NCBI RefSeq assembly: GCF_001517625.2
Contig: NZ_LN999828.1
Location: forward strand, 388,303 to 452,302
Source of the DNA: Clostridium sp. AT4
GTDB taxonomy: Bacteria; Bacillota; Clostridia; Lachnospirales; Lachnospiraceae
Reading direction: 5' to 3'
Length of the DNA: 64,000 nucleotides
The translations under genes and the position numbers were made by a program. Below the pieces are notes generated by a model. It had not been told where the DNA came from, searched no databases, and was given only the letters and a program-made list of their open reading frames with translations. Below, in pieces: positions 1 to 64,000 of the stretch (the stretch's first letter is position 1; every line of letters begins with the position of its first letter).

Positions 1-1641
1 ATTGGCATTTCTGTTTTGCGAGGTGATTTTAATACGGCTGCTTCCGTTATGTTCCTGTTGGGAGTTGGAGAGACCTTGGAGGAGTGGACACATAAGAAAT
101 CGGTAGGAGATCTGGCACGCAGTATGTCTTTGAATGTGTCGAAGGTTTGGCTGAAAAGTGAAGAACAGGAAGTACTTGTTGATTCCAGAAAAATCAAAGA
201 AGGGGATAATATCGTAGTTCACATGGGGAATGTTATTCCTTTTGACGGGGTGGTATGCGAAGGCGAAGGAATGGTAAATCAGTCTTCTCTGACCGGTGAA
301 CCGCTCCCGGTTTTGAAAAAGGCAGGAGGATATGTATATGCCGGAAGCGTTCTGGAAGAAGGGGAACTTACTTTTACTGTAAAAAAAGCCGGGGGTTCTT
401 CTCGGTATGAGAAGATTGTTGAGATGATCGAGGAGTCTGAAAAGCTGAAATCTTCGTTGGAAGGAAAAGCAGAACGACTTGCAGATCGATTAGTTCCGGT
501 GACCTTCGCAGGAACAGCTCTTACATGGCTCTTTACGCGAAATATCACGAAGGCTTTAGCTGTGCTTATGGTAGATTTTTCCTGTGCGTTAAAACTCACA
601 ATGCCGATTGCGGTATTGTCTGCAATTCGTCAGGCAGGCTCTTATGATATTACGGTAAAGGGCGGAAAATTTTTAGAAGCGGTTGCAGAAGCGGAAACGA
701 TCGTACTGGACAAAACAGGCACGCTTACAAAAGCTATGCCTACCGTGAAAATGATTGTTCCATTTTGTGAAGCAGGTGAAAATGAACTGCTTCGTATAGC
801 GGCCTGTCTGGAAGAGCATTTTCCGCACTCTATGGCGAAGGCAGTAGTATCTGCGGCAAAAAAAGCAGGACTTGAACATGAGGAAATGCACTCGAAAGTG
901 GAGTATATTGTAGCTCATGGTATTTCTTCCAGTATAGAGGGAAAACGTGTCTTTATAGGCAGTGCACATTTTATTTTCGATGATGAAAAATGTACTGTTC
1001 CGAAGGAATATCAGAAACAGTTTGAAAGCCTCCCGGAAGAATACTCTCATTTATATCTGGCGATAGACGGAGTTCTTGCAGCAGTGATCTGTATTGAAGA
1101 TCCGTTGCGGGAGGAAAGCGCGAGCGTAGTGAGAGCATTGAAAGAGGCAGGATTTCAGAAGGTTGTTATGATGACGGGAGACAATGAGCGTACAGCAGCG
1201 TTCATTGCCCGAAAGGCAGGTGTTGATGAGTACTACTCAGAGGTATTGCCGGAAGACAAAGCCATGTTTATTGAGAAGGAAAAATCCAAAGGAAAGAAGG
1301 TACTCATGGTAGGCGACGGGATCAACGATTCTCCGGCACTTTCAGCGGCGGACGCAGGGATTGCAGTCAGCGATGGGTCAGAACTTGCCAGAGAAATTGC
1401 AGACATTACGATTCCGGCTGATAATTTATATCAGATTGTGCGATTGAAGTATCTCAGTCAGGCATTGATGAGAAGAATAAACAGGAACTATAAAGAAATA
1501 GTGGGTATTAACACATTACTCATTCTTTTAGGAGTGGGAGGAATGATACAGCCTACGACTACTGCAATGTTCCATAATATGTCTACGATAGCAATCAGTT
1601 TGCAAAGTATGCAAAATCTTTCGGAAATAGAAGAAGTTTAA
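1..1641 (+). CDS. Heavy-metal P-type ATPase, 5'-truncated by window edge
   Basis: The reading frame is open from base 1, so the N-terminal part (metal-binding region and first membrane helices) lies outside the window; about 546 residues are visible. Seen: actuator motif TGEP (nt ~295), phosphorylation motif DKTGTLT (nt ~709), a P1B-type HP dipeptide in FPHSMAK (nt ~820), MTGDN (nt ~1173) and hinge motif GDGINDSPAL (nt ~1313). These establish an ATP-driven transition-metal pump in the cytoplasmic membrane. The membrane motif that is normally CPC/CPx reads SCALKL (nt ~580), so metal specificity cannot be assigned from the usual CPC/SPC/TPC classes. The two C-terminal helices are present and the gene ends normally. 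Wobble positions look more AT-rich than in the genes that follow (by eye only). No metalloregulator is visible. The family is certain; the substrate is unknown. Confidence 0.9.
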   Translation: MGISVLRGDFNTAASVMFLLGVGETLEEWTHKKSVGDLARSMSLNVSKVWLKSEEQEVLVDSRKIKEGDNIVVHMGNVIPFDGVVCEGEGMVNQSSLTGEPLPVLKKAGGYVYAGSVLEEGELTFTVKKAGGSSRYEKIVEMIEESEKLKSSLEGKAERLADRLVPVTFAGTALTWLFTRNITKALAVLMVDFSCALKLTMPIAVLSAIRQAGSYDITVKGGKFLEAVAEAETIVLDKTGTLTKAMPTVKMIVPFCEAGENELLRIAACLEEHFPHSMAKAVVSAAKKAGLEHEEMHSKVEYIVAHGISSSIEGKRVFIGSAHFIFDDEKCTVPKEYQKQFESLPEEYSHLYLAIDGVLAAVICIEDPLREESASVVRALKEAGFQKVVMMTGDNERTAAFIARKAGVDEYYSEVLPEDKAMFIEKEKSKGKKVLMVGDGINDSPALSAADAGIAVSDGSELAREIADITIPADNLYQIVRLKYLSQALMRRINRNYKEIVGINTLLILLGVGGMIQPTTTAMFHNMSTIAISLQSMQNLSEIEEV

Positions 1642-1770
1642 ACAAATGTGATCCGCTGTCATACCGGCAGTAAAAATGGTTTAACAGAGATTCTGGGAAG
1701 CTGTTGCGGATAAAATAGTTTAGGAGGATTTGGAAAACTCTCCGCTGACTGCTGAAATGATGTGATATGA

Positions 1771-1814
1771 GAGAGGGATAACTGGTTTAAGGCCGGTTAT
1801 CCCTCTTGCTTTTT
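1771..1814 (+). terminator. Rho-independent terminator after the P-type ATPase
   Basis: A stem of about 13 bp pairs AGAGGGATAAC-type sequence (from 1772) with GTTATCCCTCT (to 1806) around a short loop and is followed by TTGCTTTTT. It lies about 130 bp after the ATPase stop and directly before the riboswitch promoter. Confidence 0.8.
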
Positions 1815-1833
1815 AGGACAGAAGGATTATAAT
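1806..1833 (+). promoter_or_regulatory. Probable sigma-A promoter of the thiD transcript
   Basis: TTGCTT (1806-1811), 16-bp spacer, TATAAT (1828-1833). The -35 element overlaps the T-tract of the preceding terminator. The expected start near 1840 lies just ahead of the riboswitch aptamer. Confidence 0.6.
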
Positions 1834-1849
1834 AAAAAGTAATATAAAA

Positions 1850-1937
1850 AGGGGAGCTCGCGCAAGCGGGCTGAGAGTAAGCTGACAGCGCTTAGACCCG
1901 TGAACCTGATTTGGATAATGCCAACGTAGGGAAGCTT
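1850..1937 (+). promoter_or_regulatory. TPP riboswitch (THI element)
   Basis: The highly conserved blocks of the thiamine pyrophosphate aptamer are all present in order: GGGG at the start, CTGAGA (1871-1876), GACCCGTGAACCTGAT (1895-1910), GGATAATGCC (1913-1922) and CGTAGGGAA (1925-1933). In Firmicutes this RNA represses thiamine synthesis or uptake genes when TPP is bound. Here it precedes thiD by about 160 nt, leaving room for an expression platform. Confidence 0.96.
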
Positions 1938-1986
1938 TTAAAGAGAGAGTGCACCTGCCGGGGTGGGATTATGTCGCTGATGCGAC

Positions 1987-2026
1987 CCGCCGCAGGCGGA
2001 GAATCCTGCTTGCGAGATTCGTTTTT
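1987..2026 (+). terminator. Probable riboswitch expression platform (terminator/antiterminator)
   Basis: GAATC (2001-2005) pairs with GATTC (2016-2020), followed by GTTTTT, which is a weak intrinsic terminator. Just upstream CCGCC (1987-1991) can pair with GGCGG (1995-1999), and GCAGG (1992-1996) can instead pair with CCTGC (2005-2009). These mutually exclusive pairings suggest transcription-termination control. Folding was done by eye only. Confidence 0.45.
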
Positions 2027-2098
2027 ATGGCAGCCGAAGTATGTTTTATCGCTGTGAGTCTTGATCGTTCCCTTTTTGTAAACAGAAAGGAGATTCAA

Positions 2099-2890
2099 AT
2101 GAAAACGGTATTGACGATAGCAGGCAGCGACAGCAGCGGAGGAGCAGGAATCCAGGCGGATTTAAAGACTATGCTGGCAAATGGAGTATATGGAATGAGC
2201 GCCATCACGGCTCTCACAGCACAGAATACAACCGGTGTAAGCGCTATCATGGAGGTGGCGCCGGAATTTCTGGAGAAGCAGCTGGATGCAGTATTTACGG
2301 ATATACGGCCGGATGCGGTAAAAATCGGCATGGTATCTTCTGCACAGCTGATCAAGGTGATCGCAGAGCGCCTGAGCTTTTATCAGGCGGAACATATTGT
2401 AGCAGATCCGGTGATGGTAGCCACCAGCGGAGCCAGACTCATAGGAGAAGATGCGGTGGAGATGCTGAAAGAGCGGCTGCTGCCTCTGGCAGCTTTGGCG
2501 ACGCCCAATATACCGGAGGCAGAGGTGCTTTCCGGCTGTGAAATCCGGTCTGAAGAGGACATGGAAACAGCGGCCAGGATCATTTCACAGACATATGGCT
2601 GCAGTGTACTCTTAAAGGGAGGGCACCGGATCAATGATGCCAATGATTATTTATACAGAATGGGCCATGGAATCTGGCTTTACGGAAAAAGGATCAACAA
2701 TCCCAATACCCATGGTACCGGCTGTACCCTGTCCAGCGCCATTGCTTCCAACCTGGCAAAGGGAATGGAACTGGAGGCTGCAGTCGCTCAGGCGAAGCGG
2801 TATCTTTCTGCTGCCCTGGAAGCACAGCTTGATCTGGGAAGGGGAAGCGGCCCCATGGATCACGGCTTTGCTGTCAGGGGAGAATATTAA
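2099..2890 (+). CDS. thiD: Hydroxymethylpyrimidine/phosphomethylpyrimidine kinase ThiD
   Basis: A 263-residue cytoplasmic kinase that phosphorylates HMP and HMP-P to HMP-PP, the pyrimidine precursor of thiamine. Seen: N-terminal [19 protein letters not shown], the ribokinase-fold substrate loop, [11 protein letters not shown] near residue 105, and the C-terminal anion-hole/catalytic motif [14 protein letters not shown]. Length matches the family (about 265 aa). The start at 2099 is set by AAAGGAG (2086-2092) with a 6-nt spacer; an in-frame GTG at 1949 would place coding sequence across the riboswitch expression platform and is rejected. It is a single-gene unit under TPP control. Other thiamine genes must lie elsewhere, so it may act in salvage as well as synthesis. 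Confidence 0.95.
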
Positions 2891-2942
2891 GCACAGTGCT
2901 TTAGGCAAATTGTGACTAAACTGTGATATTTTTATAAAGTCC

Positions 2943-2972
2943 TTTACTTGTGGATATCCGGAATGGTACAAT
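2943..2972 (+). promoter_or_regulatory. Candidate promoter of the cyclophilin gene
   Basis: TTTACT (2943-2948), 18-bp spacer, TACAAT (2967-2972), 65 bp before the start codon at 3037. The -35 is weak. Confidence 0.35.
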
Positions 2973-3036
2973 GATCTGGCTGCCTCTTATCAGAAAAAAG
3001 GGGCAGATGAACGGACGGGAAAGGAAGGAATACAGG

Positions 3037-3780
3037 ATGAAAAAATGGATGACAGTCTGTCTGGCCGCAGTGACAGCAGCAGTATTTATGGCCGGATGCG
3101 GCAGTACATCAGATGCAAAGGAAACAGCAAAGGAGACAGCAGCGGCTTCTTCAGAGGTAGAAACCACAAAGGCAGAAACAGCAGCAGAGTCTGAGAAAGA
3201 GACAGCAGCGGAAGACGGAACAGCCCAGGCAGATGAAAAGAGTACAGCAGGTCATAAGGGGAGTCTGGATCTGCAGGCTGCAGCCGGAAAGCACCATATA
3301 GAGATCAATGTAAAGGATTATGGCACCATTTTCGTAGAGCTGGACGGAGACAGCGCCCCGATCACAGTGGCAAATTTCATGGATCTGGCAGAACAGGGAT
3401 TTTATGACGGACTTACCTTCCATCGGATCATCAGCGGATTTATGATTCAGGGAGGAGATCCCATGGGAAATGGTATGGGAGGCTCAGAACGGGAAATCAA
3501 AGGCGAATTTTCCTCCAATGGTGTAGAGAATGACTTATCTCACACAAGAGGCGCCATTTCCATGGCACGTTCCCAGATGAAGGACAGTGCAAGCTCCCAG
3601 TTTTTTATTGTACATGAGGACAGTACGTTCCTGGACGGTGAATACGCCTGCTTTGGCTATGTAACCGATGGTATGGAGGTTGTGGACGCAATCTGTAAGG
3701 ATACTCAGGTAGAGGATAATAATGGTACAGTTGCAAAGGATAATCAGCCGGTGATCGACAGCATTAAGGTCATTGACTGA
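3037..3780 (+). CDS. Cyclophilin-type peptidyl-prolyl isomerase lipoprotein
   Basis: A 247-residue predicted exported lipoprotein. Seen: basic N-terminus, hydrophobic signal segment and lipobox MAGC with lipidated Cys21; a Thr/Ala/Glu-rich linker (about residues 27-75) of low complexity; then a cyclophilin domain (about 85-247) carrying FHRIISGFMIQGGDP, the active-site stretch GAISMAR and SSQFFIVH. It should catalyse cis-trans isomerisation of prolyl bonds at the outer face of the membrane, helping exported proteins fold. The ATG at 3037 follows GGAAAGGAAGGA; an earlier in-frame ATG at 2950 lacks a site and lies within the promoter region. The gene stands alone with its own terminator. Confidence 0.92.
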   Translation: MKKWMTVCLAAVTAAVFMAGCGSTSDAKETAKETAAASSEVETTKAETAAESEKETAAEDGTAQADEKSTAGHKGSLDLQAAAGKHHIEINVKDYGTIFVELDGDSAPITVANFMDLAEQGFYDGLTFHRIISGFMIQGGDPMGNGMGGSEREIKGEFSSNGVENDLSHTRGAISMARSQMKDSASSQFFIVHEDSTFLDGEYACFGYVTDGMEVVDAICKDTQVEDNNGTVAKDNQPVIDSIKVID

Positions 3781-3788
3781 TCAAGTTC

Positions 3789-3830
3789 AAAGGAGATCTT
3801 TCGGGAAGGGGGGTCTCTTTTACATTTTTT
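3789..3830 (+). terminator. Terminator after the cyclophilin gene
   Basis: GAGATC pairs with GGTCTC (one G-U) around a purine-rich loop, followed by TTTTACATTTTTT. Short stem, good T-rich tail. Confidence 0.6.
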
Positions 3831-3875
3831 AATAAAAATTGTAGGCAATTGTAAGATGCACAGAAGGAAAAGTAT

Positions 3876-3883
3876 GCTAGAAT
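3876..3883 (+). promoter_or_regulatory. Extended -10 promoter of the L,D-transpeptidase gene
   Basis: TGC TAGAAT forms an extended -10 (TG at 3875-3876, TAGAAT 3878-3883) about 35 bp before the chosen start codon. No convincing -35 at 17 bp. Confidence 0.4.
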
Positions 3884-3918
3884 AAAATATGAGATTTTAT
3901 ATCAGAAAGGATGTTTTT

Positions 3919-5340
3919 ATGCGTAAAAATAAAACTGCTCTTTTTCTGGCAGCCGTTTCTTTGTCTGCTTTTTTTGCCGTTTCTTCCCCGGGAGCTCAGG
4001 AAGACGCTTCGCGGTTTGTGGACGGTACCAGGATCAACAGCGTAGGTGTGGGAGGACTCACACCGGAGGAGGCCAGAGAACGGATCCAGGGATTTTATGC
4101 CGGCGAATACGAGCTTTCTGTCATAAAAAAGGACGGGAGCAGGGAGGTGATCCGGGGAGAAGCAATTGATTATCAGGTTGCGTTGACAGATGATCTGGAT
4201 GCTATCCTGAAGGCTCAGAACGAAGGGGGGAGGCAATCCGGCCCCTCGGTAGACAATTCACATCAGGCAGCGCTTGCTCCCTCCTACAGCCAGGAAAAGC
4301 TGGATCAGGCCATTGAAGCACTTTCCGTATTAAACAGCAGCGCTGTTACAGTTACAAAGGACGCTTCGATTTCACCCTATGAGGAAGGAAAGCCATTTTC
4401 CATTGTTCCCGCAGTACAGGGAAATGATGTGGATCGGGAAAAAACGATTTTGGCAGTAAATGAGGCTGTAAAGGCAGGAAGAAATGAATTGGATCTGGAG
4501 GCAGAAGGCTGCTACCGAACCGTCAGCCTGTGGGAAAGTGATGAACATTTGAAGAATCTCTGTGATGCCATGAACAGCCGGAGAGAAAAAAAGCTCCGTT
4601 ATGTATTCGGAGAGGCAGAGGAGTTTTTGACAGGAGAAACCATGGCCAGCTGGATCACGGGGGTATCAGAGGGAAAGATTACGGTTGATCAGGAAAAGGC
4701 AGCGGCTTTCGTAAGGGATCTGGCTTCCCGATATGACACAGCTGGAACAGCCAGAACCGTAACAAAGGCAGCAGGAGGTCAGGCAGAGATCACAGGCCCC
4801 TATGGCTGGAAGATCGATCAGGCAGCAGAGACGGCAGCCCTTATGGAGCTGGTTTCTTCGGGAAGCTGCTGGAGCGAAGGACAGGCTCAGGCCGACAGAG
4901 AGCCTGTTTACAGCCAGAAGGCTGCGTCCAGAGAGGGAATGGATTGGGGAACTACCTATGTTGAGGTCGATCTGGGAGGCCAGCACGTTTATATGTTCAA
5001 AGAGGGCCAGATCGTATGGGATGCTCCCTGTGTCACAGGAAATGTGTCAAAGGATTATACCACTCCTTCAGGAATCTACAGCCTGACCTATAAGGAAGAG
5101 GATCGGATACTCAGAGGAAAGAAAAAGCCTGACGGAACCTATGAGTATGAGAGCCATGTAGATTACTGGATGCCTTTTAACGGCGGGATCGGCCTTCATG
5201 ACGCATCTTGGAGAAGCAAGTTTGGCGGAACGCTTTATCAGACCGGAGGCAGCCACGGCTGCATCAATCTTCCTCCCCAAAAGGCTCCGGCGCTGTATGA
5301 TCTGGTGTATAAGGGGATCCCGGTACTCTGTACTCCATAA
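3919..5340 (+). CDS. L,D-transpeptidase (YkuD domain) with N-terminal PG-binding-like region
   Basis: A 473-residue exported enzyme expected to make 3-3 peptide cross-links in peptidoglycan or attach ligands to it. Seen: signal-peptide-like N-terminus (about residues 1-27, ending near SSPGAQ); a long middle region of the kind found in clostridial Ldts (putative peptidoglycan-binding domains, residues ~30-340); then the YkuD domain (~345-473) starting TTYVEVDLGGQHVYMF, with GIGLHDASW and the catalytic motif SHGCINLP (His446, Cys448). The start at 3919 has AGAAAGGA seven bases upstream; the in-frame ATG at 3889 has no such site. A strong terminator follows. Convergent with the SARP-like regulator. 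Confidence 0.93.
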   Translation: MRKNKTALFLAAVSLSAFFAVSSPGAQEDASRFVDGTRINSVGVGGLTPEEARERIQGFYAGEYELSVIKKDGSREVIRGEAIDYQVALTDDLDAILKAQNEGGRQSGPSVDNSHQAALAPSYSQEKLDQAIEALSVLNSSAVTVTKDASISPYEEGKPFSIVPAVQGNDVDREKTILAVNEAVKAGRNELDLEAEGCYRTVSLWESDEHLKNLCDAMNSRREKKLRYVFGEAEEFLTGETMASWITGVSEGKITVDQEKAAAFVRDLASRYDTAGTARTVTKAAGGQAEITGPYGWKIDQAAETAALMELVSSGSCWSEGQAQADREPVYSQKAASREGMDWGTTYVEVDLGGQHVYMFKEGQIVWDAPCVTGNVSKDYTTPSGIYSLTYKEEDRILRGKKKPDGTYEYESHVDYWMPFNGGIGLHDASWRSKFGGTLYQTGGSHGCINLPPQKAPALYDLVYKGIPVLCTP

Positions 5341-5344
5341 AATG

Positions 5345-5380
5345 ACCCGCCCGGAGATCAGAAGCACTCTCCGGGCGGGT
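5345..5380. terminator. Strong bidirectional terminator between convergent genes
   Basis: A perfect 13-bp GC-rich stem (ACCCGCCCGGAGA / TCTCCGGGCGGGT) with a 10-nt loop, flanked on one side by GATAAAAATT and on the other by CATTTTAT. It sits 4 bp after the L,D-transpeptidase stop and 25 bp after the stop of the minus-strand regulator. Confidence 0.85.
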
Positions 5381-5405
5381 GATAAAAATTGTATGGAAGG
5401 CAGGA

Positions 5406-6629
5406 TCAGAACCCTTCATCCCGATTCAAGGGCTTTAAGGGCTGTAAACGGAATTCAACAGTCATGTCCTTTCGGTTGTAAACTTTTCGGAAATTGGTGA
5501 TGATCCGTTTCAGCACCATCTCAGCCATTTCTGAAGTAATCGTAGGAAGAAGGATCAGATATTGGCTGATGCTGTAACGGGTAAATACATCACTGCATCT
5601 TAGGGAACCTCGGATGGATGCTTCCAGATGCTCCATTGCTTTGTTTAAGATCAGGGTTTTAAGTGATTTTCCATTCAGACCGGTTACGGTAAGCATACAC
5701 AGATAGATGGAATCGCCGGTGCGGTCAATGGCCCGCCGCTCCAGCTGAAACAGATCACGGAATACAGGGTATTCGCAGTAAAAGGCACCGCCGGAGCTTT
5801 CTTCGCTGAGGGCGTGCTGGATATGATCCAGGTTCAGGTTGACACCCTGTTCGTCATCGCGGATGATCTTATAAAGATCCTTAAAATGATCAGAGGGGGA
5901 GATGGAAAACTCACTGTAAAAGAGATCCAGAGTGTTGTTGTATTCTTCCAGCGCCTGATGGGTGTGGCCGTCCCGATACAGAGAATAAACCAGCTGATAG
6001 CGGAATTCTTCGTCAAAGGGTTCAATGGCAATAGCGGTCTGACACAGGGCGGTGATCTGGGAAAAGGCTTTCTTTGCAGTCAGAAGATGAATGGTATAGT
6101 GGATCAGCTTTTGATACAGCGTATGGTAATAGGTGCTGATCGGGATGACCCAGGATTCGTACTCCGCTTTTGGAAGAAAATCTCCCCTGTAAAGTTCAAC
6201 GCCGGCAAAACAGAGGGAAAGGGCTTCCTCCTCCGGCAGAGATTCATTTAACACACGGGTACAGATCGTTTCAAATTCATCAATATCTAAAACAGTAGTA
6301 TATTCTTTGGTCCAGGCATAAGTTCCGCGCTGTTGGACTAAAAGCTTCTGAGGCGGAATATCCAGAGGCTCTAAAAGCTTTCTTGAGCGGAACATCAGGG
6401 TTTTAAGCGCTCCTGCAGGATTAACACCCGGATCATCCGGCCATATTACCTGGATCAGTTCTGCCGGACTGATATCCTTTTTCTGGAAGATTGCCAGATA
6501 TTCTAAAAGAACCCATGGCTTTTTTGACTGATTGCTGCTGTCGTTGATTACCTTCCCCCCGGCTTCGATTGAAAAGCCTCCCAAGGTATGTATATAAATT
6601 GTAGGATTTAAGTCAAATGCTGATGGCAT
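5406..6629 (-). CDS. SARP/BTAD-type transcriptional regulator with degenerate cyclase-like C-terminus
   Basis: A 407-residue predicted DNA-binding regulator. Seen: an N-terminal winged-helix region of the OmpR/SARP type opening with IYIHTLGGFSIEAGGKVI and containing KKPWVLLEYLAIF; then a bacterial transcriptional activation domain (BTAD, about residues 95-240) with the DIDEFE, ELYRGDFLP and EYESWVI motifs and TPR-like helices; then a C-terminal region (~290-400) that resembles a worn GGDEF/cyclase fold (DVFTRYSISQYLILLP where RYGGDEF would be). The start is taken at 6629, because AAGGAG (6639-6644) lies nine bases upstream; the ATG at 6647 contains that site inside its own codons. Divergent from the NATWQG-repeat/sortase operon, where tandem 11-bp repeats fit the known SARP operator pattern. 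Confidence 0.85.
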   Translation of the reverse strand: MPSAFDLNPTIYIHTLGGFSIEAGGKVINDSSNQSKKPWVLLEYLAIFQKKDISPAELIQVIWPDDPGVNPAGALKTLMFRSRKLLEPLDIPPQKLLVQQRGTYAWTKEYTTVLDIDEFETICTRVLNESLPEEEALSLCFAGVELYRGDFLPKAEYESWVIPISTYYHTLYQKLIHYTIHLLTAKKAFSQITALCQTAIAIEPFDEEFRYQLVYSLYRDGHTHQALEEYNNTLDLFYSEFSISPSDHFKDLYKIIRDDEQGVNLNLDHIQHALSEESSGGAFYCEYPVFRDLFQLERRAIDRTGDSIYLCMLTVTGLNGKSLKTLILNKAMEHLEASIRGSLRCSDVFTRYSISQYLILLPTITSEMAEMVLKRIITNFRKVYNRKDMTVEFRLQPLKPLNRDEGF

Positions 6630-6661
6630 CTTTTGTAACTCCTTCATACTAATATATGTTA

Positions 6662-6690
6662 AGTATAACCATATAAGGGGAAAATGTCTA
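6662..6690 (-). promoter_or_regulatory. Promoter of the SARP-like regulator
   Basis: On the minus strand TAGACA (6690-6685), 17-bp spacer, TATACT (6667-6662), about 33 bp upstream of the chosen start codon. Confidence 0.65.
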
Positions 6691-6735
6691 CATCTTCTGC
6701 CGGAAAGAAAAAGAAAAATGAGAAAATAGCCCGAT

Positions 6736-6757
6736 TTGTAACCGGATTGTAACCGGA
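6736..6757 (+). promoter_or_regulatory. Tandem 11-bp direct repeat, candidate SARP operator
   Basis: TTGTAACCGGA occurs twice head-to-tail (6736-6746 and 6747-6757) without mismatch, exactly one helical turn apart. It occupies the place of a -35 element in front of TATACT (6764-6769). Known SARPs bind heptamer direct repeats with 11- or 22-bp periodicity just upstream of the -10. No other TTGTAAC pair was found in the window. Confidence 0.7.
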
Positions 6758-6763
6758 AACTGA

Positions 6764-6769
6764 TATACT
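6764..6769 (+). promoter_or_regulatory. -10 element of the NATWQG-repeat/sortase operon
   Basis: TATACT 32 bp before the start codon. No -35 consensus 17 bp upstream; the position is taken by the tandem repeat, as expected for an activator-dependent promoter. Confidence 0.6.
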
Positions 6770-6800
6770 AGAAAAAAGTGACAGAAAAAGGGGATGAAAA

Positions 6801-7661
6801 ATGCCAATGACCAAAAAAGGTTTATTGCCGAATGCATACCGGTTTATCCATATTGCAGCAGACGGATTTGAAGACCGTATACTGAAGGGGAGACTCTATC
6901 ATGACAGCCGGGAAGGCGGTATGCCTTTCATCGGCCTTTCGGAGATGATACTGATCCTGGAGGAATTATTCGATGAGATCCACTATCCAATAAAGAGCGT
7001 TGACTATAGAAATTTTTCAGGAAAAAGCCGGGAGCTGAAGGCCGAGACCGGAGAAATGGAGGCTTCACAGCTTTTGCCGGAGCGAAAGGGAAAAAAAGCT
7101 GATTTTACGCTGCATGTAAAATACAGATACAATGCTACCTGGCAGGGGAGCATTACCAATATGGGAACAGGGGAACGGAAGTCGTTTTTAAGCCTGATGG
7201 AGCTTATGGATATTCTGGCAGTTTCCTTAGGCAGTCAGATCCGTCCCGGAGGAACCGGTCTTGGAAAGCGGATGTGTGAGGTAACGGTACGAAATTATGA
7301 GGGCTGTCAGATGGGAGGCGATGTATCACACCCGGCAGTAGCAGACCGCAGAACCTTTATCAACGAATTTGATCTGAAGGAGGAGATCGCGGCCATGCTG
7401 GATCCGCTTCCGGAGGGAAGCCGGCCGGATGGCATCATTATCCCCCGAAGCTTTCATGTGGCAGTTGGAAATTACGGCCCTGCAACGTTTGTGATCCGTA
7501 TTCTGTTCCGGCGCAATGCTACCTGGCAGGGAACTGTCAGCTGGAGGGAAAAGCGTTCACAGGTAAATTTCAGAAGCTTTATGGAGCTTCTTTTGCTGAT
7601 GCAGGAGGCCGTGGGGCGTACTGGTGAATGGAAACAGCAGGAAAGGAACATTTCAGTATGA
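6801..7661 (+). CDS. Unknown protein with three diverged repeats (NATWQG motif)
   Basis: A 286-residue soluble protein that I cannot assign to a characterised family. Two clear copies of a unit of about 45 residues are seen: YRYNATWQGSI followed by SFLSLMELMDIL (about residues 110-150) and FRRNATWQGTV followed by NFRSFMELLLLM (about 233-275). A more diverged first copy is likely at 20-62 (ILKGRLYH then FIGLSEMILILEEL). Each unit looks like two beta strands followed by an amphipathic helix. No signal peptide, membrane segment or catalytic motif is apparent. The start follows AAGGGGAT with a short spacer. The stop overlaps the sortase start by 4 bp, so the two are translationally coupled, and the promoter faces the SARP-like regulator. 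A ligand-binding or regulatory role is speculation. Confidence 0.8.
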   Translation: MPMTKKGLLPNAYRFIHIAADGFEDRILKGRLYHDSREGGMPFIGLSEMILILEELFDEIHYPIKSVDYRNFSGKSRELKAETGEMEASQLLPERKGKKADFTLHVKYRYNATWQGSITNMGTGERKSFLSLMELMDILAVSLGSQIRPGGTGLGKRMCEVTVRNYEGCQMGGDVSHPAVADRRTFINEFDLKEEIAAMLDPLPEGSRPDGIIIPRSFHVAVGNYGPATFVIRILFRRNATWQGTVSWREKRSQVNFRSFMELLLLMQEAVGRTGEWKQQERNISV

Positions 7662-8542
7662 ACGAGAATGAAAGGAAAAGCGGCGGAAAGCGGCGGGTGC
7701 TGATGTTTATTCTGCTGGCTGTATTTCTTATAAGCGGCGCTTTGACCGTACATCAGTATTTAGAGGATAAGCGGATCCAGGAAGAATATGAACGACTGGC
7801 AGAGGAAGCGGCCAGACAGACAACAGAAGCTCCTACAGAGCCTGAAACGGAGGAAACAGAGCCGTTAGAGGAAGCGTATGTCTCTCCTATTGATTTTGAG
7901 GCGCTGACTGTGGAAAATCCGGACACCATAGGATGGATCAGGATTCCTGATACAAATGTGGATTATCCCATCGTGCAGGGAACGGATAATGATTTTTATC
8001 TGGATCACGATTTTTATGGGAAGGAAAGTGCGGCAGGCTCCATTTATCTGGATTTTGAAAGCGAAGCGGATCTGCAGGGACGCAATCAGATCCTCTACGG
8101 CCACAATATGAAGAATGGAAGCATGTTTAAGGATATCAACCGCTACAAGGATCCGGAGTATTTTAAGGAGCATCAGTATTTCAGCATCTACACGCCGGAG
8201 CGTGAGATCCGCTTAAAAGCTGTGTCCTGCTACTATGGAGAAGCCAAGCCCATTGTACGCATGACGGGCTTTAAAACCCAGGAGACATTTGATGAATTTG
8301 TAAGGACAATGGTGGAACCCTGTTCCTATAAGGAAGAGGTGGAATATCCGGCCAGAAGTATTTTCACTCTGGTAACCTGCAGCTATGAGATCAATGATGC
8401 CAGAACCTTTCTTTTTGCCGTAGAGGTGGATGAGGAGGGCGATCAGATCCCCATGGATGAGGAATATAAAGAAAAGATGGAGGCTGTTCTGGAAAAAAAG
8501 CTTAAGGCAGCGGAAAATATTTCCGATGAAAATGGAAAATAA
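7658..8542 (+). CDS. Class B sortase
   Basis: A 294-residue membrane-anchored cysteine transpeptidase. Seen: basic start, one membrane helix (about residues 13-31), an acidic Thr/Glu-rich linker (50-75), then the SrtB domain with IGWIRIPDTNVDYPIVQ, the catalytic His149 in YGHNM, Cys241 in TLVTCSYE and Arg249 in NDARTF. It should cleave a sorting motif in exported proteins and join them to peptidoglycan or to each other. The ATG at 7658 is preceded by AGGAAAGGA and overlaps the upstream stop (ATGA); the in-frame ATG at 7628 is less likely. No LPXTG/NPQTN-like substrate protein was seen next to it, so the substrate is unknown. A terminator follows at 8632. Confidence 0.93.
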   Translation: MNENERKSGGKRRVLMFILLAVFLISGALTVHQYLEDKRIQEEYERLAEEAARQTTEAPTEPETEETEPLEEAYVSPIDFEALTVENPDTIGWIRIPDTNVDYPIVQGTDNDFYLDHDFYGKESAAGSIYLDFESEADLQGRNQILYGHNMKNGSMFKDINRYKDPEYFKEHQYFSIYTPEREIRLKAVSCYYGEAKPIVRMTGFKTQETFDEFVRTMVEPCSYKEEVEYPARSIFTLVTCSYEINDARTFLFAVEVDEEGDQIPMDEEYKEKMEAVLEKKLKAAENISDENGK

Positions 8543-8631
8543 GGTATTGGAAAACCGGAAATGTTATGATATACTACGCATCAGAAACATGCAGAAGTAT
8601 GTGTGCAGTATTAAAAATGGTTCGTGACAAA

Positions 8632-8667
8632 GAAGTCATACCTGAAGGGATGGGTGTGACTTTTTTG
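8632..8667 (+). terminator. Terminator after the sortase gene
   Basis: AAGTCATACC pairs with GGGTGTGACTT around a short loop and is followed by a run of T residues (8661-8666). Confidence 0.75.
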
Positions 8668-8743
8668 TCTGTTTTCCATTTTTTGGTATATGCATCAGAT
8701 TTGATCATGCTTTAGAAGAAAGAAAACAATGAGGAGAGAAAAT

Positions 8744-9619
8744 ATGAAAAAGAATGTAAAGAGAATGATGGCACTTGCAGCAGCAGGCATTCTTGCAGCA
8801 GGGGCGCTGACCAGCTGCGGCGGCGGAGCAGATACGGCAAAGACAGAAGGCGCAGCAGCTTCTGGTGAAAAGAAAACCCTTAAAGTGGCTATGGAGTGCG
8901 CCTATGCTCCCTACAACTGGACACAGCCTGATGATTCCAACGGCGCAGTTCCGATTTCCGGAAGCAATGAGTATGCTTACGGTTACGATGTTATGATGGC
9001 AAAGAAAATCTGTGAGGAGCTGGGATATGACCTTGAGATTGTGCGTCTGGATTGGGATTCTCTGATTCCAGCCGTTACGACCGGACAGGCAGACTGTGTG
9101 ATCGCAGGACAGTCCATTACTTCCGAGCGTCTTCAGGCCGTTGATTTTACCGTTCCCTATTATTATGCAAGTATTGTTACCCTGGTAAAAAAAGGAAGCA
9201 AATATGAAAATGCCAAGAGCGTAGACGATCTGGCAGGCGCTACCTGTACCTCCCAGCAGAGCACCATCTGGTACAACACCTGCCTGCCCCAGATCCAGGA
9301 TGCCAATATTCTGGCAGCCACTGCCAATGCTCCTGATATGCTGATGTCTCTTAACGCGGACAAGTGCGATCTGGTAGTGACGGATCAGCCTACCGGCAAG
9401 GGCGCTCTGATCGCATACCCTGACTTCAAGCTCATAGAGTTTGGCGGTGGAGAGAATGATTTCCAGGTAACAGATGAGGATATCAACATCGGAATTTCTC
9501 TAAAGAAGGGAAATACTGAACTGAAGGAAGCCATTGACAGCGTGCTTTCAAAGATGACAAAAGAGGATTTCTCCAAAATGATGGATGAGGCCATTTCCGT
9601 ACAGCCTCTTGTAAACTGA
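8744..9619 (+). CDS. Polar amino-acid ABC transporter, substrate-binding lipoprotein
   Basis: A 291-residue solute-binding protein family 3 member. Seen: signal peptide with lipobox LTSC (Cys25), then a two-lobed binding domain starting KTLKVAMECAYAPYNW, with GYDVMMAKKICEELG and the ligand-contact region TSERLQAVDFTVPYY. It captures a polar amino acid outside the membrane and delivers it to the permease encoded next. The specificity cannot be read from sequence. The start at 8744 follows GAGGAGAG (8731-8738); the ATG at 8729 is part of that ribosome-binding region. It heads a three-gene operon with the permease (48-bp gap) and ATPase. Confidence 0.93.
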   Translation: MKKNVKRMMALAAAGILAAGALTSCGGGADTAKTEGAAASGEKKTLKVAMECAYAPYNWTQPDDSNGAVPISGSNEYAYGYDVMMAKKICEELGYDLEIVRLDWDSLIPAVTTGQADCVIAGQSITSERLQAVDFTVPYYYASIVTLVKKGSKYENAKSVDDLAGATCTSQQSTIWYNTCLPQIQDANILAATANAPDMLMSLNADKCDLVVTDQPTGKGALIAYPDFKLIEFGGGENDFQVTDEDINIGISLKKGNTELKEAIDSVLSKMTKEDFSKMMDEAISVQPLVN

Positions 9620-9667
9620 TGATCTCTGCCGGCAGATCCCGGCAGCTTTACAAATAAGGAGAATATT

Positions 9668-10465
9668 ATGCCAACCGATTTTTTTGGCCGTGTGATGGCT
9701 GTGTTCAGCCGTTACGGCGTATCCATGCTTCAGGGCGCAGGCGTCAGCTTACAGATTGCCTTGGTGGGAACCATTGCAGGCTGTGTCATTGGCTTTGCAG
9801 TGGGCATTGTCCAGACCATACCCTCAGAAAAGGGAGATAATCCGATCAAACGGGGAATCCTGTGGATCGTGAAGCTTATTTTAAATATATATGTGGAGTT
9901 TTTCAGAGGTACTCCCATGATGGCTCAGGCCATGTTTATTTACTATGGACTGATGCCCCTGTTAAATATCAACAGCTCTATTTTAAATGCCGCTTATTTT
10001 ATCCTTTCCATTAACACCGGAGCATATATGGCGGAGACTGTCCGCGGAGGTATCCTTTCGATTGATAAGGGACAGACCGAGGGAGCCATGTCCATCGGAA
10101 TGACCCATGTGCAGACTATGCTGTATGTGATCCTGCCTCAGGCGCTGAGAAACCTGATGCCCCAGATTGGAAATAACCTGATCATCAATATCAAGGACAG
10201 CTGCGTTCTTTCCGTGATCGGTGTAGCAGAGCTGCTTTATAAGACAAAGGCCGCAGCAGGTGCGCTGTATATGAACTTTGAAACGTACACCATTACTATG
10301 GTTATGTACTTTATCATGACCTTTGCATGCTCCCGTCTGCTGCGCCTGTGGGAAAAGAAGATGGACGGCGCAGACAACTTTGATCTGGCAACAACGGATA
10401 CGCTGGCATATACCAGCGGTATGTACCGTTATCCCGACGACAGAGATAAAAAGGAGGGGGTATAA
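9668..10465 (+). CDS. Polar amino-acid ABC transporter permease (HisM/GlnP type)
   Basis: A 265-residue inner-membrane subunit. Seen: first helix within [19 protein letters not shown], the family hallmark [11 protein letters not shown], and an EAA loop ([21 protein letters not shown]) that docks on the ATPase. About five membrane helices are apparent, and the C-terminal tail of about 30 residues is hydrophilic. It forms, probably as a homodimer since no second permease is present, the channel for the amino acid bound by the upstream lipoprotein. Its stop shares one base with the ATPase start (TAATG). Confidence 0.93.
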
Positions 10466-11217
10466 TGAGCGAGAAGATACTTGAAATCCGCCATTTAAGC
10501 AAGACCTTCGGCACGAATCTGGTCTTAAAGGATATTGATTTTACCGTCAATAAAGGCGATGTAACCTGTATTATCGGAGCCTCCGGTTCCGGAAAATCCA
10601 CCCTCTTGCGGTGTCTGAACCTTCTTGAAACGCCAACCACGGGAGAGATTCTGTACCATGGAAATAACATTGCAGACCCAAAGGTAAATGCAGCCAAATA
10701 CAGATCAAGAGTGGGAATGGTATTTCAGAGCTTTAACCTGTTTAACAACATGACAGTTCTGGAAAACTGCGTGGTAGGACAGGTAAAGGTACTGAAAAAG
10801 GATAAGGAAACCGCCAGAAAGAATGCTCTTTCCTATCTGGAAAAGGTTGGAATGGCTCCCTATATTAATGCAAAGCCAAAGCAGCTGTCCGGCGGACAGA
10901 AGCAGAGAGTCGCCATTGCCAGAGCGCTGGCTATGGAGCCGGAACTTCTGCTGTTTGATGAGCCCACCTCAGCTCTGGATCCGCAGATGGTAGGAGAGGT
11001 TTTGGAGGTTATGAGAAAGCTGGCCTCTGAGGGACTGACTATGATCATCGTGACCCATGAGATGGCCTTTGCAAGAGATGTTTCCAGCCAGGTCGTATTT
11101 ATGGCGGGAGGCGTAATCGTGGAGGAAGGCGAACCGGCCCAGATTTTCGGAGCTCCGAAGGAGCATCAGACGAAAGAGTTTCTGGGGCGGTTTATGCATG
11201 AGAGAGCCGCTTTATAA
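10465..11217 (+). CDS. Polar amino-acid ABC transporter ATP-binding protein (GlnQ type)
   Basis: A 250-residue ATPase that powers the amino-acid importer from the cytoplasmic side. Seen: Walker [10 protein letters not shown] (about residue 38), Q-loop in [18 protein letters not shown], signature [16 protein letters not shown], Walker [14 protein letters not shown] and the switch histidine in [10 protein letters not shown]. Full length and canonical. It is the last gene of the operon; a strong terminator follows 15 bp after the stop. Confidence 0.95.
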
Positions 11218-11232
11218 CTGAATAGTAAAGAG

Positions 11233-11283
11233 AAAGCCCGGATGAAGGGCAGCCTTAGGCTGTCTGTTCGTCCGGGCTTTTTG
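11233..11283. terminator. Terminator after the amino-acid transporter operon
   Basis: AAAGCCCGGA pairs with TCCGGGCTTT; an inner stem of AGGGCAGCC-like sequence lengthens it. T-tract at 11278-11282 on the plus strand. It may also serve the convergent small gene. Confidence 0.85.
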
Positions 11284-11302
11284 GCTGTCATCCCTATGGA
11301 AA

Positions 11303-11488
11303 TTACCTGGCCTTTGTGATGTAGGGATAAATCTCTTCATAAGCCTCTCTCTGGGCCTCATCCTCAGGAAGAGCCGGGATCAGACCCGTACAGTCCATGG
11401 AAGAACAGGCCTGAATATCAATGTCATAATTGTTTTTATGGACCTGAGTTTCTGAATGTCTGCCGGCTGGATGTCTTGTTTGCGCCAT
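11303..11488 (-). CDS. Small 61-residue protein of unknown function
   Basis: I do not recognise a family. It is kept as a real gene because a near-perfect ribosome binding site (AGGAGGTGA, minus strand, 11503-11495) lies 6 bases before its ATG and it is not a shadow of another gene. The protein is hydrophilic, with no membrane segment: a basic N-terminus (residues 1-20), a central CSSMDCTGLIPALP segment with two cysteines five residues apart, and an acidic helix-like end (DEAQREAYEEIYPYI). It lies alone between convergent and divergent neighbours, in an operon of one. A secreted or modified peptide role is possible but nothing in the neighbourhood supports it. Confidence 0.65.
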   Translation of the reverse strand: MAQTRHPAGRHSETQVHKNNYDIDIQACSSMDCTGLIPALPEDEAQREAYEEIYPYITKAR

Positions 11489-11693
11489 TTCTTGTCACCT
11501 CCTGACACGCATCACCATGTTCTTTTGATAGTGTGGATTTAAGAGCGGTTTTTATGCGGAAAGGCAGAAAGATAAGGTGGAAAAATGGGGAAGAAACGGG
11601 GAAAAATGTTTATGGAAGCGTAAGCAAAATGTAAAAAAGACAGGGGGATTTTATGATATAGTAAGAGTAGGAATACATGGGGAGGTACGGCAT

Positions 11694-12044
11694 ATGATGG
11701 AATATTTTTTTATGGGCGGATTTGAGATCATGTTTTTGATGGTATTTGTGCTTATTTTCGGGATGATCCTTGTGGTGATCGTGCGTGGAATCGGAGAGTG
11801 GGGGAAGAATAACCGGTCTCCCAGGCTGGACGTATCTGCAACGGTTGTTTCCAAACGTACACATATTATGAGAAATCAAAACCATACAAGCTCTTCCAGC
11901 TACTATGTTACCTTTCAGGTGGAAAGCGGAGACCGGATGGAACTCAGGCTGGGCGGAAGAGAGTATGGGCTTTTGGCAGAGGGAGATAAGGGAAAGCTTC
12001 ATTTTCAGGGAACGAGATATCTGGGGTTTGACCGGAACTGGTAG
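11694..12044 (+). CDS. DUF2500-like membrane protein
   Basis: A 116-residue protein. Seen: one N-terminal membrane helix (about residues 8-33, FEIMFLMVFVLIFGMILVVI), then a small beta-rich domain beginning SPRLDVSATVVSKRTH and containing YYVTFQVESGDRMELRLGGREYG. This layout matches the DUF2500 family, whose function is unknown. The ATG at 11694 is 8 bases after GGGGAGG (11679-11685), and a second ATG follows immediately at 11697. Upstream extension to 11577 lacks a site. It precedes ftsH by 164 bp, but ftsH has its own good promoter, so there is no sign that they work together. Confidence 0.75.
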   Translation: MMEYFFMGGFEIMFLMVFVLIFGMILVVIVRGIGEWGKNNRSPRLDVSATVVSKRTHIMRNQNHTSSSSYYVTFQVESGDRMELRLGGREYGLLAEGDKGKLHFQGTRYLGFDRNW

Positions 12045-12109
12045 AGCGGGGAAATGGATATGGATGAGGAAAATGACCCATCTTAAGGGAAATTTTATAC
12101 TTCTGCTCC

Positions 12110-12138
12110 TTGATTTATGGATGGACTGCCACTATAAT
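12110..12138 (+). promoter_or_regulatory. Strong sigma-A promoter of ftsH
   Basis: TTGATT (12110-12115), 17-bp spacer, TATAAT (12133-12138); start of transcription expected near 12145, giving a leader of about 65 nt. Confidence 0.8.
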
Positions 12139-12208
12139 AGAAAAGAATGGGTTTTGGCACGTTTTATGCGTGTGAAGGCAGCCTGTTCAGAGGGAGAAAT
12201 AGCACAGT

Positions 12209-14245
12209 ATGGATAATAACAAGAAGCAAAACCAGAATATGAACAGTAACTGGCAGACTATTGCCATGCTGGTGGTGGCTGCTCTGCTGACGATCATGAT
12301 CGTGAGCTGGATGAATTCCGCAGTGGAATCCAGACAGCGCAAGGAACTGTCATACAATGAATTTGTACAGATGGTGGAAGACGGCAAAGTGGAATCCATC
12401 CGGGTAAAGGATGCTGTTATTGAAGTAATGCCAAAGGCAGAGGCAACGGAATATTCCCAGCAGATGAAATACTATGTAGTCCGTATAGAAGGGGATTACC
12501 AGTTTTTAAATCGTGTGCTGGAGAACAATGTTATAACCAATCGGGAAAATGGCAGTACCAACGCACTTCTTATCGCTCTGCTTAACTATGCAGTACCGTT
12601 CCTGATCCTTTTGTTCCTTATGAACTTCACCATGAAGCGCATGGGCGGAGGCGGCATTATGGGCGTTGGAAAGAGTAATGCCAAGATGTATGTCCAGAAG
12701 GAAACCGGCATTACCTTTAAGGATGTGGCCGGAGAGGACGAGGCGAAGGAGTCCCTGACAGAAATTGTAGATTTCCTTCACAATCCCGGAAAGTACACAA
12801 AGATCGGTGCAAAGCTTCCAAAGGGAGCACTGCTGGTGGGGCCTCCAGGAACGGGTAAAACCCTTCTGGCAAAGGCGGTGGCAGGAGAAGCACATGTGCC
12901 CTTTTACTCCCTGTCCGGTTCCGATTTTGTGGAAATGTTTGTGGGCGTGGGTGCGTCCCGTGTCCGTGACCTGTTTAAAAATGCGACAGAAAATGCGCCG
13001 TGTATCATCTTTATCGACGAGATTGACGCTATCGGCCGCAGCCGCGATAGCCGCATGGGCGGAAATGATGAGAGGGAGCAGACCTTAAACCAGCTTCTTT
13101 CTGAGATGGATGGCTTTGATTCTACAAAGGGACTTCTTGTTTTAGGAGCTACCAACCGGCCTGAGATCCTGGATCCCGCGCTCCTTCGTCCCGGACGTTT
13201 TGACCGCCGGGTAGTAGTAGATAAGCCGGATCTGAACGGAAGAATCAATATTTTAAAGGTACATTCCAAGGAAGTGCTTTTGGATGAAACCGTTGATTTC
13301 AAGGAAATTGCTCTGGCCACTTCTGGCGCTGTGGGCGCTGATCTTGCAAACATGATGAATGAAGCTGCTATCAATGCAGTTAAAAACGGCAGAAGCGCTG
13401 TTTCACAGAAGGATCTCTTTGAGGCTGTGGAGGTGGTTCTGGTCGGTAAGGAAAAGAAAGACCGGATCATGAGCAAGGAGGAGCGGCGGATCGTATCGTA
13501 TCACGAGGTAGGACACGCTCTGGTAAGCGCCCTGCAGAAGCATTCGGAGCCTGTACAGAAGATCACCATTGTTCCAAGAACCATGGGTGCATTGGGATAT
13601 GTAATGAATGTTCCGGAAGAAGAGAAGTTCTTAAATACCAAGAAGGAGCTGGAGGCCCGTCTGGTAGAGCTCATGGGCGGCCGCGCGGCAGAGGAGATTG
13701 TATTTGAGACTGTTACTACCGGGGCTTCCAATGATATCCAGCAGGCCACCAATCTGGCAAGAGCCATGGTAACCCAGTATGGTATGTCTGAGAAATTCGG
13801 CCTCATGGCCTTAGAAAGCCAGGAGAACCAGTATCTGACCGGCCGTGCCATATTAAATTGCGGTGACGCCACAGCGGCTGAGATTGACAAGGAAGTGATG
13901 AAGGTCTTAAAGGACGCTTATGAAGCGGCAAAGAGCCTGCTCAATGAGAACCGTGACGCCATGGATCAGATCGCAGACTTCCTGATTGAAAAGGAAACCA
14001 TCACCGGAAAAGAGTTTATGAAGATATTCCGCAAGGTAAAGGGAATCCCGGAGCCTGAGGAAACGCCGGAGGAGGAGAATGGACTGCCGGATACGGAGCA
14101 TCTGAAGGCTGAGGATGATGCGGCTGGGGCAGTAAGGGAAAGTGAGCCTGAAGCCAGACCGGAACATTCGTCTGAATCAGAGGCAATGGATGTTACAGAG
14201 CCTGCAGAGGAAAAACAGGCAGAGGATACCCCATCTCAGGAATAA
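12209..14245 (+). CDS. ftsH: ATP-dependent zinc metalloprotease FtsH
   Basis: A 678-residue membrane-anchored AAA+ protease that degrades misfolded membrane and short-lived regulatory proteins as a hexamer. Seen: helix 1 (about 16-36), extracytoplasmic domain, helix 2 (about 119-141), Walker A GPPGTGKT (211-218), Walker [13 protein letters not shown], second region of homology with RPGRFDRR, and the zinc site HEVGH (432-436). Beyond residue ~610 is an acidic Glu/Pro-rich tail of about 60 residues, typical of variable FtsH C-termini. The ATG at 12209 has AGGGAG 12 bases upstream, a rather long spacer; an in-frame ATG at 12239 would cut into the N-terminal tail only. Monocistronic. Confidence 0.97.
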
Positions 14246-14283
14246 AACATAATATGCGACAGGATGAAGATTCTGTGCAAAAG

Positions 14284-14350
14284 GAAAAAAGCTGCTTTTA
14301 AGCCGTAATCCCCTTATGAGGGGAATGGCTTTGGAGCAGCTTTTCAATTT
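14284..14350. terminator. Terminator between convergent ftsH and AraC-type regulator
   Basis: Long stem: AAAAGCTGCT pairs with AGCAGCTTTT (14334-14344), with an inner TCCCCT/AGGGGA hairpin. T-rich on both sides, so it can serve both genes, although it lies about 120 bp past the regulator's stop. Confidence 0.85.
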
Positions 14351-14468
14351 TCAGCGCCTTGACCAGTAATATCATGGGACTGAGCAGCTCATCCTCCATT
14401 CTGGGAAACTCCATCATTTATCCTTTCGGCTGCGAGCCATAGCTGCATATTAAAAAACAATCGTTATC

Positions 14469-15332
14469 CTACTGAAAATCCTTCGGAAGCTGCCCATACC
14501 GCCGCTTGTAAGCCCGCAGAAAGGTAGAATAATTTTGAAATCCGCACTGATAACAGGCGGTGGTGGCATTTACGCCCAGAGCCAGAAGTTCTCTTGCTCG
14601 GGCCAGTCTCTTTTCTGTGATATAGCTCCCAATCGTAAAGCCGGTTTCCTCCTTAAAAACACGCATCATGTGGTAGGGGCTTAAGCTGCACACAGAGGCC
14701 AGGGCAGGGATGGAGAGGTCTTCTTCCAGATGGTTGTTGATATGGGCCATAAGTCCGGAAACCCGGTAGTCCAGAGAACTGGTGGTGACATAGGGGCCGG
14801 AGGAGGAGAGGCAGGACCGGTTGAGTAAAATAAGAAATTCCAGGCACAGAAGCCGGGAAAAAAGGGGAGATGCAAAGTCTCCTTTTTGGCTGTTTGTTTC
14901 ATTTTCAAGCTGTTTTAAAAGGACAGCCATAGGGCGGAGCTCTTCTTTTGCAAACCGCAGAACCTGAGAGTGGCGGTAGCTGGCTGTGCTGAAGCATAGG
15001 GCCAGATCGCTGTCTGCGTGTTTATGAGCTTCTAAAAAGGCAGGCGAGAGATATAGGATCAGGCGTTCATAGGGACAGGAAGGATCCGGTTCAGGACGGT
15101 GGATCTGGCCCCGGTCCACCAACACCATATCCCAGGGCATGAGGCGATAGGAGCGGCCCTCGATGGAGTATGAAACGTTTCCGTTTATCAGGATCAGTAT
15201 TTTCAGAAAATCGTGGTGGTGGTATTCATAAGGTCCTTTTCCCAGATCCTTAAGGTGGAAAAAGCGGAATTCTTCCTTTAAATATCCCTGGGGGCGGGAA
15301 GTCTGGGATGACGGCTGAGTTTGAGAAGTCAC
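14469..15332 (-). CDS. AraC-family regulator with N-terminal cupin
   Basis: A 287-residue transcription factor. Seen: an N-terminal cupin-like sensor (about residues 20-130; YEYHHHDFLKILILINGNVSYSIEG), and two helix-turn-helix motifs at the C-terminus (about 190-287) with SIPALASVCSLSPYHMMRVF and the conserved AYKRRYGQLPKDFQ ending. Such proteins usually bind a small molecule, often a sugar. It starts with GTG at 15332; AGGAGG (15347-15342) lies 9 bases upstream. Divergent from the DapF-like gene with a 170-bp AT-rich intergenic region, so that gene is a possible target. No ligand can be proposed from sequence. Confidence 0.9.
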   Translation of the reverse strand: MTSQTQPSSQTSRPQGYLKEEFRFFHLKDLGKGPYEYHHHDFLKILILINGNVSYSIEGRSYRLMPWDMVLVDRGQIHRPEPDPSCPYERLILYLSPAFLEAHKHADSDLALCFSTASYRHSQVLRFAKEELRPMAVLLKQLENETNSQKGDFASPLFSRLLCLEFLILLNRSCLSSSGPYVTTSSLDYRVSGLMAHINNHLEEDLSIPALASVCSLSPYHMMRVFKEETGFTIGSYITEKRLARARELLALGVNATTACYQCGFQNYSTFLRAYKRRYGQLPKDFQ

Positions 15333-15504
15333 GGTTGGTATCCTCCTTTTTGACGGATGGAATTCTTTCTTTTAATATAGCATTATTTGCAATATAAAAC
15401 AGCATAAAATTAATATTATTATAAAATAATGCCTGATAAAATAGAATTATAACATGAATACGGCAAAACCGCAGAAAAGTATCTGTGGGGAAAGAGGGTA
15501 AGCT

Positions 15505-16368
15505 ATGAGACTGACCATTGAAAAATATCACGGACTTGGAAATGACTATCTGGTATATGATCCCAATAAAAATAAACTGGCCCTGACCCCTTCGCGGGTT
15601 CAGCTTTTATGTAACCGAAATTTCGGCGTGGGAGCGGACGGCATTTTGGAGGGGCCTGTGATGGAGAATGACAGGATTTCCATGGTGATCTGGAATTCGG
15701 ATGGAAGCCGGACGGAGAACAGCGGAAACGGCGTGCGTATTTTTGCAAAATATTTAAAGGATGCAGGCTATGTGCAGAAAAAGGATTTTACCATCCATTC
15801 AGAAGGCGGAGAAATCGACATCCACTATCTGAATGAAGAAGGAACAAGGTTAAAGGCCTCTATGGGAAAGGCGTCTTTCTGGAGCGATGAGGTTCCGGTA
15901 ACAGGGCCAAGGAGGGAGATTATCAATGAAACCATGGTCTTTGGACGGATTCCCTATCCTGTTACCTGCTTATCGGTAGGAAATCCCCATCTGGTAATCC
16001 TTATGGATGAGATTTCAAAGGAGCTGGTGTGCCGGATCGGAAAGTATTCGGAGAATGCCAGACAGTTCCCGGAAAAGATCAACACACAGATTATGAAGGT
16101 ATTAGACCGAACCCATATTCAGACTGAGGTGTATGAGAGGGGCGCAGGCTATACGCTGGCTTCGGGAAGCGGCTGCTGTGCGGCTGCTGCGGCTGCCTAC
16201 CGTCTGGGCCTTACGGATCCGAAAATGATCGTCCAGATGCCGGGAGGAACTCTGGAACTGGAAATCCGGGAGGATGGAAATGTTCTGATGACCGGAGATG
16301 TGGGATATGTGGGAAGCATAAAGCTGGGAAATCATTTTACAGAGCAGCTTCGGGCGCTTGACAAATAA
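15505..16368 (+). CDS. DapF-fold protein lacking both catalytic cysteines
   Basis: A 287-residue member of the diaminopimelate epimerase superfamily. The fold markers are present (YHGLGNDYLVYDP, FGVGADGIL, VGNPHLVILMDE, ERGAGYTLAS). However, the two residues that remove and donate the alpha proton in DapF are changed: NSGNG has Ser73 where DapF has Cys in MCGNG, and ASGSG has Ser220 where DapF has Cys in ACGTG. Canonical dapF with both cysteines lies 2 kb downstream (18418), so this paralogue is not the essential epimerase. A different isomerase, dehydratase or non-catalytic binding role is possible. A full-length frame and good conservation argue against decay. It is followed by a hairpin before glnA and is divergent from the AraC-type regulator. 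Confidence 0.85.
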   Translation: MRLTIEKYHGLGNDYLVYDPNKNKLALTPSRVQLLCNRNFGVGADGILEGPVMENDRISMVIWNSDGSRTENSGNGVRIFAKYLKDAGYVQKKDFTIHSEGGEIDIHYLNEEGTRLKASMGKASFWSDEVPVTGPRREIINETMVFGRIPYPVTCLSVGNPHLVILMDEISKELVCRIGKYSENARQFPEKINTQIMKVLDRTHIQTEVYERGAGYTLASGSGCCAAAAAAYRLGLTDPKMIVQMPGGTLELEIREDGNVLMTGDVGYVGSIKLGNHFTEQLRALDK

Positions 16369-16407
16369 AAAAACTGCGTTTATAGTTTTTTACAGATACA
16401 GGCAAAA

Positions 16408-16479
16408 GGGCGGGGTATCGCATCAGATCCCCGCCCTGATACATTTTACAGGGATTGGAAAGGGTTTTTGCCATCCCTG
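16408..16479 (+). promoter_or_regulatory. Two stem-loops in the glnA leader
   Basis: Stem 1: GGGCGGGG (16408-16415) with CCCCGCCC (16429-16436), extendable by ATC/GAT to a 6-nt loop, then TGATACATTTT. Stem 2: CAGGGATTGG (16449-16458) with CCATCCCTG (16471-16479), ending just before the ribosome binding site. The first may terminate the upstream DapF-like gene. A tandem-hairpin leader followed by glnA and an ANTAR protein suggests antitermination control, but the consensus A1/G4 loop residues of ANTAR targets were not seen. Confidence 0.5.
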
Positions 16480-16497
16480 GGAGAGGGTGGTTAAACC

Positions 16498-17829
16498 ATG
16501 AACAAATACAGCAGAGAGGATATCCTCAGGATCGTCCGGGAGGAGGATGTGGAGTTTATCTGCCTGCAGTTTACGGATCTGTTTGGAATAATGAAGTCTG
16601 TGACCATTACAGCCGGACAGGTGGAAAAAGCCCTGGACAACCGATGCATGTTTGACGGTTCTGCTACTCAGGGCTATGTGAGGCTTCAGGAATCGGATAT
16701 GTATCTTTATCCGGACACGGATACCTTTGAGATATTTCCCTGGCGTTCCAGACAGGGGCGGGCAGCAAGGCTGATCTGTGATGTGTGCCATCCCGACGGA
16801 ACGCCTTTCCAGGGAGATCCGCGCTTTGTGCTTAAAAAGGCCGTTAAGCGGGCGGCAGATATGGGATATGTGATGGAGGTAAAGCCGGAGTGTGAGTTTT
16901 TCCTTTTTCATTCAGACGAGGAGGGACGGCCCACGATCCAGACTCATGAGCGGGCAGGATATTTTGATACGTTCCCTATGGATCTGGGAGAGAATGTATG
17001 CAGGGATATTGTGACAAATCTGGAGGAAATGGATTTTCAGGTGGAGTCCAGTCATCATGAGATTGCTCCGGGGCAGCATGAGATCGATCTGGGGTCCATG
17101 GATGCCTTGAGGGCTGCAGATCAGCTTCTCACCTTCAAGATGACAGCCAAAACGATTGCAAAGAGCCACGGGCTTCACGCCACCTTTATGCCAAAGCCCA
17201 AAGAGGGAGTTAATGGTTCAGGGATGCATCTTGTTTTGTCGCTGAAAGACTCACAGGGAAAGAACCTGTTTGCAGACCCGGCAGATCCTTTGGGACTAAG
17301 TCTTACGGCCCGTCATTTTATGGCAGGAATTTTAAACCATATGAAAGAAATGACGCTTCTTACCAATCCGACGGTTAATTCCTATAAGCGGCTGGTTCCT
17401 GGATATGATGCCCCGGTTTATAGTGCCTGGTCGCCTTCAAACAGCAAAAGCTGCCTGATCCGCATTCCGTCTCCGGGAGGAGAGGGGATTGAGCTGCGCT
17501 GTCCGGATGGGGCCATGAATCCATACCTGGCACTTGCAGCCTGCCTTCAGGCGGGACTGGAGGGGATTGAAAAGGAGCTGGAGCTGCCTCTCTGTGCAAA
17601 AGAACCGATATCGTTGGCTGATCAGGAGGAACTTAATAACTGCGGGATTGACCGGATCCCAAACACTCTTGGAGCTGCCATTGAGGCATATGCAGGCAGT
17701 CTTTTTGTGAAAAATGTTCTCGGAGAACCGATTTATATTAAATATCTGGAGGCCAAAGAGAAGGAATGGGGAGAGTTCGGCATTCAGGTGACGGACTGGG
17801 AGATCGCCCAATATCTGTATCAATATTAG
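16498..17829 (+). CDS. glnA: Glutamine synthetase, type I
   Basis: A 443-residue enzyme making glutamine from glutamate, ammonia and ATP; the main ammonia-assimilating step. Seen: N-terminal beta-grasp region, FDGSATQGY (glutamate/ammonia site), the metal-binding Glu segment VKPECEFFLF, HHEIAPGQHEIDL, the ATP-site motif NGSGMHLVLSL and the latch NPTVNSYKRLVPGYDAP. At 443 aa it is of the short Firmicutes GSI-alpha type with no adenylylation segment; control is thus expected through feedback and RNA or protein regulators. The ATG at 16498 follows GAGAGGGTGG. The NitR-like ANTAR gene starts 30 bp downstream, an arrangement known in clostridia. Confidence 0.95.
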   Translation: MNKYSREDILRIVREEDVEFICLQFTDLFGIMKSVTITAGQVEKALDNRCMFDGSATQGYVRLQESDMYLYPDTDTFEIFPWRSRQGRAARLICDVCHPDGTPFQGDPRFVLKKAVKRAADMGYVMEVKPECEFFLFHSDEEGRPTIQTHERAGYFDTFPMDLGENVCRDIVTNLEEMDFQVESSHHEIAPGQHEIDLGSMDALRAADQLLTFKMTAKTIAKSHGLHATFMPKPKEGVNGSGMHLVLSLKDSQGKNLFADPADPLGLSLTARHFMAGILNHMKEMTLLTNPTVNSYKRLVPGYDAPVYSAWSPSNSKSCLIRIPSPGGEGIELRCPDGAMNPYLALAACLQAGLEGIEKELELPLCAKEPISLADQEELNNCGIDRIPNTLGAAIEAYAGSLFVKNVLGEPIYIKYLEAKEKEWGEFGIQVTDWEIAQYLYQY

Positions 17830-17859
17830 TGTGCAGCCTGGCAGGAGGAGGTGGGAAGG

Positions 17860-18408
17860 ATGGCAAGTATAATCGCGGCATTTTCAAAGCCACAGGATGC
17901 CGGAAATATCCGGGCCATACTCAGGAAGAATGGCTATGAACCAGTTTTTGCGTGCACCTCCGGGGCTCAGGTTCTGGCAGCGGCAGAGAGTTTAAACGGC
18001 GGGATCGTAGTCTGCGGCTTCCGCTTTGAAGATATGGTCTGCGAGGAGCTGCGCCGCCTGCTCCCATCTTCCTTTGATATGCTTCTCATTGCTTCCCCGG
18101 CAAAATGGAGCAAACGGGATACGGAGGGAATGATCTGCCTTTCCATGCCCTTAAAGGTACATGAGCTTTTAAGCACCATAGAAATGATGCTTGAGGCCAG
18201 AAAACGGCGAAAGCGCAGAAAGAGGACCCGTCCTCAGGAGAGAAGCGCCGAGGAAAAGGAACTGATTTTAAAGGCAAAAGCTCTCCTGATGGATCGAAAT
18301 ACGATGACCGAGCCGGAAGCCTACCGATATATACAAAAATGCAGTATGGATAATGGCACCAGCCTGACCGAAACTGCTCAGATGATCATCAGCTTAATAC
18401 ACATGTGA
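17860..18408 (+). CDS. nitR: ANTAR-domain response regulator, NitR-like
   Basis: A 182-residue predicted RNA-binding antiterminator. Seen: an N-terminal receiver-like domain (about 1-118), a very basic linker (RKRRKRRKRTR, ~120-130) and a C-terminal ANTAR three-helix domain (~135-182) with KAKALLMDRNTMTEPEAYRYI. In the receiver, the position that normally carries the phosphorylated Asp reads IVVCGFRFED, with no Asp at the strand end, so it is probably not controlled by phosphorylation. In clostridia, NitR-type proteins encoded beside glnA are known or proposed to control it by antitermination. The ATG at 17860 is preferred to GTG 17851 because GGAGGAGG precedes it at proper distance. Ends 9 bp before dapF. 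Confidence 0.85.
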   Translation: MASIIAAFSKPQDAGNIRAILRKNGYEPVFACTSGAQVLAAAESLNGGIVVCGFRFEDMVCEELRRLLPSSFDMLLIASPAKWSKRDTEGMICLSMPLKVHELLSTIEMMLEARKRRKRRKRTRPQERSAEEKELILKAKALLMDRNTMTEPEAYRYIQKCSMDNGTSLTETAQMIISLIHM

Positions 18409-18417
18409 GGTAGAACC

Positions 18418-19257
18418 ATGAATTTTGTAAAAATGCAGGGAATTGGAAATGACTATGTATATGTAGACTGTTTTAAGGAGAACGTAAAAAATCCAAGTGC
18501 AGCAGCCCGATTTGTCAGCGACCGGAGGTTTGGCATCGGTTCAGACGGCCTGATCCTGATCTGCCCTTCTGATGTGGCAGACTGCCGTATGGAAATGTAC
18601 AATACAGACGGTTCACAGGGGAAAATGTGCGGAAACGGCATCCGTTGTGTGGGAAAGTATGCCTATGACCATGGGATTATTTCCCCGGATCGGAGAAGCC
18701 TGACCGTAGAGACTCCGGCTGGGATTAAGGAGTTAAAACTGGAGGTCGAAAACGGCAGGGCAGTGATGCTCACTGTTGACATGGGAGAGGCAGTTCTCAC
18801 TTCCCAGCTTCCGGAAACGATTTTGGTAGATGGAAAACAATGGGAGTTTACGGGAATTGATGTAGGAAATCCCCATGCAGTGTATTTTATGGATGAAATA
18901 GACAGCCTGGATCTGGAGAAGATGGGACCGTCTTTTGAGTTCCATGAGCGTTTTGTGCCGGATCGTGTAAATTCAGAGTTTATCCGCGTGATTGACCGTA
19001 CACATATCCAGATGCGGGTATGGGAGAGGGGCAGCGGAGAAACCTGGGCCTGCGGCACAGGAGCTACGGCCAGCGCCATGGCAGCTATTTTGCTGGGATT
19101 AACAGAGGATGAGGTGCTTGTAAGCCTTAAGGGCGGCGATTTAAGGATCCGTCTGGACCGGGAAAGCGGCCATCTGTTTATGACAGGGCCTGCAGTGGAG
19201 GTGTTTAACGGAGCCATAGAGCCTTTTTGGGAGGACGGGGAAGAAGGCAGCCGTTAA
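18418..19257 (+). CDS. dapF: Diaminopimelate epimerase
   Basis: A 279-residue cofactor-independent epimerase interconverting LL- and meso-diaminopimelate, the last step before lysine and the source of meso-DAP for the cell wall. Both catalytic cysteines are present: Cys71 in KMCGNGIRC and Cys212 in TWACGTGA. Other conserved parts: MQGIGNDYVYVD, FGIGSDGLI, VGNPHAV. Length is typical. It follows the NitR-like gene by 9 bp and is preceded by GAGGTAGAACC, so it is probably cotranscribed with glnA-nitR, linking nitrogen assimilation with DAP supply. The 220 bp that follow hold no credible gene. Confidence 0.97.
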   Translation: MNFVKMQGIGNDYVYVDCFKENVKNPSAAARFVSDRRFGIGSDGLILICPSDVADCRMEMYNTDGSQGKMCGNGIRCVGKYAYDHGIISPDRRSLTVETPAGIKELKLEVENGRAVMLTVDMGEAVLTSQLPETILVDGKQWEFTGIDVGNPHAVYFMDEIDSLDLEKMGPSFEFHERFVPDRVNSEFIRVIDRTHIQMRVWERGSGETWACGTGATASAMAAILLGLTEDEVLVSLKGGDLRIRLDRESGHLFMTGPAVEVFNGAIEPFWEDGEEGSR

Positions 19258-19480
19258 GAGTACGATGGAACTGGACGGCTTTATCGGACAGCTTTAGAAG
19301 TTTGGAAAGACCAGTACCCAGATTGTATTTTCCACTCATGTTGGGCCAAGAGGTGTGGATGTGGATCACGCATATCAGATATAGACGGTATCCTGGCCGT
19401 TTATCCGCCGGCGCCAAGGAAACATCCGTCTCATTTTTACATATGGTATAAGGAAATGAAGTATGTAAAAGGAGCTGCTT

Positions 19481-20266
19481 ATGGAACAGCAAACAAGTGT
19501 GATCATAGACGCCGGACACGGCGGGGCAGAGCCGGGAGCCATGTTTGAGGGGCGCAAGGAGAAGGATGATACGCTCCGTCTGGCATTGGCTGTAGGCGAG
19601 ATACTGGAAAATAATGGGATTCGTGTGATGTATACCCGTACCACGGACGTATATGACACGCCTCTGGAAAAAGCCATGATTGCGAATGGATCGGGAGCTG
19701 ATTTTTTCGTATCCATTCACCGGAATGCCATGCCTGTTCCGGGAACAGGAAAGGGAGCATTGAACCTGGTATACGAAAATACCGGTCCGGGAGCATTGAT
19801 GGCAGAAAATATCCAGAAAAATCTTGTGAAAGCCGGATTTGACGATCTGGGAGTTCAGGAACGTCCCGGAATCATTGTGCTCAGGCGGACTAAGATGCCG
19901 GCTGTGCTGGTGGAGGCGGGATTTTTAGATCACCCGGAGGACAACAGGATTTTTGATGAACAATTTGATCAGATCGCCCAGGGGATTGCAGACGGGATAT
20001 TGACCACCTTTTCCCAGCTGAAGAAAGAGACGGAAGAGAAGCGGTACTATCAGGTTCAGGTGGGAGCATACAGGGAACGACCGCGGGCAGAGTTTCTGGT
20101 AAGGGAGCTTGCAGCCAAGGGATTTCCGGCTTTTCTTGTATATGATGACGGGCTTTATAAGGTGCGGGTCGGCGCTTTTTTGCAGATGGACAATGGAGTC
20201 CGGATGGAGCAGAGAGTAAGACAGGCCGGATATCCTACCATGCTGGTGAGGAAAGAGGAAGTGTAA
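19481..20266 (+). CDS. N-acetylmuramoyl-L-alanine amidase with SPOR domain, no signal peptide
   Basis: A 261-residue zinc amidase (Amidase_3) expected to cut the bond between MurNAc and L-Ala. Seen: VIIDAGHGGAEPG (His zinc ligand), SIHRNA (second His), VLVEAGFLDH (catalytic Glu), then a C-terminal SPOR domain (about 188-261; YYQVQVGAYRERPRAEFLV) that usually binds denuded glycan strands. The protein begins directly at the catalytic domain. A TAA at 19466-19468 is in frame upstream of the ATG and AAAAGGAG sets the start, so there is no hidden signal sequence. Either it acts inside the cell, is released on lysis, or uses a non-classical route. CwlD-like sporulation amidases are a possible comparison, but they carry signals. 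Confidence 0.9.
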   Translation: MEQQTSVIIDAGHGGAEPGAMFEGRKEKDDTLRLALAVGEILENNGIRVMYTRTTDVYDTPLEKAMIANGSGADFFVSIHRNAMPVPGTGKGALNLVYENTGPGALMAENIQKNLVKAGFDDLGVQERPGIIVLRRTKMPAVLVEAGFLDHPEDNRIFDEQFDQIAQGIADGILTTFSQLKKETEEKRYYQVQVGAYRERPRAEFLVRELAAKGFPAFLVYDDGLYKVRVGAFLQMDNGVRMEQRVRQAGYPTMLVRKEEV

Positions 20267-20317
20267 AAGATTGCAGATTATTTGAGATAAAGTATATGTA
20301 ATGTGAGAAATTCTTCC

Positions 20318-20325
20318 TGTATAAT
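20318..20325 (+). promoter_or_regulatory. Extended -10 promoter of the beta-glucuronidase operon
   Basis: TGTATAAT with TATAAT at 20320-20325; no good -35 at 17 bp, which suggests an activator-dependent promoter. A closely similar CCTGTATAAT element precedes the sugar transporter at 30838. Confidence 0.5.
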
Positions 20326-20410
20326 GATGCTATAAGAGCAAACACCTTTTTGTGCCTTTTGGTGGCAGTGGGATTTGCGTATGGCGGTATAGAGGAAGGA
20401 GAAGAGTGAT

Positions 20411-25301
<4,891 letters not shown>

Positions 25302-25354
25302 AAAAAGAGCTGGCGCTCAGGATCATATGATCCGAAGCGCCAGTTCTTTTTTGG
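25302..25354. terminator. Bidirectional terminator overlapping the heparinase-like stop codon
   Basis: A near-perfect stem: AAAAAAGAGCTGGCGCT / AGCGCCAGTTCTTTTTT with an inner GGATCATATGATCC palindrome. A-tract and T-tract at opposite ends let it stop transcription in both directions. The last codons and stop (25323-25325) of the minus-strand gene lie inside the stem. Confidence 0.9.
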
Positions 25355-27140
25355 GGTTAAATGTGATGCGGGTTCTCCATAGGTCATTTTTCCAGCTCAG
25401 TTTCAGCCGCGGATCTGTAATGGGGAGACATTCCACAGAAACATCCGTCAAAGCTCCTGTTATCTTGCAGACGGCCAGAGTTCCCAGGATCAGACAGCTT
25501 TCTTTATACAGAGGTTTTTCTGCGGTTATAAGGTTCAGGACAGGAGTAAGCCCCGGACAGCAGACCTGATCGGTAATAAGGATTTCCTGGCTGCGTTTAA
25601 ACACAACGCTGCGTTTAAAGGAGGTGATACAACCCTTGGGGTATGCGTTTTTCAGCTCCATTGAAATATGGGCTTCCTGTGCTTCAAAGCCCCAGTCTAC
25701 ATGTTCCGCTTTAAAATCCGGACCGTTGTGTTCCATTTGTTCATGGCCGTCTGCGGTGATAAAGGAGGGGAGGTTATGGTAAGCAGACTGCATGGTCCAG
25801 ATTTCATATCGCTGTGGTGAGAAAGTTTTGGCCTGATAGGTTTCCACTCCGATATCAGCAAAGAGCGGCTTTCCGTCTTTATAAATGGTGAAGCTTCCCG
25901 TATCATTGTGATTGTGGCTGTCATCATTATCCCCGGCTTTTACAGCCAGACAGAAACGGCTGTCTCTTGCAATAAAAAGGCCGGTACTGGGATAGAAAAT
26001 ATCTTTTTTTTCTGTATTACAGCCCTGAGGGATAGAAAGGATTTCAGGCAGTGCAAAAAGATTTTGAATCCGGTAAAAAAGATTATGCTCTTGCGTTAAA
26101 AGGGGATCCTGTGTTATGCGGCAGTCGCCAGCAGCCAGTTCCATCAGTTCCTTCTGTTCGGTGCGCTTTCCGAAGAGGTATTCTCTGGCACTGCACAGGC
26201 CTGCGACAGCGGCACAGTCTGAAAAATTGATGTAGTAGGGTCCGCAGGCATGGACGTTGGAGAGGTAGGCGGCTATATTGCAGATTTTGGGTTCGCGGTA
26301 AAGGGAGGAAAAGGAATGATCCGTCATACCGTTCATGATTTCTATGGTGTTAAAGAGGCAGAGGCCTGCATGACGGTAATATTGAGGCCCTTCATCACAG
26401 CAGCCGTCGTCTCCGTATTCGGCAAGGAAAAAATCAGCGCTTTTGGCCGCTTTTTGAAGAATGGCCCGACTGATTTCTTCATCCTCTTCCCACAGAGCTG
26501 CTGTCATAAGCACATTCTGGGTACACCAGATAGTCCAGTTGTTCATAGGGCTTACCCCATCGCCCATCCACCAGAAATGCTCCTTTAAATAAGGCTCAAG
26601 GATGCGTTCCTTCAGACAGCGTACTACTTGTTTTTCAATCAGGGGACTTACGGCGCGAAGTTCATCCCTCAAAAGCCATACAGCTACAGCCAGCACGGCC
26701 CCTGTTTCAGCAGCAAAAAGATCGATGACAGGACGTGAGGGATCAGGCAGAGGAAGGGAAGGCGTATCACGGATGTAGGAATTATGGGGGGGAAGCTGCC
26801 ATGCAGTTTCTTCGCAGATAAGATAAATTCCGTTTATGATATCATCCAGAAAAGTTCCCTTATAGTCACATGCTTCTGCCAGAACCAGGGTTCCGAGGGC
26901 AGTCCGGCGGGCAAACTGCTTATCCTCAAACCGGATCCTGTTTCCAGAACGGGTGTATTCTAAAAAGTCACAGGCCAGGATTTGAGGCCATACTACCGGA
27001 CAGAGGGCCTTTGCGTCTTCCACGGCCCTGTTTTTAAGGGAAGAAGGAAGAGCCTCCCAAAATTCCCGGCAGCGTGCAGGGGAAAAGGGGATAAAGGGGG
27101 TAAGTGGCAGCTTGGGTGAAGCGGCAATTTCATAAAACAT
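25323..27140 (-). CDS. Heparinase II/III-like polysaccharide lyase
   Basis: A 605-residue protein of the heparinase II/III superfamily, which cleaves uronic-acid polysaccharides by beta-elimination. Seen: a helical toroid N-terminal half with NNWTIWCTQN (candidate catalytic Asn) and CDEGPQYYRHAG (candidate Tyr/His), then the C-terminal beta-sandwich with the hallmark SHNHNDTGSFTIYKDGKPLF. No signal peptide, so it acts on oligosaccharides already imported. The ATG at 27140 follows GGAGGAA within the end of the response-regulator gene, 4 bp after its stop, so kinase, regulator and lyase are one operon. Whether the substrate is heparan, hyaluronan or another glycan is not determined. Confidence 0.88.
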   Translation of the reverse strand: MFYEIAASPKLPLTPFIPFSPARCREFWEALPSSLKNRAVEDAKALCPVVWPQILACDFLEYTRSGNRIRFEDKQFARRTALGTLVLAEACDYKGTFLDDIINGIYLICEETAWQLPPHNSYIRDTPSLPLPDPSRPVIDLFAAETGAVLAVAVWLLRDELRAVSPLIEKQVVRCLKERILEPYLKEHFWWMGDGVSPMNNWTIWCTQNVLMTAALWEEDEEISRAILQKAAKSADFFLAEYGDDGCCDEGPQYYRHAGLCLFNTIEIMNGMTDHSFSSLYREPKICNIAAYLSNVHACGPYYINFSDCAAVAGLCSAREYLFGKRTEQKELMELAAGDCRITQDPLLTQEHNLFYRIQNLFALPEILSIPQGCNTEKKDIFYPSTGLFIARDSRFCLAVKAGDNDDSHNHNDTGSFTIYKDGKPLFADIGVETYQAKTFSPQRYEIWTMQSAYHNLPSFITADGHEQMEHNGPDFKAEHVDWGFEAQEAHISMELKNAYPKGCITSFKRSVVFKRSQEILITDQVCCPGLTPVLNLITAEKPLYKESCLILGTLAVCKITGALTDVSVECLPITDPRLKLSWKNDLWRTRITFNPKKELALRII

Positions 27141-27144
27141 AGTG

Positions 27145-28773
27145 TTATTCCTCCAAAATGGTGTGGGTGTTTGGTTCGTTCATATGAGCCTGGACAAACT
27201 CTCTGGGAGAGATTCCTTCTACCTTTTTAAATACCTTGCTAAAGTAAAAGGCGCTTTCAAAGCCGAGGCGGTCAGCCACCTCATAGATCTTTAAATCCTG
27301 TTCTAAAAGCAGGGGTTTGGCCCGGGAGATCTTGCGCTGGGTGATATATTCGGAAAAACCCATGGAGCAGGTCTTTTTGAAAAGAGTGCTCAGGTAATTA
27401 GGACTCAGCCCAAAGACCGCGGCGATTTCATTAAGAGAAAGATGCTCCTCAATGTGGTTTAAAATATATTTCTGCACATTTAAGATCACATGGTCTTTAT
27501 AGGTCTTTCGGCGGGTTTTTAACGCTTCGCAGAGTCCATCTCTGAGCTGCTCTAACCACCGGACAATCTGGAACACATCCTTCATCCGGTAAATAGAGCG
27601 GTAGCCGTCAGGACTGGCAGAAAAGATGCCGCTTAGTATTTCCTCACCTTCCGGAAGAAGAGAGAGAGCCAGATATAAAATGCTGCAGGCTCCGTCCATA
27701 GTCTGGAGCAGCTTTTGAGGATTCGCTGCAAAGAGCTGAGAGATCACGGTCAGGGTGTCATACAGGGCGTCTGTATCAAACTCTTCAAAGGCCCTGGTCA
27801 GATCTTCTTTAAAAACAGCCAGATTAAAGGAATCTCTTATGGAAGAAGAGGCAGTCTGGGTAAAAGGTACAAATGGGGCGTCAGGAGAGCAGAGATTAAA
27901 GGCCTGTCTGGCCTCCTGATAAGAAATGCTGATCTTTAAGGGATCATCCACCGGTTCTCCGATCCCGGCGCTTAGTTCAACATTAAAATAATTACGGATC
28001 ATGGAACGGCCGTTATTGAGCGCTTCCAGCACGGTTTCCATTTCCGGCTGTTCATCGGGGAAATGAAAGATCAGGGCAAAACGTGTTTTATCCAGGGCGA
28101 TCGCATAACAGCCCGCATATTTTGTAAGGATTTCCCGCATCATCTGCAGGCTGCTGGAATAAAGGTTTATCTGGCCTTCCGGATCCAGAGACTCGGAAAC
28201 ACAGCTTAGCAGCTCGCCGTGACAGGCCAGATACTGTCTGGCAGAAAAATCCAGTCCCAGATCCCTGGACTGAATGGAAAACTGATCCCTGTTTTCAAAA
28301 AGGTTATGAAGAAGACGCATGAAAAATTTATCATGGTAGCTTAAAAGAGTAGGGCGCCCCTGATTTTGACGGAAGGATTCCTTGGCTTTGAGCTCCTCCA
28401 GACGTTCGGATGCCTTTTCAATGGACGATTTAAGCGATCCGGGATCCAGCTCCAGCTTGATCAGATAGTCGACTGCCTGATAGCTCATAGCTTCTTTGAT
28501 CAAAGAAAATTCTTCAAAGCTTGTAAGGATGATGAATAGAGGGATGGGGCCAAACTCATCTCTGCATATTTTGACCAGCTCCAGTCCGTTCATAACAGGC
28601 ATTTTGATATCGGTAATCACGATATCAGGCCGGTACTGCCGGATCATTTCCAGAGCGGCTTTTCCGTTCATGGCAGTGCCGCAGACCTCTATGCCAAGCT
28701 CATCCCAGCGGAGCATGGATTTTATTCCGATCTGAACCAGAGGTTCATCGTCAACAATCAGTAATTTTATCAT
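27145..28773 (-). CDS. Response regulator, YesN/AraC type
   Basis: A 542-residue two-component regulator. Seen: receiver domain (about 1-120) with the acidic pocket IVDDEP and phospho-acceptor Asp55 in VITDIKMP; a long middle region (~150-430) with limited similarity; and two AraC-type helix-turn-helix motifs at the end (~440-542) with SLNEIAAVFGLSPNYLSTLF and GISPREFVQAH. The start at 28773 overlaps the kinase stop as ATGA and has GGGAGA upstream; the longer in-frame ATG at 28821 would lie deep in the kinase gene. It likely activates the flanking lyase, transporter and glycosidase genes in response to an extracellular sugar. Confidence 0.92.
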   Translation of the reverse strand: MIKLLIVDDEPLVQIGIKSMLRWDELGIEVCGTAMNGKAALEMIRQYRPDIVITDIKMPVMNGLELVKICRDEFGPIPLFIILTSFEEFSLIKEAMSYQAVDYLIKLELDPGSLKSSIEKASERLEELKAKESFRQNQGRPTLLSYHDKFFMRLLHNLFENRDQFSIQSRDLGLDFSARQYLACHGELLSCVSESLDPEGQINLYSSSLQMMREILTKYAGCYAIALDKTRFALIFHFPDEQPEMETVLEALNNGRSMIRNYFNVELSAGIGEPVDDPLKISISYQEARQAFNLCSPDAPFVPFTQTASSSIRDSFNLAVFKEDLTRAFEEFDTDALYDTLTVISQLFAANPQKLLQTMDGACSILYLALSLLPEGEEILSGIFSASPDGYRSIYRMKDVFQIVRWLEQLRDGLCEALKTRRKTYKDHVILNVQKYILNHIEEHLSLNEIAAVFGLSPNYLSTLFKKTCSMGFSEYITQRKISRAKPLLLEQDLKIYEVADRLGFESAFYFSKVFKKVEGISPREFVQAHMNEPNTHTILEE

Positions 28774-30629
28774 AATATCTCTCCCTGTGCCGTTTCGTAT
28801 GGCAGCGTAATATGCATACATGTGTATTCTCCCGGTACGCTTTCAATGGAAATACCGTATTCCGGGCCGCAGTCGTAGCGGATCCGCTGGTTTACATTGT
28901 TGATTCCCACCTGCCGGAAAAAGTCCGCAGTGGGCTTTTGGGTGCCGGAAAGAACTCGTTTTATGGTTTCCGCATCCATGCCGATCCCGTTATCCCATAC
29001 CGATATGATCAGACGGGGCTGTCTGGCAGCTTCTCTGTCCAGATTAGCGCTGATGCGGATTTTTCCTGCACAGCCCTTTGGTTCAATTCCGTGGAAAAGA
29101 GCATTTTCTATGAGAGGCTGCAAGGTAAAACGGTGGATCAGGCAGTCATAGAGGGCTTCTTCCGAAATTTCACATTCCAGAGAGATACTGCCGCCGTAAC
29201 GGTACTGCTGGATCAGAAAATAGTCCTTCACCAGATTCAGCTCTTCCCTCAAGGTAATCCTATTATGGGAACCCTTGGAAATGCTTTTTAATAGCCGGGC
29301 CAGAGCCGTAGTCATCTCGCTGATACCGGATGCGCCCTGGATGGTAGCCATCCATTTGATGGAGTTTAATGTATTGTAAAGAAAATGGGGGTTAATCTGG
29401 CTTTGAAGAATCCGGTATTCCAGATCCTTGCGTTCCTTTTCGTCCTGTATCCGCTTCTGGATCAGAGCAGCCAGATCCTGTGACATACGGTTGATACCGG
29501 TACCAATGGCTCCAAATTCATCCTCCCGCTGTATGGAGGGATCCAGAGAAAAATCGCCTCCAGCAATGGCCTGGATCCGATGCTGCAGTTTTTTTACAGG
29601 ACGTCCGATGGAACGGTTTAACAGTACAAAAAGCAAGAGACCGATGAAAAGGATGAAGACAGCAATACCGGAAAGAATGACCGCATAAAGGGTGCTCTGA
29701 GCCTTCATAGCGCTCTGGGATAAAAGCAGAGAGATGCTCCAGCCATAATTTCCAATGGGGCAGGAGAGCAGTACGCGTTCGGATCCATCCGGAAGACGGC
29801 AGAGCGAAACGAAGGTATCACTGTTAAAGGCATTTTCACTTAAGTCCTTTACCGGCTCAAATTTCCAGTCACAGGACTTTAAACGGTCATTTTCATAAAG
29901 CCAGGTTCTGCCTCCGATGGTAAGGCAGAGAAATGAATCCGGATTTAAGGGGAAAGATTTTAAGTAGTCAAGGATCAGCCGGTCTGAGATCGACATATAG
30001 ATCCAGCCGGCCTGATGGGAGCTGTAGCGTCCGGACAAGGCGGAGACAGCTGGAAGGACCATTAAACCGCTTCCGGGAAGAAATGGATCCTCCATAAAGG
30101 TGCTGTTGTCCATCCCATCTTCTGAAAGGATGGTCTGAAACCAGTCCGTGCCTGTAAGGTCAGATAAAGAATGTGCGGAAGACACAGCGGTGGTATCAGA
30201 AATCTGCATATAATTGCAGCTGTTTAAGGGAGATATGATAACCCGGTTTATGTAGGAGGAAGAATGAGTATTGTAATACTCTTCCTTCAGACGGTCATAG
30301 GTACGAAGTGCCACACTGCGTAGGCCGGAATTTTTGGAAGAGATCGAGGGCATCTGGGACAGATTTTCAAAACCGTCCAGATAGGCGGCGATATCTGTGT
30401 TAAAGGAGCACCATTTATAAAAGGAAAGGATATTTTCCAAATCGGCCGCTGTACTGTTACAGATAACCTCAAGACTGTATTCGGAAGTCTGTATCTGATT
30501 TTTCTGGAGAAAGGACTGAAAAACAAAGGAACAGATGGTTACCGTAAATACAGCAATGGAGCAGGTTACGGCAGCCGTATAGAGTATGATTTTTCCGCGT
30601 ATGGTTTTTGGAAATACGGATTGCAGCAT
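28770..30629 (-). CDS. Sensor histidine kinase, YesM type
   Basis: A 619-residue membrane sensor. Seen: first membrane helix (about 14-38), an extracellular sensing domain (~40-300), second helix (~305-330), a HAMP segment (~330-385), the HisKA-like block ILQSQINPHFLYNTLNSIKWM with the phosphorylatable His, and an ATPase domain with LIENALFHGIEP and VWDNGIGMD. This is the family that partners YesN-like regulators and senses extracellular carbohydrates or their binding proteins. ATG at 30629 with GGGGGGA nine bases upstream. A consensus promoter is found at 30698-30670. The sugar transporter it probably controls is transcribed divergently. Confidence 0.93.
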   Translation of the reverse strand: MLQSVFPKTIRGKIILYTAAVTCSIAVFTVTICSFVFQSFLQKNQIQTSEYSLEVICNSTAADLENILSFYKWCSFNTDIAAYLDGFENLSQMPSISSKNSGLRSVALRTYDRLKEEYYNTHSSSYINRVIISPLNSCNYMQISDTTAVSSAHSLSDLTGTDWFQTILSEDGMDNSTFMEDPFLPGSGLMVLPAVSALSGRYSSHQAGWIYMSISDRLILDYLKSFPLNPDSFLCLTIGGRTWLYENDRLKSCDWKFEPVKDLSENAFNSDTFVSLCRLPDGSERVLLSCPIGNYGWSISLLLSQSAMKAQSTLYAVILSGIAVFILFIGLLLFVLLNRSIGRPVKKLQHRIQAIAGGDFSLDPSIQREDEFGAIGTGINRMSQDLAALIQKRIQDEKERKDLEYRILQSQINPHFLYNTLNSIKWMATIQGASGISEMTTALARLLKSISKGSHNRITLREELNLVKDYFLIQQYRYGGSISLECEISEEALYDCLIHRFTLQPLIENALFHGIEPKGCAGKIRISANLDREAARQPRLIISVWDNGIGMDAETIKRVLSGTQKPTADFFRQVGINNVNQRIRYDCGPEYGISIESVPGEYTCMHITLPYETAQGEIL

Positions 30630-30669
30630 GAAAAATAGTCCCCCCTCTGGTATGTATTATTCATAAAAT

Positions 30670-30698
30670 ACTATAATAGGAAAGCTATTTTTTGTCAA
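30670..30698 (-). promoter_or_regulatory. Consensus promoter of the kinase-regulator-lyase operon
   Basis: Minus strand TTGACA (30698-30693), 17-bp spacer, TATAGT (30675-30670). The match is nearly perfect, which fits constitutive sensor expression. Confidence 0.8.
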
Positions 30699-30835
30699 AT
30701 GAATACAATTATAAGAAAAGACTGCAAATCATAGAAAAGTACAGCTTTTTTACGGGAAGAATGGAAAAGAGAAAAATTACAGAAAAAATCACAGTTTTTT
30801 TGGTTGTTTTTACATTCAGTCTTAGGGAATCTGCC

Positions 30836-30843
30836 TGTATAAT
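30836..30843 (+). promoter_or_regulatory. Extended -10 promoter of the sugar ABC transporter operon
   Basis: TGTATAAT (TATAAT 30838-30843) with only a weak TTCAGT 17 bp upstream. The poor -35 is consistent with need for the divergent YesN-like activator. Confidence 0.5.
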
Positions 30844-30895
30844 AAAGGCACAACATCAGGATAAACAAAAAATATGATGGATCAAGGAGGAGAAG

Positions 30896-32248
30896 ATGAT
30901 GAAAAAACGTATTGTAAGTTTAGCGTTGGCAGTTTCCATGGCGGGTAGCCTTACAGCCTGCGGGGGCGGAGCAGCAAAGACAGAGAACAAGGAGACAGAG
31001 GCAGCAGCGGATACAACCGCAGCAAAGGCAGAGGAGACAGAGGCGGCAGCAGACGGAAAAACACATTTAAAATGGGCTATGTGGGATAAAGACCTGACCG
31101 TATACTACAAAGCTCTGGTAGAAGCCTATGAAAAGGCGCACCCGGATGTGACGGTAGAACTGGTAGATCTGGGAAGCTCTGATTACAGTACGGTTCTTAC
31201 GACACAGCTGACCGGAAACGGAGCAGATTTCGATGTGGTTTCCATTAAGGATGTACCGGGATATATGGCTCTGGTAAATAAGGGAGTGTTAGAGCCTCTG
31301 GATCCTTATATTGAAAAGGATGGCGTGGATCTCAGCGGCTACAAGGGGTTGACCGATCAGGTAAAAGTAGACGGAAAGATGTATGAGCTGCCATTTAAGA
31401 GTGATTTTTGGGTTGTATATTACAACAAGGATGTATTTGACAATGCAGGGGTAGAGTATCCCACCAATGATATGACCCTGGAGCAGTATGATGAGATTGC
31501 AAAGAAGCTTACAAATACAGAGCCGGGACAGGAGGTATATGGATCTCACTATCATGTTTGGAGAAGTACGGTTCAGATGTTTGGCATGATTGACGGAGAG
31601 CACACGATCCTGGACGGCAATTATGATTATTTAAAGCCATACTATGATATTATTTTAGACGAGCAGGAAAATGGCGTATGTCAGGATTATGCAACCTTAA
31701 AGACCTCAAATCTTCATTATTCAGGCGCATTCTCCCAGGGTAATGTAGGTATGATGAATATGGGTACCTGGTTTATCTCTACTCTGATTGATAAGGTAAA
31801 ATCCGGCGAGTATATAGACTGTGCAAACTGGGGTATTGTAAAGTACCCTCATCCGGAAGGCGTAGAGGCAGGTTCTACCGCTGCCCAGATCACTTCTTTA
31901 AGCATTCCTACAAGCGCACCGAATAAGGAAGCTGCATGGGATTTCATGAAGTTTGTCTGCGGTGAAGAGGGAGCGGCAGTTTTAGCTTCTACCGGAAACT
32001 TCCCGGCGATTATGACAGAGGAAACCATGAATACGATCGCATCCACAGAAGGGTTCCCGGAAGATGAAAACAGTAAGGCTGCTCTTGAAACAGTGAACCT
32101 GTATCTGGAGATGCCGGTTGATGTAAAGAGCCCTGAGGTAGAAACTGTATTAAATGAGGCTCATGACAATATCATGGCAGGCAACATGACCGTAGAAGAA
32201 GGAATTGCAGATATGAATGAACGTGTAGCTGCAGTTCTGGGTGAATAA
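30896..32248 (+). CDS. Sugar ABC transporter substrate-binding lipoprotein (family 1)
   Basis: A 450-residue extracellular solute-binding lipoprotein. Seen: signal peptide with lipobox LTAC (Cys22), a low-complexity Ala/Thr/Glu linker (about 30-53), then a family 1 two-lobed domain starting THLKWAMWDKDLTVYY with DFDVVSIKDVPGY, LPFKSDFWVVYYNKD and the NVGMMNMGTWF segment. It binds an oligosaccharide and hands it to the two permeases downstream. A second ATG at 30899 is equally well placed after AAGGAGGAG, so the first residue is uncertain by one. No ATPase gene is in this operon; a shared MsmX-type ATPase encoded elsewhere is expected. Confidence 0.93.
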   Translation: MMKKRIVSLALAVSMAGSLTACGGGAAKTENKETEAAADTTAAKAEETEAAADGKTHLKWAMWDKDLTVYYKALVEAYEKAHPDVTVELVDLGSSDYSTVLTTQLTGNGADFDVVSIKDVPGYMALVNKGVLEPLDPYIEKDGVDLSGYKGLTDQVKVDGKMYELPFKSDFWVVYYNKDVFDNAGVEYPTNDMTLEQYDEIAKKLTNTEPGQEVYGSHYHVWRSTVQMFGMIDGEHTILDGNYDYLKPYYDIILDEQENGVCQDYATLKTSNLHYSGAFSQGNVGMMNMGTWFISTLIDKVKSGEYIDCANWGIVKYPHPEGVEAGSTAAQITSLSIPTSAPNKEAAWDFMKFVCGEEGAAVLASTGNFPAIMTEETMNTIASTEGFPEDENSKAALETVNLYLEMPVDVKSPEVETVLNEAHDNIMAGNMTVEEGIADMNERVAAVLGE

Positions 32249-32281
32249 GAAAAACATATACGGACAGACAGAGCTGAAAAC

Positions 32282-32309
32282 GAGGCAGACGGGATTTACC
32301 GCCTGCCTC
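32282..32309 (+). other. Stem-loop between binding-protein and permease genes
   Basis: GAGGCAGaCGG pairs with CCGcCTGCCTC around GATTTA, with no T-tract. Such intercistronic hairpins commonly protect the binding-protein mRNA and set its excess over the permeases. Confidence 0.6.
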
Positions 32310-32325
32310 ATTTAAAGAAAGGTAG

Positions 32326-33405
32326 ATGAATATGGGAAAGACAAAAGCCGTTGATCCTGCAAGGGTCAGGGAAAAACTGGATATTCTGGAGCCGCGGCTT
32401 GCAGCTCTTTTGAAGCAGGCAGATGAAGAAACGGATATGAAAAAAAAGGTAAAGCTGGCAAAAAAGGCGGATCAGATCCGTGATAAAATACGTCAGGCAA
32501 AGACAGGAGAGCGGTTCAGCCGTCAGACAAAGCGGGATTTGATCGCGTACTCCTTTATCGCTCCTAACTTTATCGGCTTTGCCGTTTTTACTCTGGGCCC
32601 TGTGCTGTTTGCTTTTATACTGGCATTTTTCAAATGGGATGGCAATAACCCGATGGATTTTGTGGGCCTGGACAATTTTATGCAGATGGTGGGAAACAAG
32701 CGTTTCCTTGCTTCCCTTAAAAATACAGTTGTATACTGCGTGGCTACGGTTCCCTTTACTCTGGCAGTAGCCCTTGGGCTGGCAGTTCTTTTAAATCAGA
32801 AGGTAAAAGGACGCAACTTCTTCCGTACGGTAAGCTTTTTCCCCTATGTAGCTTCTCTGGTTGCAGTAGCAGCTGTGTGGAATATGCTGTTTTCCCCTGC
32901 CAAAAGCGGTCCTGTAAATATGATCCTTTATAATCTGGGCGTTGCGGCGAAGGAGCTGCCAAAATGGTCTGCAGACAAGGACTGGGTTATGTTCACCGTA
33001 ATCCTGTTCTCTGTATGGAAAAATATGGGATACTACATGGTGATCTATCTGGCAGGCTTACAGGGGATCAACGGAGAGCTTTACGAAGCATGCAGCTTGG
33101 ATGGAGCCAATACATGGCAGAGATTCCGCTATATCACCTGGCCCCAGCTTCAGCCGACCACCTTTTTTGTTACCATTATCCTTACCATCAACTGCTTTAA
33201 AGTATATGACATTGTATATATGCTGGCAGGAGGAAGCACGGGCGTATTAAATGAGTCTGCCATTGTCCTGGTATACCACATTTACGAGGAAGCCTTCCGC
33301 AACTGGAATCTGGGTTACGCAAGCGCTGTAGCCATGGTACTGTTCCTTATTGTTCTTGCTATTACCCTGGTACAGTTCCGTGGGGAAAAGAAATATGCAA
33401 ATTAA
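32326..33405 (+). CDS. Sugar ABC transporter permease (MalF/UgpA type) with N-terminal helical extension
   Basis: A 359-residue membrane subunit. Seen: about 65 N-terminal residues that are highly charged and helical, likely coiled coil (LAALLKQADEETDMKKKVKL), before the first membrane helix near residue 70; then about six helices and the EAA loop ELYEACSLDGANTWQRFRYI that contacts the ATPase. Family members usually have a much shorter N-terminus. The start is ATG 32326 or, with a better spacer after AAAGAAAGG, 32332. It forms the translocation pore with the next gene product, 15 bp downstream. Confidence 0.92.
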   Translation: MNMGKTKAVDPARVREKLDILEPRLAALLKQADEETDMKKKVKLAKKADQIRDKIRQAKTGERFSRQTKRDLIAYSFIAPNFIGFAVFTLGPVLFAFILAFFKWDGNNPMDFVGLDNFMQMVGNKRFLASLKNTVVYCVATVPFTLAVALGLAVLLNQKVKGRNFFRTVSFFPYVASLVAVAAVWNMLFSPAKSGPVNMILYNLGVAAKELPKWSADKDWVMFTVILFSVWKNMGYYMVIYLAGLQGINGELYEACSLDGANTWQRFRYITWPQLQPTTFFVTIILTINCFKVYDIVYMLAGGSTGVLNESAIVLVYHIYEEAFRNWNLGYASAVAMVLFLIVLAITLVQFRGEKKYAN

Positions 33406-33420
33406 AGGAGGAGGCCTCAA

Positions 33421-34257
33421 ATGAAGATAAAAAATACAAAAACAAGGATGATGAGGGCGGCTCTCTATATTGTGCTTATTGTTCTGGCATTTCTGATGCT
33501 GGTACCTTTTGCCTGGATGCTTTCAGCTTCCTTTAAGCTGGATAAGGACGTATTTATTTTCCCGATCCAGTGGATTCCAACTAATCCCAGATGGCAGAAT
33601 TATGTAGATATCTGGACCAGGATCCCGCTGCTTAAATTTGTGCTTAATACGGTGAAGCTGACGCTGATCGTAACCTTTTTACAGCTTCTTACAAGTAGCT
33701 TTGCGGCATATGCCTTTTCAAAGCTGAATTTTAAGGGAAAGCACGTTTTATTTCTGGCGTATATTGCAACTATCGCTGTTCCCTGGCAGGTTTACATGGT
33801 TCCGCAGTTTATGATGATGCGTTCCATGGGACTGGCAGATACGCATCTGGCAATTATCTGTCTGCAGGCATTTTCCGCCTTTGGCGTATTTATGATGAAG
33901 CAGTTTTATGAAGGGATTCCCACAGAACTTTGCGAGGCAGCCAGAATTGACGGCATGAGCGAGTATCGGATCTGGTACCGGGTGATGCTTCCACTTGCAA
34001 AGCCTGCTCTGTCAACCCTGACGATCTTTACCTTTGTAAATACATGGAATGATTTCCTGGGACCATTGATCTATCTGACGACAGAGTCAAAAAAGACCCT
34101 GCAGCTGGGACTGCGTATGTTTATCAGCCAGTTTGGTTCTGAATACGGTCTGATCATGGCTGCTTCTGTGCTGAGTCTGATCCCTGTGCTGATAGTATTC
34201 CTGTCTCTGCAGAAATATTTTGTTGAGGGCGTAGCAGCTTCCGGCGTAAAGGGATGA
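33421..34257 (+). CDS. Sugar ABC transporter permease (MalG type)
   Basis: A 278-residue membrane protein with six predicted helices, first at about residues 14-36 (IVLIVLAFLMLVPFAWML). Seen: a periplasmic-type loop, the NTVKLTLIVTFLQLLTSSFAAYAF helix pair, the EAA motif ELCEAARIDGMSEYRIWYRV and the C-terminal FVEGVAASGVKG that is characteristic of MalG-type subunits. Partner of the preceding permease. Preceded by AAAGGAGGAGG. Confidence 0.94.
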   Translation: MKIKNTKTRMMRAALYIVLIVLAFLMLVPFAWMLSASFKLDKDVFIFPIQWIPTNPRWQNYVDIWTRIPLLKFVLNTVKLTLIVTFLQLLTSSFAAYAFSKLNFKGKHVLFLAYIATIAVPWQVYMVPQFMMMRSMGLADTHLAIICLQAFSAFGVFMMKQFYEGIPTELCEAARIDGMSEYRIWYRVMLPLAKPALSTLTIFTFVNTWNDFLGPLIYLTTESKKTLQLGLRMFISQFGSEYGLIMAASVLSLIPVLIVFLSLQKYFVEGVAASGVKG

Positions 34258-34299
34258 TACGGGATTAAAATAATGCATAAAGCAGGAAGGAAACAGATT

Positions 34300-35481
34300 A
34301 TGAGCTGGATATCATGGGATGCTCTGGAAAAAATGCCGGAGCTTACAAAAGAAGAGGCAGGCCGGGCTCTGGATGCGGCCTGCAGTCAGGTAATAAGAAA
34401 TCTGGATCAGTTTACAGACCATTTCCAGAAGGCGTACAGCGAAAACGGTTTTTATGCGCCTACTGAAAATGTGGACTGGACGCCGGGATTTTGGACCGGG
34501 GAAATATGGCTTGCCTATGAACATACGGGCAATGAGGCTTTAAAAAAGGCGGGCGAGCTCCAGATGGCGAGCTTTTTAAAGCGGATCAATGAAAAACAGG
34601 ATGTGGAAACACATGATCTGGGCTTTATGTATTCCCCTTCCTGCGTGGCAGGCTACAAGCTTACGGGAAGCAGAGTGGGACGGGAAGCCGCTTTGAAAGC
34701 AGCTGAGGAGCTGATTACACGCTTTCACGAAAAGGGCCAGTTTATTCAGGCATGGGGGCCTCTTGATGCTCCGGATAATTACAGGCTGATCATTGACTGC
34801 CTTTTAAATCTGCCGCTTCTTTACTGGGCTTCTCAGGAAACGGGAGATCCCAGATATAAGGAGATTGCGGAGCGTCACATCCATACGGCCCTTTCCAATG
34901 TAATCCGTCCGGATTTTTCTACCTGGCATACGTTTTTCTTTAACCGTGAAACAGGAGAGCCGGATCACGGCGCTACCTGTCAGGGATACCGGGACGGATC
35001 CGCCTGGGCCAGAGGGCAGGCATGGGGGATCTACGGGACGGCTATTGGCTATAAATATACGAAAAGGGAGAGCTATATACCCGTTTTTGAGGGCGTGACG
35101 AATTACTATCTGGAGCATCTTCCTGAGGATCTGGTTCCCTTTTGGGATCTGGAATTTGGTGATGGGGATGACCAGCCAAGAGATTCCTCCTCTGCTTCGA
35201 TTGCAGCCTGCGGCCTGCTTGAAATGGCAAAGTATGTAGAGCCGGAAAAGGGCGCTCTGTGCCGCTCTCTGGCAGCCAGATTTATGAAGTCCTTAACGGA
35301 AAAGTATGCAGTAAAGGATTTTGACAGCTCCAACGGCCTAGTGCTTCACAGCACCTATTCTAATCACTCGCCTTACAATACCTGTAACCACTATGGAGTG
35401 GATGAGTGCAACCTGTGGGGTGATTACTTCTATATGGAAGCGCTGACAAGGATGTATAAGGACTGGAACGTATACTGGTAA
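34300..35481 (+). CDS. ugl: Unsaturated glucuronyl hydrolase (GH88)
   Basis: A 393-residue cytoplasmic enzyme that removes the 4,5-unsaturated uronic acid left at oligosaccharide ends by polysaccharide lyases. Seen: an alpha6/alpha6 barrel with WTPGFWTGEIWLAYE, candidate catalytic Asp106 in THDLGFMYSP and Asp166 in YRLIIDCLLNLPLLY, whose spacing matches the two aspartates known in Bacillus UGL, and GSAWARGQAWGIYG. The start at 34300 follows AGGAAGG; in-frame ATG 34273 lacks a site. Its position between the importer and a lyase gene is strong evidence that the locus degrades uronic-acid-containing glycans. Confidence 0.93.
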   Translation: MSWISWDALEKMPELTKEEAGRALDAACSQVIRNLDQFTDHFQKAYSENGFYAPTENVDWTPGFWTGEIWLAYEHTGNEALKKAGELQMASFLKRINEKQDVETHDLGFMYSPSCVAGYKLTGSRVGREAALKAAEELITRFHEKGQFIQAWGPLDAPDNYRLIIDCLLNLPLLYWASQETGDPRYKEIAERHIHTALSNVIRPDFSTWHTFFFNRETGEPDHGATCQGYRDGSAWARGQAWGIYGTAIGYKYTKRESYIPVFEGVTNYYLEHLPEDLVPFWDLEFGDGDDQPRDSSSASIAACGLLEMAKYVEPEKGALCRSLAARFMKSLTEKYAVKDFDSSNGLVLHSTYSNHSPYNTCNHYGVDECNLWGDYFYMEALTRMYKDWNVYW

Positions 35482-35521
35482 AATATCATATACGGCATGA
35501 AACGGCCGGAAAGGAATAAGG

Positions 35522-37537
35522 ATGACAGCAAAGAAACTTTTTGAGAGAGGAAATGAATACTTTTTCTTTGATGATCCTGAAAAAACAGCTGCAGTCTGCC
35601 GGGAAAGATATCCGGAGGACTGCGCCCATATTATACGGGTGGCAGATGAGGTCTGCAGGAATTATTTTCTGTTTGATCTGGATCATGACTTAGAGCGTAC
35701 CTGGGAGCCAGTGACATTTCCGGAGGATCGCCCCATTGATTGGGAGTACCGCCCGGGAAATGACCCGGAATTTACCTTTCAGTTTAACAGGCACCGTTTT
35801 CTGATCTGTCTGGGACAGGCGTACTGGCTTACAGGAGACTCAAAATATGAGCATCATTTTTTCCGTCTCCTTATGGATTTCATTGACCATGTAAAGCGCA
35901 CATCGGAAACAGAGCAGACTACATGGCGGATTTTAGAGGTGGGGATCCGGGGCGAAAACTGGGTTAAGGCGCTGCGGTATTTTAAAGACAGTCCTTTAAT
36001 GACGGATGAAAGGGCGGAAAAGATTGAATGCTGTCTCAGGGAGCACGGGGAGTATATTATACAGATGCATTCGCCCTACCGCTATATCAGTAACTGGGGA
36101 GTGATGGAAAACCACGGCCTGTTTGAGATCGGAATCCAGATGCCGGATCAGGAAACAAGGGATCGTTTTACCTCTATTGCATTGGAACGTCTGGAAACAG
36201 AGGCAGCAATGCAGATTTTTGACGACGGCGTACAGTGGGAGCAATCTCCTATGTATCACAACGAGGTTTTTCACTGCTATGAGGATGTGCTCCTTTTGGC
36301 AAAACGGAATGGGATTGCTGTTTCAGAACGGATCTGCGACGCCGTAAGAAGGATGGCTTATGCAAATCTGGCATGGATGAGGCCGGATCACCGCCAGATC
36401 ATCATGGGTGACAGTGATGATATGGATTTAAGAGATTATATGAGTATTGCAGCCTACCTGTTAAAAGATCCGGTACTGAAATTCGGAGGTTTTAAGGAGC
36501 TGGATTTTGAAAGTCTCTGGGATGTAGGGGTGAACGGCGCAGCGGAATACAGCCGTATGGAATGCCGGAAACCGGATTTTGTATCAGCGGCTTTGGAGGA
36601 CAGCGGAAATTATTATATCCGGAGTTCCTGGAATGAGGACGGAGATCTGCTCCATTTTCACTGCGGAACCATGGGAGCAGGCCATGGACATTCTGATAAG
36701 CTTCATGTGGATCTTATTCTGGGAGGCGAGGATATCCTGACCGATTCCGGCCGTTATACCTATGTGATGGATCGGGGAAGATTTGAATTTAAAGATCCGG
36801 ATGCGCACAATACAGTTACGGTAGATGGCGAATTTTTTACACAGTGTAAGGATTCCTGGGAATGCTCTAAGCTTTCTCAGCCGGTCAAGCAGCAGTATAA
36901 GCAGAAAAACGGATACAGCCTGGTTCAGGGCGGAAATCTGGGATATATGCACAAGGGCGTATTTGTAAACCGCAAAGTGATTTCTTTAAAAGACGGCCTT
37001 TTTGTGATAGCAGACGAGCTCTATGGACAGGGAAAACATACCTTTGAGCAGTTCTGGAATTTCAGTGAGACAGGAAAGGCAGTTTATGAAAATGGCTGTG
37101 CCTGCTTCACAGGAGAAAAGGCACAGGTAAAGCTTCTCTTTATCAGCCCGGACTGCGAAGGAGAAATGAAGCAGGGAAAGATCGCTCGCCATTATAACCG
37201 GTATGAAACCAGAGACCGCCTCTGTCTGCAAAAGAAAGGACAGGGCTTTCAGTCCATGATTACTGTAATCGGAGGCGGAAAGAAGGGAAAGGAAAGACAG
37301 CTTCACGCATCCCTGGTTCCGGTAACGTCTGTTCTTAAGGGAATCACCTATCCGCCGTCTATGGCTGAGGCTGTGGAGATTGTTGACGGAAGCAGAACGC
37401 TTGTAGTCATCCTCTGCCATCAGGAGGTTAATTCCCCCACAGATCTTACGGAGGCAGCGGGCTGCATGGGATATGGAAATGTAATTGTCTTTGATAAAGC
37501 AGAGGGAAGCGTGGGGGGAACGGTTCTTTGTTACTAA
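35522..37537 (+). CDS. Heparinase II/III family polysaccharide lyase (second)
   Basis: A 671-residue protein with N-terminal helical toroid (about 1-370) and C-terminal beta-sandwich (~380-671). Seen: YISNWGVMENHGLFEIG (candidate catalytic Asn and His), MYHNEVFHCYEDVLL (candidate Tyr), and the hallmark GHGHSDKLHVDLILGGEDI with the catalytic-type His. It is of the heparinase III-like branch, longer than and clearly different from the minus-strand lyase at 25.3 kb. No signal peptide: it should act inside the cell on imported oligosaccharides, giving unsaturated products for the adjacent GH88 enzyme. Preceded by GGAAAGGA. Last gene of the transporter operon. Confidence 0.9.
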   Translation: MTAKKLFERGNEYFFFDDPEKTAAVCRERYPEDCAHIIRVADEVCRNYFLFDLDHDLERTWEPVTFPEDRPIDWEYRPGNDPEFTFQFNRHRFLICLGQAYWLTGDSKYEHHFFRLLMDFIDHVKRTSETEQTTWRILEVGIRGENWVKALRYFKDSPLMTDERAEKIECCLREHGEYIIQMHSPYRYISNWGVMENHGLFEIGIQMPDQETRDRFTSIALERLETEAAMQIFDDGVQWEQSPMYHNEVFHCYEDVLLLAKRNGIAVSERICDAVRRMAYANLAWMRPDHRQIIMGDSDDMDLRDYMSIAAYLLKDPVLKFGGFKELDFESLWDVGVNGAAEYSRMECRKPDFVSAALEDSGNYYIRSSWNEDGDLLHFHCGTMGAGHGHSDKLHVDLILGGEDILTDSGRYTYVMDRGRFEFKDPDAHNTVTVDGEFFTQCKDSWECSKLSQPVKQQYKQKNGYSLVQGGNLGYMHKGVFVNRKVISLKDGLFVIADELYGQGKHTFEQFWNFSETGKAVYENGCACFTGEKAQVKLLFISPDCEGEMKQGKIARHYNRYETRDRLCLQKKGQGFQSMITVIGGGKKGKERQLHASLVPVTSVLKGITYPPSMAEAVEIVDGSRTLVVILCHQEVNSPTDLTEAAGCMGYGNVIVFDKAEGSVGGTVLCY

Positions 37538-37550
37538 AAAGGCGGATGAA

Positions 37551-37579
37551 TTGACACATCTGGATTTCTTCCATATAAT
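37551..37579 (+). promoter_or_regulatory. Perfect consensus sigma-A promoter
   Basis: TTGACA (37551-37556), exactly 17 bp, TATAAT (37574-37579). It drives the 5-formyl-THF cyclo-ligase gene after a leader of about 80 nt. The leader contains an ATG (37591) with an open frame of about 31 codons that runs past the true start; no evidence that it is translated. Confidence 0.85.
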
Positions 37580-37666
37580 AACTAAATAAATGGATAAAGG
37601 AGATCCTGTTATAACGCGGGGGCTTCCGGCATACATTCACGTAAAAATAAAAAGGGGTTTCAGCCA

Positions 37667-38245
37667 ATGGAAACTCAGAAGATAAATACCAAAAAACAGA
37701 TTCTGCGCAAACAGATCAGAGAAAAAAACGCTCATCTGGATCCGGAGTACTGCCTTTGGGCAGATAAGCGTATCCGGGAATGGATTTTAAACTGGAAATA
37801 TTTTCAAAAGGCAGAAACGATATTCTGCTTTGTGGGAACTGCCGGGGAGATTCATACCAAACCGCTGATTCAGGCTGCTTTGGATCAGGGAAAGCGGGTG
37901 GCTGTGCCAAAATGCATTTCAAAGGGGATCATGGAGGCACGGCAGATCCGTTCTCTTGGCGAATTGTATCCCGGAAGCTATGGCATTGAGGAGCCGGAGA
38001 AAGCTGCCGAGATCATAGAGCCGGAAGAAATTTCGCTGGCACTTGTTCCGTGTCTGACCTGCTCTGAGGACGGCCGGCGTCTGGGATATGGAGGCGGTTT
38101 TTACGATAGGTTTCTGCGATCCGTTCCCGGCCCCTGGGCCGTGCTTTGCAGAGGGCGTCTGATGGAGGCGGAAATCCCCTGGGAAGCCCATGATCTTTTA
38201 ATGGATGCCGTCATCTGGGAAGAAGGAATCTTGGAGTTGAAATGA
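37667..38245 (+). CDS. 5-formyltetrahydrofolate cyclo-ligase
   Basis: A 192-residue enzyme converting 5-formyl-THF with ATP to 5,10-methenyl-THF, rescuing folate from a storage form. Seen: basic N-terminal helix KKQILRKQIREKN, the FCFVGTAGEIHTKPLI substrate region, VPKC, and the C-terminal nucleotide-binding signature DGRRLGYGGGFYDRFL. Length and motif order are standard. The ATG follows AAAAAGGGG. It has its own perfect-consensus promoter and is followed by the SleC-like gene after about 100 bp that contain a weak AT-rich hairpin (38254-38281). Confidence 0.94.
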   Translation: METQKINTKKQILRKQIREKNAHLDPEYCLWADKRIREWILNWKYFQKAETIFCFVGTAGEIHTKPLIQAALDQGKRVAVPKCISKGIMEARQIRSLGELYPGSYGIEEPEKAAEIIEPEEISLALVPCLTCSEDGRRLGYGGGFYDRFLRSVPGPWAVLCRGRLMEAEIPWEAHDLLMDAVIWEEGILELK

Positions 38246-38344
38246 GGACAGGACAGAAAAACAGAGCGGTTTTTCTTATTTGCAGTCATAATCAGGAAAA
38301 ATTTGCTTATATTGTAAGTAAGCAAGGATTTTTTGAGGTTTCAA

Positions 38345-39595
38345 ATGGTAAAAGCTCAGGAAACAAATTCCAGAGGTTTCTTACAGGTCAATGTAGTCAA
38401 TATTCAGAACAACTTTCCAATTAAAAATGCAACCATAAGTATCAGCACAAAGGGAGAGCCGGATCGGGTGATGGAGGAAGTAAGCACCAATTCCTCCGGA
38501 CAGACAGAACAGCTCTCCCTTCCTGCGCCTCCGGTGGAATACAGCCTGAATCCAGGAATCATCCAGCCCTATTCAGAGTACGATCTCATCGTCCGCGCAG
38601 AGGGATTTGAGCCTCTGGCGATTTCCGGCACAGAGATTTTAGCAGATTCCAATGCGATCCAGCCTGCGGCTATGACACCCTTGGCGCAGGAGCAGCCTCC
38701 CGAAGATCCTGTAGTGATTCCGGATCATACCCTTTACGGTAATTATCCGCCCAAGATTGCGGAGGATGAGGTCAAACCGGTCAATGAAAGCGGAGAAATC
38801 GTATTAAGCCGTGTGGTAATTCCCCAGACCATAGTGGTTCATGATGGCGTTCCCACGGACTCTACCGCTAAAAACTATTACGTTCCCTATCGGGACTATA
38901 TTAAAAATGTAGCCTGCAGTGAAATTTACTCTACCTGGCCGGAAAGCTCCATTACCGCTAATGTACTGGCGATTATGTCCTTTACCCTAAATCGTGTGTA
39001 CACCGAGTGGTACAGAAATCAGGGCTATGATTTTACCATCACCTCATCTACAGCCTTTGACCATAAATGGATTTACGGCAGAAATATTTTCCAGAGCATT
39101 TCTCAGGTAGTGGATGAAATTTTTGACGCCTATCTGTCCCGTCCCGGCGTCCGTCAGCCGATTCTGACCCAGTACTGCGACGGAAGGCAGGTCAGCTGTG
39201 AAGGCTGGATGACGCAATGGGGATCCTGTGACCTGGGAAAGCAGGGCTACAGTCCCATAGAGATCTTACGCTATTTCTATGGTGATTCTATTTATATCAA
39301 TACTGCCGAGCAGATCTCAGGCATTCCTGCCTCATGGCCCGGCTCTGATTTAAGCCAGGGAAGCTCCGGCCCTAAGGTGCGCCAGCTTCAGGAACAGCTG
39401 GACGTCATAGCAACTGTTTATACAGCGATCCCCAGAGTAGCGCCCGACGGCATCTACGGCCCGCGCACAGCGGCTGCGGTGCGGGAATTTCAGAGCATTT
39501 TCGGCCTTCCCCAGACGGGAGTGGTGGATTTTGCCACCTGGTACCGGATATCCCATATCTATGTAGGGATTACAAGGATGGCGGAGCTGGTGTAG
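38345..39595 (+). CDS. sleC: Spore cortex-lytic enzyme SleC family
   Basis: A 416-residue protein matching the clostridial SleC preproenzyme layout along its length: N-terminal pro-region with GQTEQLSLPAPPVEYSLNPG, central TLYGNYPPK and VVHDGVPTDSTAKNYYVPY, then a SpoIID-like catalytic region (YIKNVACSEIYSTWPESS; TEWYRNQGYDFTITSSTA; TQYCDGRQVSC) and a C-terminal peptidoglycan-binding domain (GIYGPRTAAAVREFQS to the MAELV end). In clostridia SleC is activated by a Csp protease and hydrolyses cortex during germination. This is the clearest sign that the host forms endospores. The ATG at 38345 follows GAGG; a TTG at 38333 is an alternative. No csp gene is in the window. Confidence 0.92.
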   Translation: MVKAQETNSRGFLQVNVVNIQNNFPIKNATISISTKGEPDRVMEEVSTNSSGQTEQLSLPAPPVEYSLNPGIIQPYSEYDLIVRAEGFEPLAISGTEILADSNAIQPAAMTPLAQEQPPEDPVVIPDHTLYGNYPPKIAEDEVKPVNESGEIVLSRVVIPQTIVVHDGVPTDSTAKNYYVPYRDYIKNVACSEIYSTWPESSITANVLAIMSFTLNRVYTEWYRNQGYDFTITSSTAFDHKWIYGRNIFQSISQVVDEIFDAYLSRPGVRQPILTQYCDGRQVSCEGWMTQWGSCDLGKQGYSPIEILRYFYGDSIYINTAEQISGIPASWPGSDLSQGSSGPKVRQLQEQLDVIATVYTAIPRVAPDGIYGPRTAAAVREFQSIFGLPQTGVVDFATWYRISHIYVGITRMAELV

Positions 39596-39742
39596 GGGCA
39601 GTTGAGCATGTGAATAGTTTAGGAAAAATTAACTACCCATTCCTCCCAAAATGAGTTATACTGTTAAGGAACGAATAAAGGGAAATGATTCCTGCAGGGT
39701 GCGCTGCATCCGTTGGAGCAGGAGATCAGGAAAGGGAGCAAT

Positions 39743-40213
39743 ATGGGATTTTTATTTGGAAAAAAGAAATCGGAGTTTGTATCACCGGCAGGAGGAACAC
39801 TGATGGATATCACAGCAGTGGCAGATCCGGCATTTTCTTCCAAGATGATGGGAGACGGCTTTGCCATTGAGTTGACAGAGGGCGAGGTAGTTGCACCATT
39901 TGACGCAGAGGTAACGGCAGCTTTTCCAACCGGTCATGCATATGGCCTCAGAAGAAAGGACGGGGTAGAGTGCCTGATCCATATCGGTATGGATACAGTA
40001 GAGTTAAACGGCGAGGGCTTTGACGTAAAGGTAGAGCAGGGCGCCAAGGTAAAGCAGGGCCAGACTCTGGTAGTGGTAGATTTAGAGGCAGTAAAGGCAA
40101 AGGGCAAATCTCTGGTGACTCCGGTGATCTTCCCAAGCGGAGCCGCATTTACTATGAACAAAAAGGATGGAATCGTTGCAAAGGCTGAGGAGAATATTCT
40201 GAAATTTTCATAA
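39743..40213 (+). CDS. crr: Stand-alone PTS EIIA component, glucose type
   Basis: A 156-residue single-domain EIIA of the Glc family. Seen: FVSPAGGTLMDI, the conserved GDGFAI region, and the active-site His in CLIHIGMDTVELNG; the second His of the active site lies in TGHAYGLRR. It accepts phosphate from HPr and passes it to a membrane EIIB/C. No EIIBC gene is nearby, so it must serve a permease encoded elsewhere or act in regulation. The ATG at 39743 follows AGGAAAGGGAG; the in-frame ATG at 39713 is inside a poorly conserved extension. A TATACT (39657) upstream is a candidate -10. Monocistronic with a strong terminator. Confidence 0.92.
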   Translation: MGFLFGKKKSEFVSPAGGTLMDITAVADPAFSSKMMGDGFAIELTEGEVVAPFDAEVTAAFPTGHAYGLRRKDGVECLIHIGMDTVELNGEGFDVKVEQGAKVKQGQTLVVVDLEAVKAKGKSLVTPVIFPSGAAFTMNKKDGIVAKAEENILKFS

Positions 40214-40221
40214 GAAATCCA

Positions 40222-40266
40222 AAACAGGGCAGAGACGTTAAAACAGTGCGTTCTGCCCTGTTTTTC
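40222..40266 (+). terminator. Terminator after the EIIA gene
   Basis: AAAACAGGGCAGA pairs with TCTGCCCTGTTTT, followed by TTTTT; 13-bp stem. Confidence 0.88.
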
Positions 40267-40341
40267 TGCCTTGATCTGTACAAGCAAGTTTCATGCAAAA
40301 AAAGATTAGATTACCACAAAAAAATTTAGGATTCCAAGCCA

Positions 40342-40370
40342 TTGAAAAATAAAATGAAATAAAGTATAAT
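40342..40370 (+). promoter_or_regulatory. Promoter of carAB
   Basis: TTGAAA (40342-40347), 17-bp spacer, TATAAT (40365-40370). A leader of about 95 nt follows to carA; no PyrR-type attenuator or terminator hairpin was recognised in it. Confidence 0.75.
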
Positions 40371-40469
40371 CTTTACAATTTGGGCTGACGCAGAAATACG
40401 GTCCCTGGAGATGCTTAACACATTTCCAATCCCCAACAAACACACATAAGAAAGGACAGGTACCCCCAT

Positions 40470-41543
40470 ATGAAAGCATACCTTATATTGGAAGACGGCA
40501 CTGTGTTCACCGGCACCAGCATTGGAGCAGAGCGTGAAGTGATCAGTGAGATCGTGTTCAACACTTCTATGACCGGTTATCTGGAAGTGCTCACTGACCC
40601 GTCTTACGCAGGCCAGGCAGTAGTTATGACCTATCCACTTATTGGAAACTACGGAATCTGCCGTGAAGACATGGAATCAGAGAGAGCATGGCCGGACGCT
40701 TACATTGTCCGGGAATTATCCAGGATCCCAAGTAACTTCCGCAGCGAAGACACCATTCAGAATTTCTTAAAGGAGCAGGATATCCCAGGTATCAGCGGCA
40801 TTGATACAAGAGCACTTACAAAGCTTTTGAGAGAAAAAGGAACCATGAACGGCATGATCACGACTAAAGAGTATACAGACCACTCTGAGGTTTTAAAGCG
40901 GATCAGAAATTACTCCGTAGAAGGTGTTGTTTTAAAGACTACCACAAAGGAAAAATACGTTCTTCCCGGAACCGGAAAAAAAGTGGCTCTCATGGATTTT
41001 GGAGCAAAGAAAAATATTGCCCGTTCCTTAAATGAGAGAGGCTGTGAGGTAACGGTTTACCCGGCGGACACACCGGCAGAGGAGGTGCTGGCAGCAAACC
41101 CGGATGGCATCATGCTTTCCAACGGCCCCGGCGATCCAAAGGAAAATACGGCTATTATTAAGGAAGTAAAGAAACTTTATGACTCCAATGTGCCGATTTT
41201 TGCCATCTGTCTGGGACATCAGCTCATGGCCCTTGCAAACGGCATGGACACCTATAAATTAAAATACGGCCACAGAGGCGGAAACCATCCGGTGAAGGAT
41301 TTGGAGACAGGACGAGTTTACATTTCTTCCCAGAATCACGGCTATGCGGTTGATAATGCAACTATTTCCCCTGAAATCGCAGAACCTGCATTTATCAATG
41401 TCAATGACGGAACAAACGAAGGCTTAAAATACACAGGAAAGAACATTTTCACCGTGCAGTACCATCCGGAGGCCTGCCCAGGCCCCCTGGATTCCGGATA
41501 CCTGTTCGACCGTTTCCTGAAAATGATGGAGGTAAATGACTGA
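40470..41543 (+). CDS. carA: Carbamoyl-phosphate synthase small subunit
   Basis: A 357-residue glutamine amidotransferase subunit that releases ammonia from glutamine and channels it to CarB. Seen: N-terminal small-subunit domain beginning YLILEDGTVFTGTSIGAE, SYAGQAVVMTYPLIGNYG, and the C-terminal class I GATase domain with nucleophile Cys in FAICLGHQLMALA and the His/Glu pair in VQYHPEACPG. Full length. The stop shares a base with the carB start (TGATG). Supplies carbamoyl phosphate for pyrimidines and arginine. Confidence 0.97.
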   Translation: MKAYLILEDGTVFTGTSIGAEREVISEIVFNTSMTGYLEVLTDPSYAGQAVVMTYPLIGNYGICREDMESERAWPDAYIVRELSRIPSNFRSEDTIQNFLKEQDIPGISGIDTRALTKLLREKGTMNGMITTKEYTDHSEVLKRIRNYSVEGVVLKTTTKEKYVLPGTGKKVALMDFGAKKNIARSLNERGCEVTVYPADTPAEEVLAANPDGIMLSNGPGDPKENTAIIKEVKKLYDSNVPIFAICLGHQLMALANGMDTYKLKYGHRGGNHPVKDLETGRVYISSQNHGYAVDNATISPEIAEPAFINVNDGTNEGLKYTGKNIFTVQYHPEACPGPLDSGYLFDRFLKMMEVND

Positions 41544-44500
41544 TGCCAAAGAATCCTGAGATCAAAAAAGTTCTGGTGCTGGGCTCCGGCCCTATCGTAA
41601 TCGGCCAGGCGGCTGAATTTGACTACGCAGGCACACAGGCCTGCCGCTCTTTAAAAGAAGAGGGCATTGAGGTTGTGCTCTTAAACTCCAATCCCGCGAC
41701 TATTATGACAGATAAGGATATTGCAGACCGGGTATATATTGAACCCCTGACTGTAGAGGTGGTAGAGCAGTTAATCTTAAAGGAGCAGCCGGATAGTATT
41801 CTTCCTACTCTGGGTGGCCAGGCAGGCTTAAATCTTGCCATGGAGCTGGAAGACGCAGGCTTCCTTAAAGAGCACAATGTGCGCCTGATCGGAACTACAG
41901 CCCTGACCATCAAAAAGGCCGAGGACCGTGAGATGTTTAAGGAAACCATGGAAAAGATCGGTGAGCCGGTGGCTCCTTCTGATATCGTGGAGGATGTAAA
42001 GACAGGTCTTGAGATCGCAGCAAAGATCGGCTATCCGGTAGTGCTTCGTCCGGCTTATACCCTGGGCGGATCCGGCGGCGGTATTGCCCACAATCCGGAG
42101 CAATGTGCGGAAATCCTTGAAAACGGCCTCCGCCTTTCCCGCGTGGGACAGGTGCTGGTAGAGCGCTGCATCGCAGGCTGGAAGGAAATCGAGTATGAGG
42201 TTATGCGCGACGGAGCCGGAAATGTGATTACTGTCTGCAACATGGAAAACATTGACCCGGTAGGCGTACACACCGGAGACAGTATCGTTGTGGCTCCTTC
42301 CCAGACACTGGGAGATAAGGAGTACCAGATGCTTCGTACCTCTGCTTTAAACATCATCAGCGAGCTGGGGATCACCGGCGGCTGTAATGTACAGTATGCC
42401 TTAAATCCCGACAGCTTTGAATACTGCGTCATCGAGGTAAATCCCCGTGTGAGCCGTTCTTCTGCCCTGGCTTCCAAGGCGACCGGATATCCCATCGCAA
42501 AGGTGGCTGCAAAGATAGCTCTGGGTTATACTCTGGATGAGATCAAAAATGCCGTTACAAAGAAAACCTACGCAAGCTTTGAACCTATGCTGGACTACTG
42601 CGTAGTAAAGATGCCGAGACTTCCATTTGATAAGTTTATCAGCGCTAAGCGTGCTCTGGGAACCCAGATGAAGGCAACGGGCGAGGTTATGAGTATCTGC
42701 ACCAACTTTGAGGGCGCCCTGATGAAGGCCATCCGCTCCCTGGAGCAGCATGTAGACTGCCTTCTGTCCTATGATTTTACAGAGCTTTCCTATACGGAGC
42801 TGGTAAATGACCTCTATAAAGTGGATGATATGCGGATCTGGCGAATTGCCGAGGCGCTGCGCCGTGGCTTCCCATACGGCCTGATCCATGAGATCACCCG
42901 CATTGACTTCTGGTTTATTGACAAGCTGGCGATCCTGGTAGAGATGGAGAAGGAGCTTCAGGCAGTAGGAGAAGGAAAGAAGGAGCTGACTCCTGAGCTG
43001 CTTGCTGAGGCAAAGCGCATTGAGTATCCTGACAATGTGATTGCCAGACTAACAAAGATGGAGCAGAGCGCTGTCAAGAAGCTGCGCTATGACAATAATA
43101 TCCGTGCTGCCTATAAGATGGTAGATACCTGTGCCGCAGAGTTTGCCGCAGAAACTCCATACTACTATTCCTGCTTTGGAAGCTTCAATGAGGCAGAGAG
43201 AACAGAGGGCAGAAAAAAGGTTCTCGTTTTAGGCTCTGGTCCCATCCGTATCGGACAGGGAATCGAGTTCGACTTCTGTTCCGTACACAGCACCTGGGCG
43301 TTCAGCAAAGAAGGCTATGAGACCATCATCATCAACAATAACCCTGAAACCGTAAGTACGGACTTTGATATTGCGGATAAGCTGTATTTTGAGCCTCTGA
43401 CACCGGAAGATGTGGAGAGCATTGTTGATATCGAAAAGCCAGACGGAGCAGTGGTTCAGTTTGGCGGACAGACAGCCATCAAGCTCACAGAAGCCCTGAT
43501 GAAAATGGGCGTTCCGATCCTTGGAACAGCGGCTGAGGATGTAGATGCGGCTGAGGATAGAGAACGCTTTGACGCCATCCTGGAGCAGTGCGGTATCCCG
43601 AGACCTGCTGGCCATACGGTATTTACTGCCGAGGAGGCAAAAGAGGCTGCTCATAAGCTGGGGTATCCAGTTCTGGTCCGTCCCTCCTATGTGCTTGGCG
43701 GACAGGGAATGCAGATTGCCATCAATGATGAGGATATTGATGAATTTATCGGCATCATCAACCAGATTGCTCAGGAGCATCCGATCCTGGTAGACAAATA
43801 TATCATGGGTAAGGAGATTGAGGTAGACGCTATCTGTGACGGTACAGACATCCTGATCCCCGGCATCATGCAGCATATCGAGCGTACCGGTATCCATTCC
43901 GGCGACAGTATCTCTGTTTACCCGGCACAGGATATTACAGAGAAAAATGTGGAAACCATTGTGGACTACACAGCCAAGCTGGCAAGAGCCCTTCATGTAA
44001 AGGGAATGATCAATATCCAGTTTATTGTAGACGGCGAGGATGTATATATCATCGAGGTAAATCCACGTTCCTCCCGTACGGTGCCTTATATCAGTAAGGT
44101 AACAGGTATCCCCATTGTTCCTCTGGCAACCCAGATCATCTGCGGACATACCATTAGAGAACTGGGCTATACGCCGGGCCTGCAGCCTGCAGCCGATTAT
44201 ATCGCCATCAAGATGCCTGTATTCTCCTTTGAGAAGATCCGGGGCGCAGATATCAGCCTGGGACCTGAGATGAAGTCCACCGGAGAGTGCCTCGGTATTG
44301 CAAAGACCTTTAACGAGGCTCTGTATAAGGCATTTGAGGGTGCAGGAATCCGCCTGCCTAAGTATAAGAAGATGATCATGACTATCCGTGAGAGCGAGCA
44401 GGAAGAGGCTGTAGAGATCGCACGCCGCTTTATTGCAGTGGGATATCAGATTTTCGCTACCAGAGGCACCGCCCGCACCTTAAATGCCCACGGAGTAAAG

Positions 44501-44761
44501 GCATATGAGATCCGCAAGCTGGAGCAGGAATCTCCGAACATCCTGGATCTTGTACTGGGCCATCAGATCGACCTGATCGTGGATATCCCGGCTCAGGGAG
44601 CAGAGCGCAGCCATGACGGCTTTATCATCCGCCGCAATGCCATTGAGACAGGCGTAAATGTCCTGACTGCCCTGGATACGGCAAGAGCACTTGTGACCAG
44701 TCTGGAGAACCGGGCCAAGGATCTGACACTGATTGATATTGCAACAGTGAAGAACGCTTAA
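41543..44761 (+). CDS. carB: Carbamoyl-phosphate synthase large subunit
   Basis: A 1072-residue enzyme making carbamoyl phosphate from bicarbonate, ammonia and two ATP. Seen: two homologous halves, each with a pre-ATP-grasp motif (VLVLGSGPIVIGQAAEFDYAG near residue 10 and VLVLGSGPIRIGQGIEFD near 555) and an ATP-grasp domain (PVVLRPAYTLGGSGGG; PVLVRPSYVLGGQGM), an oligomerisation region between them, and a C-terminal MGS-like allosteric domain (~930-1072; GYQIFATRGTARTLNAHG). Complete and canonical, coupled to carA. A terminator follows. Confidence 0.98.
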   Translation: MPKNPEIKKVLVLGSGPIVIGQAAEFDYAGTQACRSLKEEGIEVVLLNSNPATIMTDKDIADRVYIEPLTVEVVEQLILKEQPDSILPTLGGQAGLNLAMELEDAGFLKEHNVRLIGTTALTIKKAEDREMFKETMEKIGEPVAPSDIVEDVKTGLEIAAKIGYPVVLRPAYTLGGSGGGIAHNPEQCAEILENGLRLSRVGQVLVERCIAGWKEIEYEVMRDGAGNVITVCNMENIDPVGVHTGDSIVVAPSQTLGDKEYQMLRTSALNIISELGITGGCNVQYALNPDSFEYCVIEVNPRVSRSSALASKATGYPIAKVAAKIALGYTLDEIKNAVTKKTYASFEPMLDYCVVKMPRLPFDKFISAKRALGTQMKATGEVMSICTNFEGALMKAIRSLEQHVDCLLSYDFTELSYTELVNDLYKVDDMRIWRIAEALRRGFPYGLIHEITRIDFWFIDKLAILVEMEKELQAVGEGKKELTPELLAEAKRIEYPDNVIARLTKMEQSAVKKLRYDNNIRAAYKMVDTCAAEFAAETPYYYSCFGSFNEAERTEGRKKVLVLGSGPIRIGQGIEFDFCSVHSTWAFSKEGYETIIINNNPETVSTDFDIADKLYFEPLTPEDVESIVDIEKPDGAVVQFGGQTAIKLTEALMKMGVPILGTAAEDVDAAEDRERFDAILEQCGIPRPAGHTVFTAEEAKEAAHKLGYPVLVRPSYVLGGQGMQIAINDEDIDEFIGIINQIAQEHPILVDKYIMGKEIEVDAICDGTDILIPGIMQHIERTGIHSGDSISVYPAQDITEKNVETIVDYTAKLARALHVKGMINIQFIVDGEDVYIIEVNPRSSRTVPYISKVTGIPIVPLATQIICGHTIRELGYTPGLQPAADYIAIKMPVFSFEKIRGADISLGPEMKSTGECLGIAKTFNEALYKAFEGAGIRLPKYKKMIMTIRESEQEEAVEIARRFIAVGYQIFATRGTARTLNAHGVKAYEIRKLEQESPNILDLVLGHQIDLIVDIPAQGAERSHDGFIIRRNAIETGVNVLTALDTARALVTSLENRAKDLTLIDIATVKNA

Positions 44762-44768
44762 AATTTTC

Positions 44769-44822
44769 AAAGGATGCTGCAGAAATAGAACATATAAGTT
44801 TTGTTTTGCAGCATCCTTTTGT
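44769..44822 (+). terminator. Terminator after carAB
   Basis: AAAGGATGCTGCA (44769-44781) pairs with TGCAGCATCCTTT (44807-44819), 25-nt loop, then TTGTTGT. Confidence 0.8.
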
Positions 44823-44844
44823 TGTATGGTAAAATTCTAAAGCA

Positions 44845-44872
44845 GAAAATAAAGGGAGCCCTATGGGCTCCC
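44845..44872 (-). terminator. Terminator after carbamate kinase
   Basis: On the minus strand GGGAGCCC pairs with GGCTCCC around a 3-4 nt loop and is followed by TTTATTTT. It lies 22 bp beyond the carbamate kinase stop. Confidence 0.75.
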
Positions 44873-44894
44873 TCAGAATTGACAGTATATCCAG

Positions 44895-45827
44895 TTATCC
44901 GTTTATAGTCGTTCCTGCCTCGCCCTTCAAAGCATCTTCGGCCTTGTCAAGAGAGGTGATAATTGCCTTGCGTCCCTTTCCGCACTCTAAAAAGTCTACG
45001 GATGCGGAGATTTTTGGAAGCATGGAGGCAAATTCAAACTGTCCCTGGCTGATGTAATCCTTCGCCTGGTCGATGGTCATGTTTTTGATGGGCTCTTCAT
45101 GGTCTGTACCGTAATTTAAGGTAACATTGTCCACGCTGGTAAGGATCATCATTACATCGGCATCGGTTTCCTTTGCCAGAAGGCCTGTTGCCAGATCTTT
45201 TTCAATGATCGCGCTGGCACCCCGGAGATTGTACCCCTGTTCCATAACCGGAATACCGCCGCCGCCGCAGGCGATGACAATCTGATCAGCATCTAAAAGA
45301 GCCTTGATGGCGTCGATCTCTACAATGGCTACAGGATGGGGAGATGCCACGATACGGCGGAAGCCTCCTTCCACCTCCTTCACATGATTTCCCTTTGCCT
45401 CTTCCTCATCTGCTTCTTCACGGTTCATCACTCTTCCGATCACCTTTACAGGAGTATAGAAGGCTTCATCATAAGGATCTACCGTTACCTGAGTTAAAAC
45501 AGTGCTTACAGGCTTATAGATGCCCCGGCGGATCAGCTCGGCGCGGATGCCGTTCTGCAGATCATAGCCGATATAGCCCTGGCTCATGGCGGAGCAGACA
45601 GACATGGGGGCAGAACTGTAGCCGTCATGCTGGCGTCCGAACTCGTTCATTGCAGTGTGGATCATGCCGACCTGCGGGGCGTTGCTGTGCACGATAGCGA
45701 CCTGCCAGCCCTCCTGGATAAAGTCGGCGATCACCTTTGCAGTGCGCTGTACTGCTTCCTTCTGTTCCGGAAGATTAGTTCCCATATCCTTGTGGCCAAT
45801 AGCCATTACAATGCGTTTTTTTGCCAT
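44895..45827 (-). CDS. arcC: Carbamate kinase
   Basis: A 310-residue amino-acid-kinase-fold enzyme that transfers phosphate from carbamoyl phosphate to ADP. Seen: VIACGGGGIPVMEQGYNLRG (substrate/nucleotide site), VDPYDEAFYTPVKVIG, EKDLATGLLAKETDADVMMILTSVD and the terminal MLPKISASVDFLECGKGRKAIIT. The N-terminal loop reads IGHKDMG where many family members have LGGNAL. No arcA or arcB is adjacent, so it may serve purine, allantoin or agmatine catabolism, or recycle carbamoyl phosphate. Preceded by GAGAGGGA. Convergent with carAB, which makes its substrate. Confidence 0.94.
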   Translation of the reverse strand: MAKKRIVMAIGHKDMGTNLPEQKEAVQRTAKVIADFIQEGWQVAIVHSNAPQVGMIHTAMNEFGRQHDGYSSAPMSVCSAMSQGYIGYDLQNGIRAELIRRGIYKPVSTVLTQVTVDPYDEAFYTPVKVIGRVMNREEADEEEAKGNHVKEVEGGFRRIVASPHPVAIVEIDAIKALLDADQIVIACGGGGIPVMEQGYNLRGASAIIEKDLATGLLAKETDADVMMILTSVDNVTLNYGTDHEEPIKNMTIDQAKDYISQGQFEFASMLPKISASVDFLECGKGRKAIITSLDKAEDALKGEAGTTING

Positions 45828-45865
45828 ATTCAGTCCCTCTCTTTGTATGCGGTGTTGTTATATCT

Positions 45866-45894
45866 ATTTTAATTTATTATCTCTGAAAATGCAA
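45866..45894 (-). promoter_or_regulatory. Candidate promoter of carbamate kinase
   Basis: Minus strand TTGCAT (45894-45889), 17-bp spacer, TAAAAT (45871-45866), about 39 bp before the start codon. Confidence 0.5.
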
Positions 45895-45978
45895 CGAAAA
45901 AAGATACTGGAAAAAGAAATGCACCCGTGATATACTGGCATCATGCAGCAAAATACAGACATACTGAGGAATACACAG

Positions 45979-46428
45979 ATGGTGGAAAAGAAATCATTTC
46001 TCCCTCCGGGGTGGCAGAGGCTGCTCCTTGGGACGGTGCTTGCTGCTTTGGCAGGAAATATACTGGTCCGTCTGATCCCCTGGCCCGAGAGATGGATGAT
46101 TTCTTATGGGGAAGTACAGACAGCAGAGCGTATGAGCCGGTCCTATTATCTGGCGCTTACCCTGGCGGCGGCTCCCATGATGGAGGAGGCGGTATTCCGG
46201 CTGGGTATTTATGGACTTCTAAGAAGAAAGCTTAGGCCGAAAGCAGCAGCTTTTCTTTCGGCTTTGGCCTTTGGCTTTTACCACGGAAACATGATTCAGG
46301 GCCTTTACGCTTTTTTACTGGGCTTTGTTTTGGCATGGGGATATGAGAAATGTCCCTGGGGAAAATACAGGATGGCGGTGCTGATGCACGCGGCTGCCAA
46401 TGGGGCAGCCCTGCTGGCCTTCGGCTAA
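45979..46428 (+). CDS. CPBP-family intramembrane metalloprotease
   Basis: A 149-residue membrane protein of the CAAX protease/bacteriocin-processing (CPBP, Abi) family. Seen: membrane helices near residues 10-28 and 55-75, the catalytic motif MEEAVFR (EExxxR), FGFYHGN with the metal-binding His, and a last HAAAN helix. Family members cleave or process membrane substrates or confer bacteriocin self-immunity; the role here is unknown. Start: ATG 45979 with TGAGGA eight bases upstream is preferred over ATG 45943, because a TATACT -10 (45931-45936) would start transcription almost at 45943. It is short for the family. The glycosyltransferase gene follows by 45 bp. Confidence 0.82.
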   Translation: MVEKKSFLPPGWQRLLLGTVLAALAGNILVRLIPWPERWMISYGEVQTAERMSRSYYLALTLAAAPMMEEAVFRLGIYGLLRRKLRPKAAAFLSALAFGFYHGNMIQGLYAFLLGFVLAWGYEKCPWGKYRMAVLMHAAANGAALLAFG

Positions 46429-46473
46429 AGCTGCCTGCCGTCCTTATCTGTATACATGCAAGGAGGAAAAAAC

Positions 46474-47493
46474 GTGAAATTACTTTCAGTAGCGATACCC
46501 TGTTATAATTCAGAAGCTTATATGGAGCACTGCATCCGTTCTCTTCTCACTGGAGGGGATGAGGTGGAGATTCTGATCGTAGATGACGGTTCCACAAAGG
46601 ACCGGACGGCTGAGATCGCAGATGAATATGAAAAGCGCTATCCCGGTATCTGCCGCGCGATCCATCAGGAAAATGGCGGTCATGGCGAAGCTGTCAATGC
46701 GGGATTGAGAAATGCAACGGGCGTATTTTTCAAAGTCGTAGACAGCGACGACTGGGTAAATGAGGAAGCATATCAGAAGGTTCTGGAAACCCTGCGTCGG
46801 TTCGTTTACCGGGGGGAAGCTCTGGATATGTTGGTGACCAATTTCGTATACGAAAAAGAGGGAGCAAGACGTAAAAAGGTGATGAAATACCATACCGCCT
46901 TTCCAAAGGACTGCGTCTTTGGATGGAAGGATGTAAAATTTTTCATGATCGGTCAGTACATACTCATGCATTCCGTAATTTACCGGACACAGCTTTTAAA
47001 GGAATGCGGGCTGGAGCTTCCCAAGCATACCTTTTATGTAGACAATATTTTCGTCTACCAGCCCCTTCCCCATGTAAAAAATATGTACTATCTGGATGTG
47101 AATTTTTACCGCTATTTTATCGGAAGAACGGATCAGTCTGTCAATGAATCCGTGATGATCGGCCGCATTGACCAGCAGCTCAGGGTTACGAGGCTCATGC
47201 TCGGTTACTATGATGCCACTAAAATATCCAATCCAAAGCTGCGCCATTACATGATCCAGTATCTGGAAATTATGATGACTGTCTGCTCCGTTTTGGCGAT
47301 CAAGTCAGGGACTGCGGAGAATCTGGCTAAAAAGAAGGAGTTGTGGAATGGGCTCAAAAAGCAGAATTTCCCTCTGTGGCTGCGTCTGCGCTGGGGATTT
47401 CTGGGACAGGGCTGTAACCTGCCGGGAAAGGGCGGAAGAGAGCTGCTGATCCTGGGATACAAGATCACACAGAAGTTTTATGGATTTAACTAA
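46474..47493 (+). CDS. Family 2 glycosyltransferase
   Basis: A 339-residue GT-A fold enzyme. Seen: LSVAIPCYNSEAYMEHCI at the N-terminus, the nucleotide-sugar motif EILIVDDGSTKD, ENGGHGEAVNAGL and the DxD-like VVDSDDW (about residue 92). The C-terminal part (~220-339) is basic and hydrophobic but has no clear membrane helix. It should transfer a sugar to a cell-surface polymer or lipid; donor and acceptor are unknown. GTG at 46474 is preferred since AAGGAGG lies eight bases upstream; ATG 46456 contains that site. A terminator follows. Confidence 0.9.
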   Translation: MKLLSVAIPCYNSEAYMEHCIRSLLTGGDEVEILIVDDGSTKDRTAEIADEYEKRYPGICRAIHQENGGHGEAVNAGLRNATGVFFKVVDSDDWVNEEAYQKVLETLRRFVYRGEALDMLVTNFVYEKEGARRKKVMKYHTAFPKDCVFGWKDVKFFMIGQYILMHSVIYRTQLLKECGLELPKHTFYVDNIFVYQPLPHVKNMYYLDVNFYRYFIGRTDQSVNESVMIGRIDQQLRVTRLMLGYYDATKISNPKLRHYMIQYLEIMMTVCSVLAIKSGTAENLAKKKELWNGLKKQNFPLWLRLRWGFLGQGCNLPGKGGRELLILGYKITQKFYGFN

Positions 47494-47506
47494 CTAAAGT
47501 AAAAGA

Positions 47507-47546
47507 GCCGCCGGGGAAGCGAAATGATATGCTTTCCCGGCGGCTT
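47507..47546. terminator. Terminator between convergent glycosyltransferase and PAP2 genes
   Basis: GCCGCCGGGgAAGC (47507-47520) pairs with GCTTtCCCGGCGGC (47531-47544) around a 10-nt loop; T-rich on the plus side, CTTTTACTTT on the minus side. Confidence 0.85.
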
Positions 47547-47572
47547 ATTTGGTTTATTTGCAGCCATGATCC

Positions 47573-48238
47573 TTATTCTAAAATTTTTTCCACAATCTTT
47601 TTTTCTTCTTCCACAGGGCTGCAGGCATAAACAAGATGATACATCATAGCAGCCATAATTCCTGCGCCGACTCCGTCGATCACGGAATGCTGCTTTAAAA
47701 ATACAGTAGAAAGACAGATCGCTGCGGTTAAAATGGCTGCGCCTGCCTTTAAGGCAGTTTTTCCCTGAAACAGAGGGCTTTTATGGATGGCAATATAGGT
47801 ACCGATGGAATTGTATACATGGATGCTCGGAAATACGTTTGTACAGGTATCGGTACGGTACAGAGCAGCCACGGCAGCAGTAAAAATATTTTTATCGGGG
47901 TCAAGAATCGGACGCAGACTGGTACCATTTTCAAAAAAGGTACAGATGATCAGGCTGATGGTCATGCCTGAAAACAGAAAGGTGCACATCCGGTAATAAT
48001 CCTCTTTGCTTTTAATAAGGAAGTAAATCAGCGTCACTCCTACAAAAGCAAACCAGAGAAGATAGGGAATGATAAAATATTCATTAAAAGGAATCAGATC
48101 ATCCAGAGGGGCGTGCATGAGATGATAATCGCGTGTCACTGTTTTTTCCAGATAACAGAACCAGGGAATATAGATAAAAAAATAACTTAAAAGCCATATA
48201 TGGCTGTATTTGCGGAAGAAATCACAAACTCGTTTCAT
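47573..48238 (-). CDS. PAP2-family membrane phosphatase-like protein
   Basis: A 221-residue polytopic membrane protein with about six helices. Seen: a PAP2-type active-site arrangement: RP in NGTSLRPIL (motif 1), PSIH in NVFPSIHVYNS (motif 2, usually PSGH) and a final STVFLKQHSVIDGVGAG (motif 3, His and Asp kept, the usual SR reads ST). This fits the phosphatidic acid phosphatase type 2 / inositol-phosphorylceramide synthase-like branch acting on lipid phosphates. Divergent motif residues leave catalysis likely but unproven. Preceded by GAAAGGGAAA. Own promoter at 48336-48308. Confidence 0.85.
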   Translation of the reverse strand: MKRVCDFFRKYSHIWLLSYFFIYIPWFCYLEKTVTRDYHLMHAPLDDLIPFNEYFIIPYLLWFAFVGVTLIYFLIKSKEDYYRMCTFLFSGMTISLIICTFFENGTSLRPILDPDKNIFTAAVAALYRTDTCTNVFPSIHVYNSIGTYIAIHKSPLFQGKTALKAGAAILTAAICLSTVFLKQHSVIDGVGAGIMAAMMYHLVYACSPVEEEKKIVEKILE

Positions 48239-48307
48239 AGAACTGTTTCCCTTTCTAAGAGTTTAAAACGAATGTAAAGGAACTGTTAAAATTTGTAGAT
48301 GTGCAAA

Positions 48308-48336
48308 ATTATAGCACGGTAAAAATGGAAAAACAA
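48308..48336 (-). promoter_or_regulatory. Promoter of the PAP2-like gene
   Basis: Minus strand TTGTTT (48336-48331), 17-bp spacer, TATAAT (48313-48308), about 70 bp before the start codon. Confidence 0.6.
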
Positions 48337-48435
48337 GAGCTGGACAGAAATCTTAATAAAGTTTCGAGAGCTTTAAGAAGTTGCCCTGCAAACTGCGTCT
48401 TTTCATTTTATGTATCTTGTGTTATCATTATTATA

Positions 48436-48457
48436 TGAAATAAATTTACATGTAAAT
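48436..48457 (+). promoter_or_regulatory. Palindromic operator candidate in front of rpiR-type gene
   Basis: TGAAATAAATTTACA (48436-48450) resembles the GAAAT-N3-ATTTC sites of the fruK promoter with one changed arm, and overlaps a perfect palindrome ATTTACATGTAAAT (48444-48457). It lies between the presumed promoter and the ribosome binding site, a place suited to autorepression. Confidence 0.5.
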
Positions 48458-48470
48458 GAAAGGACATGGC

Positions 48471-49331
48471 ATGAGTGAAGCACGAAGCGTATTAGGCGTG
48501 ATCTGTTCTTTCTATGACAGCTTTTTTGAGGCGGAAAAGAAGATTGCGGATTATATCATGGAGCACAAGGCCCAGGCAGTAGATATGACGGTGGGGGAGC
48601 TGGCAAGAGCCAGCGGCACAAGCGACGCTACGGTATCCAGATTTTGTCGCAGATGCGGGTTTAAGGGATTCCAGAGCCTAAAGCTGGCTTTGGCCAGAGA
48701 GGTGCTCAGGGAAGAACAGGACAGCCGGAAGGTGACAAATGATATTGACCGGGAGAATCTGTCCCAGTCACTTAACAATATTCTGGCAAATAAGGTTGCG
48801 GAGCTGACAGAAACGGTCCGTATGATGGATATACACAGCCTGGAAGAAATCCTTAAAAAGCTGGAAAAGGCCCGTATGGTTCAGCTGGCTGCAGTGGGAA
48901 ATACGATCCCTGTGGCTCTGGACGGCGCTTTTAAGTTTAATCAGCTGGGTATTCCGTCTGTGGCCGGAGACATCTGGGAAACGCAGGCAGCTTATACCTT
49001 TAATCTGGGGCCGGAGGATGTGGTGCTCCTTATTTCCAATTCCGGTTTTTCCAGGCGGTTAAACACACTGGCTCAGGGAGCAAAAGAAAATGGGAGTACG
49101 CTGGTGCTGATCACGAATAACCCGGATTCGCCTCTGGCTTCGATCTGTGATCATAAAATTATTACGGCCACCAGAGAGAAGCTTCTTACAGAAGAATTCT
49201 GGTTTTCACGGGTCACAGCCACGGCGGTGATTGAAATTTTATATCTTCTTTTGCGGGCGGGAAAGAAGGATGCTATGGAACATATCCGCCGCCATGAGGA
49301 AGCTATTTCCTCGGATAAAAACGAAATATAG
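48471..49331 (+). CDS. RpiR-family transcriptional regulator
   Basis: A 286-residue regulator. Seen: N-terminal helix-turn-helix (about 1-80) with FFEAEKKIADYIMEH and GTSDATVSRFCRRCGFKGFQSLK, then a SIS sugar-phosphate-binding domain (~120-270) with VQLAAVGNTIPVA and VVLLISNSGFSRRLNTLAQGAKENG. Such proteins sense phosphosugars. The start at 48471 has GAAAGGA eight bases upstream. Immediately downstream is fruK-fruA in the same direction after a terminator; matching palindromes at both promoters suggest it controls fructose uptake and itself, with a fructose phosphate as likely effector. That is inference. Confidence 0.92.
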   Translation: MSEARSVLGVICSFYDSFFEAEKKIADYIMEHKAQAVDMTVGELARASGTSDATVSRFCRRCGFKGFQSLKLALAREVLREEQDSRKVTNDIDRENLSQSLNNILANKVAELTETVRMMDIHSLEEILKKLEKARMVQLAAVGNTIPVALDGAFKFNQLGIPSVAGDIWETQAAYTFNLGPEDVVLLISNSGFSRRLNTLAQGAKENGSTLVLITNNPDSPLASICDHKIITATREKLLTEEFWFSRVTATAVIEILYLLLRAGKKDAMEHIRRHEEAISSDKNEI

Positions 49332-49342
49332 GTAAAATGTAC

Positions 49343-49384
49343 AAAAAAGAGACGGTATCTGACAGGCAGAGGCCGTCTTTTTGT
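49343..49384 (+). terminator. Terminator after the rpiR-type gene
   Basis: AAAAAGAGACGG pairs with CCGTCTTTTT, 16-nt loop, then GTTTG. Confidence 0.75.
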
Positions 49385-49406
49385 TTGAAGTGATGAAAAT
49401 ATAAGA

Positions 49407-49419
49407 GAAATAAAATTTC
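49407..49419 (+). promoter_or_regulatory. Upstream GAAAT-N3-ATTTC operator of fruK
   Basis: Perfect inverted repeat GAAAT AAA ATTTC, 13 bp ahead of the -35 element. Confidence 0.6.
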
Positions 49420-49432
49420 GTAAGAAATAATA

Positions 49433-49461
49433 TTGACGAAAAATAAATATCGTACTATAGT
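49433..49461 (+). promoter_or_regulatory. Promoter of fruK-fruA
   Basis: TTGACG (49433-49438), 17-bp spacer, TATAGT (49456-49461), flanked on both sides by the GAAAT-N3-ATTTC palindromes. Confidence 0.8.
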
Positions 49462-49469
49462 ATAGATGT

Positions 49470-49482
49470 GAAATTAAATTTC
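49470..49482 (+). promoter_or_regulatory. Downstream GAAAT-N3-ATTTC operator of fruK
   Basis: Perfect inverted repeat GAAAT TAA ATTTC at the expected transcription start. Centre-to-centre distance to the upstream copy is 63 bp, six helical turns, suited to looping repression. Confidence 0.65.
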
Positions 49483-49505
49483 TTATAAACAAGGGGAGAT
49501 GACAT

Positions 49506-50426
49506 ATGATTTACACAGTTACCTTTAATCCGGCTCTGGACTATGTGATCGCTGTGGATCATTTTGCTCAGGGAAAGGTCAACCGTACAGTAAAGGAAGA
49601 TATTTTCTGTGGAGGAAAAGGGATCAATGTTTCTGTGCTGCTGGCAAATCTGGGAGTTGAGAGCACAGCTCTGGGGTTTGTGGCCGGATTTACGGGAAAA
49701 GAAATTGAAAGGGGGTTAAAAGCATTTGGGATCTCATCCGATTTTATCCATGTAAAAAGTGGAATGTCACGTATCAATGTGAAACTGAAATCGGAGGAAG
49801 AAACGGAGATTAACGGGATGGGCCCGGATATCCGGCCTGAGGATGTGGAAGCGCTGTTTGAAAAGCTGAACCGTTTAGGGAGCGGGGATGTGCTGGTGCT
49901 TTCCGGAAGCATACCGGCTGCTGTGGGAAATGATATTTACCGTAGGATCATGGAACAGTTAAAGGATCGGGGCGTGTGCATTGCTGTAGACGCAGAACGG
50001 GATCTGCTGACAGAGGTACTTCCATTAAAGCCTTTTTTGATCAAACCTAATAACCATGAGCTGGGGCAGATCTTTGGAAAGGAACTAAAGACGGAGAAGG
50101 AGATCATCGATGGCGCCATGAGCCTAAAAGACCGGGGAGCGGTCAATGTGCTGGTGTCCATGGCAAAGGACGGAGCAATCCTGGTCGATGAAAATGGAAA
50201 AGTCCACAGACTGGGAGTGTGCCGCGGAACGGTGAAAAATTCCGTAGGAGCAGGCGATTCCATGGTGGCGGGATTTCTGGCAGGATATTTAAAAACAGGA
50301 GATTACGATTATGCGCTGCGTCTGGGAACGGCCAGCGGAGGAGCGACGGCATTTTCAGATGGTATGGGAAGCAGAAAAATGATCATGGAGCTGTTTGCAC
50401 AGCTTACAGAAAATGGAGGGAAGTAG
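49506..50426 (+). CDS. fruK: 1-phosphofructokinase
   Basis: A 306-residue PfkB-family kinase converting fructose 1-phosphate (the product of the adjacent PTS) to fructose 1,6-bisphosphate. Seen: MIYTVTFNPALDYVI, the substrate loop GGKGINVSVLLANLG, IKPNNHELGQIFGKEL, and the C-terminal catalytic motif SVGAGDSMVAGFLAG with the base Asp. AAGGGGAGATGAC precedes the ATG. Three bp separate it from fruA. Expression is probably controlled by the neighbouring RpiR-type protein rather than a DeoR-type FruR, which is absent here. Confidence 0.96.
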   Translation: MIYTVTFNPALDYVIAVDHFAQGKVNRTVKEDIFCGGKGINVSVLLANLGVESTALGFVAGFTGKEIERGLKAFGISSDFIHVKSGMSRINVKLKSEEETEINGMGPDIRPEDVEALFEKLNRLGSGDVLVLSGSIPAAVGNDIYRRIMEQLKDRGVCIAVDAERDLLTEVLPLKPFLIKPNNHELGQIFGKELKTEKEIIDGAMSLKDRGAVNVLVSMAKDGAILVDENGKVHRLGVCRGTVKNSVGAGDSMVAGFLAGYLKTGDYDYALRLGTASGGATAFSDGMGSRKMIMELFAQLTENGGK

Positions 50427-50429
50427 AGG

Positions 50430-52355
50430 ATGCGGATCACAGAATTGTTGAAAAAGCAAAGCATTGAACTGGGAGTGAAGGCAGCTTCCAAGGAGGAGGC
50501 TATTGATCGTCTCGTCGCCCTTATGGATGCAGGGGGGAGGCTGAATGACAGAGCCGGTTATAAGGAAGGGATTCTTGCAAGAGAAAGCCTGGGGAGCACA
50601 GCAATCGGGGAAGGGATTGCCATTCCCCACGCAAAGGTAGAAGCAGTAAAGGAACCGGGGCTGGCAGCCATAACAGTGCCTGAGGGTGTGGATTATGAGG
50701 CGTTTGACGGCTCTCTGTCCAATTTGATTTTTATGATCGCAGCTCCGGCAGGAGGAGAAGATGTACATCTGGAGGCATTATCCCGGCTTTCCACCCTGCT
50801 GATGAATCCTGGTTTTAAGGAAGCTCTGATCCATGCAGGATCAAAGGAGGAGTTCCTGGAGGTTATCGATCAGGCGGAAACGGAGCGGTTTGGGAAGAAA
50901 GAAGAAATGGATGAACCGGAAAAGGCAGCAGAACCGGAAAAAACAGGCTTTCGCGTGCTGGCAGTCACTGCTTGTCCCACAGGAATTGCCCATACCTATA
51001 TGGCTGCTGAAAATCTGGAAAATACAGGGAAAAAACTGGGGATTTCCCTGAAAGCAGAAACGGATGGTTCCGGCGGCGCTCAGAATATTCTTACGAAAGA
51101 GGAAATCAGGGAGGCAGAAGCAATCATTGTTGCGGCAGATAAGAATGTGGAAATGGCGCGTTTTGACGGAAAGCCCGTTATCATGGTTCCGGTGGCAGAC
51201 GGCATCCACAAGGCAGAAGAGCTGATCCGGAGAGCAGTCAGCGGTACAGTGCCGGTATATCACCATGAGGGCGGAACCTCCGAGGCAGAAGCGGAAGGAG
51301 ATAAAAGTATTGGAAGAACCATTTACAAGCATCTGATGAACGGCGTATCCCATATGCTTCCCTTTGTGATCGGTGGCGGCATCCTCATTGCGTTAGCGTT
51401 TCTGCTTGACGATTATTCCATTGATCCGTCCAATTTTGGAAAAAATACCCCTCTGGCTGCATATTTAAAGACCATCGGCGAACAGGCCTTTGGAATGATG
51501 CTCCCGATCCTTGCAGGCTTCATTGCCATGAGTATCGCAGACCGTCCGGGACTTGCAGTAGGTATGGTAGCTGGTATGGTGGCGAAAATGGGCTGTACCT
51601 TTGCAAATCCTGCGGGCGGTGATGTAAATGCAGGCTTTCTCGGAGCTCTCTTTGCAGGCTTTGCTGGCGGTTATCTGGTGCTGGGGCTTAAAAAGATTTT
51701 TTCCAGACTGCCCAAATCCTTAGAAGGTATCAAGCCGGTGCTTCTTTATCCGGTGCTTGGAATTTTTGTGGCTGCTGTAATGACTACACTGATCAACCCA
51801 TATATGGGTATGATCAATGATGGACTGACACATTTCTTAAATGGAATGGGCGGTGCCAGCCGTATTGTGCTTGGAATGGTACTGGGGGCTATGATGTCTA
51901 TTGATATGGGAGGTCCCTTTAATAAAGCGGCCTATGTATTTGGTACTGCCCAGCTGGCAGAGGGGAATTTTGAGGTAATGGCTGCAGTGATGGCCGGTGG
52001 TATGGTTCCGCCGATCGCGATTGCCCTGTGCACCACATTTTTTAAGAAGAAGTTTACAGAAAAAGAACGCCAGTCCGGCGTTGTAAATTATATTATGGGA
52101 CTATCCTTTATCACAGAGGGAGCGATTCCCTTTGCAGCACAGGATCCCCTTCGCGTGATTCCTGCCTGTGGGATCGGAGCGGCGGCTGCAGGAGGCCTTT
52201 CCATGGCATTCGGCTGTACCTTAAGGGCGCCTCACGGCGGCATCTTCGTACTACCTACCATTGGAAATCCTCTTATGTATCTGGCTGCTGTGATGGGAGG
52301 AGCTGTCGCAGGATGCCTGATTCTTGGACTTCTTAAGAAAAATATAGAAGAATAA
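50430..52355 (+). CDS. fruA: PTS fructose transporter subunit EIIABC
   Basis: A 641-residue fused permease that imports fructose and phosphorylates it at C1. Seen: EIIA domain (about 1-150) with active His in GIAIPHAKV; an acidic linker; EIIB domain (~175-275) with active Cys in VTACPTGIAHTYMAAE; EIIC membrane domain (~295-641) with MNGVSHMLPFVIGGGILIALAFL, SFITEGAIPFAAQDPLRVIP and APHGGIF. The domain order A-B-C is common in Firmicutes. It is coupled to fruK and ended by a strong terminator. Confidence 0.96.
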   Translation: MRITELLKKQSIELGVKAASKEEAIDRLVALMDAGGRLNDRAGYKEGILARESLGSTAIGEGIAIPHAKVEAVKEPGLAAITVPEGVDYEAFDGSLSNLIFMIAAPAGGEDVHLEALSRLSTLLMNPGFKEALIHAGSKEEFLEVIDQAETERFGKKEEMDEPEKAAEPEKTGFRVLAVTACPTGIAHTYMAAENLENTGKKLGISLKAETDGSGGAQNILTKEEIREAEAIIVAADKNVEMARFDGKPVIMVPVADGIHKAEELIRRAVSGTVPVYHHEGGTSEAEAEGDKSIGRTIYKHLMNGVSHMLPFVIGGGILIALAFLLDDYSIDPSNFGKNTPLAAYLKTIGEQAFGMMLPILAGFIAMSIADRPGLAVGMVAGMVAKMGCTFANPAGGDVNAGFLGALFAGFAGGYLVLGLKKIFSRLPKSLEGIKPVLLYPVLGIFVAAVMTTLINPYMGMINDGLTHFLNGMGGASRIVLGMVLGAMMSIDMGGPFNKAAYVFGTAQLAEGNFEVMAAVMAGGMVPPIAIALCTTFFKKKFTEKERQSGVVNYIMGLSFITEGAIPFAAQDPLRVIPACGIGAAAAGGLSMAFGCTLRAPHGGIFVLPTIGNPLMYLAAVMGGAVAGCLILGLLKKNIEE

Positions 52356-52366
52356 CAGATAGAAAC

Positions 52367-52400
52367 AAGCCCGGCTGATCAGGTATGGCCGGGCTTTTGC
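52367..52400. terminator. Terminator between convergent fruA and hemerythrin genes
   Basis: AAGCCCGGC (52367-52375) pairs with GCCGGGCTT (52388-52396), then TTTGCTG. Confidence 0.85.
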
Positions 52401-52415
52401 TGTGCAAAAATTCAG

Positions 52416-52838
52416 TTAGATGCGGTCGGCGCTGTCGCGCATATACTTGTACTCTGCCACAGAACGGTCAAAGCCTTTGATGTGGTAGTAGAGCCAGTCT
52501 CTTACATTTTCTGCCACCTTGGAAACAAAGGCATCAGAAGGGCCTTCTTCGTCTGTAAGCATATCGTGAAGCTCCTGTACGGTACGGCGCAGCTCCTCAT
52601 GCTTTTCAAGGTGCTCCTTCAGGCCCGGATATCCGATTTCCTTCTGGAATGCTTCTTCCTCTTTGAAATGGAAATCCGTATAGTCTGCCAGATAATTTAA
52701 TAATCTGGCAGCTCCGCTCTGGTTGGAACGGTTCTCACAGCTGACTAAGAGGTCATTGATCCGGCTGATCAGCTCTCTGTGCTGGCTGTCGATCATTTCA
52801 TTTCCTGTGATCAGGTCATCTGTAAATTCTGCATACAT
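52416..52838 (-). CDS. Bacteriohemerythrin
   Basis: A 140-residue four-helix di-iron protein that binds oxygen reversibly and may sense or scavenge it in this anaerobe. The iron ligands are seen in order: His in DSQHRELISRINDLL, HxxxE in DFHFKEEEAFQKEIGYPG, HxxxH in HLEKHEELRR, and the last His with Asp in YHIKGFDRSVAEY. Length is typical of single-domain members. The ATG follows AGGAGG on the minus strand. Monocistronic, with a good promoter at 52901-52873. Confidence 0.94.
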   Translation of the reverse strand: MYAEFTDDLITGNEMIDSQHRELISRINDLLVSCENRSNQSGAARLLNYLADYTDFHFKEEEAFQKEIGYPGLKEHLEKHEELRRTVQELHDMLTDEEGPSDAFVSKVAENVRDWLYYHIKGFDRSVAEYKYMRDSADRI

Positions 52839-52872
52839 GGCTTAAATCCTCCTGCTTTCATGGTATAGCAAA

Positions 52873-52901
52873 AGTATACCACGGGGAGGCAGGAAAGTCT
52901 A
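52873..52901 (-). promoter_or_regulatory. Promoter of the bacteriohemerythrin gene
   Basis: Minus strand TAGACT (52901-52896), 17-bp spacer, TATACT (52878-52873) with an extended-10 TG. Confidence 0.65.
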
Positions 52902-52920
52902 CGAATGATTTGAGGTACTC

Positions 52921-52960
52921 AAACCAAAAACAAAGAAACCCTTGATTCTTCAAGGGTTTC
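52921..52960 (-). terminator. Terminator of the tRNA operon
   Basis: Minus strand GAAACCCTTG / CAAGGGTTTC perfect 10-bp stem with a 6-nt loop (GAAGAAT region), followed by TTTGTTTTTGGTTT. It starts 4 bp after the tRNA-Met. Confidence 0.9.
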
Positions 52961-52964
52961 AGAG

Positions 52965-53038
52965 TAGCGGAAGGGAGATTCGAACTCTCGACACCACGGG
53001 TATGAACCGTGTGCTCTAGCCAACTGAGCTATTCCGCC
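52965..53038 (-). tRNA. tRNA-Met (CAT anticodon)
   Basis: 74 nt. Acceptor GGCGGAA/TTCCGCT, D-arm with AGCTCAGTTGG, anticodon stem CACGG/CCGTG with loop TTCATAC giving anticodon CAT, T-arm with GTTCGAATC. Discriminator A; 3' CCA is not encoded. It could be an elongator Met or, if lysidine-modified, an Ile2 tRNA; elongator Met is likelier by overall look. Confidence 0.95.
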
Positions 53039-53056
53039 ATATTTAATTGAAATGGA

Positions 53057-53129
53057 TGGGGCCTACAGGGCTCGAACCTGTGACCCTCTGCTTGTAAGGC
53101 AGATGCTCTCCCAGCTGAGCTAAGACCCC
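53057..53129 (-). tRNA. tRNA-Val (TAC anticodon)
   Basis: 73 nt. Acceptor GGGGTCT/AGGCCCC, D-arm AGCTCAGCTGGGA, anticodon stem TCTGC/GCAGA with loop CTTACAA giving TAC, T-arm GTTCGAGCC. Discriminator A; 3' CCA not encoded. Cotranscribed with tRNA-Met, 18 bp apart, Val first. Confidence 0.96.
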
Positions 53130-53180
53130 GTATCCAGCGTGTCGCTTGTTTGTTTTTGTCTCACTCGCGACTGCTTGTAC

Positions 53181-53209
53181 AGTATATGATAAATTGTGGT
53201 AATTGTCAA
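53181..53209 (-). promoter_or_regulatory. Consensus promoter of the tRNA-Val/tRNA-Met operon
   Basis: Minus strand TTGACA (53209-53204), 17-bp spacer, TATACT (53186-53181), about 50 bp before tRNA-Val. Confidence 0.85.
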
Positions 53210-53211
53210 CA

Positions 53212-53243
53212 CTTTTTTGAATTTTTTTTAAAAAAGTTTTTTT
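53212..53243 (+). repeat. A/T-only inverted repeat with T-tract
   Basis: CTTTTTT (53212-53218) and AAAAAAG (53230-53236) form a weak stem followed by seven T. It lies between divergent promoters; it may be a weak terminator or an intrinsically bent upstream element for the tRNA promoter. Confidence 0.3.
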
Positions 53244-53353
53244 GCCCTTATTTTTGCTGGTTTTCCGGCATTTTCAGAGATGGGAGAGCATTTATTTTTT
53301 CGATATTTTATAGAAAATTTTTTAATGGTTTATATTCATTTGGGGACGGGCGT

Positions 53354-53361
53354 GGTATACT
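53354..53361 (+). promoter_or_regulatory. Extended -10 promoter of the lipid-kinase-like gene
   Basis: TGGTATACT with TATACT at 53356-53361; weak -35 (TTCATT). About 90 bp before the chosen start. Confidence 0.5.
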
Positions 53362-53448
53362 TATTCCAGAGTAGATGCTGCCATCGGCGGACGGGCGCAG
53401 GCTTGTGCTTTCCGCTGTGTGGACGAAAGGAAAGGACCCTACGCCCCT

Positions 53449-54375
53449 ATGTACTATTTTATTGTAAATCCCAGTGCAGGCTCCGGCAGAGGCAGGAGAG
53501 TGTGGAAAGCCATTGCCTGCTATATGGATCTGCACAATATTGAATATGAAGCGGTACTTACCGGCAGCGTCGGTGATGCGAGGATCGCTGCCAGAGAACT
53601 GACGGAGAAGAAACGCCAGCCAGGCCTGTTGATCGTGGTCGGCGGAAGCGGAACGGTTAATGAGGTTCTTGATGGAGCTGTCCTTCATGGGATTTTTGAT
53701 CTGGGTTATATTCCGGCAGGCACGGGAAATGATTTATCCCGCTGTCTCCACATTCCCAAACGTACCGTATGCTGTCTGAAAAAACAGCTGTATCCCAGAC
53801 ATTTTTCCATGGTAGATTACGGGGTGCTTTCTCTGGGTTCCAGTGAGATTTCTCATCGGAGATTTATGGTAAGCGCCGGTATGGGATTTGATGCTGCTGT
53901 GTGTTGTGCGGCATCCGCTTCCAGGCTGCGGGGCATTATGGGGCGGCTGGGTCTTGGAAAACTTTTTTGTTTTCTTCTTGGACTCTGTCAGGCGGCAGGA
54001 TGCCGGTCCAGCCGGGGATATATCCTTTTGGATGGTGTAAAAAAAGTGGAATTTAATCATATCCTGTTTATATCCTGTCACATTCAGCCATCAGAGGGAG
54101 GCGGTTTTGTTTTTGCTCCCAGAGCAGACGGAAGCGACGGCAGGATGAATGTCTGTGTGGTAAGCCATTCTTCCAGAAAACGGCTGATCCCTGTGATGCT
54201 GCAGGCTTTGACCGGCCGTTTTAAGAAGCATAAGGGAGCACGGATGTTTGAATGCAGAGAGGTTTCCATTCACACAGACGCCCCTCTTCCCATTCATGTG
54301 GATGGAGAATTCTGCGGTACTCAGACAGACCTGCGGGCAGAGTGCATTTCGCGGCAGATCCGAATGGGGATATAA
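53449..54375 (+). CDS. Diacylglycerol/lipid kinase family protein (YegS/DgkB-like)
   Basis: A 308-residue protein of the DAGK catalytic family, which phosphorylates diacylglycerol or related lipids at the membrane. Seen: YYFIVNPSAGSGRG at the N-terminus, the nucleotide-binding motif VVGGSGTVNEVLDG, YIPAGTGNDLSRCL and the C-terminal IHVDGEFCG. The usual GGDGT motif reads GGSGT, losing an acidic residue important for Mg-ATP in studied members, so activity is uncertain. The start at 53449 fits the protein family; GTG 53419 is an alternative, since the AAAGGAAAGGA site lies 12 bases before 53449. It ends 76 bp before ispF and may be cotranscribed. Confidence 0.87.
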   Translation: MYYFIVNPSAGSGRGRRVWKAIACYMDLHNIEYEAVLTGSVGDARIAARELTEKKRQPGLLIVVGGSGTVNEVLDGAVLHGIFDLGYIPAGTGNDLSRCLHIPKRTVCCLKKQLYPRHFSMVDYGVLSLGSSEISHRRFMVSAGMGFDAAVCCAASASRLRGIMGRLGLGKLFCFLLGLCQAAGCRSSRGYILLDGVKKVEFNHILFISCHIQPSEGGGFVFAPRADGSDGRMNVCVVSHSSRKRLIPVMLQALTGRFKKHKGARMFECREVSIHTDAPLPIHVDGEFCGTQTDLRAECISRQIRMGI

Positions 54376-54451
54376 TACGGCTGTTCCGGCCGGTAATATG
54401 AACTGTTAAAAAGAATTGTGATCAAAAGAACGAAATAGAGGAGACAGAAAC

Positions 54452-55000
54452 ATGAGAATCGGACAAGGCTATGATGTTCACAGGCTCACAGAGGGCCGTA
54501 AGCTTATTCTGGGAGGCGTGGAGATACCTTATGAAAAGGGGCTTTTAGGCCATTCGGATGCAGATGTGCTGATCCATGCCGTGATGGATGCGCTCTTAGG
54601 GGCAGCGGCTCTGGGAGATATCGGACAGCATTTTCCGGATACAGATCCTGCTTATAAGGGGATTTCCAGCATAGAGCTTCTGGGTAAGGTAGGTGCACTT
54701 TTGGAGGAAAAGGGCTATGTGATTGAAAATGTTGATGCTACGATCATCGCCCAGAGGCCAAAGCTGGCCTCCTACCGTCCTCAGATGGAAGAGAATATTG
54801 CAGAGGCCCTTCATCTGGATCCGTCCAGAGTCAGCGTAAAAGCCACTACAGAGGAGGGGCTGGGATTTACGGGAAGCGGAGAGGGAATTGCTTCTCAGGC
54901 AATTACATTATTGACGGAAACAGCGGATTACTGCTATGATAATAAAATAATGACAGAAGGCTGTCCGGGCTGCTCAGGCTGCGGCTGCGAGCAGAAGTGA
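54452..55000 (+). CDS. ispF: 2-C-methyl-D-erythritol 2,4-cyclodiphosphate synthase with Cys-rich tail
   Basis: A 182-residue enzyme of the MEP isoprenoid pathway, making the cyclic diphosphate from CDP-ME2P. Seen: [11 protein letters not shown] (zinc ligands Asp and His), [33 protein letters not shown] and the C-terminal [21 protein letters not shown]. The core ends near residue 157. An extra tail of about 25 residues finishes with [15 protein letters not shown], four cysteines in nine residues. Functional trimer expected in the cytoplasm. It starts a run of closely spaced genes that continues to the PilT-like ATPase. Confidence 0.95.
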
Positions 55001-55038
55001 ACAGTGTTTCTGAATGATCATAAGCGAGGAGAAATCGT

Positions 55039-56448
55039 ATGAAAATATTTAATACATTAACCAGGAGAAAAGAAGAATTTAAGCCGATTACACCGGGAGA
55101 GGTGAAAATGTATGTGTGCGGCCCTACGGTATACAATCTGATCCATATCGGAAATGCCCGTCCCATGATCATGTTTGACACTGTGCGCCGGTATTTTGAA
55201 TACAAGGGATATAAGGTGAAATTTGTTTCCAACTTTACGGATGTGGACGACAAAATCATCAAAAAGGCCAATGAAGAAGGCGTAGATGCCCATATTATTT
55301 CCGAGCGCTATATTGCAGAGTGCAAAAAGGATATGAAGGATATGAATGTGGAGCCTGCTACGGTACATCCGCAGGCAACTCAGGAGATTCAGGGAATGAT
55401 CGATATGATCCAGACTCTGATCGACAAGGGACACGCCTATGTGGCAGAGGACGGCACGGTGTACTTTAAGACGCGTTCCTTTGCAGAATACGGCAAGCTG
55501 TCCCACAAAAACCTGGATGAGCTTCAGTCTGGCTTTCGTGAGATTAAGGTAACGGGTGAAGAAGGCAAGGAAGACCTTAATGATTTTGTGCTCTGGAAGC
55601 CCAAGAAAGAGGGAGAGCCTTACTGGGAGTCTCCATGGTGCCAGGGCCGTCCGGGCTGGCATATTGAGTGCTCTGTGATGGCAAAGCGCTATCTGGGAGA
55701 TTCTATTGATATCCATGCAGGGGGTGAAGATCTGATCTTCCCTCACCATGAAAATGAAATTGCACAGAGTGAGTGCGCCAATGATAAGCCCTTTGCCGCA
55801 TACTGGATGCACAACGGCTTTTTAAATATTGATAATAAGAAGATGTCCAAATCCCTTGGGAATTTCTTCACTGTCCGGGATATTGCGGAGAAATATGATC
55901 TGCAGGTACTGCGTTTCTTCATGCTCAGCGCCCATTACCGCAGTCCTCTTAATTTCAGTGCCGAGCTGATGGAGGCTTCCAAAAACGGCCTGGAACGCAT
56001 TATGACCTGCATGGATAAGCTGCGGGAACTGAAGGCAAAGGCTCAGGTCGGTGATATGACAGCAGCCGAGACAGAGAAAATGGCAGAGGCTGACAGGCTC
56101 AGAGAGAAATTTGAGGCTGCCATGGAGGATGATTTTAATACGGCAGATGCGGTTTCCGCTGTGTTTGAGCTGGTAAAGCTTGCTAACTCTACAGCAGATG
56201 CTGATTCCACCGCAGCTTATGTAAAGGGCCTTGAAGATCTGATTTCACGTCTGTGCGAGGTGCTTGGTATTATCACAGAGCGGAAGACAGAGGTGCTGGA
56301 CGAGGAGATCGAAGCCATGATCGCAGCCAGACAGCAGGCCAGAAAAGAGAAAAACTTTGCTCTTGCCGATGAGATCCGCGGAAAGCTTCTGGATATGGGA
56401 ATCGTGCTGGAGGATACCAGAGAGGGCGTAAAGTGGAAGAGAGCATAA
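55039..56448 (+). CDS. cysS: Cysteinyl-tRNA synthetase
   Basis: A 469-residue class I synthetase charging tRNA-Cys. Seen: zinc ligand Cys in MYVCGPTVYN, HIGN form of the HIGH motif in LIHIGNARP, the WHIECSVMA and GGEDLIFPHHENEIAQSE zinc region, KMSKSLGN, and the C-terminal DALR-type anticodon region. Complete. AGCGAGGAGAAAT precedes the ATG. Its last 16 bp overlap the mrnC start. The neighbours ispF, mrnC and rlmB form a gene order conserved in Firmicutes. Confidence 0.97.
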   Translation: MKIFNTLTRRKEEFKPITPGEVKMYVCGPTVYNLIHIGNARPMIMFDTVRRYFEYKGYKVKFVSNFTDVDDKIIKKANEEGVDAHIISERYIAECKKDMKDMNVEPATVHPQATQEIQGMIDMIQTLIDKGHAYVAEDGTVYFKTRSFAEYGKLSHKNLDELQSGFREIKVTGEEGKEDLNDFVLWKPKKEGEPYWESPWCQGRPGWHIECSVMAKRYLGDSIDIHAGGEDLIFPHHENEIAQSECANDKPFAAYWMHNGFLNIDNKKMSKSLGNFFTVRDIAEKYDLQVLRFFMLSAHYRSPLNFSAELMEASKNGLERIMTCMDKLRELKAKAQVGDMTAAETEKMAEADRLREKFEAAMEDDFNTADAVSAVFELVKLANSTADADSTAAYVKGLEDLISRLCEVLGIITERKTEVLDEEIEAMIAARQQARKEKNFALADEIRGKLLDMGIVLEDTREGVKWKRA

Positions 56449-56888
56449 CATTAAAGGACTTCCTTGCATACTATAAAAAGACCATGAGACTGGAACCGGT
56501 AGATGCCGGTTCCTATTCTCCGTTGGTTCTTGCTTACATTGGAGATGCGGTGTATGAGGTGATGATCCGCGCCAGAGTAATTAACCGTGGAAGTATGCAG
56601 GTAAATAAGATGCATAAACGAAGCGCGATGCTGGTAAACGCAGGCACGCAGGCACAGCTTATCCGCTCCATTGAAGAGGAGCTTACGCCTCAGGAGCACG
56701 CGGTCTATAAACGGGGGCGCAATGCCAAATCCGTTACCATGGCAAAACACGCTACTATGGCAGATTACCGTACTGCTACAGGCATGGAGGCTTTGGTGGG
56801 CTGGCTGTTTCTGGAAGAGAGATTTGAGCGTCTTGCAGAGTTGATCAGCCTGGGGCTTGAAAAAATAGGAGCCTTTGAGGAAATATAA
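56433..56888 (+). CDS. mrnC: Mini-ribonuclease III
   Basis: A 151-residue RNase III-like endonuclease without a double-stranded RNA-binding domain; it matures 23S rRNA ends in Bacillus. Seen: PLVLAYIGDAVYEVMIRARVI with catalytic-type Asp38, KMHKRSAMLVNAGTQA, RGRNAKS and the closing ALVGWLFLEERFERL with a second acidic site. It starts with GTG at 56433 inside the end of cysS, after GAGAGGG, so translation is coupled. Confidence 0.95.
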   Translation: MEESITLKDFLAYYKKTMRLEPVDAGSYSPLVLAYIGDAVYEVMIRARVINRGSMQVNKMHKRSAMLVNAGTQAQLIRSIEEELTPQEHAVYKRGRNAKSVTMAKHATMADYRTATGMEALVGWLFLEERFERLAELISLGLEKIGAFEEI

Positions 56889-56902
56889 AGGAGAAACATT
56901 TC

Positions 56903-57646
56903 ATGAGATACGAAGAACTGACCATCGAGGGACGCAATGCAGTGCTGGAGGCCTTTCGTTCCGGAAAGACCATTGACAAGCTGTTTGTGCTGGACGGCTG
57001 CCAGGACGGCCCGGTGCGCACCATCGTAAGGGAAGCGAAAAAACACGACACAATTATCAACTATGTGGCTAAGGAGCGTCTGGATCAGCTTTCTGAGACG
57101 GGAAAGCATCAGGGAGTGATCGCTTATGCGGCTGCCTATGAATACGCCCAGGTGGAGGATATGCTTAAGCTGGCAGAGGAAAAAGGAGAGCCGCCCTTTT
57201 TGTTTTTGCTGGATGGCATTGAGGATCCCCATAATTTGGGAGCGATTATCCGTACAGCCAATCTGGCTGGTGCTCACGGCGTCATTATCCCAAAGCGCAG
57301 GGCAGTGGGGCTGACTGCCACGGTGGCCAAGACCTCAGCCGGTGCGCTTAATTATACCCCTGTGGCAAAGGTGACGAACCTTACCGCAGTGATGGAGGAT
57401 CTTAAGAAAAAGGGGCTGTGGTTTGTCTGCGCCGATATGGGAGGGGACGTGATGTACCGCATGAATCTTACAGGTCCCATCGGCCTTGTGATCGGAAATG
57501 AAGGCGAGGGCGTCAGCAAGCTGGTTCGGGAGCACTGTGATATGACAGCTTCCATTCCCATGAAGGGAGATATTGATTCGTTAAATGCCTCTGTGGCAGC
57601 AGGTGTTCTGGCCTATGAGATTGTCCGCCAGAGGCTGGCAAAATAG
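56903..57646 (+). CDS. rlmB: 23S rRNA 2'-O-methyltransferase, TrmH/RlmB family
   Basis: A 247-residue SPOUT methyltransferase. Seen: N-terminal RNA-binding region starting TIEGRNAVLEAFRSGK (SpoU substrate-binding), linker, and the C-terminal knot domain with LDGIEDPHNLGAIIRTANLAGAHG (motif 1), GLVIGNEGEGVSKLVRE (motif 2) and IPMKGDIDSLNASVAAGVLAYE (motif 3). It should methylate the ribose of G2251 in 23S rRNA. It lies 14 bp after mrnC with AAAGGAG; the next gene starts 23 bp later without a terminator. Confidence 0.95.
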   Translation: MRYEELTIEGRNAVLEAFRSGKTIDKLFVLDGCQDGPVRTIVREAKKHDTIINYVAKERLDQLSETGKHQGVIAYAAAYEYAQVEDMLKLAEEKGEPPFLFLLDGIEDPHNLGAIIRTANLAGAHGVIIPKRRAVGLTATVAKTSAGALNYTPVAKVTNLTAVMEDLKKKGLWFVCADMGGDVMYRMNLTGPIGLVIGNEGEGVSKLVREHCDMTASIPMKGDIDSLNASVAAGVLAYEIVRQRLAK

Positions 57647-57669
57647 CAGTTTGGAAAGAGGAAGAAAGA

Positions 57670-58638
57670 ATGGAGAGAATCCGAAAAAACAGAAGAAACA
57701 TTTCCGGGGCAGCGGTTCTGACAGCCGCTGTGGTAGGTGTCTGTGGCCTTTTTGGAGCATTTCCGGCAAAAGCGTCTCAGACAGCAGTGATCGAGGATAC
57801 ACAGGTGCCGCTGTATGATAAGCCTGCCGGAAGCTATGTGCGTACTCCCATTGCTTCCGGTGTGACGGTATATAAAAATGATAAGGCCACTCTGGATGTG
57901 TCCAATACATCTGAGGGCTATCTAATGGTGAAATATACCGGCAGTGTAGGAAAAATTAAGGTTCAGATTTCCAAAAACGGTTCAGAAACATATACATATG
58001 ATTTAAATAACAGCGGTGTTTATGAAGTTTTTCCTCTTTCGGAGGGAAACGGCTCCTATCAGGTAAAGGTGTTTGAAAATATTCAGGGGAATCAGTATTC
58101 CCAGGCCTTCAGCCAGAATCTGGACGTATCCATTTCCAATCCCTTCGGTCCTTTTTTGTATCCCAACCAGTATGTGAATTTTAATTCTGCCAGTGCGGCA
58201 GTTCAAAAGGGAGCAGAGCTTTCGGCAGGCGTTACAGATCAGCTTGGCGTGGTATCGGCTGTTTACAACTATGTGGTTAAGAATCTGACTTATGATACGG
58301 CAAAGGCCAGTTCCGTACAGTCCGGCTATCTTCCCAATGTGGATCTGGTGCTGGCCCAGAAAAAAGGGATCTGCTTTGACTATGCGGCTCTTATGACGGC
58401 CATGCTCCGTTCTCAGGACATTCCCACCAAGCTGGTGGTGGGATATACAGGAAACCTGTATCACGCCTGGATCAATGTATATCTGGAAGGCCAGGGCTGG
58501 GTGGACAATATCATTTATTTTGACGGAACCAGCTGGAAATTGATGGATCCGACCTTTGCATCCTCCGGCAACCAGAGCCAGGAGATTATGCAGTATATAG
58601 GAAACGGAGCCAATTACCAGGCGAAATACAGCTATTAG
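57670..58638 (+). CDS. Exported transglutaminase-like protein
   Basis: A 322-residue protein. Seen: basic N-terminus and hydrophobic signal (about 1-37, ending FPAKA SQ), a beta-rich region (~40-180) rich in Asn/Thr/Tyr, then a transglutaminase/protease core (~195-310) with Cys in KKGICFDYAALMTAML, His in LYHAWINVYLEGQGW and Asp in WKLMDPTF, i.e. an intact Cys-His-Asp triad. In bacteria such domains act as peptidases, crosslinkers or pilus/cell-wall modifying enzymes. It immediately precedes the GspF gene (17-bp gap), so it is likely a working part of the pilus-like system. Substrate unknown. Confidence 0.88.
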   Translation: MERIRKNRRNISGAAVLTAAVVGVCGLFGAFPAKASQTAVIEDTQVPLYDKPAGSYVRTPIASGVTVYKNDKATLDVSNTSEGYLMVKYTGSVGKIKVQISKNGSETYTYDLNNSGVYEVFPLSEGNGSYQVKVFENIQGNQYSQAFSQNLDVSISNPFGPFLYPNQYVNFNSASAAVQKGAELSAGVTDQLGVVSAVYNYVVKNLTYDTAKASSVQSGYLPNVDLVLAQKKGICFDYAALMTAMLRSQDIPTKLVVGYTGNLYHAWINVYLEGQGWVDNIIYFDGTSWKLMDPTFASSGNQSQEIMQYIGNGANYQAKYSY

Positions 58639-58655
58639 TCAGGAGGACAGAGAAA

Positions 58656-59714
58656 ATGGAAAAACAGGGGGAGAAATACGATCGGTATTCCTATGAGGAG
58701 CTGTCCGCCTTCTGCTTACAGATTGCCCTTTTGCTGGAGGCGGCTGTGCCTTTGGAGGAAGGGCTGACGATCATGGCAGAGGATGCGGCAGAGGAAAAAG
58801 AAAAGGCCATGCTTCTTTATATGGCAGAGGGCGCAGAACTTGGAGATCCTTTCTTTAAGGTGCTGGAGGATACAGGCGTGTTTCCCCCCTATATCGTCCG
58901 TATGGCCAGACTGGGGCAGCAGACAGGTACGCTGGATCAGATGATGAAATCCCTTTCTGATTATTATGAGAAAGAAGCCAGGCTTTTAAAGGCGGTAAAA
59001 AATGCGGCCACTTATCCCGCAATGATGATTCTCATGCTGTTAGTGGTTCTATTCGTGCTTTTTACAAAGGTAATGCCGGTGTTTTCAAGGGTATATGAGC
59101 AGCTGGGAGCCAGCCTTCCGCCTGCGGCTGCAGCAGCAATCCGTCTGGGAGGCATTTTAAGCGGCGCAGCATTGGTTCTGGCAGCTGTAACTGGTGCAAC
59201 TGCGGCCGTGATATGGATTGCTGCCCGTTTCGGAAAGCGTTTTTCACTGGTGGAAAAGGGCGTCGCAGCAGTAAAAAACCGCAGCCGTATTGCCAGAGCA
59301 GTTGCGCTGCGCCGCTTTACCTCTGTGCTGGCTCTGACCTTAAAGAGCGGGCTGGAACTGGAAAAGAGTATGGAATTAGCCAAAGAGCTGGCTGAAAATG
59401 AAACAGTGGCCGGTCAGATCGATGACTGCTCCAGACGTTTGGAAGAGGGAGAAAGCTACTATGACGCCATGAAGGCAGCAGGGCTTTTTTCCGGTTTTTA
59501 TATTCAGATGATTAAGGTGGGAAGCCGCAGCGGCCATCTGGATCAGGTAATGGAGGAAATTTCCGGGGATTATGAGGAAATGGCGGATTCTGCCATTGAC
59601 GGAATGATCGCCCGGTTTGAGCCTACGATCGTAGCTGTGCTGGCTGTATCAGTGGGACTGGTGCTGCTTTCCGTGATGCTGCCTCTGGTAGGCGTGCTTT
59701 CTGCAATCGGTTAG
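58656..59714 (+). CDS. Type II secretion/type IV pilus platform protein (GspF/PilC)
   Basis: A 352-residue inner-membrane platform protein. Seen: two repeated T2SSF domains (about 13-135 and 220-340), each with LxxGxxLExxxxxxAE-type helices and a GQQTGTLDQMM / GSRSGHLDQVM signature, and three membrane helices (about 118-140, 165-190, 325-350). In pilus and secretion machines it couples the cytoplasmic ATPase to pilin insertion or removal. It is shorter than Gram-negative PilC (~400 aa). AGGAGG precedes the ATG. Followed by four small single-helix proteins and a PilT-like ATPase. Confidence 0.93.
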   Translation: MEKQGEKYDRYSYEELSAFCLQIALLLEAAVPLEEGLTIMAEDAAEEKEKAMLLYMAEGAELGDPFFKVLEDTGVFPPYIVRMARLGQQTGTLDQMMKSLSDYYEKEARLLKAVKNAATYPAMMILMLLVVLFVLFTKVMPVFSRVYEQLGASLPPAAAAAIRLGGILSGAALVLAAVTGATAAVIWIAARFGKRFSLVEKGVAAVKNRSRIARAVALRRFTSVLALTLKSGLELEKSMELAKELAENETVAGQIDDCSRRLEEGESYYDAMKAAGLFSGFYIQMIKVGSRSGHLDQVMEEISGDYEEMADSAIDGMIARFEPTIVAVLAVSVGLVLLSVMLPLVGVLSAIG

Positions 59715-59726
59715 GAGGAGCTGGAT

Positions 59727-60059
59727 ATGAGAGTAAAACGCGGGCAGGACCGAAGAGGACGGGGTCTTGCGGGCATGATCGGCTCGATGCTCCTTATGAT
59801 GGCAGCAATCCTGTTTCTTACCCTGTTCTCTGTACAGTTTGGAGAGAGGACCACAGCCGGAGATCAGGAAACCCTGAAAAAGGCCATAGCAAGAGCAAGC
59901 GTGCAGTGCTATGCCATTGAGGGGAGATATCCGCCAAGTATCGAGTATCTGGAGGAGCATTACGGGGTAATGATCAACCGGAAAAAATACAATGTGTTTT
60001 ATGATGGCTTTGCCTCCAATGTGATGCCGGATATCACAGTAGTGCCTGTTATGGAATAG
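59727..60059 (+). CDS. Small single-helix protein, pilin-like (pilus operon gene 1)
   Basis: A 110-residue protein without a family I can name. A basic N-terminus (RVKRGQDRRGRG) is followed by a hydrophobic helix (about 14-35, LAGMIGSMLLMMAAILFLTLF) and a small soluble domain containing CYAIEGRYPPSIEYLEEHYG. The GRYPPS-type segment resembles the region after the helix in GspG-type pseudopilins. There is no Glu at +5 after the Gly where prepilin peptidase would cut. The start follows AGGAGG overlapping the gspF stop. Likely a pseudopilin or assembly partner. Confidence 0.75.
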   Translation: MRVKRGQDRRGRGLAGMIGSMLLMMAAILFLTLFSVQFGERTTAGDQETLKKAIARASVQCYAIEGRYPPSIEYLEEHYGVMINRKKYNVFYDGFASNVMPDITVVPVME

Positions 60060-60070
60060 GAGGGAAACGT

Positions 60071-60601
60071 ATGGAGCGGAAAACGGGGAAAAGAGGCCAG
60101 CTGATGGGCGGCCTTTTTACCATGCTGCTGTTTCTGGTATTTATTTTAAGCGCTCTTTTTACCGTTCTGACAGGAAGTCGCGTGTATGAAAATATCACTG
60201 CCAGAAGCGATAAAAATTTCAGCAGCTCCACTGCCTTAAGCTATATAGCAAATAAGGTGCGTCAGGGAGACCGTGCCGGGATGACAGACATAAAAGAAAT
60301 AGAAGGAACACAGGTACTGGAGCTTCGCCAGCAGATTGGCGGGACAGATTATGTGACCTGGATTTACTGGCTGGACGGCAGTATCAGGGAGCTTTTTACT
60401 GATACCGGCAGCGGCCTTGGACTGGAGGATGGTCTGGAAATTTTGGAATGTGAAGGACTGTCTTTTTCCAGAGAGGGAAATGTTCTCCATATCCGTACGG
60501 AAGGGGAGAACGGGGGAACTCTGTCTCTTTCTCTTAGAAGCGGCAGTCTGGCTGAAAATCCTGTTTTTGGTGAGTCGGAAAGCGGGGGGATAGAAGGATG
60601 A
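60071..60601 (+). CDS. DUF4860-like single-helix protein (pilus operon gene 2)
   Basis: A 176-residue protein: basic start (ERKTGKRGQ), one hydrophobic helix (about 10-33), then a soluble domain (~40-160) of short strands (GTQVLELRQQIGGTDYVTWIYW). It resembles DUF4860 proteins found beside GspF/PilT genes in clostridia (recalled, not searched). The RGQLMGGLF segment looks like a degenerate prepilin cleavage region lacking the +5 Glu. Eleven bp after gene 1; its stop overlaps gene 3 as ATGA. Confidence 0.75.
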   Translation: MERKTGKRGQLMGGLFTMLLFLVFILSALFTVLTGSRVYENITARSDKNFSSSTALSYIANKVRQGDRAGMTDIKEIEGTQVLELRQQIGGTDYVTWIYWLDGSIRELFTDTGSGLGLEDGLEILECEGLSFSREGNVLHIRTEGENGGTLSLSLRSGSLAENPVFGESESGGIEG

Positions 60602-61008
60602 ACAGAAGAAGCGGGTCCGGTTCAGAACCGTTTTTGATGGAGATGCTGGCAGTCGTCGGTTTTTTTATTGTCTGTGCCTCCATCTGTGTTTCCGTATTTG
60701 CAGGAGCAGACCGGTTGAGCCGGAAGGCAGATGATCTGAATCATGCTGTGCTTGCGGCCCAGAGCCTGATGGAAGAGCTGAAATCCGGGAAACGAGAGGA
60801 AGAGCTTCAGACGGTCTGGGATAAGGACTGGAAGGCATATACGCAAAGGGAGGCGGCAGAGTCAGGAGCTGTTTTGGCCTATGAGGCAGAGATCACAGTA
60901 GAAATGGATGATTCTATGAAGCAGATCCGGGTGGATGTGACAAAAGGGGATAAAGAAACAGACGGTACTGTGATCTACAGCCTGGAAGGCAGCCAGTATG
61001 AGCCTTGA
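60598..61008 (+). CDS. Single-helix pilin-like protein (pilus operon gene 3)
   Basis: A 136-residue protein: short polar N-terminus (MNRRSGSGSE), then PFLMEMLAVVGFFIVCASIC, a hydrophobic helix that carries a Glu five residues in, as in type IV pilins, but with Glu instead of Gly before the would-be cleavage point. The rest (~40-136) is an alpha-beta soluble domain with a long first helix (LSRKADDLNHAVLAAQSLMEEL) as in GspI/PilV-like minor pilins. Start overlaps the previous stop by 4 bp. It is the best pseudopilin candidate in the set. Confidence 0.78.
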   Translation: MNRRSGSGSEPFLMEMLAVVGFFIVCASICVSVFAGADRLSRKADDLNHAVLAAQSLMEELKSGKREEELQTVWDKDWKAYTQREAAESGAVLAYEAEITVEMDDSMKQIRVDVTKGDKETDGTVIYSLEGSQYEP

Positions 61009-61033
61009 AAAAAGAAGCGGGAGGAAATAAGCC

Positions 61034-61507
61034 ATGGCGGAACAAACATCCAGAAATAAAGTGAATATAGGGCTGTCATCGCTGATCCTGATCTTTATCG
61101 TGCTTTGTCTGTCTACCTTCGGCCTTCTTTCTTTAAGCAGTGCCAGAGGCGATCTGGAGCTGGCAGAGAGGGGCGCTCAGGCTGCAAAGGAATTTTATGA
61201 AGCAGATTCCAAAGGACAGCAGTGGCTGGCTGGATCAGACCGGATGCTGCAGCAGATGGCAGGGCGGTCTTTAGAGGAAAAGTTGGAGGCTCTGGCGGCC
61301 AAGCCGGGAAATGGTTATGATGAGCAGACCGGCCTTATTTTTACAGAAATTCCCATGGAGCGGGGACAGTCCCTGCACATTGATCTGGAGTTAAAAGAGG
61401 GGGACAAACGGTATGAGATCCGGTCCTGGTATGTATATGACAGCGGTGAATATGAAATTGATGATACAGTGAAGGTCTGGGACGGCAAAGATCGTTCGGG
61501 TACATAA
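61034..61507 (+). CDS. Single-helix protein (pilus operon gene 4)
   Basis: A 157-residue protein of no recognised family: polar N-terminus, one hydrophobic helix (about 12-35, IGLSSLILIFIVLCLSTFGL), a helical region (LELAERGAQAAKEFYEADSK) and a beta-rich C-terminus (IPMERGQSLHIDLELKEG). The layout helix-then-AEKGAxxAKxxYxAD recalls GspK/PilX-like minor pseudopilins. GAGGAAATAAGCC precedes the ATG. Fifteen bp ahead of the PilT-like gene. Confidence 0.73.
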   Translation: MAEQTSRNKVNIGLSSLILIFIVLCLSTFGLLSLSSARGDLELAERGAQAAKEFYEADSKGQQWLAGSDRMLQQMAGRSLEEKLEALAAKPGNGYDEQTGLIFTEIPMERGQSLHIDLELKEGDKRYEIRSWYVYDSGEYEIDDTVKVWDGKDRSGT

Positions 61508-61522
61508 TAAGGAGGAAACGAT

Positions 61523-62584
61523 ATGAAGGTAATGGAGCTTCTTACAGCGGCAGTGGAGCAGGAGGCAGCTGATATCTTTTTGATACCGGGCCGTCCTTTT
61601 TCCTATAAGATTGGCGGCAGGATCATCTGCGAGGGAACAGAGAAGATCATGCCGGATGAAATGGACGATATGATCCGTCAGATCTATGAGCTGGCCGGCG
61701 GCCGGAGCGAAGAACGTGTATTGAATGAGGGAGATGATGATTTTTCCTTTGCTGTACCGGGGGTATCGCGTTTCCGCGCCAATATTTTCCGTCAGAGAGG
61801 TTCTCTGGCCGGCGTTATCCGTGTTGTGCGATTTGAGCTTCCGGATGCGGATGCGCTGCATCTTCCAAAGGAGATTATGGATGTTTCAAGGATGACGAAG
61901 GGAATGGTGCTGGTTACAGGGCCGGCGGGAAGCGGCAAAAGCACCACTCTGGCCTGTATCATTGACGCCATTAACGAGTCAAGAGAAGCACATGTGATTA
62001 CCCTGGAAGATCCCATTGAGTATCTTCACCGCCACAAAAAGAGCGTAGTAACGCAGCGAGAGATCGCTACAGATACAAGCAGCTATGTAACCGGCCTGAG
62101 AGCTTCTCTGCGTCAGGCTCCGGATGTGATCCTGCTGGGAGAAATGCGTGACTATGAGACTATCAGCATCGCAATGACGGCTGCAGAGACAGGCCATCTG
62201 ATCTTGTCTACCCTTCATACCATCGGCGCGGCCAATACCATTGACCGTGTCATTGACGCTTTTCCTCCGGCTCAGCAGCAGCAGATCCGCGCCCAGCTTT
62301 CCATGGTTTTAAATGCGGTCATTTCCCAGCAGCTGGTACCTACTGTAGATGGAGGCGTACAGCCTGTTTTTGAGATCATGTTTTTAAATAATGCGATCCG
62401 CAATATGATCCGCGAATCCAAAATCCATCAGATTGACGGCATTATCGCCACTTCTCAGGAGGAGGGAATGATTTCCATGGACAACAGCCTGATCCGCCTG
62501 TTCCGCCAGGGAGTTATAAGCAGGGAAACGGCTGTGACCTACAGCAGCAACGGAGAACTAATGGAACGAAAGCTGTCCAGATAA
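61523..62584 (+). CDS. pilT: PilT-like twitching/retraction ATPase
   Basis: A 353-residue hexameric secretion ATPase. Seen: N-terminal PAS-like domain (about 1-100), Walker A GPAGSGKST (~132), Asp box VITLEDPIEYLH, Walker B VILLGEMRD, His box GHLILSTLHTIGA, and the PilT-specific AIRNMIRESKIHQI near residue 290 with the C-terminal MDNSLIRLFRQGVIS. This AIRNLIRE-type motif marks PilT (filament retraction) and not PilB/GspE (extension). No PilB is in the window. It is the last gene of the operon; a terminator follows. Confidence 0.94.
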   Translation: MKVMELLTAAVEQEAADIFLIPGRPFSYKIGGRIICEGTEKIMPDEMDDMIRQIYELAGGRSEERVLNEGDDDFSFAVPGVSRFRANIFRQRGSLAGVIRVVRFELPDADALHLPKEIMDVSRMTKGMVLVTGPAGSGKSTTLACIIDAINESREAHVITLEDPIEYLHRHKKSVVTQREIATDTSSYVTGLRASLRQAPDVILLGEMRDYETISIAMTAAETGHLILSTLHTIGAANTIDRVIDAFPPAQQQQIRAQLSMVLNAVISQQLVPTVDGGVQPVFEIMFLNNAIRNMIRESKIHQIDGIIATSQEEGMISMDNSLIRLFRQGVISRETAVTYSSNGELMERKLSR

Positions 62585-62600
62585 GCATAAAATCATTATG

Positions 62601-62642
62601 AAAAGGAGATACCATTTATTGAATGAGGTATCTTCTTTTTTA
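62601..62642 (+). terminator. Terminator after the pilus-like operon
   Basis: AAgGAGATACC pairs with GGTATCTtCTT around a 13-nt loop and is followed by TTTTTT. Confidence 0.8.
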
Positions 62643-62662
62643 AATCTGGAAAGGAGCTTTGC

Positions 62663-63607
62663 ATGAGGTCGGATAAAAGAAAAGTGGCAGTTGTCGGAAC
62701 GGGAATGGTGGGTATGAGTTATGCTTACAGTCTTTTAAACCAGTCTGTCTGCGATGAATTAACGCTGATCGATATCAACAAGACAAGGGCGGAGGGAGAA
62801 GCCATGGATTTAAACCACGGGCTTGCGTTTGCAGCTTCCAATATGAAAATATCAGCAGGAAATTATGAGGACTGCCGTGATGCAGATATTGTTGTCATAG
62901 CGGCGGGAGTGGCCCAGAAGCCGGGAGAAAGCCGTCTGGATCTTTTAAGGCGAAATACAGAGGTCTTCCGTTCGATTATAGAACCTGTGATTTCCTCTGG
63001 CTTTAACGGTATCTTTCTGGTGGCTACCAATCCGGTGGATATTATGACAAGGATTACCTGTGTACTGTCGGGATTTAATCCCGGAAGGGTTCTGGGAAGC
63101 GGAACGGCTCTTGATACGGCACGTCTTAGGTATCTGGTGGGAGGATATTTGAGGGTTGATCCCAGAAATGTCCATGCGTATGTAATGGGAGAGCATGGAG
63201 ACAGCGAATTTGTCCCCTGGAGTCAGGCCTTTCTTGCAACCAAGCCTATTTTAGAGTTGGGAAAAAATGGGGAAAATGAGTTGAGAAGCTGTCTGGATCA
63301 TATTGAAGAAGAGGTGCGGACGGCAGCATATCGGATTATCGAGGCAAAACAGGCCACCTATTACGGCATTGGAATGGCTCTTACCAGAATTACCAAGGCT
63401 ATTTTGGGAGATGAGCACAGTGTCCTTACCGTATCTGCTATGCTTCGGGGAGATTACGGTCAGAGAGACATCTATACAGGCGTTCCCTGCATCATCAATC
63501 AAAATGGAGTCCAGCGTGTTTTGGAGCTTTCATTGTCGGAACAGGAGATGGAAAAGTTTGGGAAATCCTGTAAAACCCTGAGGGAAAGTTTTGAGGGGAT
63601 TGTGTGA
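62663..63607 (+). CDS. ldh: L-lactate dehydrogenase
   Basis: A 314-residue NAD-dependent enzyme reducing pyruvate to L-lactate, closing fermentation. Seen: Rossmann motif VAVVGTGMVGMSYA, the specificity loop QKPGESRLDLLRRN (Gln at the position that separates lactate from malate dehydrogenases), LVATNPVD, SGTALDTARLRYLV and the catalytic His in GEHGDSEFVPWS. Complete. AAAGGAG precedes the ATG. Own transcription unit after the terminator. Many members need fructose 1,6-bisphosphate; that cannot be judged here. Confidence 0.95.
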   Translation: MRSDKRKVAVVGTGMVGMSYAYSLLNQSVCDELTLIDINKTRAEGEAMDLNHGLAFAASNMKISAGNYEDCRDADIVVIAAGVAQKPGESRLDLLRRNTEVFRSIIEPVISSGFNGIFLVATNPVDIMTRITCVLSGFNPGRVLGSGTALDTARLRYLVGGYLRVDPRNVHAYVMGEHGDSEFVPWSQAFLATKPILELGKNGENELRSCLDHIEEEVRTAAYRIIEAKQATYYGIGMALTRITKAILGDEHSVLTVSAMLRGDYGQRDIYTGVPCIINQNGVQRVLELSLSEQEMEKFGKSCKTLRESFEGIV

Positions 63608-63727
63608 GCAAAGCAGGCCGCGGCATATGCAGCGTTTGGGAAGGGCATACCTGTACAATATGCAATGTTTATGTTATTGTATAGAGGTATCAACATCATT
63701 GTCTTCCCATAAAGAAAGGATGGTTTT

Positions 63728-64000
63728 ATGCCATTATTGAAAGAACGGTATACCTCAAAGGATTACTGGGCGCTGATGATAAAAACTAGGTGGAACCGGA
63801 TATTTCCGTCATCTGTGATCCCGACAAGCTGACAGACCGCGGATGTTCTGGAGCTCCTGACTTTATCGTAGAAGTAGTATCGCCCGGAAGCCGTCGGATG
63901 GATTACGCCCATAAGGTTTCCCTGTATCTGGAGTCTGGAGTCCGGGAATACTGGATTGTTGATCCGTTAAAAAAATGTACAACAGTATATCTGAATGAAC
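63728..64000 (+). pseudogene. Broken Uma2-family (DUF820) nuclease-fold gene, cut by window edge
   Basis: Starts well (AGAAAGGATGG, then ATG and MPLLKERYTSKDYWAL), but after about 16 codons the frame jumps: the rest of the family's N-terminal half, roughly 70 codons by recollection of the family, is missing. Family sequence resumes in another frame as DDKN-stop-VEPDISVICD, where a TAG (63789-63791) stands in place of the expected Trp codon of NWVEPD. The core GAPDFIVEVVSPGSRRMDY and REYWIVDP (restriction-endonuclease-like active region) then continue to the window edge. So there is an internal deletion plus a nonsense mutation. Uma2 proteins are common multi-copy genes of unknown role in Firmicutes and cyanobacteria. 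Confidence 0.8.

Follow-up and report, generated by a model that had tools for sequence, protein, structure and literature searches.

In monoderm bacteria, the operon of the competence (Com) pilus has a compact ComG layout, with one ATPase, one GspF protein (ComGB) and several pilin-like genes. PilT is known for counteracting PilB. Related machines differ in the motors and processing enzymes that they carry. Part of one account describes the type II secretion system (T2SS) as having lost PilT (PMC10191384), and MSHA loci without a prepilin peptidase of their own appear in a portion of another (PMC6668835). For the MSHA pilus of Vibrio, an excerpt of one study states that both extension and retraction require PilT (PMC9815625), and single two-way motors exist in Tad pili, according to a section of a further report (PMC11300603). 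In the open PMC literature, we found no description of an operon such as the one reported here, no mention of DUF4860 and nothing combining transglutaminase, PilT, pilin and Clostridia.

Organization of the operon

The window, by which we mean the whole 64-kb stretch of DNA analyzed, contains a seven-gene operon at positions 57670–62584 of the + strand, with recomputed intergenic gaps of −4 to 25 bp. Coordinates and profiles agree with the original prediction that seven genes spaced by 25 bp or less encode a transglutaminase-fold protein (TGase), a GspF protein, four small proteins and an ATPase. The TGase gene (57670..58638, +) matched PF01841 at 78.1 bits (cut-off 23; 7.6e-22) and carries Cys235, His265 and Asp293, a triad whose C, H and D columns are kept in 87/87 aligned sequences, 35 of which have a lipobox-like pattern. 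Its nearest solved chain is 3isr (3.1e-5). The N-terminus of TGase looks like an export signal, as read by eye and with no predictor. Its N-terminal domain also weakly resembles a T4P pilin in one genome (8e-7 pairwise, 2.4e-4 by HMM), an observation that we did not use. After 17 bp follows a GspF/PilC-type platform protein (58656..59714, +), which matched PF00482 at 170.8 bits (cut-off 25.2; 1.5e-50); it scored with the GspF model, and TadB/C platforms are absent from the operon. Its match to TIGR02120, below cut-off, spans model positions 59–399 of 401, and since it begins at position 59, the N-terminal part of GspF is missing.

The four small genes p3 (59727..60059, +), p4 (60071..60601, +), p5 (60598..61008, +) and p6 (61034..61507, +) come next, with gaps of 12 bp between GspF and p3, 11 bp between p3 and p4, −4 bp between p4 and p5 and 25 bp between p5 and p6; the gene of the PilT-family ATPase (61523..62584, +) follows after 15 bp. 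The operon is flanked by rlmB, 23 bp upstream of TGase, and by ldh, 78 bp downstream of PilT. Expression with the housekeeping genes ispF-cysS-mrnC-rlmB had been proposed from the lack of a visible terminator. A consensus scan of the rlmB-TGase gap indeed gave no terminator-like site on the + strand, but the linkage, with gene names assigned by sequence reading, is seen in 8/97 loci examined for context (mrnC in 7). Searches of PADLOC families returned 0 for the six other operon proteins; PilT gave matches, all of them weak (best 9.3e-7).

The operon ATPase is of the PilT type

Membership of the ATPase in the PilT/PilU family is supported by a score of 403.7 bits against TIGR01420 (cut-off 319.1), the His box, an AIRNLIRE-like motif and its placement with PilT in the tree; its nearest solved chains are also PilT (1e-94). 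Scores against the ComGA model (138 bits, cut-off 300) and the TadA-family model (41.4 bits, cut-off 373) fell short, so that it counts as neither motor. A GspF-type platform and an ATPase of the PilB/PilT/TadA family are two features that the operon shares with the type IV filament (TFF) superfamily. The Walker A Lys and Walker B Glu, among others, are kept in 40/40 operon PilTs, and histidine 225, one of the two of the His box, in 35/40. AIRNMIRE, previously held to be PilT-specific, is present at residues 291–298; the strict pattern AIRN[LMQ], however, occurs in 28/40 operon PilTs vs 1/12 pilus PilTs, so the exact motif is no marker of the retraction class here. In the PilT tree, 39/40 operon PilTs form one clade (support 98/98) beside the pilus PilTs, with a long-branch warning for L190, L193, L176, L191 and L172 and with L180 unplaced.

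Other pilus components in the window and genome

A phmmer search of the window with the ORFs of 13 T4P/T2SS loci matched GspF, PilT and, weakly, TGase (3.1e-6), as well as two ORFs far upstream (10465–11217 and 27145–28821). As originally predicted, it found no PilB, PilMNO, secretin or peptidase in the 64 kb. The genome-wide check proposed at the time covered an assembly (G000) that is 97.2% complete and in which all 58 candidates were scored: T2SSE matches over the cut-off were the operon PilT and two Tad-like ATPases, with no GspE among them; no PilB matched at 1e-50; and PF06750 had no match, which leaves the genome without a PilD-type peptidase (A24 plus N-terminal domain). T2SSF matches were the operon GspF and one protein per Tad-like locus, one of them below the cut-off, and both A24 peptidases of the genome lie at these two Tad-like loci. 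The original claim that the operon has a PilT-type motor and no other cognate one held: the ATPase exceeds the TIGR01420 cut-off, and PilB was not found in the genome. Supply of an extension ATPase from another locus had been offered as an alternative: PilB is excluded in the genome as assembled, whereas a Tad-like ATPase could be shared here. Such sharing would not be open to four relatives with no other T2SSE ATPase over the cut-off.

Distribution and co-occurrence

The set of GspF, PilT and DUF4860, for which a synteny comparison had been suggested, recurs across many families and is widespread, not local. In the 80 loci kept from 583 found by PilT similarity, phmmer detected p6 in 80, p3 and p4 in 77 each, GspF in 76 and TGase in 72. 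All missed GspF, p3 and p4 genes and seven of the eight missed TGase genes belong to loci whose sequence ends there; the eighth locus, L089, has no TGase in its available DNA by phmmer. Several p5 genes were missed by phmmer, and an HMM of p5 found it in 129/129 loci with any p gene (some duplicates). Relative to the same-genus locus L024, dN/dS was 0.04–0.21 for six genes, with TGase left out and PilT covered by 147 codons only; L041 was not used, as dS was saturated or uncomputable for several genes. Judged from their sequences, the genes of the operon are conserved and under purifying selection. One genome, G486, keeps GspF and p3–p6 and lacks TGase and any T2SSE ATPase, and the motor is thus not universal. 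A GspF search in plasmids gave 15 records, all with <80% of the query covered, and led to A. noterae.

Among 200 genomes of the window's family, 73 contain the DUF4860 marker of the operon, and PilT is found in 73/73 of these. PilB occurs in 32/73 genomes with DUF4860 vs 58/127 without (Fisher p 0.88); operon and PilB occur independently in the family. The remaining 41/73 operon genomes, that of the window included, have no PilB match, so that the operon does not belong to an ordinary type IV pilus; constant co-occurrence with a PilB, a prepilin peptidase and a major pilin, named beforehand as refuting a separate machine, was not what we found. In PilB-less genomes, PilT was present in 41/41 with the operon vs 6/69 without (p 4e-24, uncorrected for relatedness). 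A T2SSE match lies <4 kb from DUF4860 in 35 of these 41, and the remaining 6 have a pilus-clade PilT located elsewhere. Outside the family, the operon PilT is the sole T2SSE ATPase over the cut-off in four of 11 DUF4860 genomes (G401, G411, G504 and G589), and G401 and G504, of one genus, and G589 have no A24 match either. Across these genomes, the PilT-type ATPase comes out as the only co-conserved motor of the operon. Matches to ATPases of ~300 aa in five PilB-less genomes (G046, G117, G131, G164 and G194) might be PilB or ComGA; the two that were read, at L157 and L158, adjoin TadZ-like genes (by reading) and look like split TadA. An A24 peptidase accompanies the operon in 40/41 PilB-less genomes, and we no longer took this co-occurrence as proof that the operon depends on a Tad peptidase, since A24 was equally common in controls (20/20 family genomes checked that lack both DUF4860 and PilB) and its presence says nothing.

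The small proteins resemble pilins

The four small proteins had been described as N-anchored, which is incomplete: they look like pilin relatives. In the window, p4 matched PF16152/DUF4860 at 103.4 bits (cut-off 25); p3, p5 and p6 gave no family match above cut-off, with p5 reaching 2.9e-4 against XpsI, below cut-off. The clearest signals come from the distant operons L167 and L180, where p4 and p5 have canonical prepilin sites that are absent in the window, p5 exceeds the cut-offs of PF07963 and TIGR02532, and L180 carries a gene for a PF06750+PF01478 peptidase between p6 and TGase. Judged by these motif and profile matches, p4 and p5 have ordinary prepilins among their distant relatives, and one of the operons concerned includes a peptidase gene.

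We read p3 as a pilin relative of ComGC type that lacks a prepilin site, from a single match of L180 p3 to the ComGC model (6.6e-4, positions 8–80 of 84, below cut-off); p3 of the window and of L167 had no pilin family match, and a G/A-x4-E site was found in 0/126 p3 sequences. The structure model of p4 (pLDDT 89) has a pilin-like build and is possibly GspJ-like. Among the 50 matches shown in its fold search, the highest probability was that of 5g24_B (0.91; rank 19, E 0.34), with unrelated proteins ranking first by E-value. The 5g24 pilin was placed with GspJ by its authors (PMC5131608). The GspI-like p5 has an invariant E5 (E15 in 46/46 aligned p5), and Glu replaces Gly at −1; over 129 loci surveyed, −1 is Gly or Ala in 30/125 with E5. 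The p6 model (pLDDT 91), a long helix followed by beta-strands, is likewise pilin-like in build, with an invariant Gly13 (49/49 aligned sequences) and no E5, and p6 is GspK-like by position and pattern only; its fold search gave no informative match. Neither the p4 nor the p6 fold search returned anything at E 0.001 or better, and profiles of p3, p4, p5 and p6 had no significant pilin match among PDB sequences, the p5 profile giving weak pilin matches (7tgg, 0.16; 8qqj, 0.6) and the p4 profile an unrelated chain as its best (0.021). In the window's lineage, the prepilin sites of p4 and p5 are gone or drifting, with E5 of p5 kept. Cutting of p5 and p6 by Tad or PilD peptidases may occur in some species, as the Gly of p6 is invariant and p5 keeps Gly or Ala at −1 in 30/125 loci.

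Discussion

The operon could supply minor pilins and retraction to an ordinary type IV pilus with PilB, PilD and the major pilin encoded elsewhere, as PilB in 32/73 operon genomes (same-genus G102 among them), a PilB-like match in A. noterae and the pilus-clade PilT that seems to serve the operon in six genomes would suggest. We regard this as improbable: the operon PilTs form a separate clade beside the pilus PilTs, PilB is distributed independently of the operon (p 0.88), and its absence from 41/73 operon genomes refutes the idea here and in 40 others, unless PilB lies in the missing part of the assembly (3% for our genome). Still less credible, with hardly any chance of being right, is a decaying remnant of a pilus locus; although PilB, peptidase and prepilin sites are missing and G486 has neither motor nor TGase, such decay is at odds with dN/dS of 0.04–0.21 for six genes, with the Walker A Lys, Walker B Glu and other residues kept in 40/40 PilTs and the triad in 87/87 TGases, and with the same gene set in many families.

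Two further explanations are each unlikely, to a similar degree. The operon might make a normal short pseudopilus with an ATPase and a prepilin peptidase borrowed from Tad pili that the cell also has, which fits the two Tad-like loci of our genome, the A24 peptidase in 40/41 PilB-less operon genomes and the invariant p6 Gly; however, A24 is found in 20/20 controls, PilT is present in 73/73 operon genomes of the family sample, and neither another T2SSE ATPase over the cut-off nor an A24 match is there to borrow from in G401, G504 and G589. Alternatively, a two-way PilT might both build and dismantle a short true pseudopilus, as in Vibrio MSHA pili. The kept E5 of p5 and the precedents of MSHA PilT and single-motor Tad, as far as the available parts of those reports go (PMC9815625, PMC11300603), speak for it, but the former also says in part that MSHA-type pili have a separate extension motor (PMC9815625). 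The prepilin −1 Gly is called absolutely critical for processing in a passage of PMC4471445, and its loss argues against polymerization.

We therefore consider it fairly probable that the operon encodes a pilus-derived machine with PilT as its sole motor and with uncut pilin-like proteins anchored as a short complex. Carriers of the operon are numerous among relatives of Clostridium from gut and soil; with only PilT kept and the cutting signals seemingly lost in most of these, it may work as a small envelope-anchored device and not as an extended pilus. In the window's lineage, the pilin-like proteins would remain uncut, with short cytoplasmic tails anchoring them in the membrane, and p3–p6 would assemble via the helix that carries E5 of p5 into a short complex like the GspI-J-K initiation (tip) complex, with no long filament built from them. 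A PilT hexamer docked under GspF would then turn or pull this complex in ATP-driven strokes. More speculatively, its outward face might cooperate with the exported TGase-fold enzyme to act on a cell wall zone target, a tie suggested by co-location, L089 lacking TGase; in some lineages, the system might be linked to c-di-GMP and ECF-sigma regulation. Tentatively, and with slightly less than an even chance for the whole, the operon may represent a widespread monoderm reciprocating or rotating envelope device, in which PilT drives a never-cut pseudopilin complex coupled to an extracytoplasmic TGase-fold enzyme, and which arose from a pilus that lost PilB, its peptidase and the filament.

With PilT as sole motor, the operon would make it possible to test the capacity of a PilT hexamer and GspF in the absence of an extension motor and possibly of cleaved pilins. 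The operon would offer a natural minimal set for reconstitution (one motor, one platform and four pilin-like subunits). It would also illustrate how a filament machine loses processing and point to a function worth seeking in common Lachnospiraceae of the gut.

Among known systems, the type IVa pilus shares PilT, PilC/GspF and pilin-like proteins with the operon, unlike which it has PilB, PilM, PilN, PilO, PilD and a major prepilin, all missing from the window. The MSHA pilus is comparable in that the operon, within the window, is without its own prepilin peptidase, as described for MSHA in part of PMC6668835, but MSHA forms an extended pilus, for which it has both a major pilin and an extension ATPase. 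Tad pili are single-motor systems in monoderms, with two Tad-like loci in our own genome, yet they use TadA and paired TadB/TadC, whereas the operon scores with the PilT and GspF models. The Com pilus, likewise encoded by few genes in monoderms, has a single ATPase, a GspF protein (ComGB) of similar length and several pilin-like genes together in one operon; the operon described here differs by a PilT-type motor in place of ComGA, by its TGase and by the lack of prepilin sites and peptidase in the window. The order of GspF followed by four pilin-like genes recalls the T2SS pseudopilus, as in E. coli and Pantoea loci, but there is no GspE among the T2SSE matches of the genome and no secretin or GspL/M/O in the window, and PilT is found instead. 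If our reading is true, this machine would be the opposite case to T2SS and Com pili, in which the extension ATPase was retained and PilT was lost.

Organization and conservation of the operon

The operon occupies 57670-62584 on the + strand and, as originally predicted, consists of seven genes separated by gaps of ≤25 bp, encoding a transglutaminase-fold protein (TGase), GspF, p3, p4, p5, p6 and PilT. Its direct neighbours are rlmB, 23 bp upstream, and ldh, 78 bp downstream. TGase, GspF, p4 (DUF4860) and PilT scored above cut-off in Pfam and NCBIfam; p3-p6 are four small proteins, each with one N-terminal helix. Structure models of p4 (pLDDT 89) and p6 (pLDDT 91) predict the build of a pilin, in which beta-strands come after a long N-terminal helix. 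Comparison with ORFs from 13 T4P/T2SS loci revealed nothing else pilus-like in the window, in agreement with the prediction that PilB, PilMNO, secretin and prepilin peptidase are absent there, PilMNO and secretin having been sought within the window.

Sequence comparison established the operon as a conserved system under purifying selection. In the best 80 of 583 loci from a PilT similarity search of genome contigs, PilT was accompanied by p6 in 80, p3 and p4 in 77 each, GspF in 76 and TGase in 72, with nearly all misses falling where the available DNA of the locus ends. Record titles assign these 80 loci to Lachnospiraceae, Oscillospiraceae, Acetobacterium, Anaerovorax, Caproiciproducens, Massilimicrobiota and others. 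Gene order was nearly constant, the variants having TGase between p6 and PilT (L083, L085, L087), PilT first (L103, L115) or TGase on the opposite strand (L114). DUF4860, our marker for the operon, was present in 73/200 genomes of the window's family (Lachnospiraceae, judging by the titles of its nearest loci) and in 13/398 genomes of the phylum (12 above cut-off), representing nine families. Relative to a same-genus genome, dN/dS was 0.04-0.21 for the six genes covered.

PilT is the motor that accompanies the operon

In the Clostridium sp. AT4 assembly (3.41 Mb, 97.2% complete), three T2SSE ATPases exceeded the Pfam cut-off: the operon PilT and one each at C6:536981 and C7:70052. The latter two are each accompanied by one T2SSF protein (one of the two matches below cut-off) and one A24-family prepilin peptidase; we call these Tad-like loci, a name taken from these neighbouring genes. 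Searches of this genome for PilB (TIGR02538, E 1e-50) and for the N-terminal domain of PilD-type peptidases gave no match. At the level of the assembly, the predicted lack of PilB is thus borne out by both the T2SSE scan and the TIGR02538 search.

Across the family sample, PilB was present in 32 and absent from 41 of the 73 DUF4860 genomes, compared to its presence in 58/127 genomes without DUF4860 (p 0.88), and operon and PilB are thus independent. PilT (E 1e-70) was found in 73/73. Among the 110 PilB-less genomes, counted as independent, PilT occurred in 41/41 with the operon versus 6/69 without. A T2SSE match lay ≤4 kb from DUF4860 in 35 of those 41; in six genomes (G023, G028, G032, G065, G174, G186) the operon had no T2SSE match and PilT was found elsewhere. 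These stray PilTs (L149, L151, L153, L155, L159, L161) adjoin lepA- and hemW-like genes in 6/6, yifB- and dprA-like genes in 5/6, and topA-like and HD-type genes in 4/6 each, names assigned by Pfam for L151 genes only and otherwise by reading the sequences. A PilT tree grouped 39 of the 40 operon PilTs in a single clade (98/98) next to the pilus PilTs, left the remaining one (L180) unplaced and set the six stray PilTs among pilus PilTs. Hence the operon is always accompanied by a PilT somewhere in the genome in this sample, and the operon's own PilT is apparently replaceable by one of the pilus type. Operon PilTs retained Walker A Lys139, Glu162, Walker B Glu207, His232 and Arg297 in 40/40 and His225 in 35/40.

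Outside the family, PilT adjoins DUF4860 in 10/11 DUF4860 genomes and is the sole T2SSE ATPase over cut-off in G401, G411, G504 and G589. The exception, G486, has a sub-cut-off DUF4860, GspF and p3-p6, with no T2SSE ATPase match. Its locus (L178, G486:C2:65500-77500) holds GspF and p3-p6, with PilT and TGase absent from the 12 kb, in a 1.8 Mb genome without T2SSE ATPase or A24 match; it is either a motorless form or a remnant. Separately, G006, G016, G122, G145, G185 and G197 are PilB-less and carry PilT without a DUF4860 match. In L157 and L158 a TadZ-like gene precedes a TadA-like ATPase of reduced length (289-303 aa); these look like split tadA genes.

Probable pilin ancestry of p3-p6

The proteins p3-p6 look like pilin relatives that have lost processing, and two distant operons probably represent an older state. 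In L167 (Acetoanaerobium noterae; GspF-p3-p4-p5-p6-PilT-TGase), p5 scores above cut-off with both PF07963 and TIGR02532, while p4 has a Gly-x4-Glu site. In L180 (G388; PilT-GspF-p3-p4-p5-p6-peptidase-TGase), a PF06750+PF01478 peptidase gene lies between p6 and TGase, p4 and p5 carry canonical prepilin sites (p5 above the PF07963 and TIGR02532 cut-offs, p4 below), and p3 matches the ComGC model end to end (6.6e-4, below cut-off). No Gly-x4-Glu-type prepilin site was found in p4 of the window's lineage; Gly or Ala at -1, before the cut site, with Glu at mature position 5 (E5) occurred in 1/126 p4 (L180), a pattern that overlooks the charged site of L167 p4. The A. noterae replicon NZ_CP154629.1 (2.63 Mb, filed as a plasmid, looks like a chromosome) bears a PilB-PilT pilus locus as well as the DUF4860/PilT operon.

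In p5, E5 was kept in 125/129 loci, a count containing duplicates such as the window itself (L033); of the four loci without it, L014, L057 and L118 appear to have misassigned or truncated ORFs, and L187 differs. The -1 residue drifted (S 62, G 23, R 7, A 7, N 6, T 4, H 3, Y 3, K 2, E 2, V 2, F 2, P 2). PMC4471445 describes -1 Gly as absolutely critical for prepilin processing and Glu5 as dispensable for processing, yet needed for homopolymer assembly. Conservation of E5 alongside a drifting -1 residue fits assembly without cutting. In G401 and G504, which share a genus and gave no A24 match, p5 has Pro at -1. The main rival readings are that p3-p6 may be cut by Tad peptidases in species possessing them, and that a two-way PilT may build a short true pseudopilus.

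In p6, Gly is invariant and E5 absent (49/49), a likeness to the cap subunit of the tip complex described in PMC10191384; the p6 leader averages 3.1 Lys/Arg and 0.7 Asp/Glu. Among the 50 fold matches listed for the p4 model, Thermus TTHA1219 had the top probability (0.91; E 0.34, rank 19), with unrelated proteins ahead of it by E-value; its authors place TTHA1219 with GspJ (PMC5131608).

Transglutaminase and neighbouring genes

The N-terminus of TGase resembles an export signal. All 87 aligned sequences have Cys, His and Asp, and 35 of the 87 show a lipobox-like pattern; the protein therefore probably works outside the membrane. The N-terminal domain of TGase (gene at 57670-58638) bears a weak similarity, over ~60 residues, to a canonical pilin encoded in a T4P locus (L171:564-1172; 8e-7 pairwise, 2.4e-4 by HMM).

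Within 2.5 kb of the operon in 97 loci, relatives of GGDEF proteins (15), ECF sigma factors (19), BTAD regulators (13) and sortases (5) suggest c-di-GMP and envelope-signal control in some lineages. Upstream of TGase in L152, L154, L156, L162 and other loci lie genes for a GGDEF protein, an ECF sigma factor and a ~168-aa protein without Pfam match; sortases or BTAD regulators occur near the operon in other loci.

Proposed mechanism and relation to known systems

The comparisons establish the gene set, PilT as sole co-conserved motor, prepilin-type relatives and purifying selection. In the mechanism we favour, p3-p6 would retain cytoplasmic tails and assemble within the membrane into a short complex resembling I-J-K, which PilT would drive through GspF; we lean towards this model. 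That the motion might serve TGase or a cell wall target is a weaker, rather doubtful proposal.

By its GspF, ATPase and prepilin-type relatives, the machine fits the type IV filament superfamily, but it lacks features by which T4aP, T2SS, Com and Tad are defined. Literature searches of open-access PMC texts found no paper describing such an operon, and we rate it a variant within a known kind, not described before in the open PMC literature searched. PilT is described as frequently lost, for example from T2SS and ComM (PMC6668835); the DUF4860 operon represents the opposite loss.
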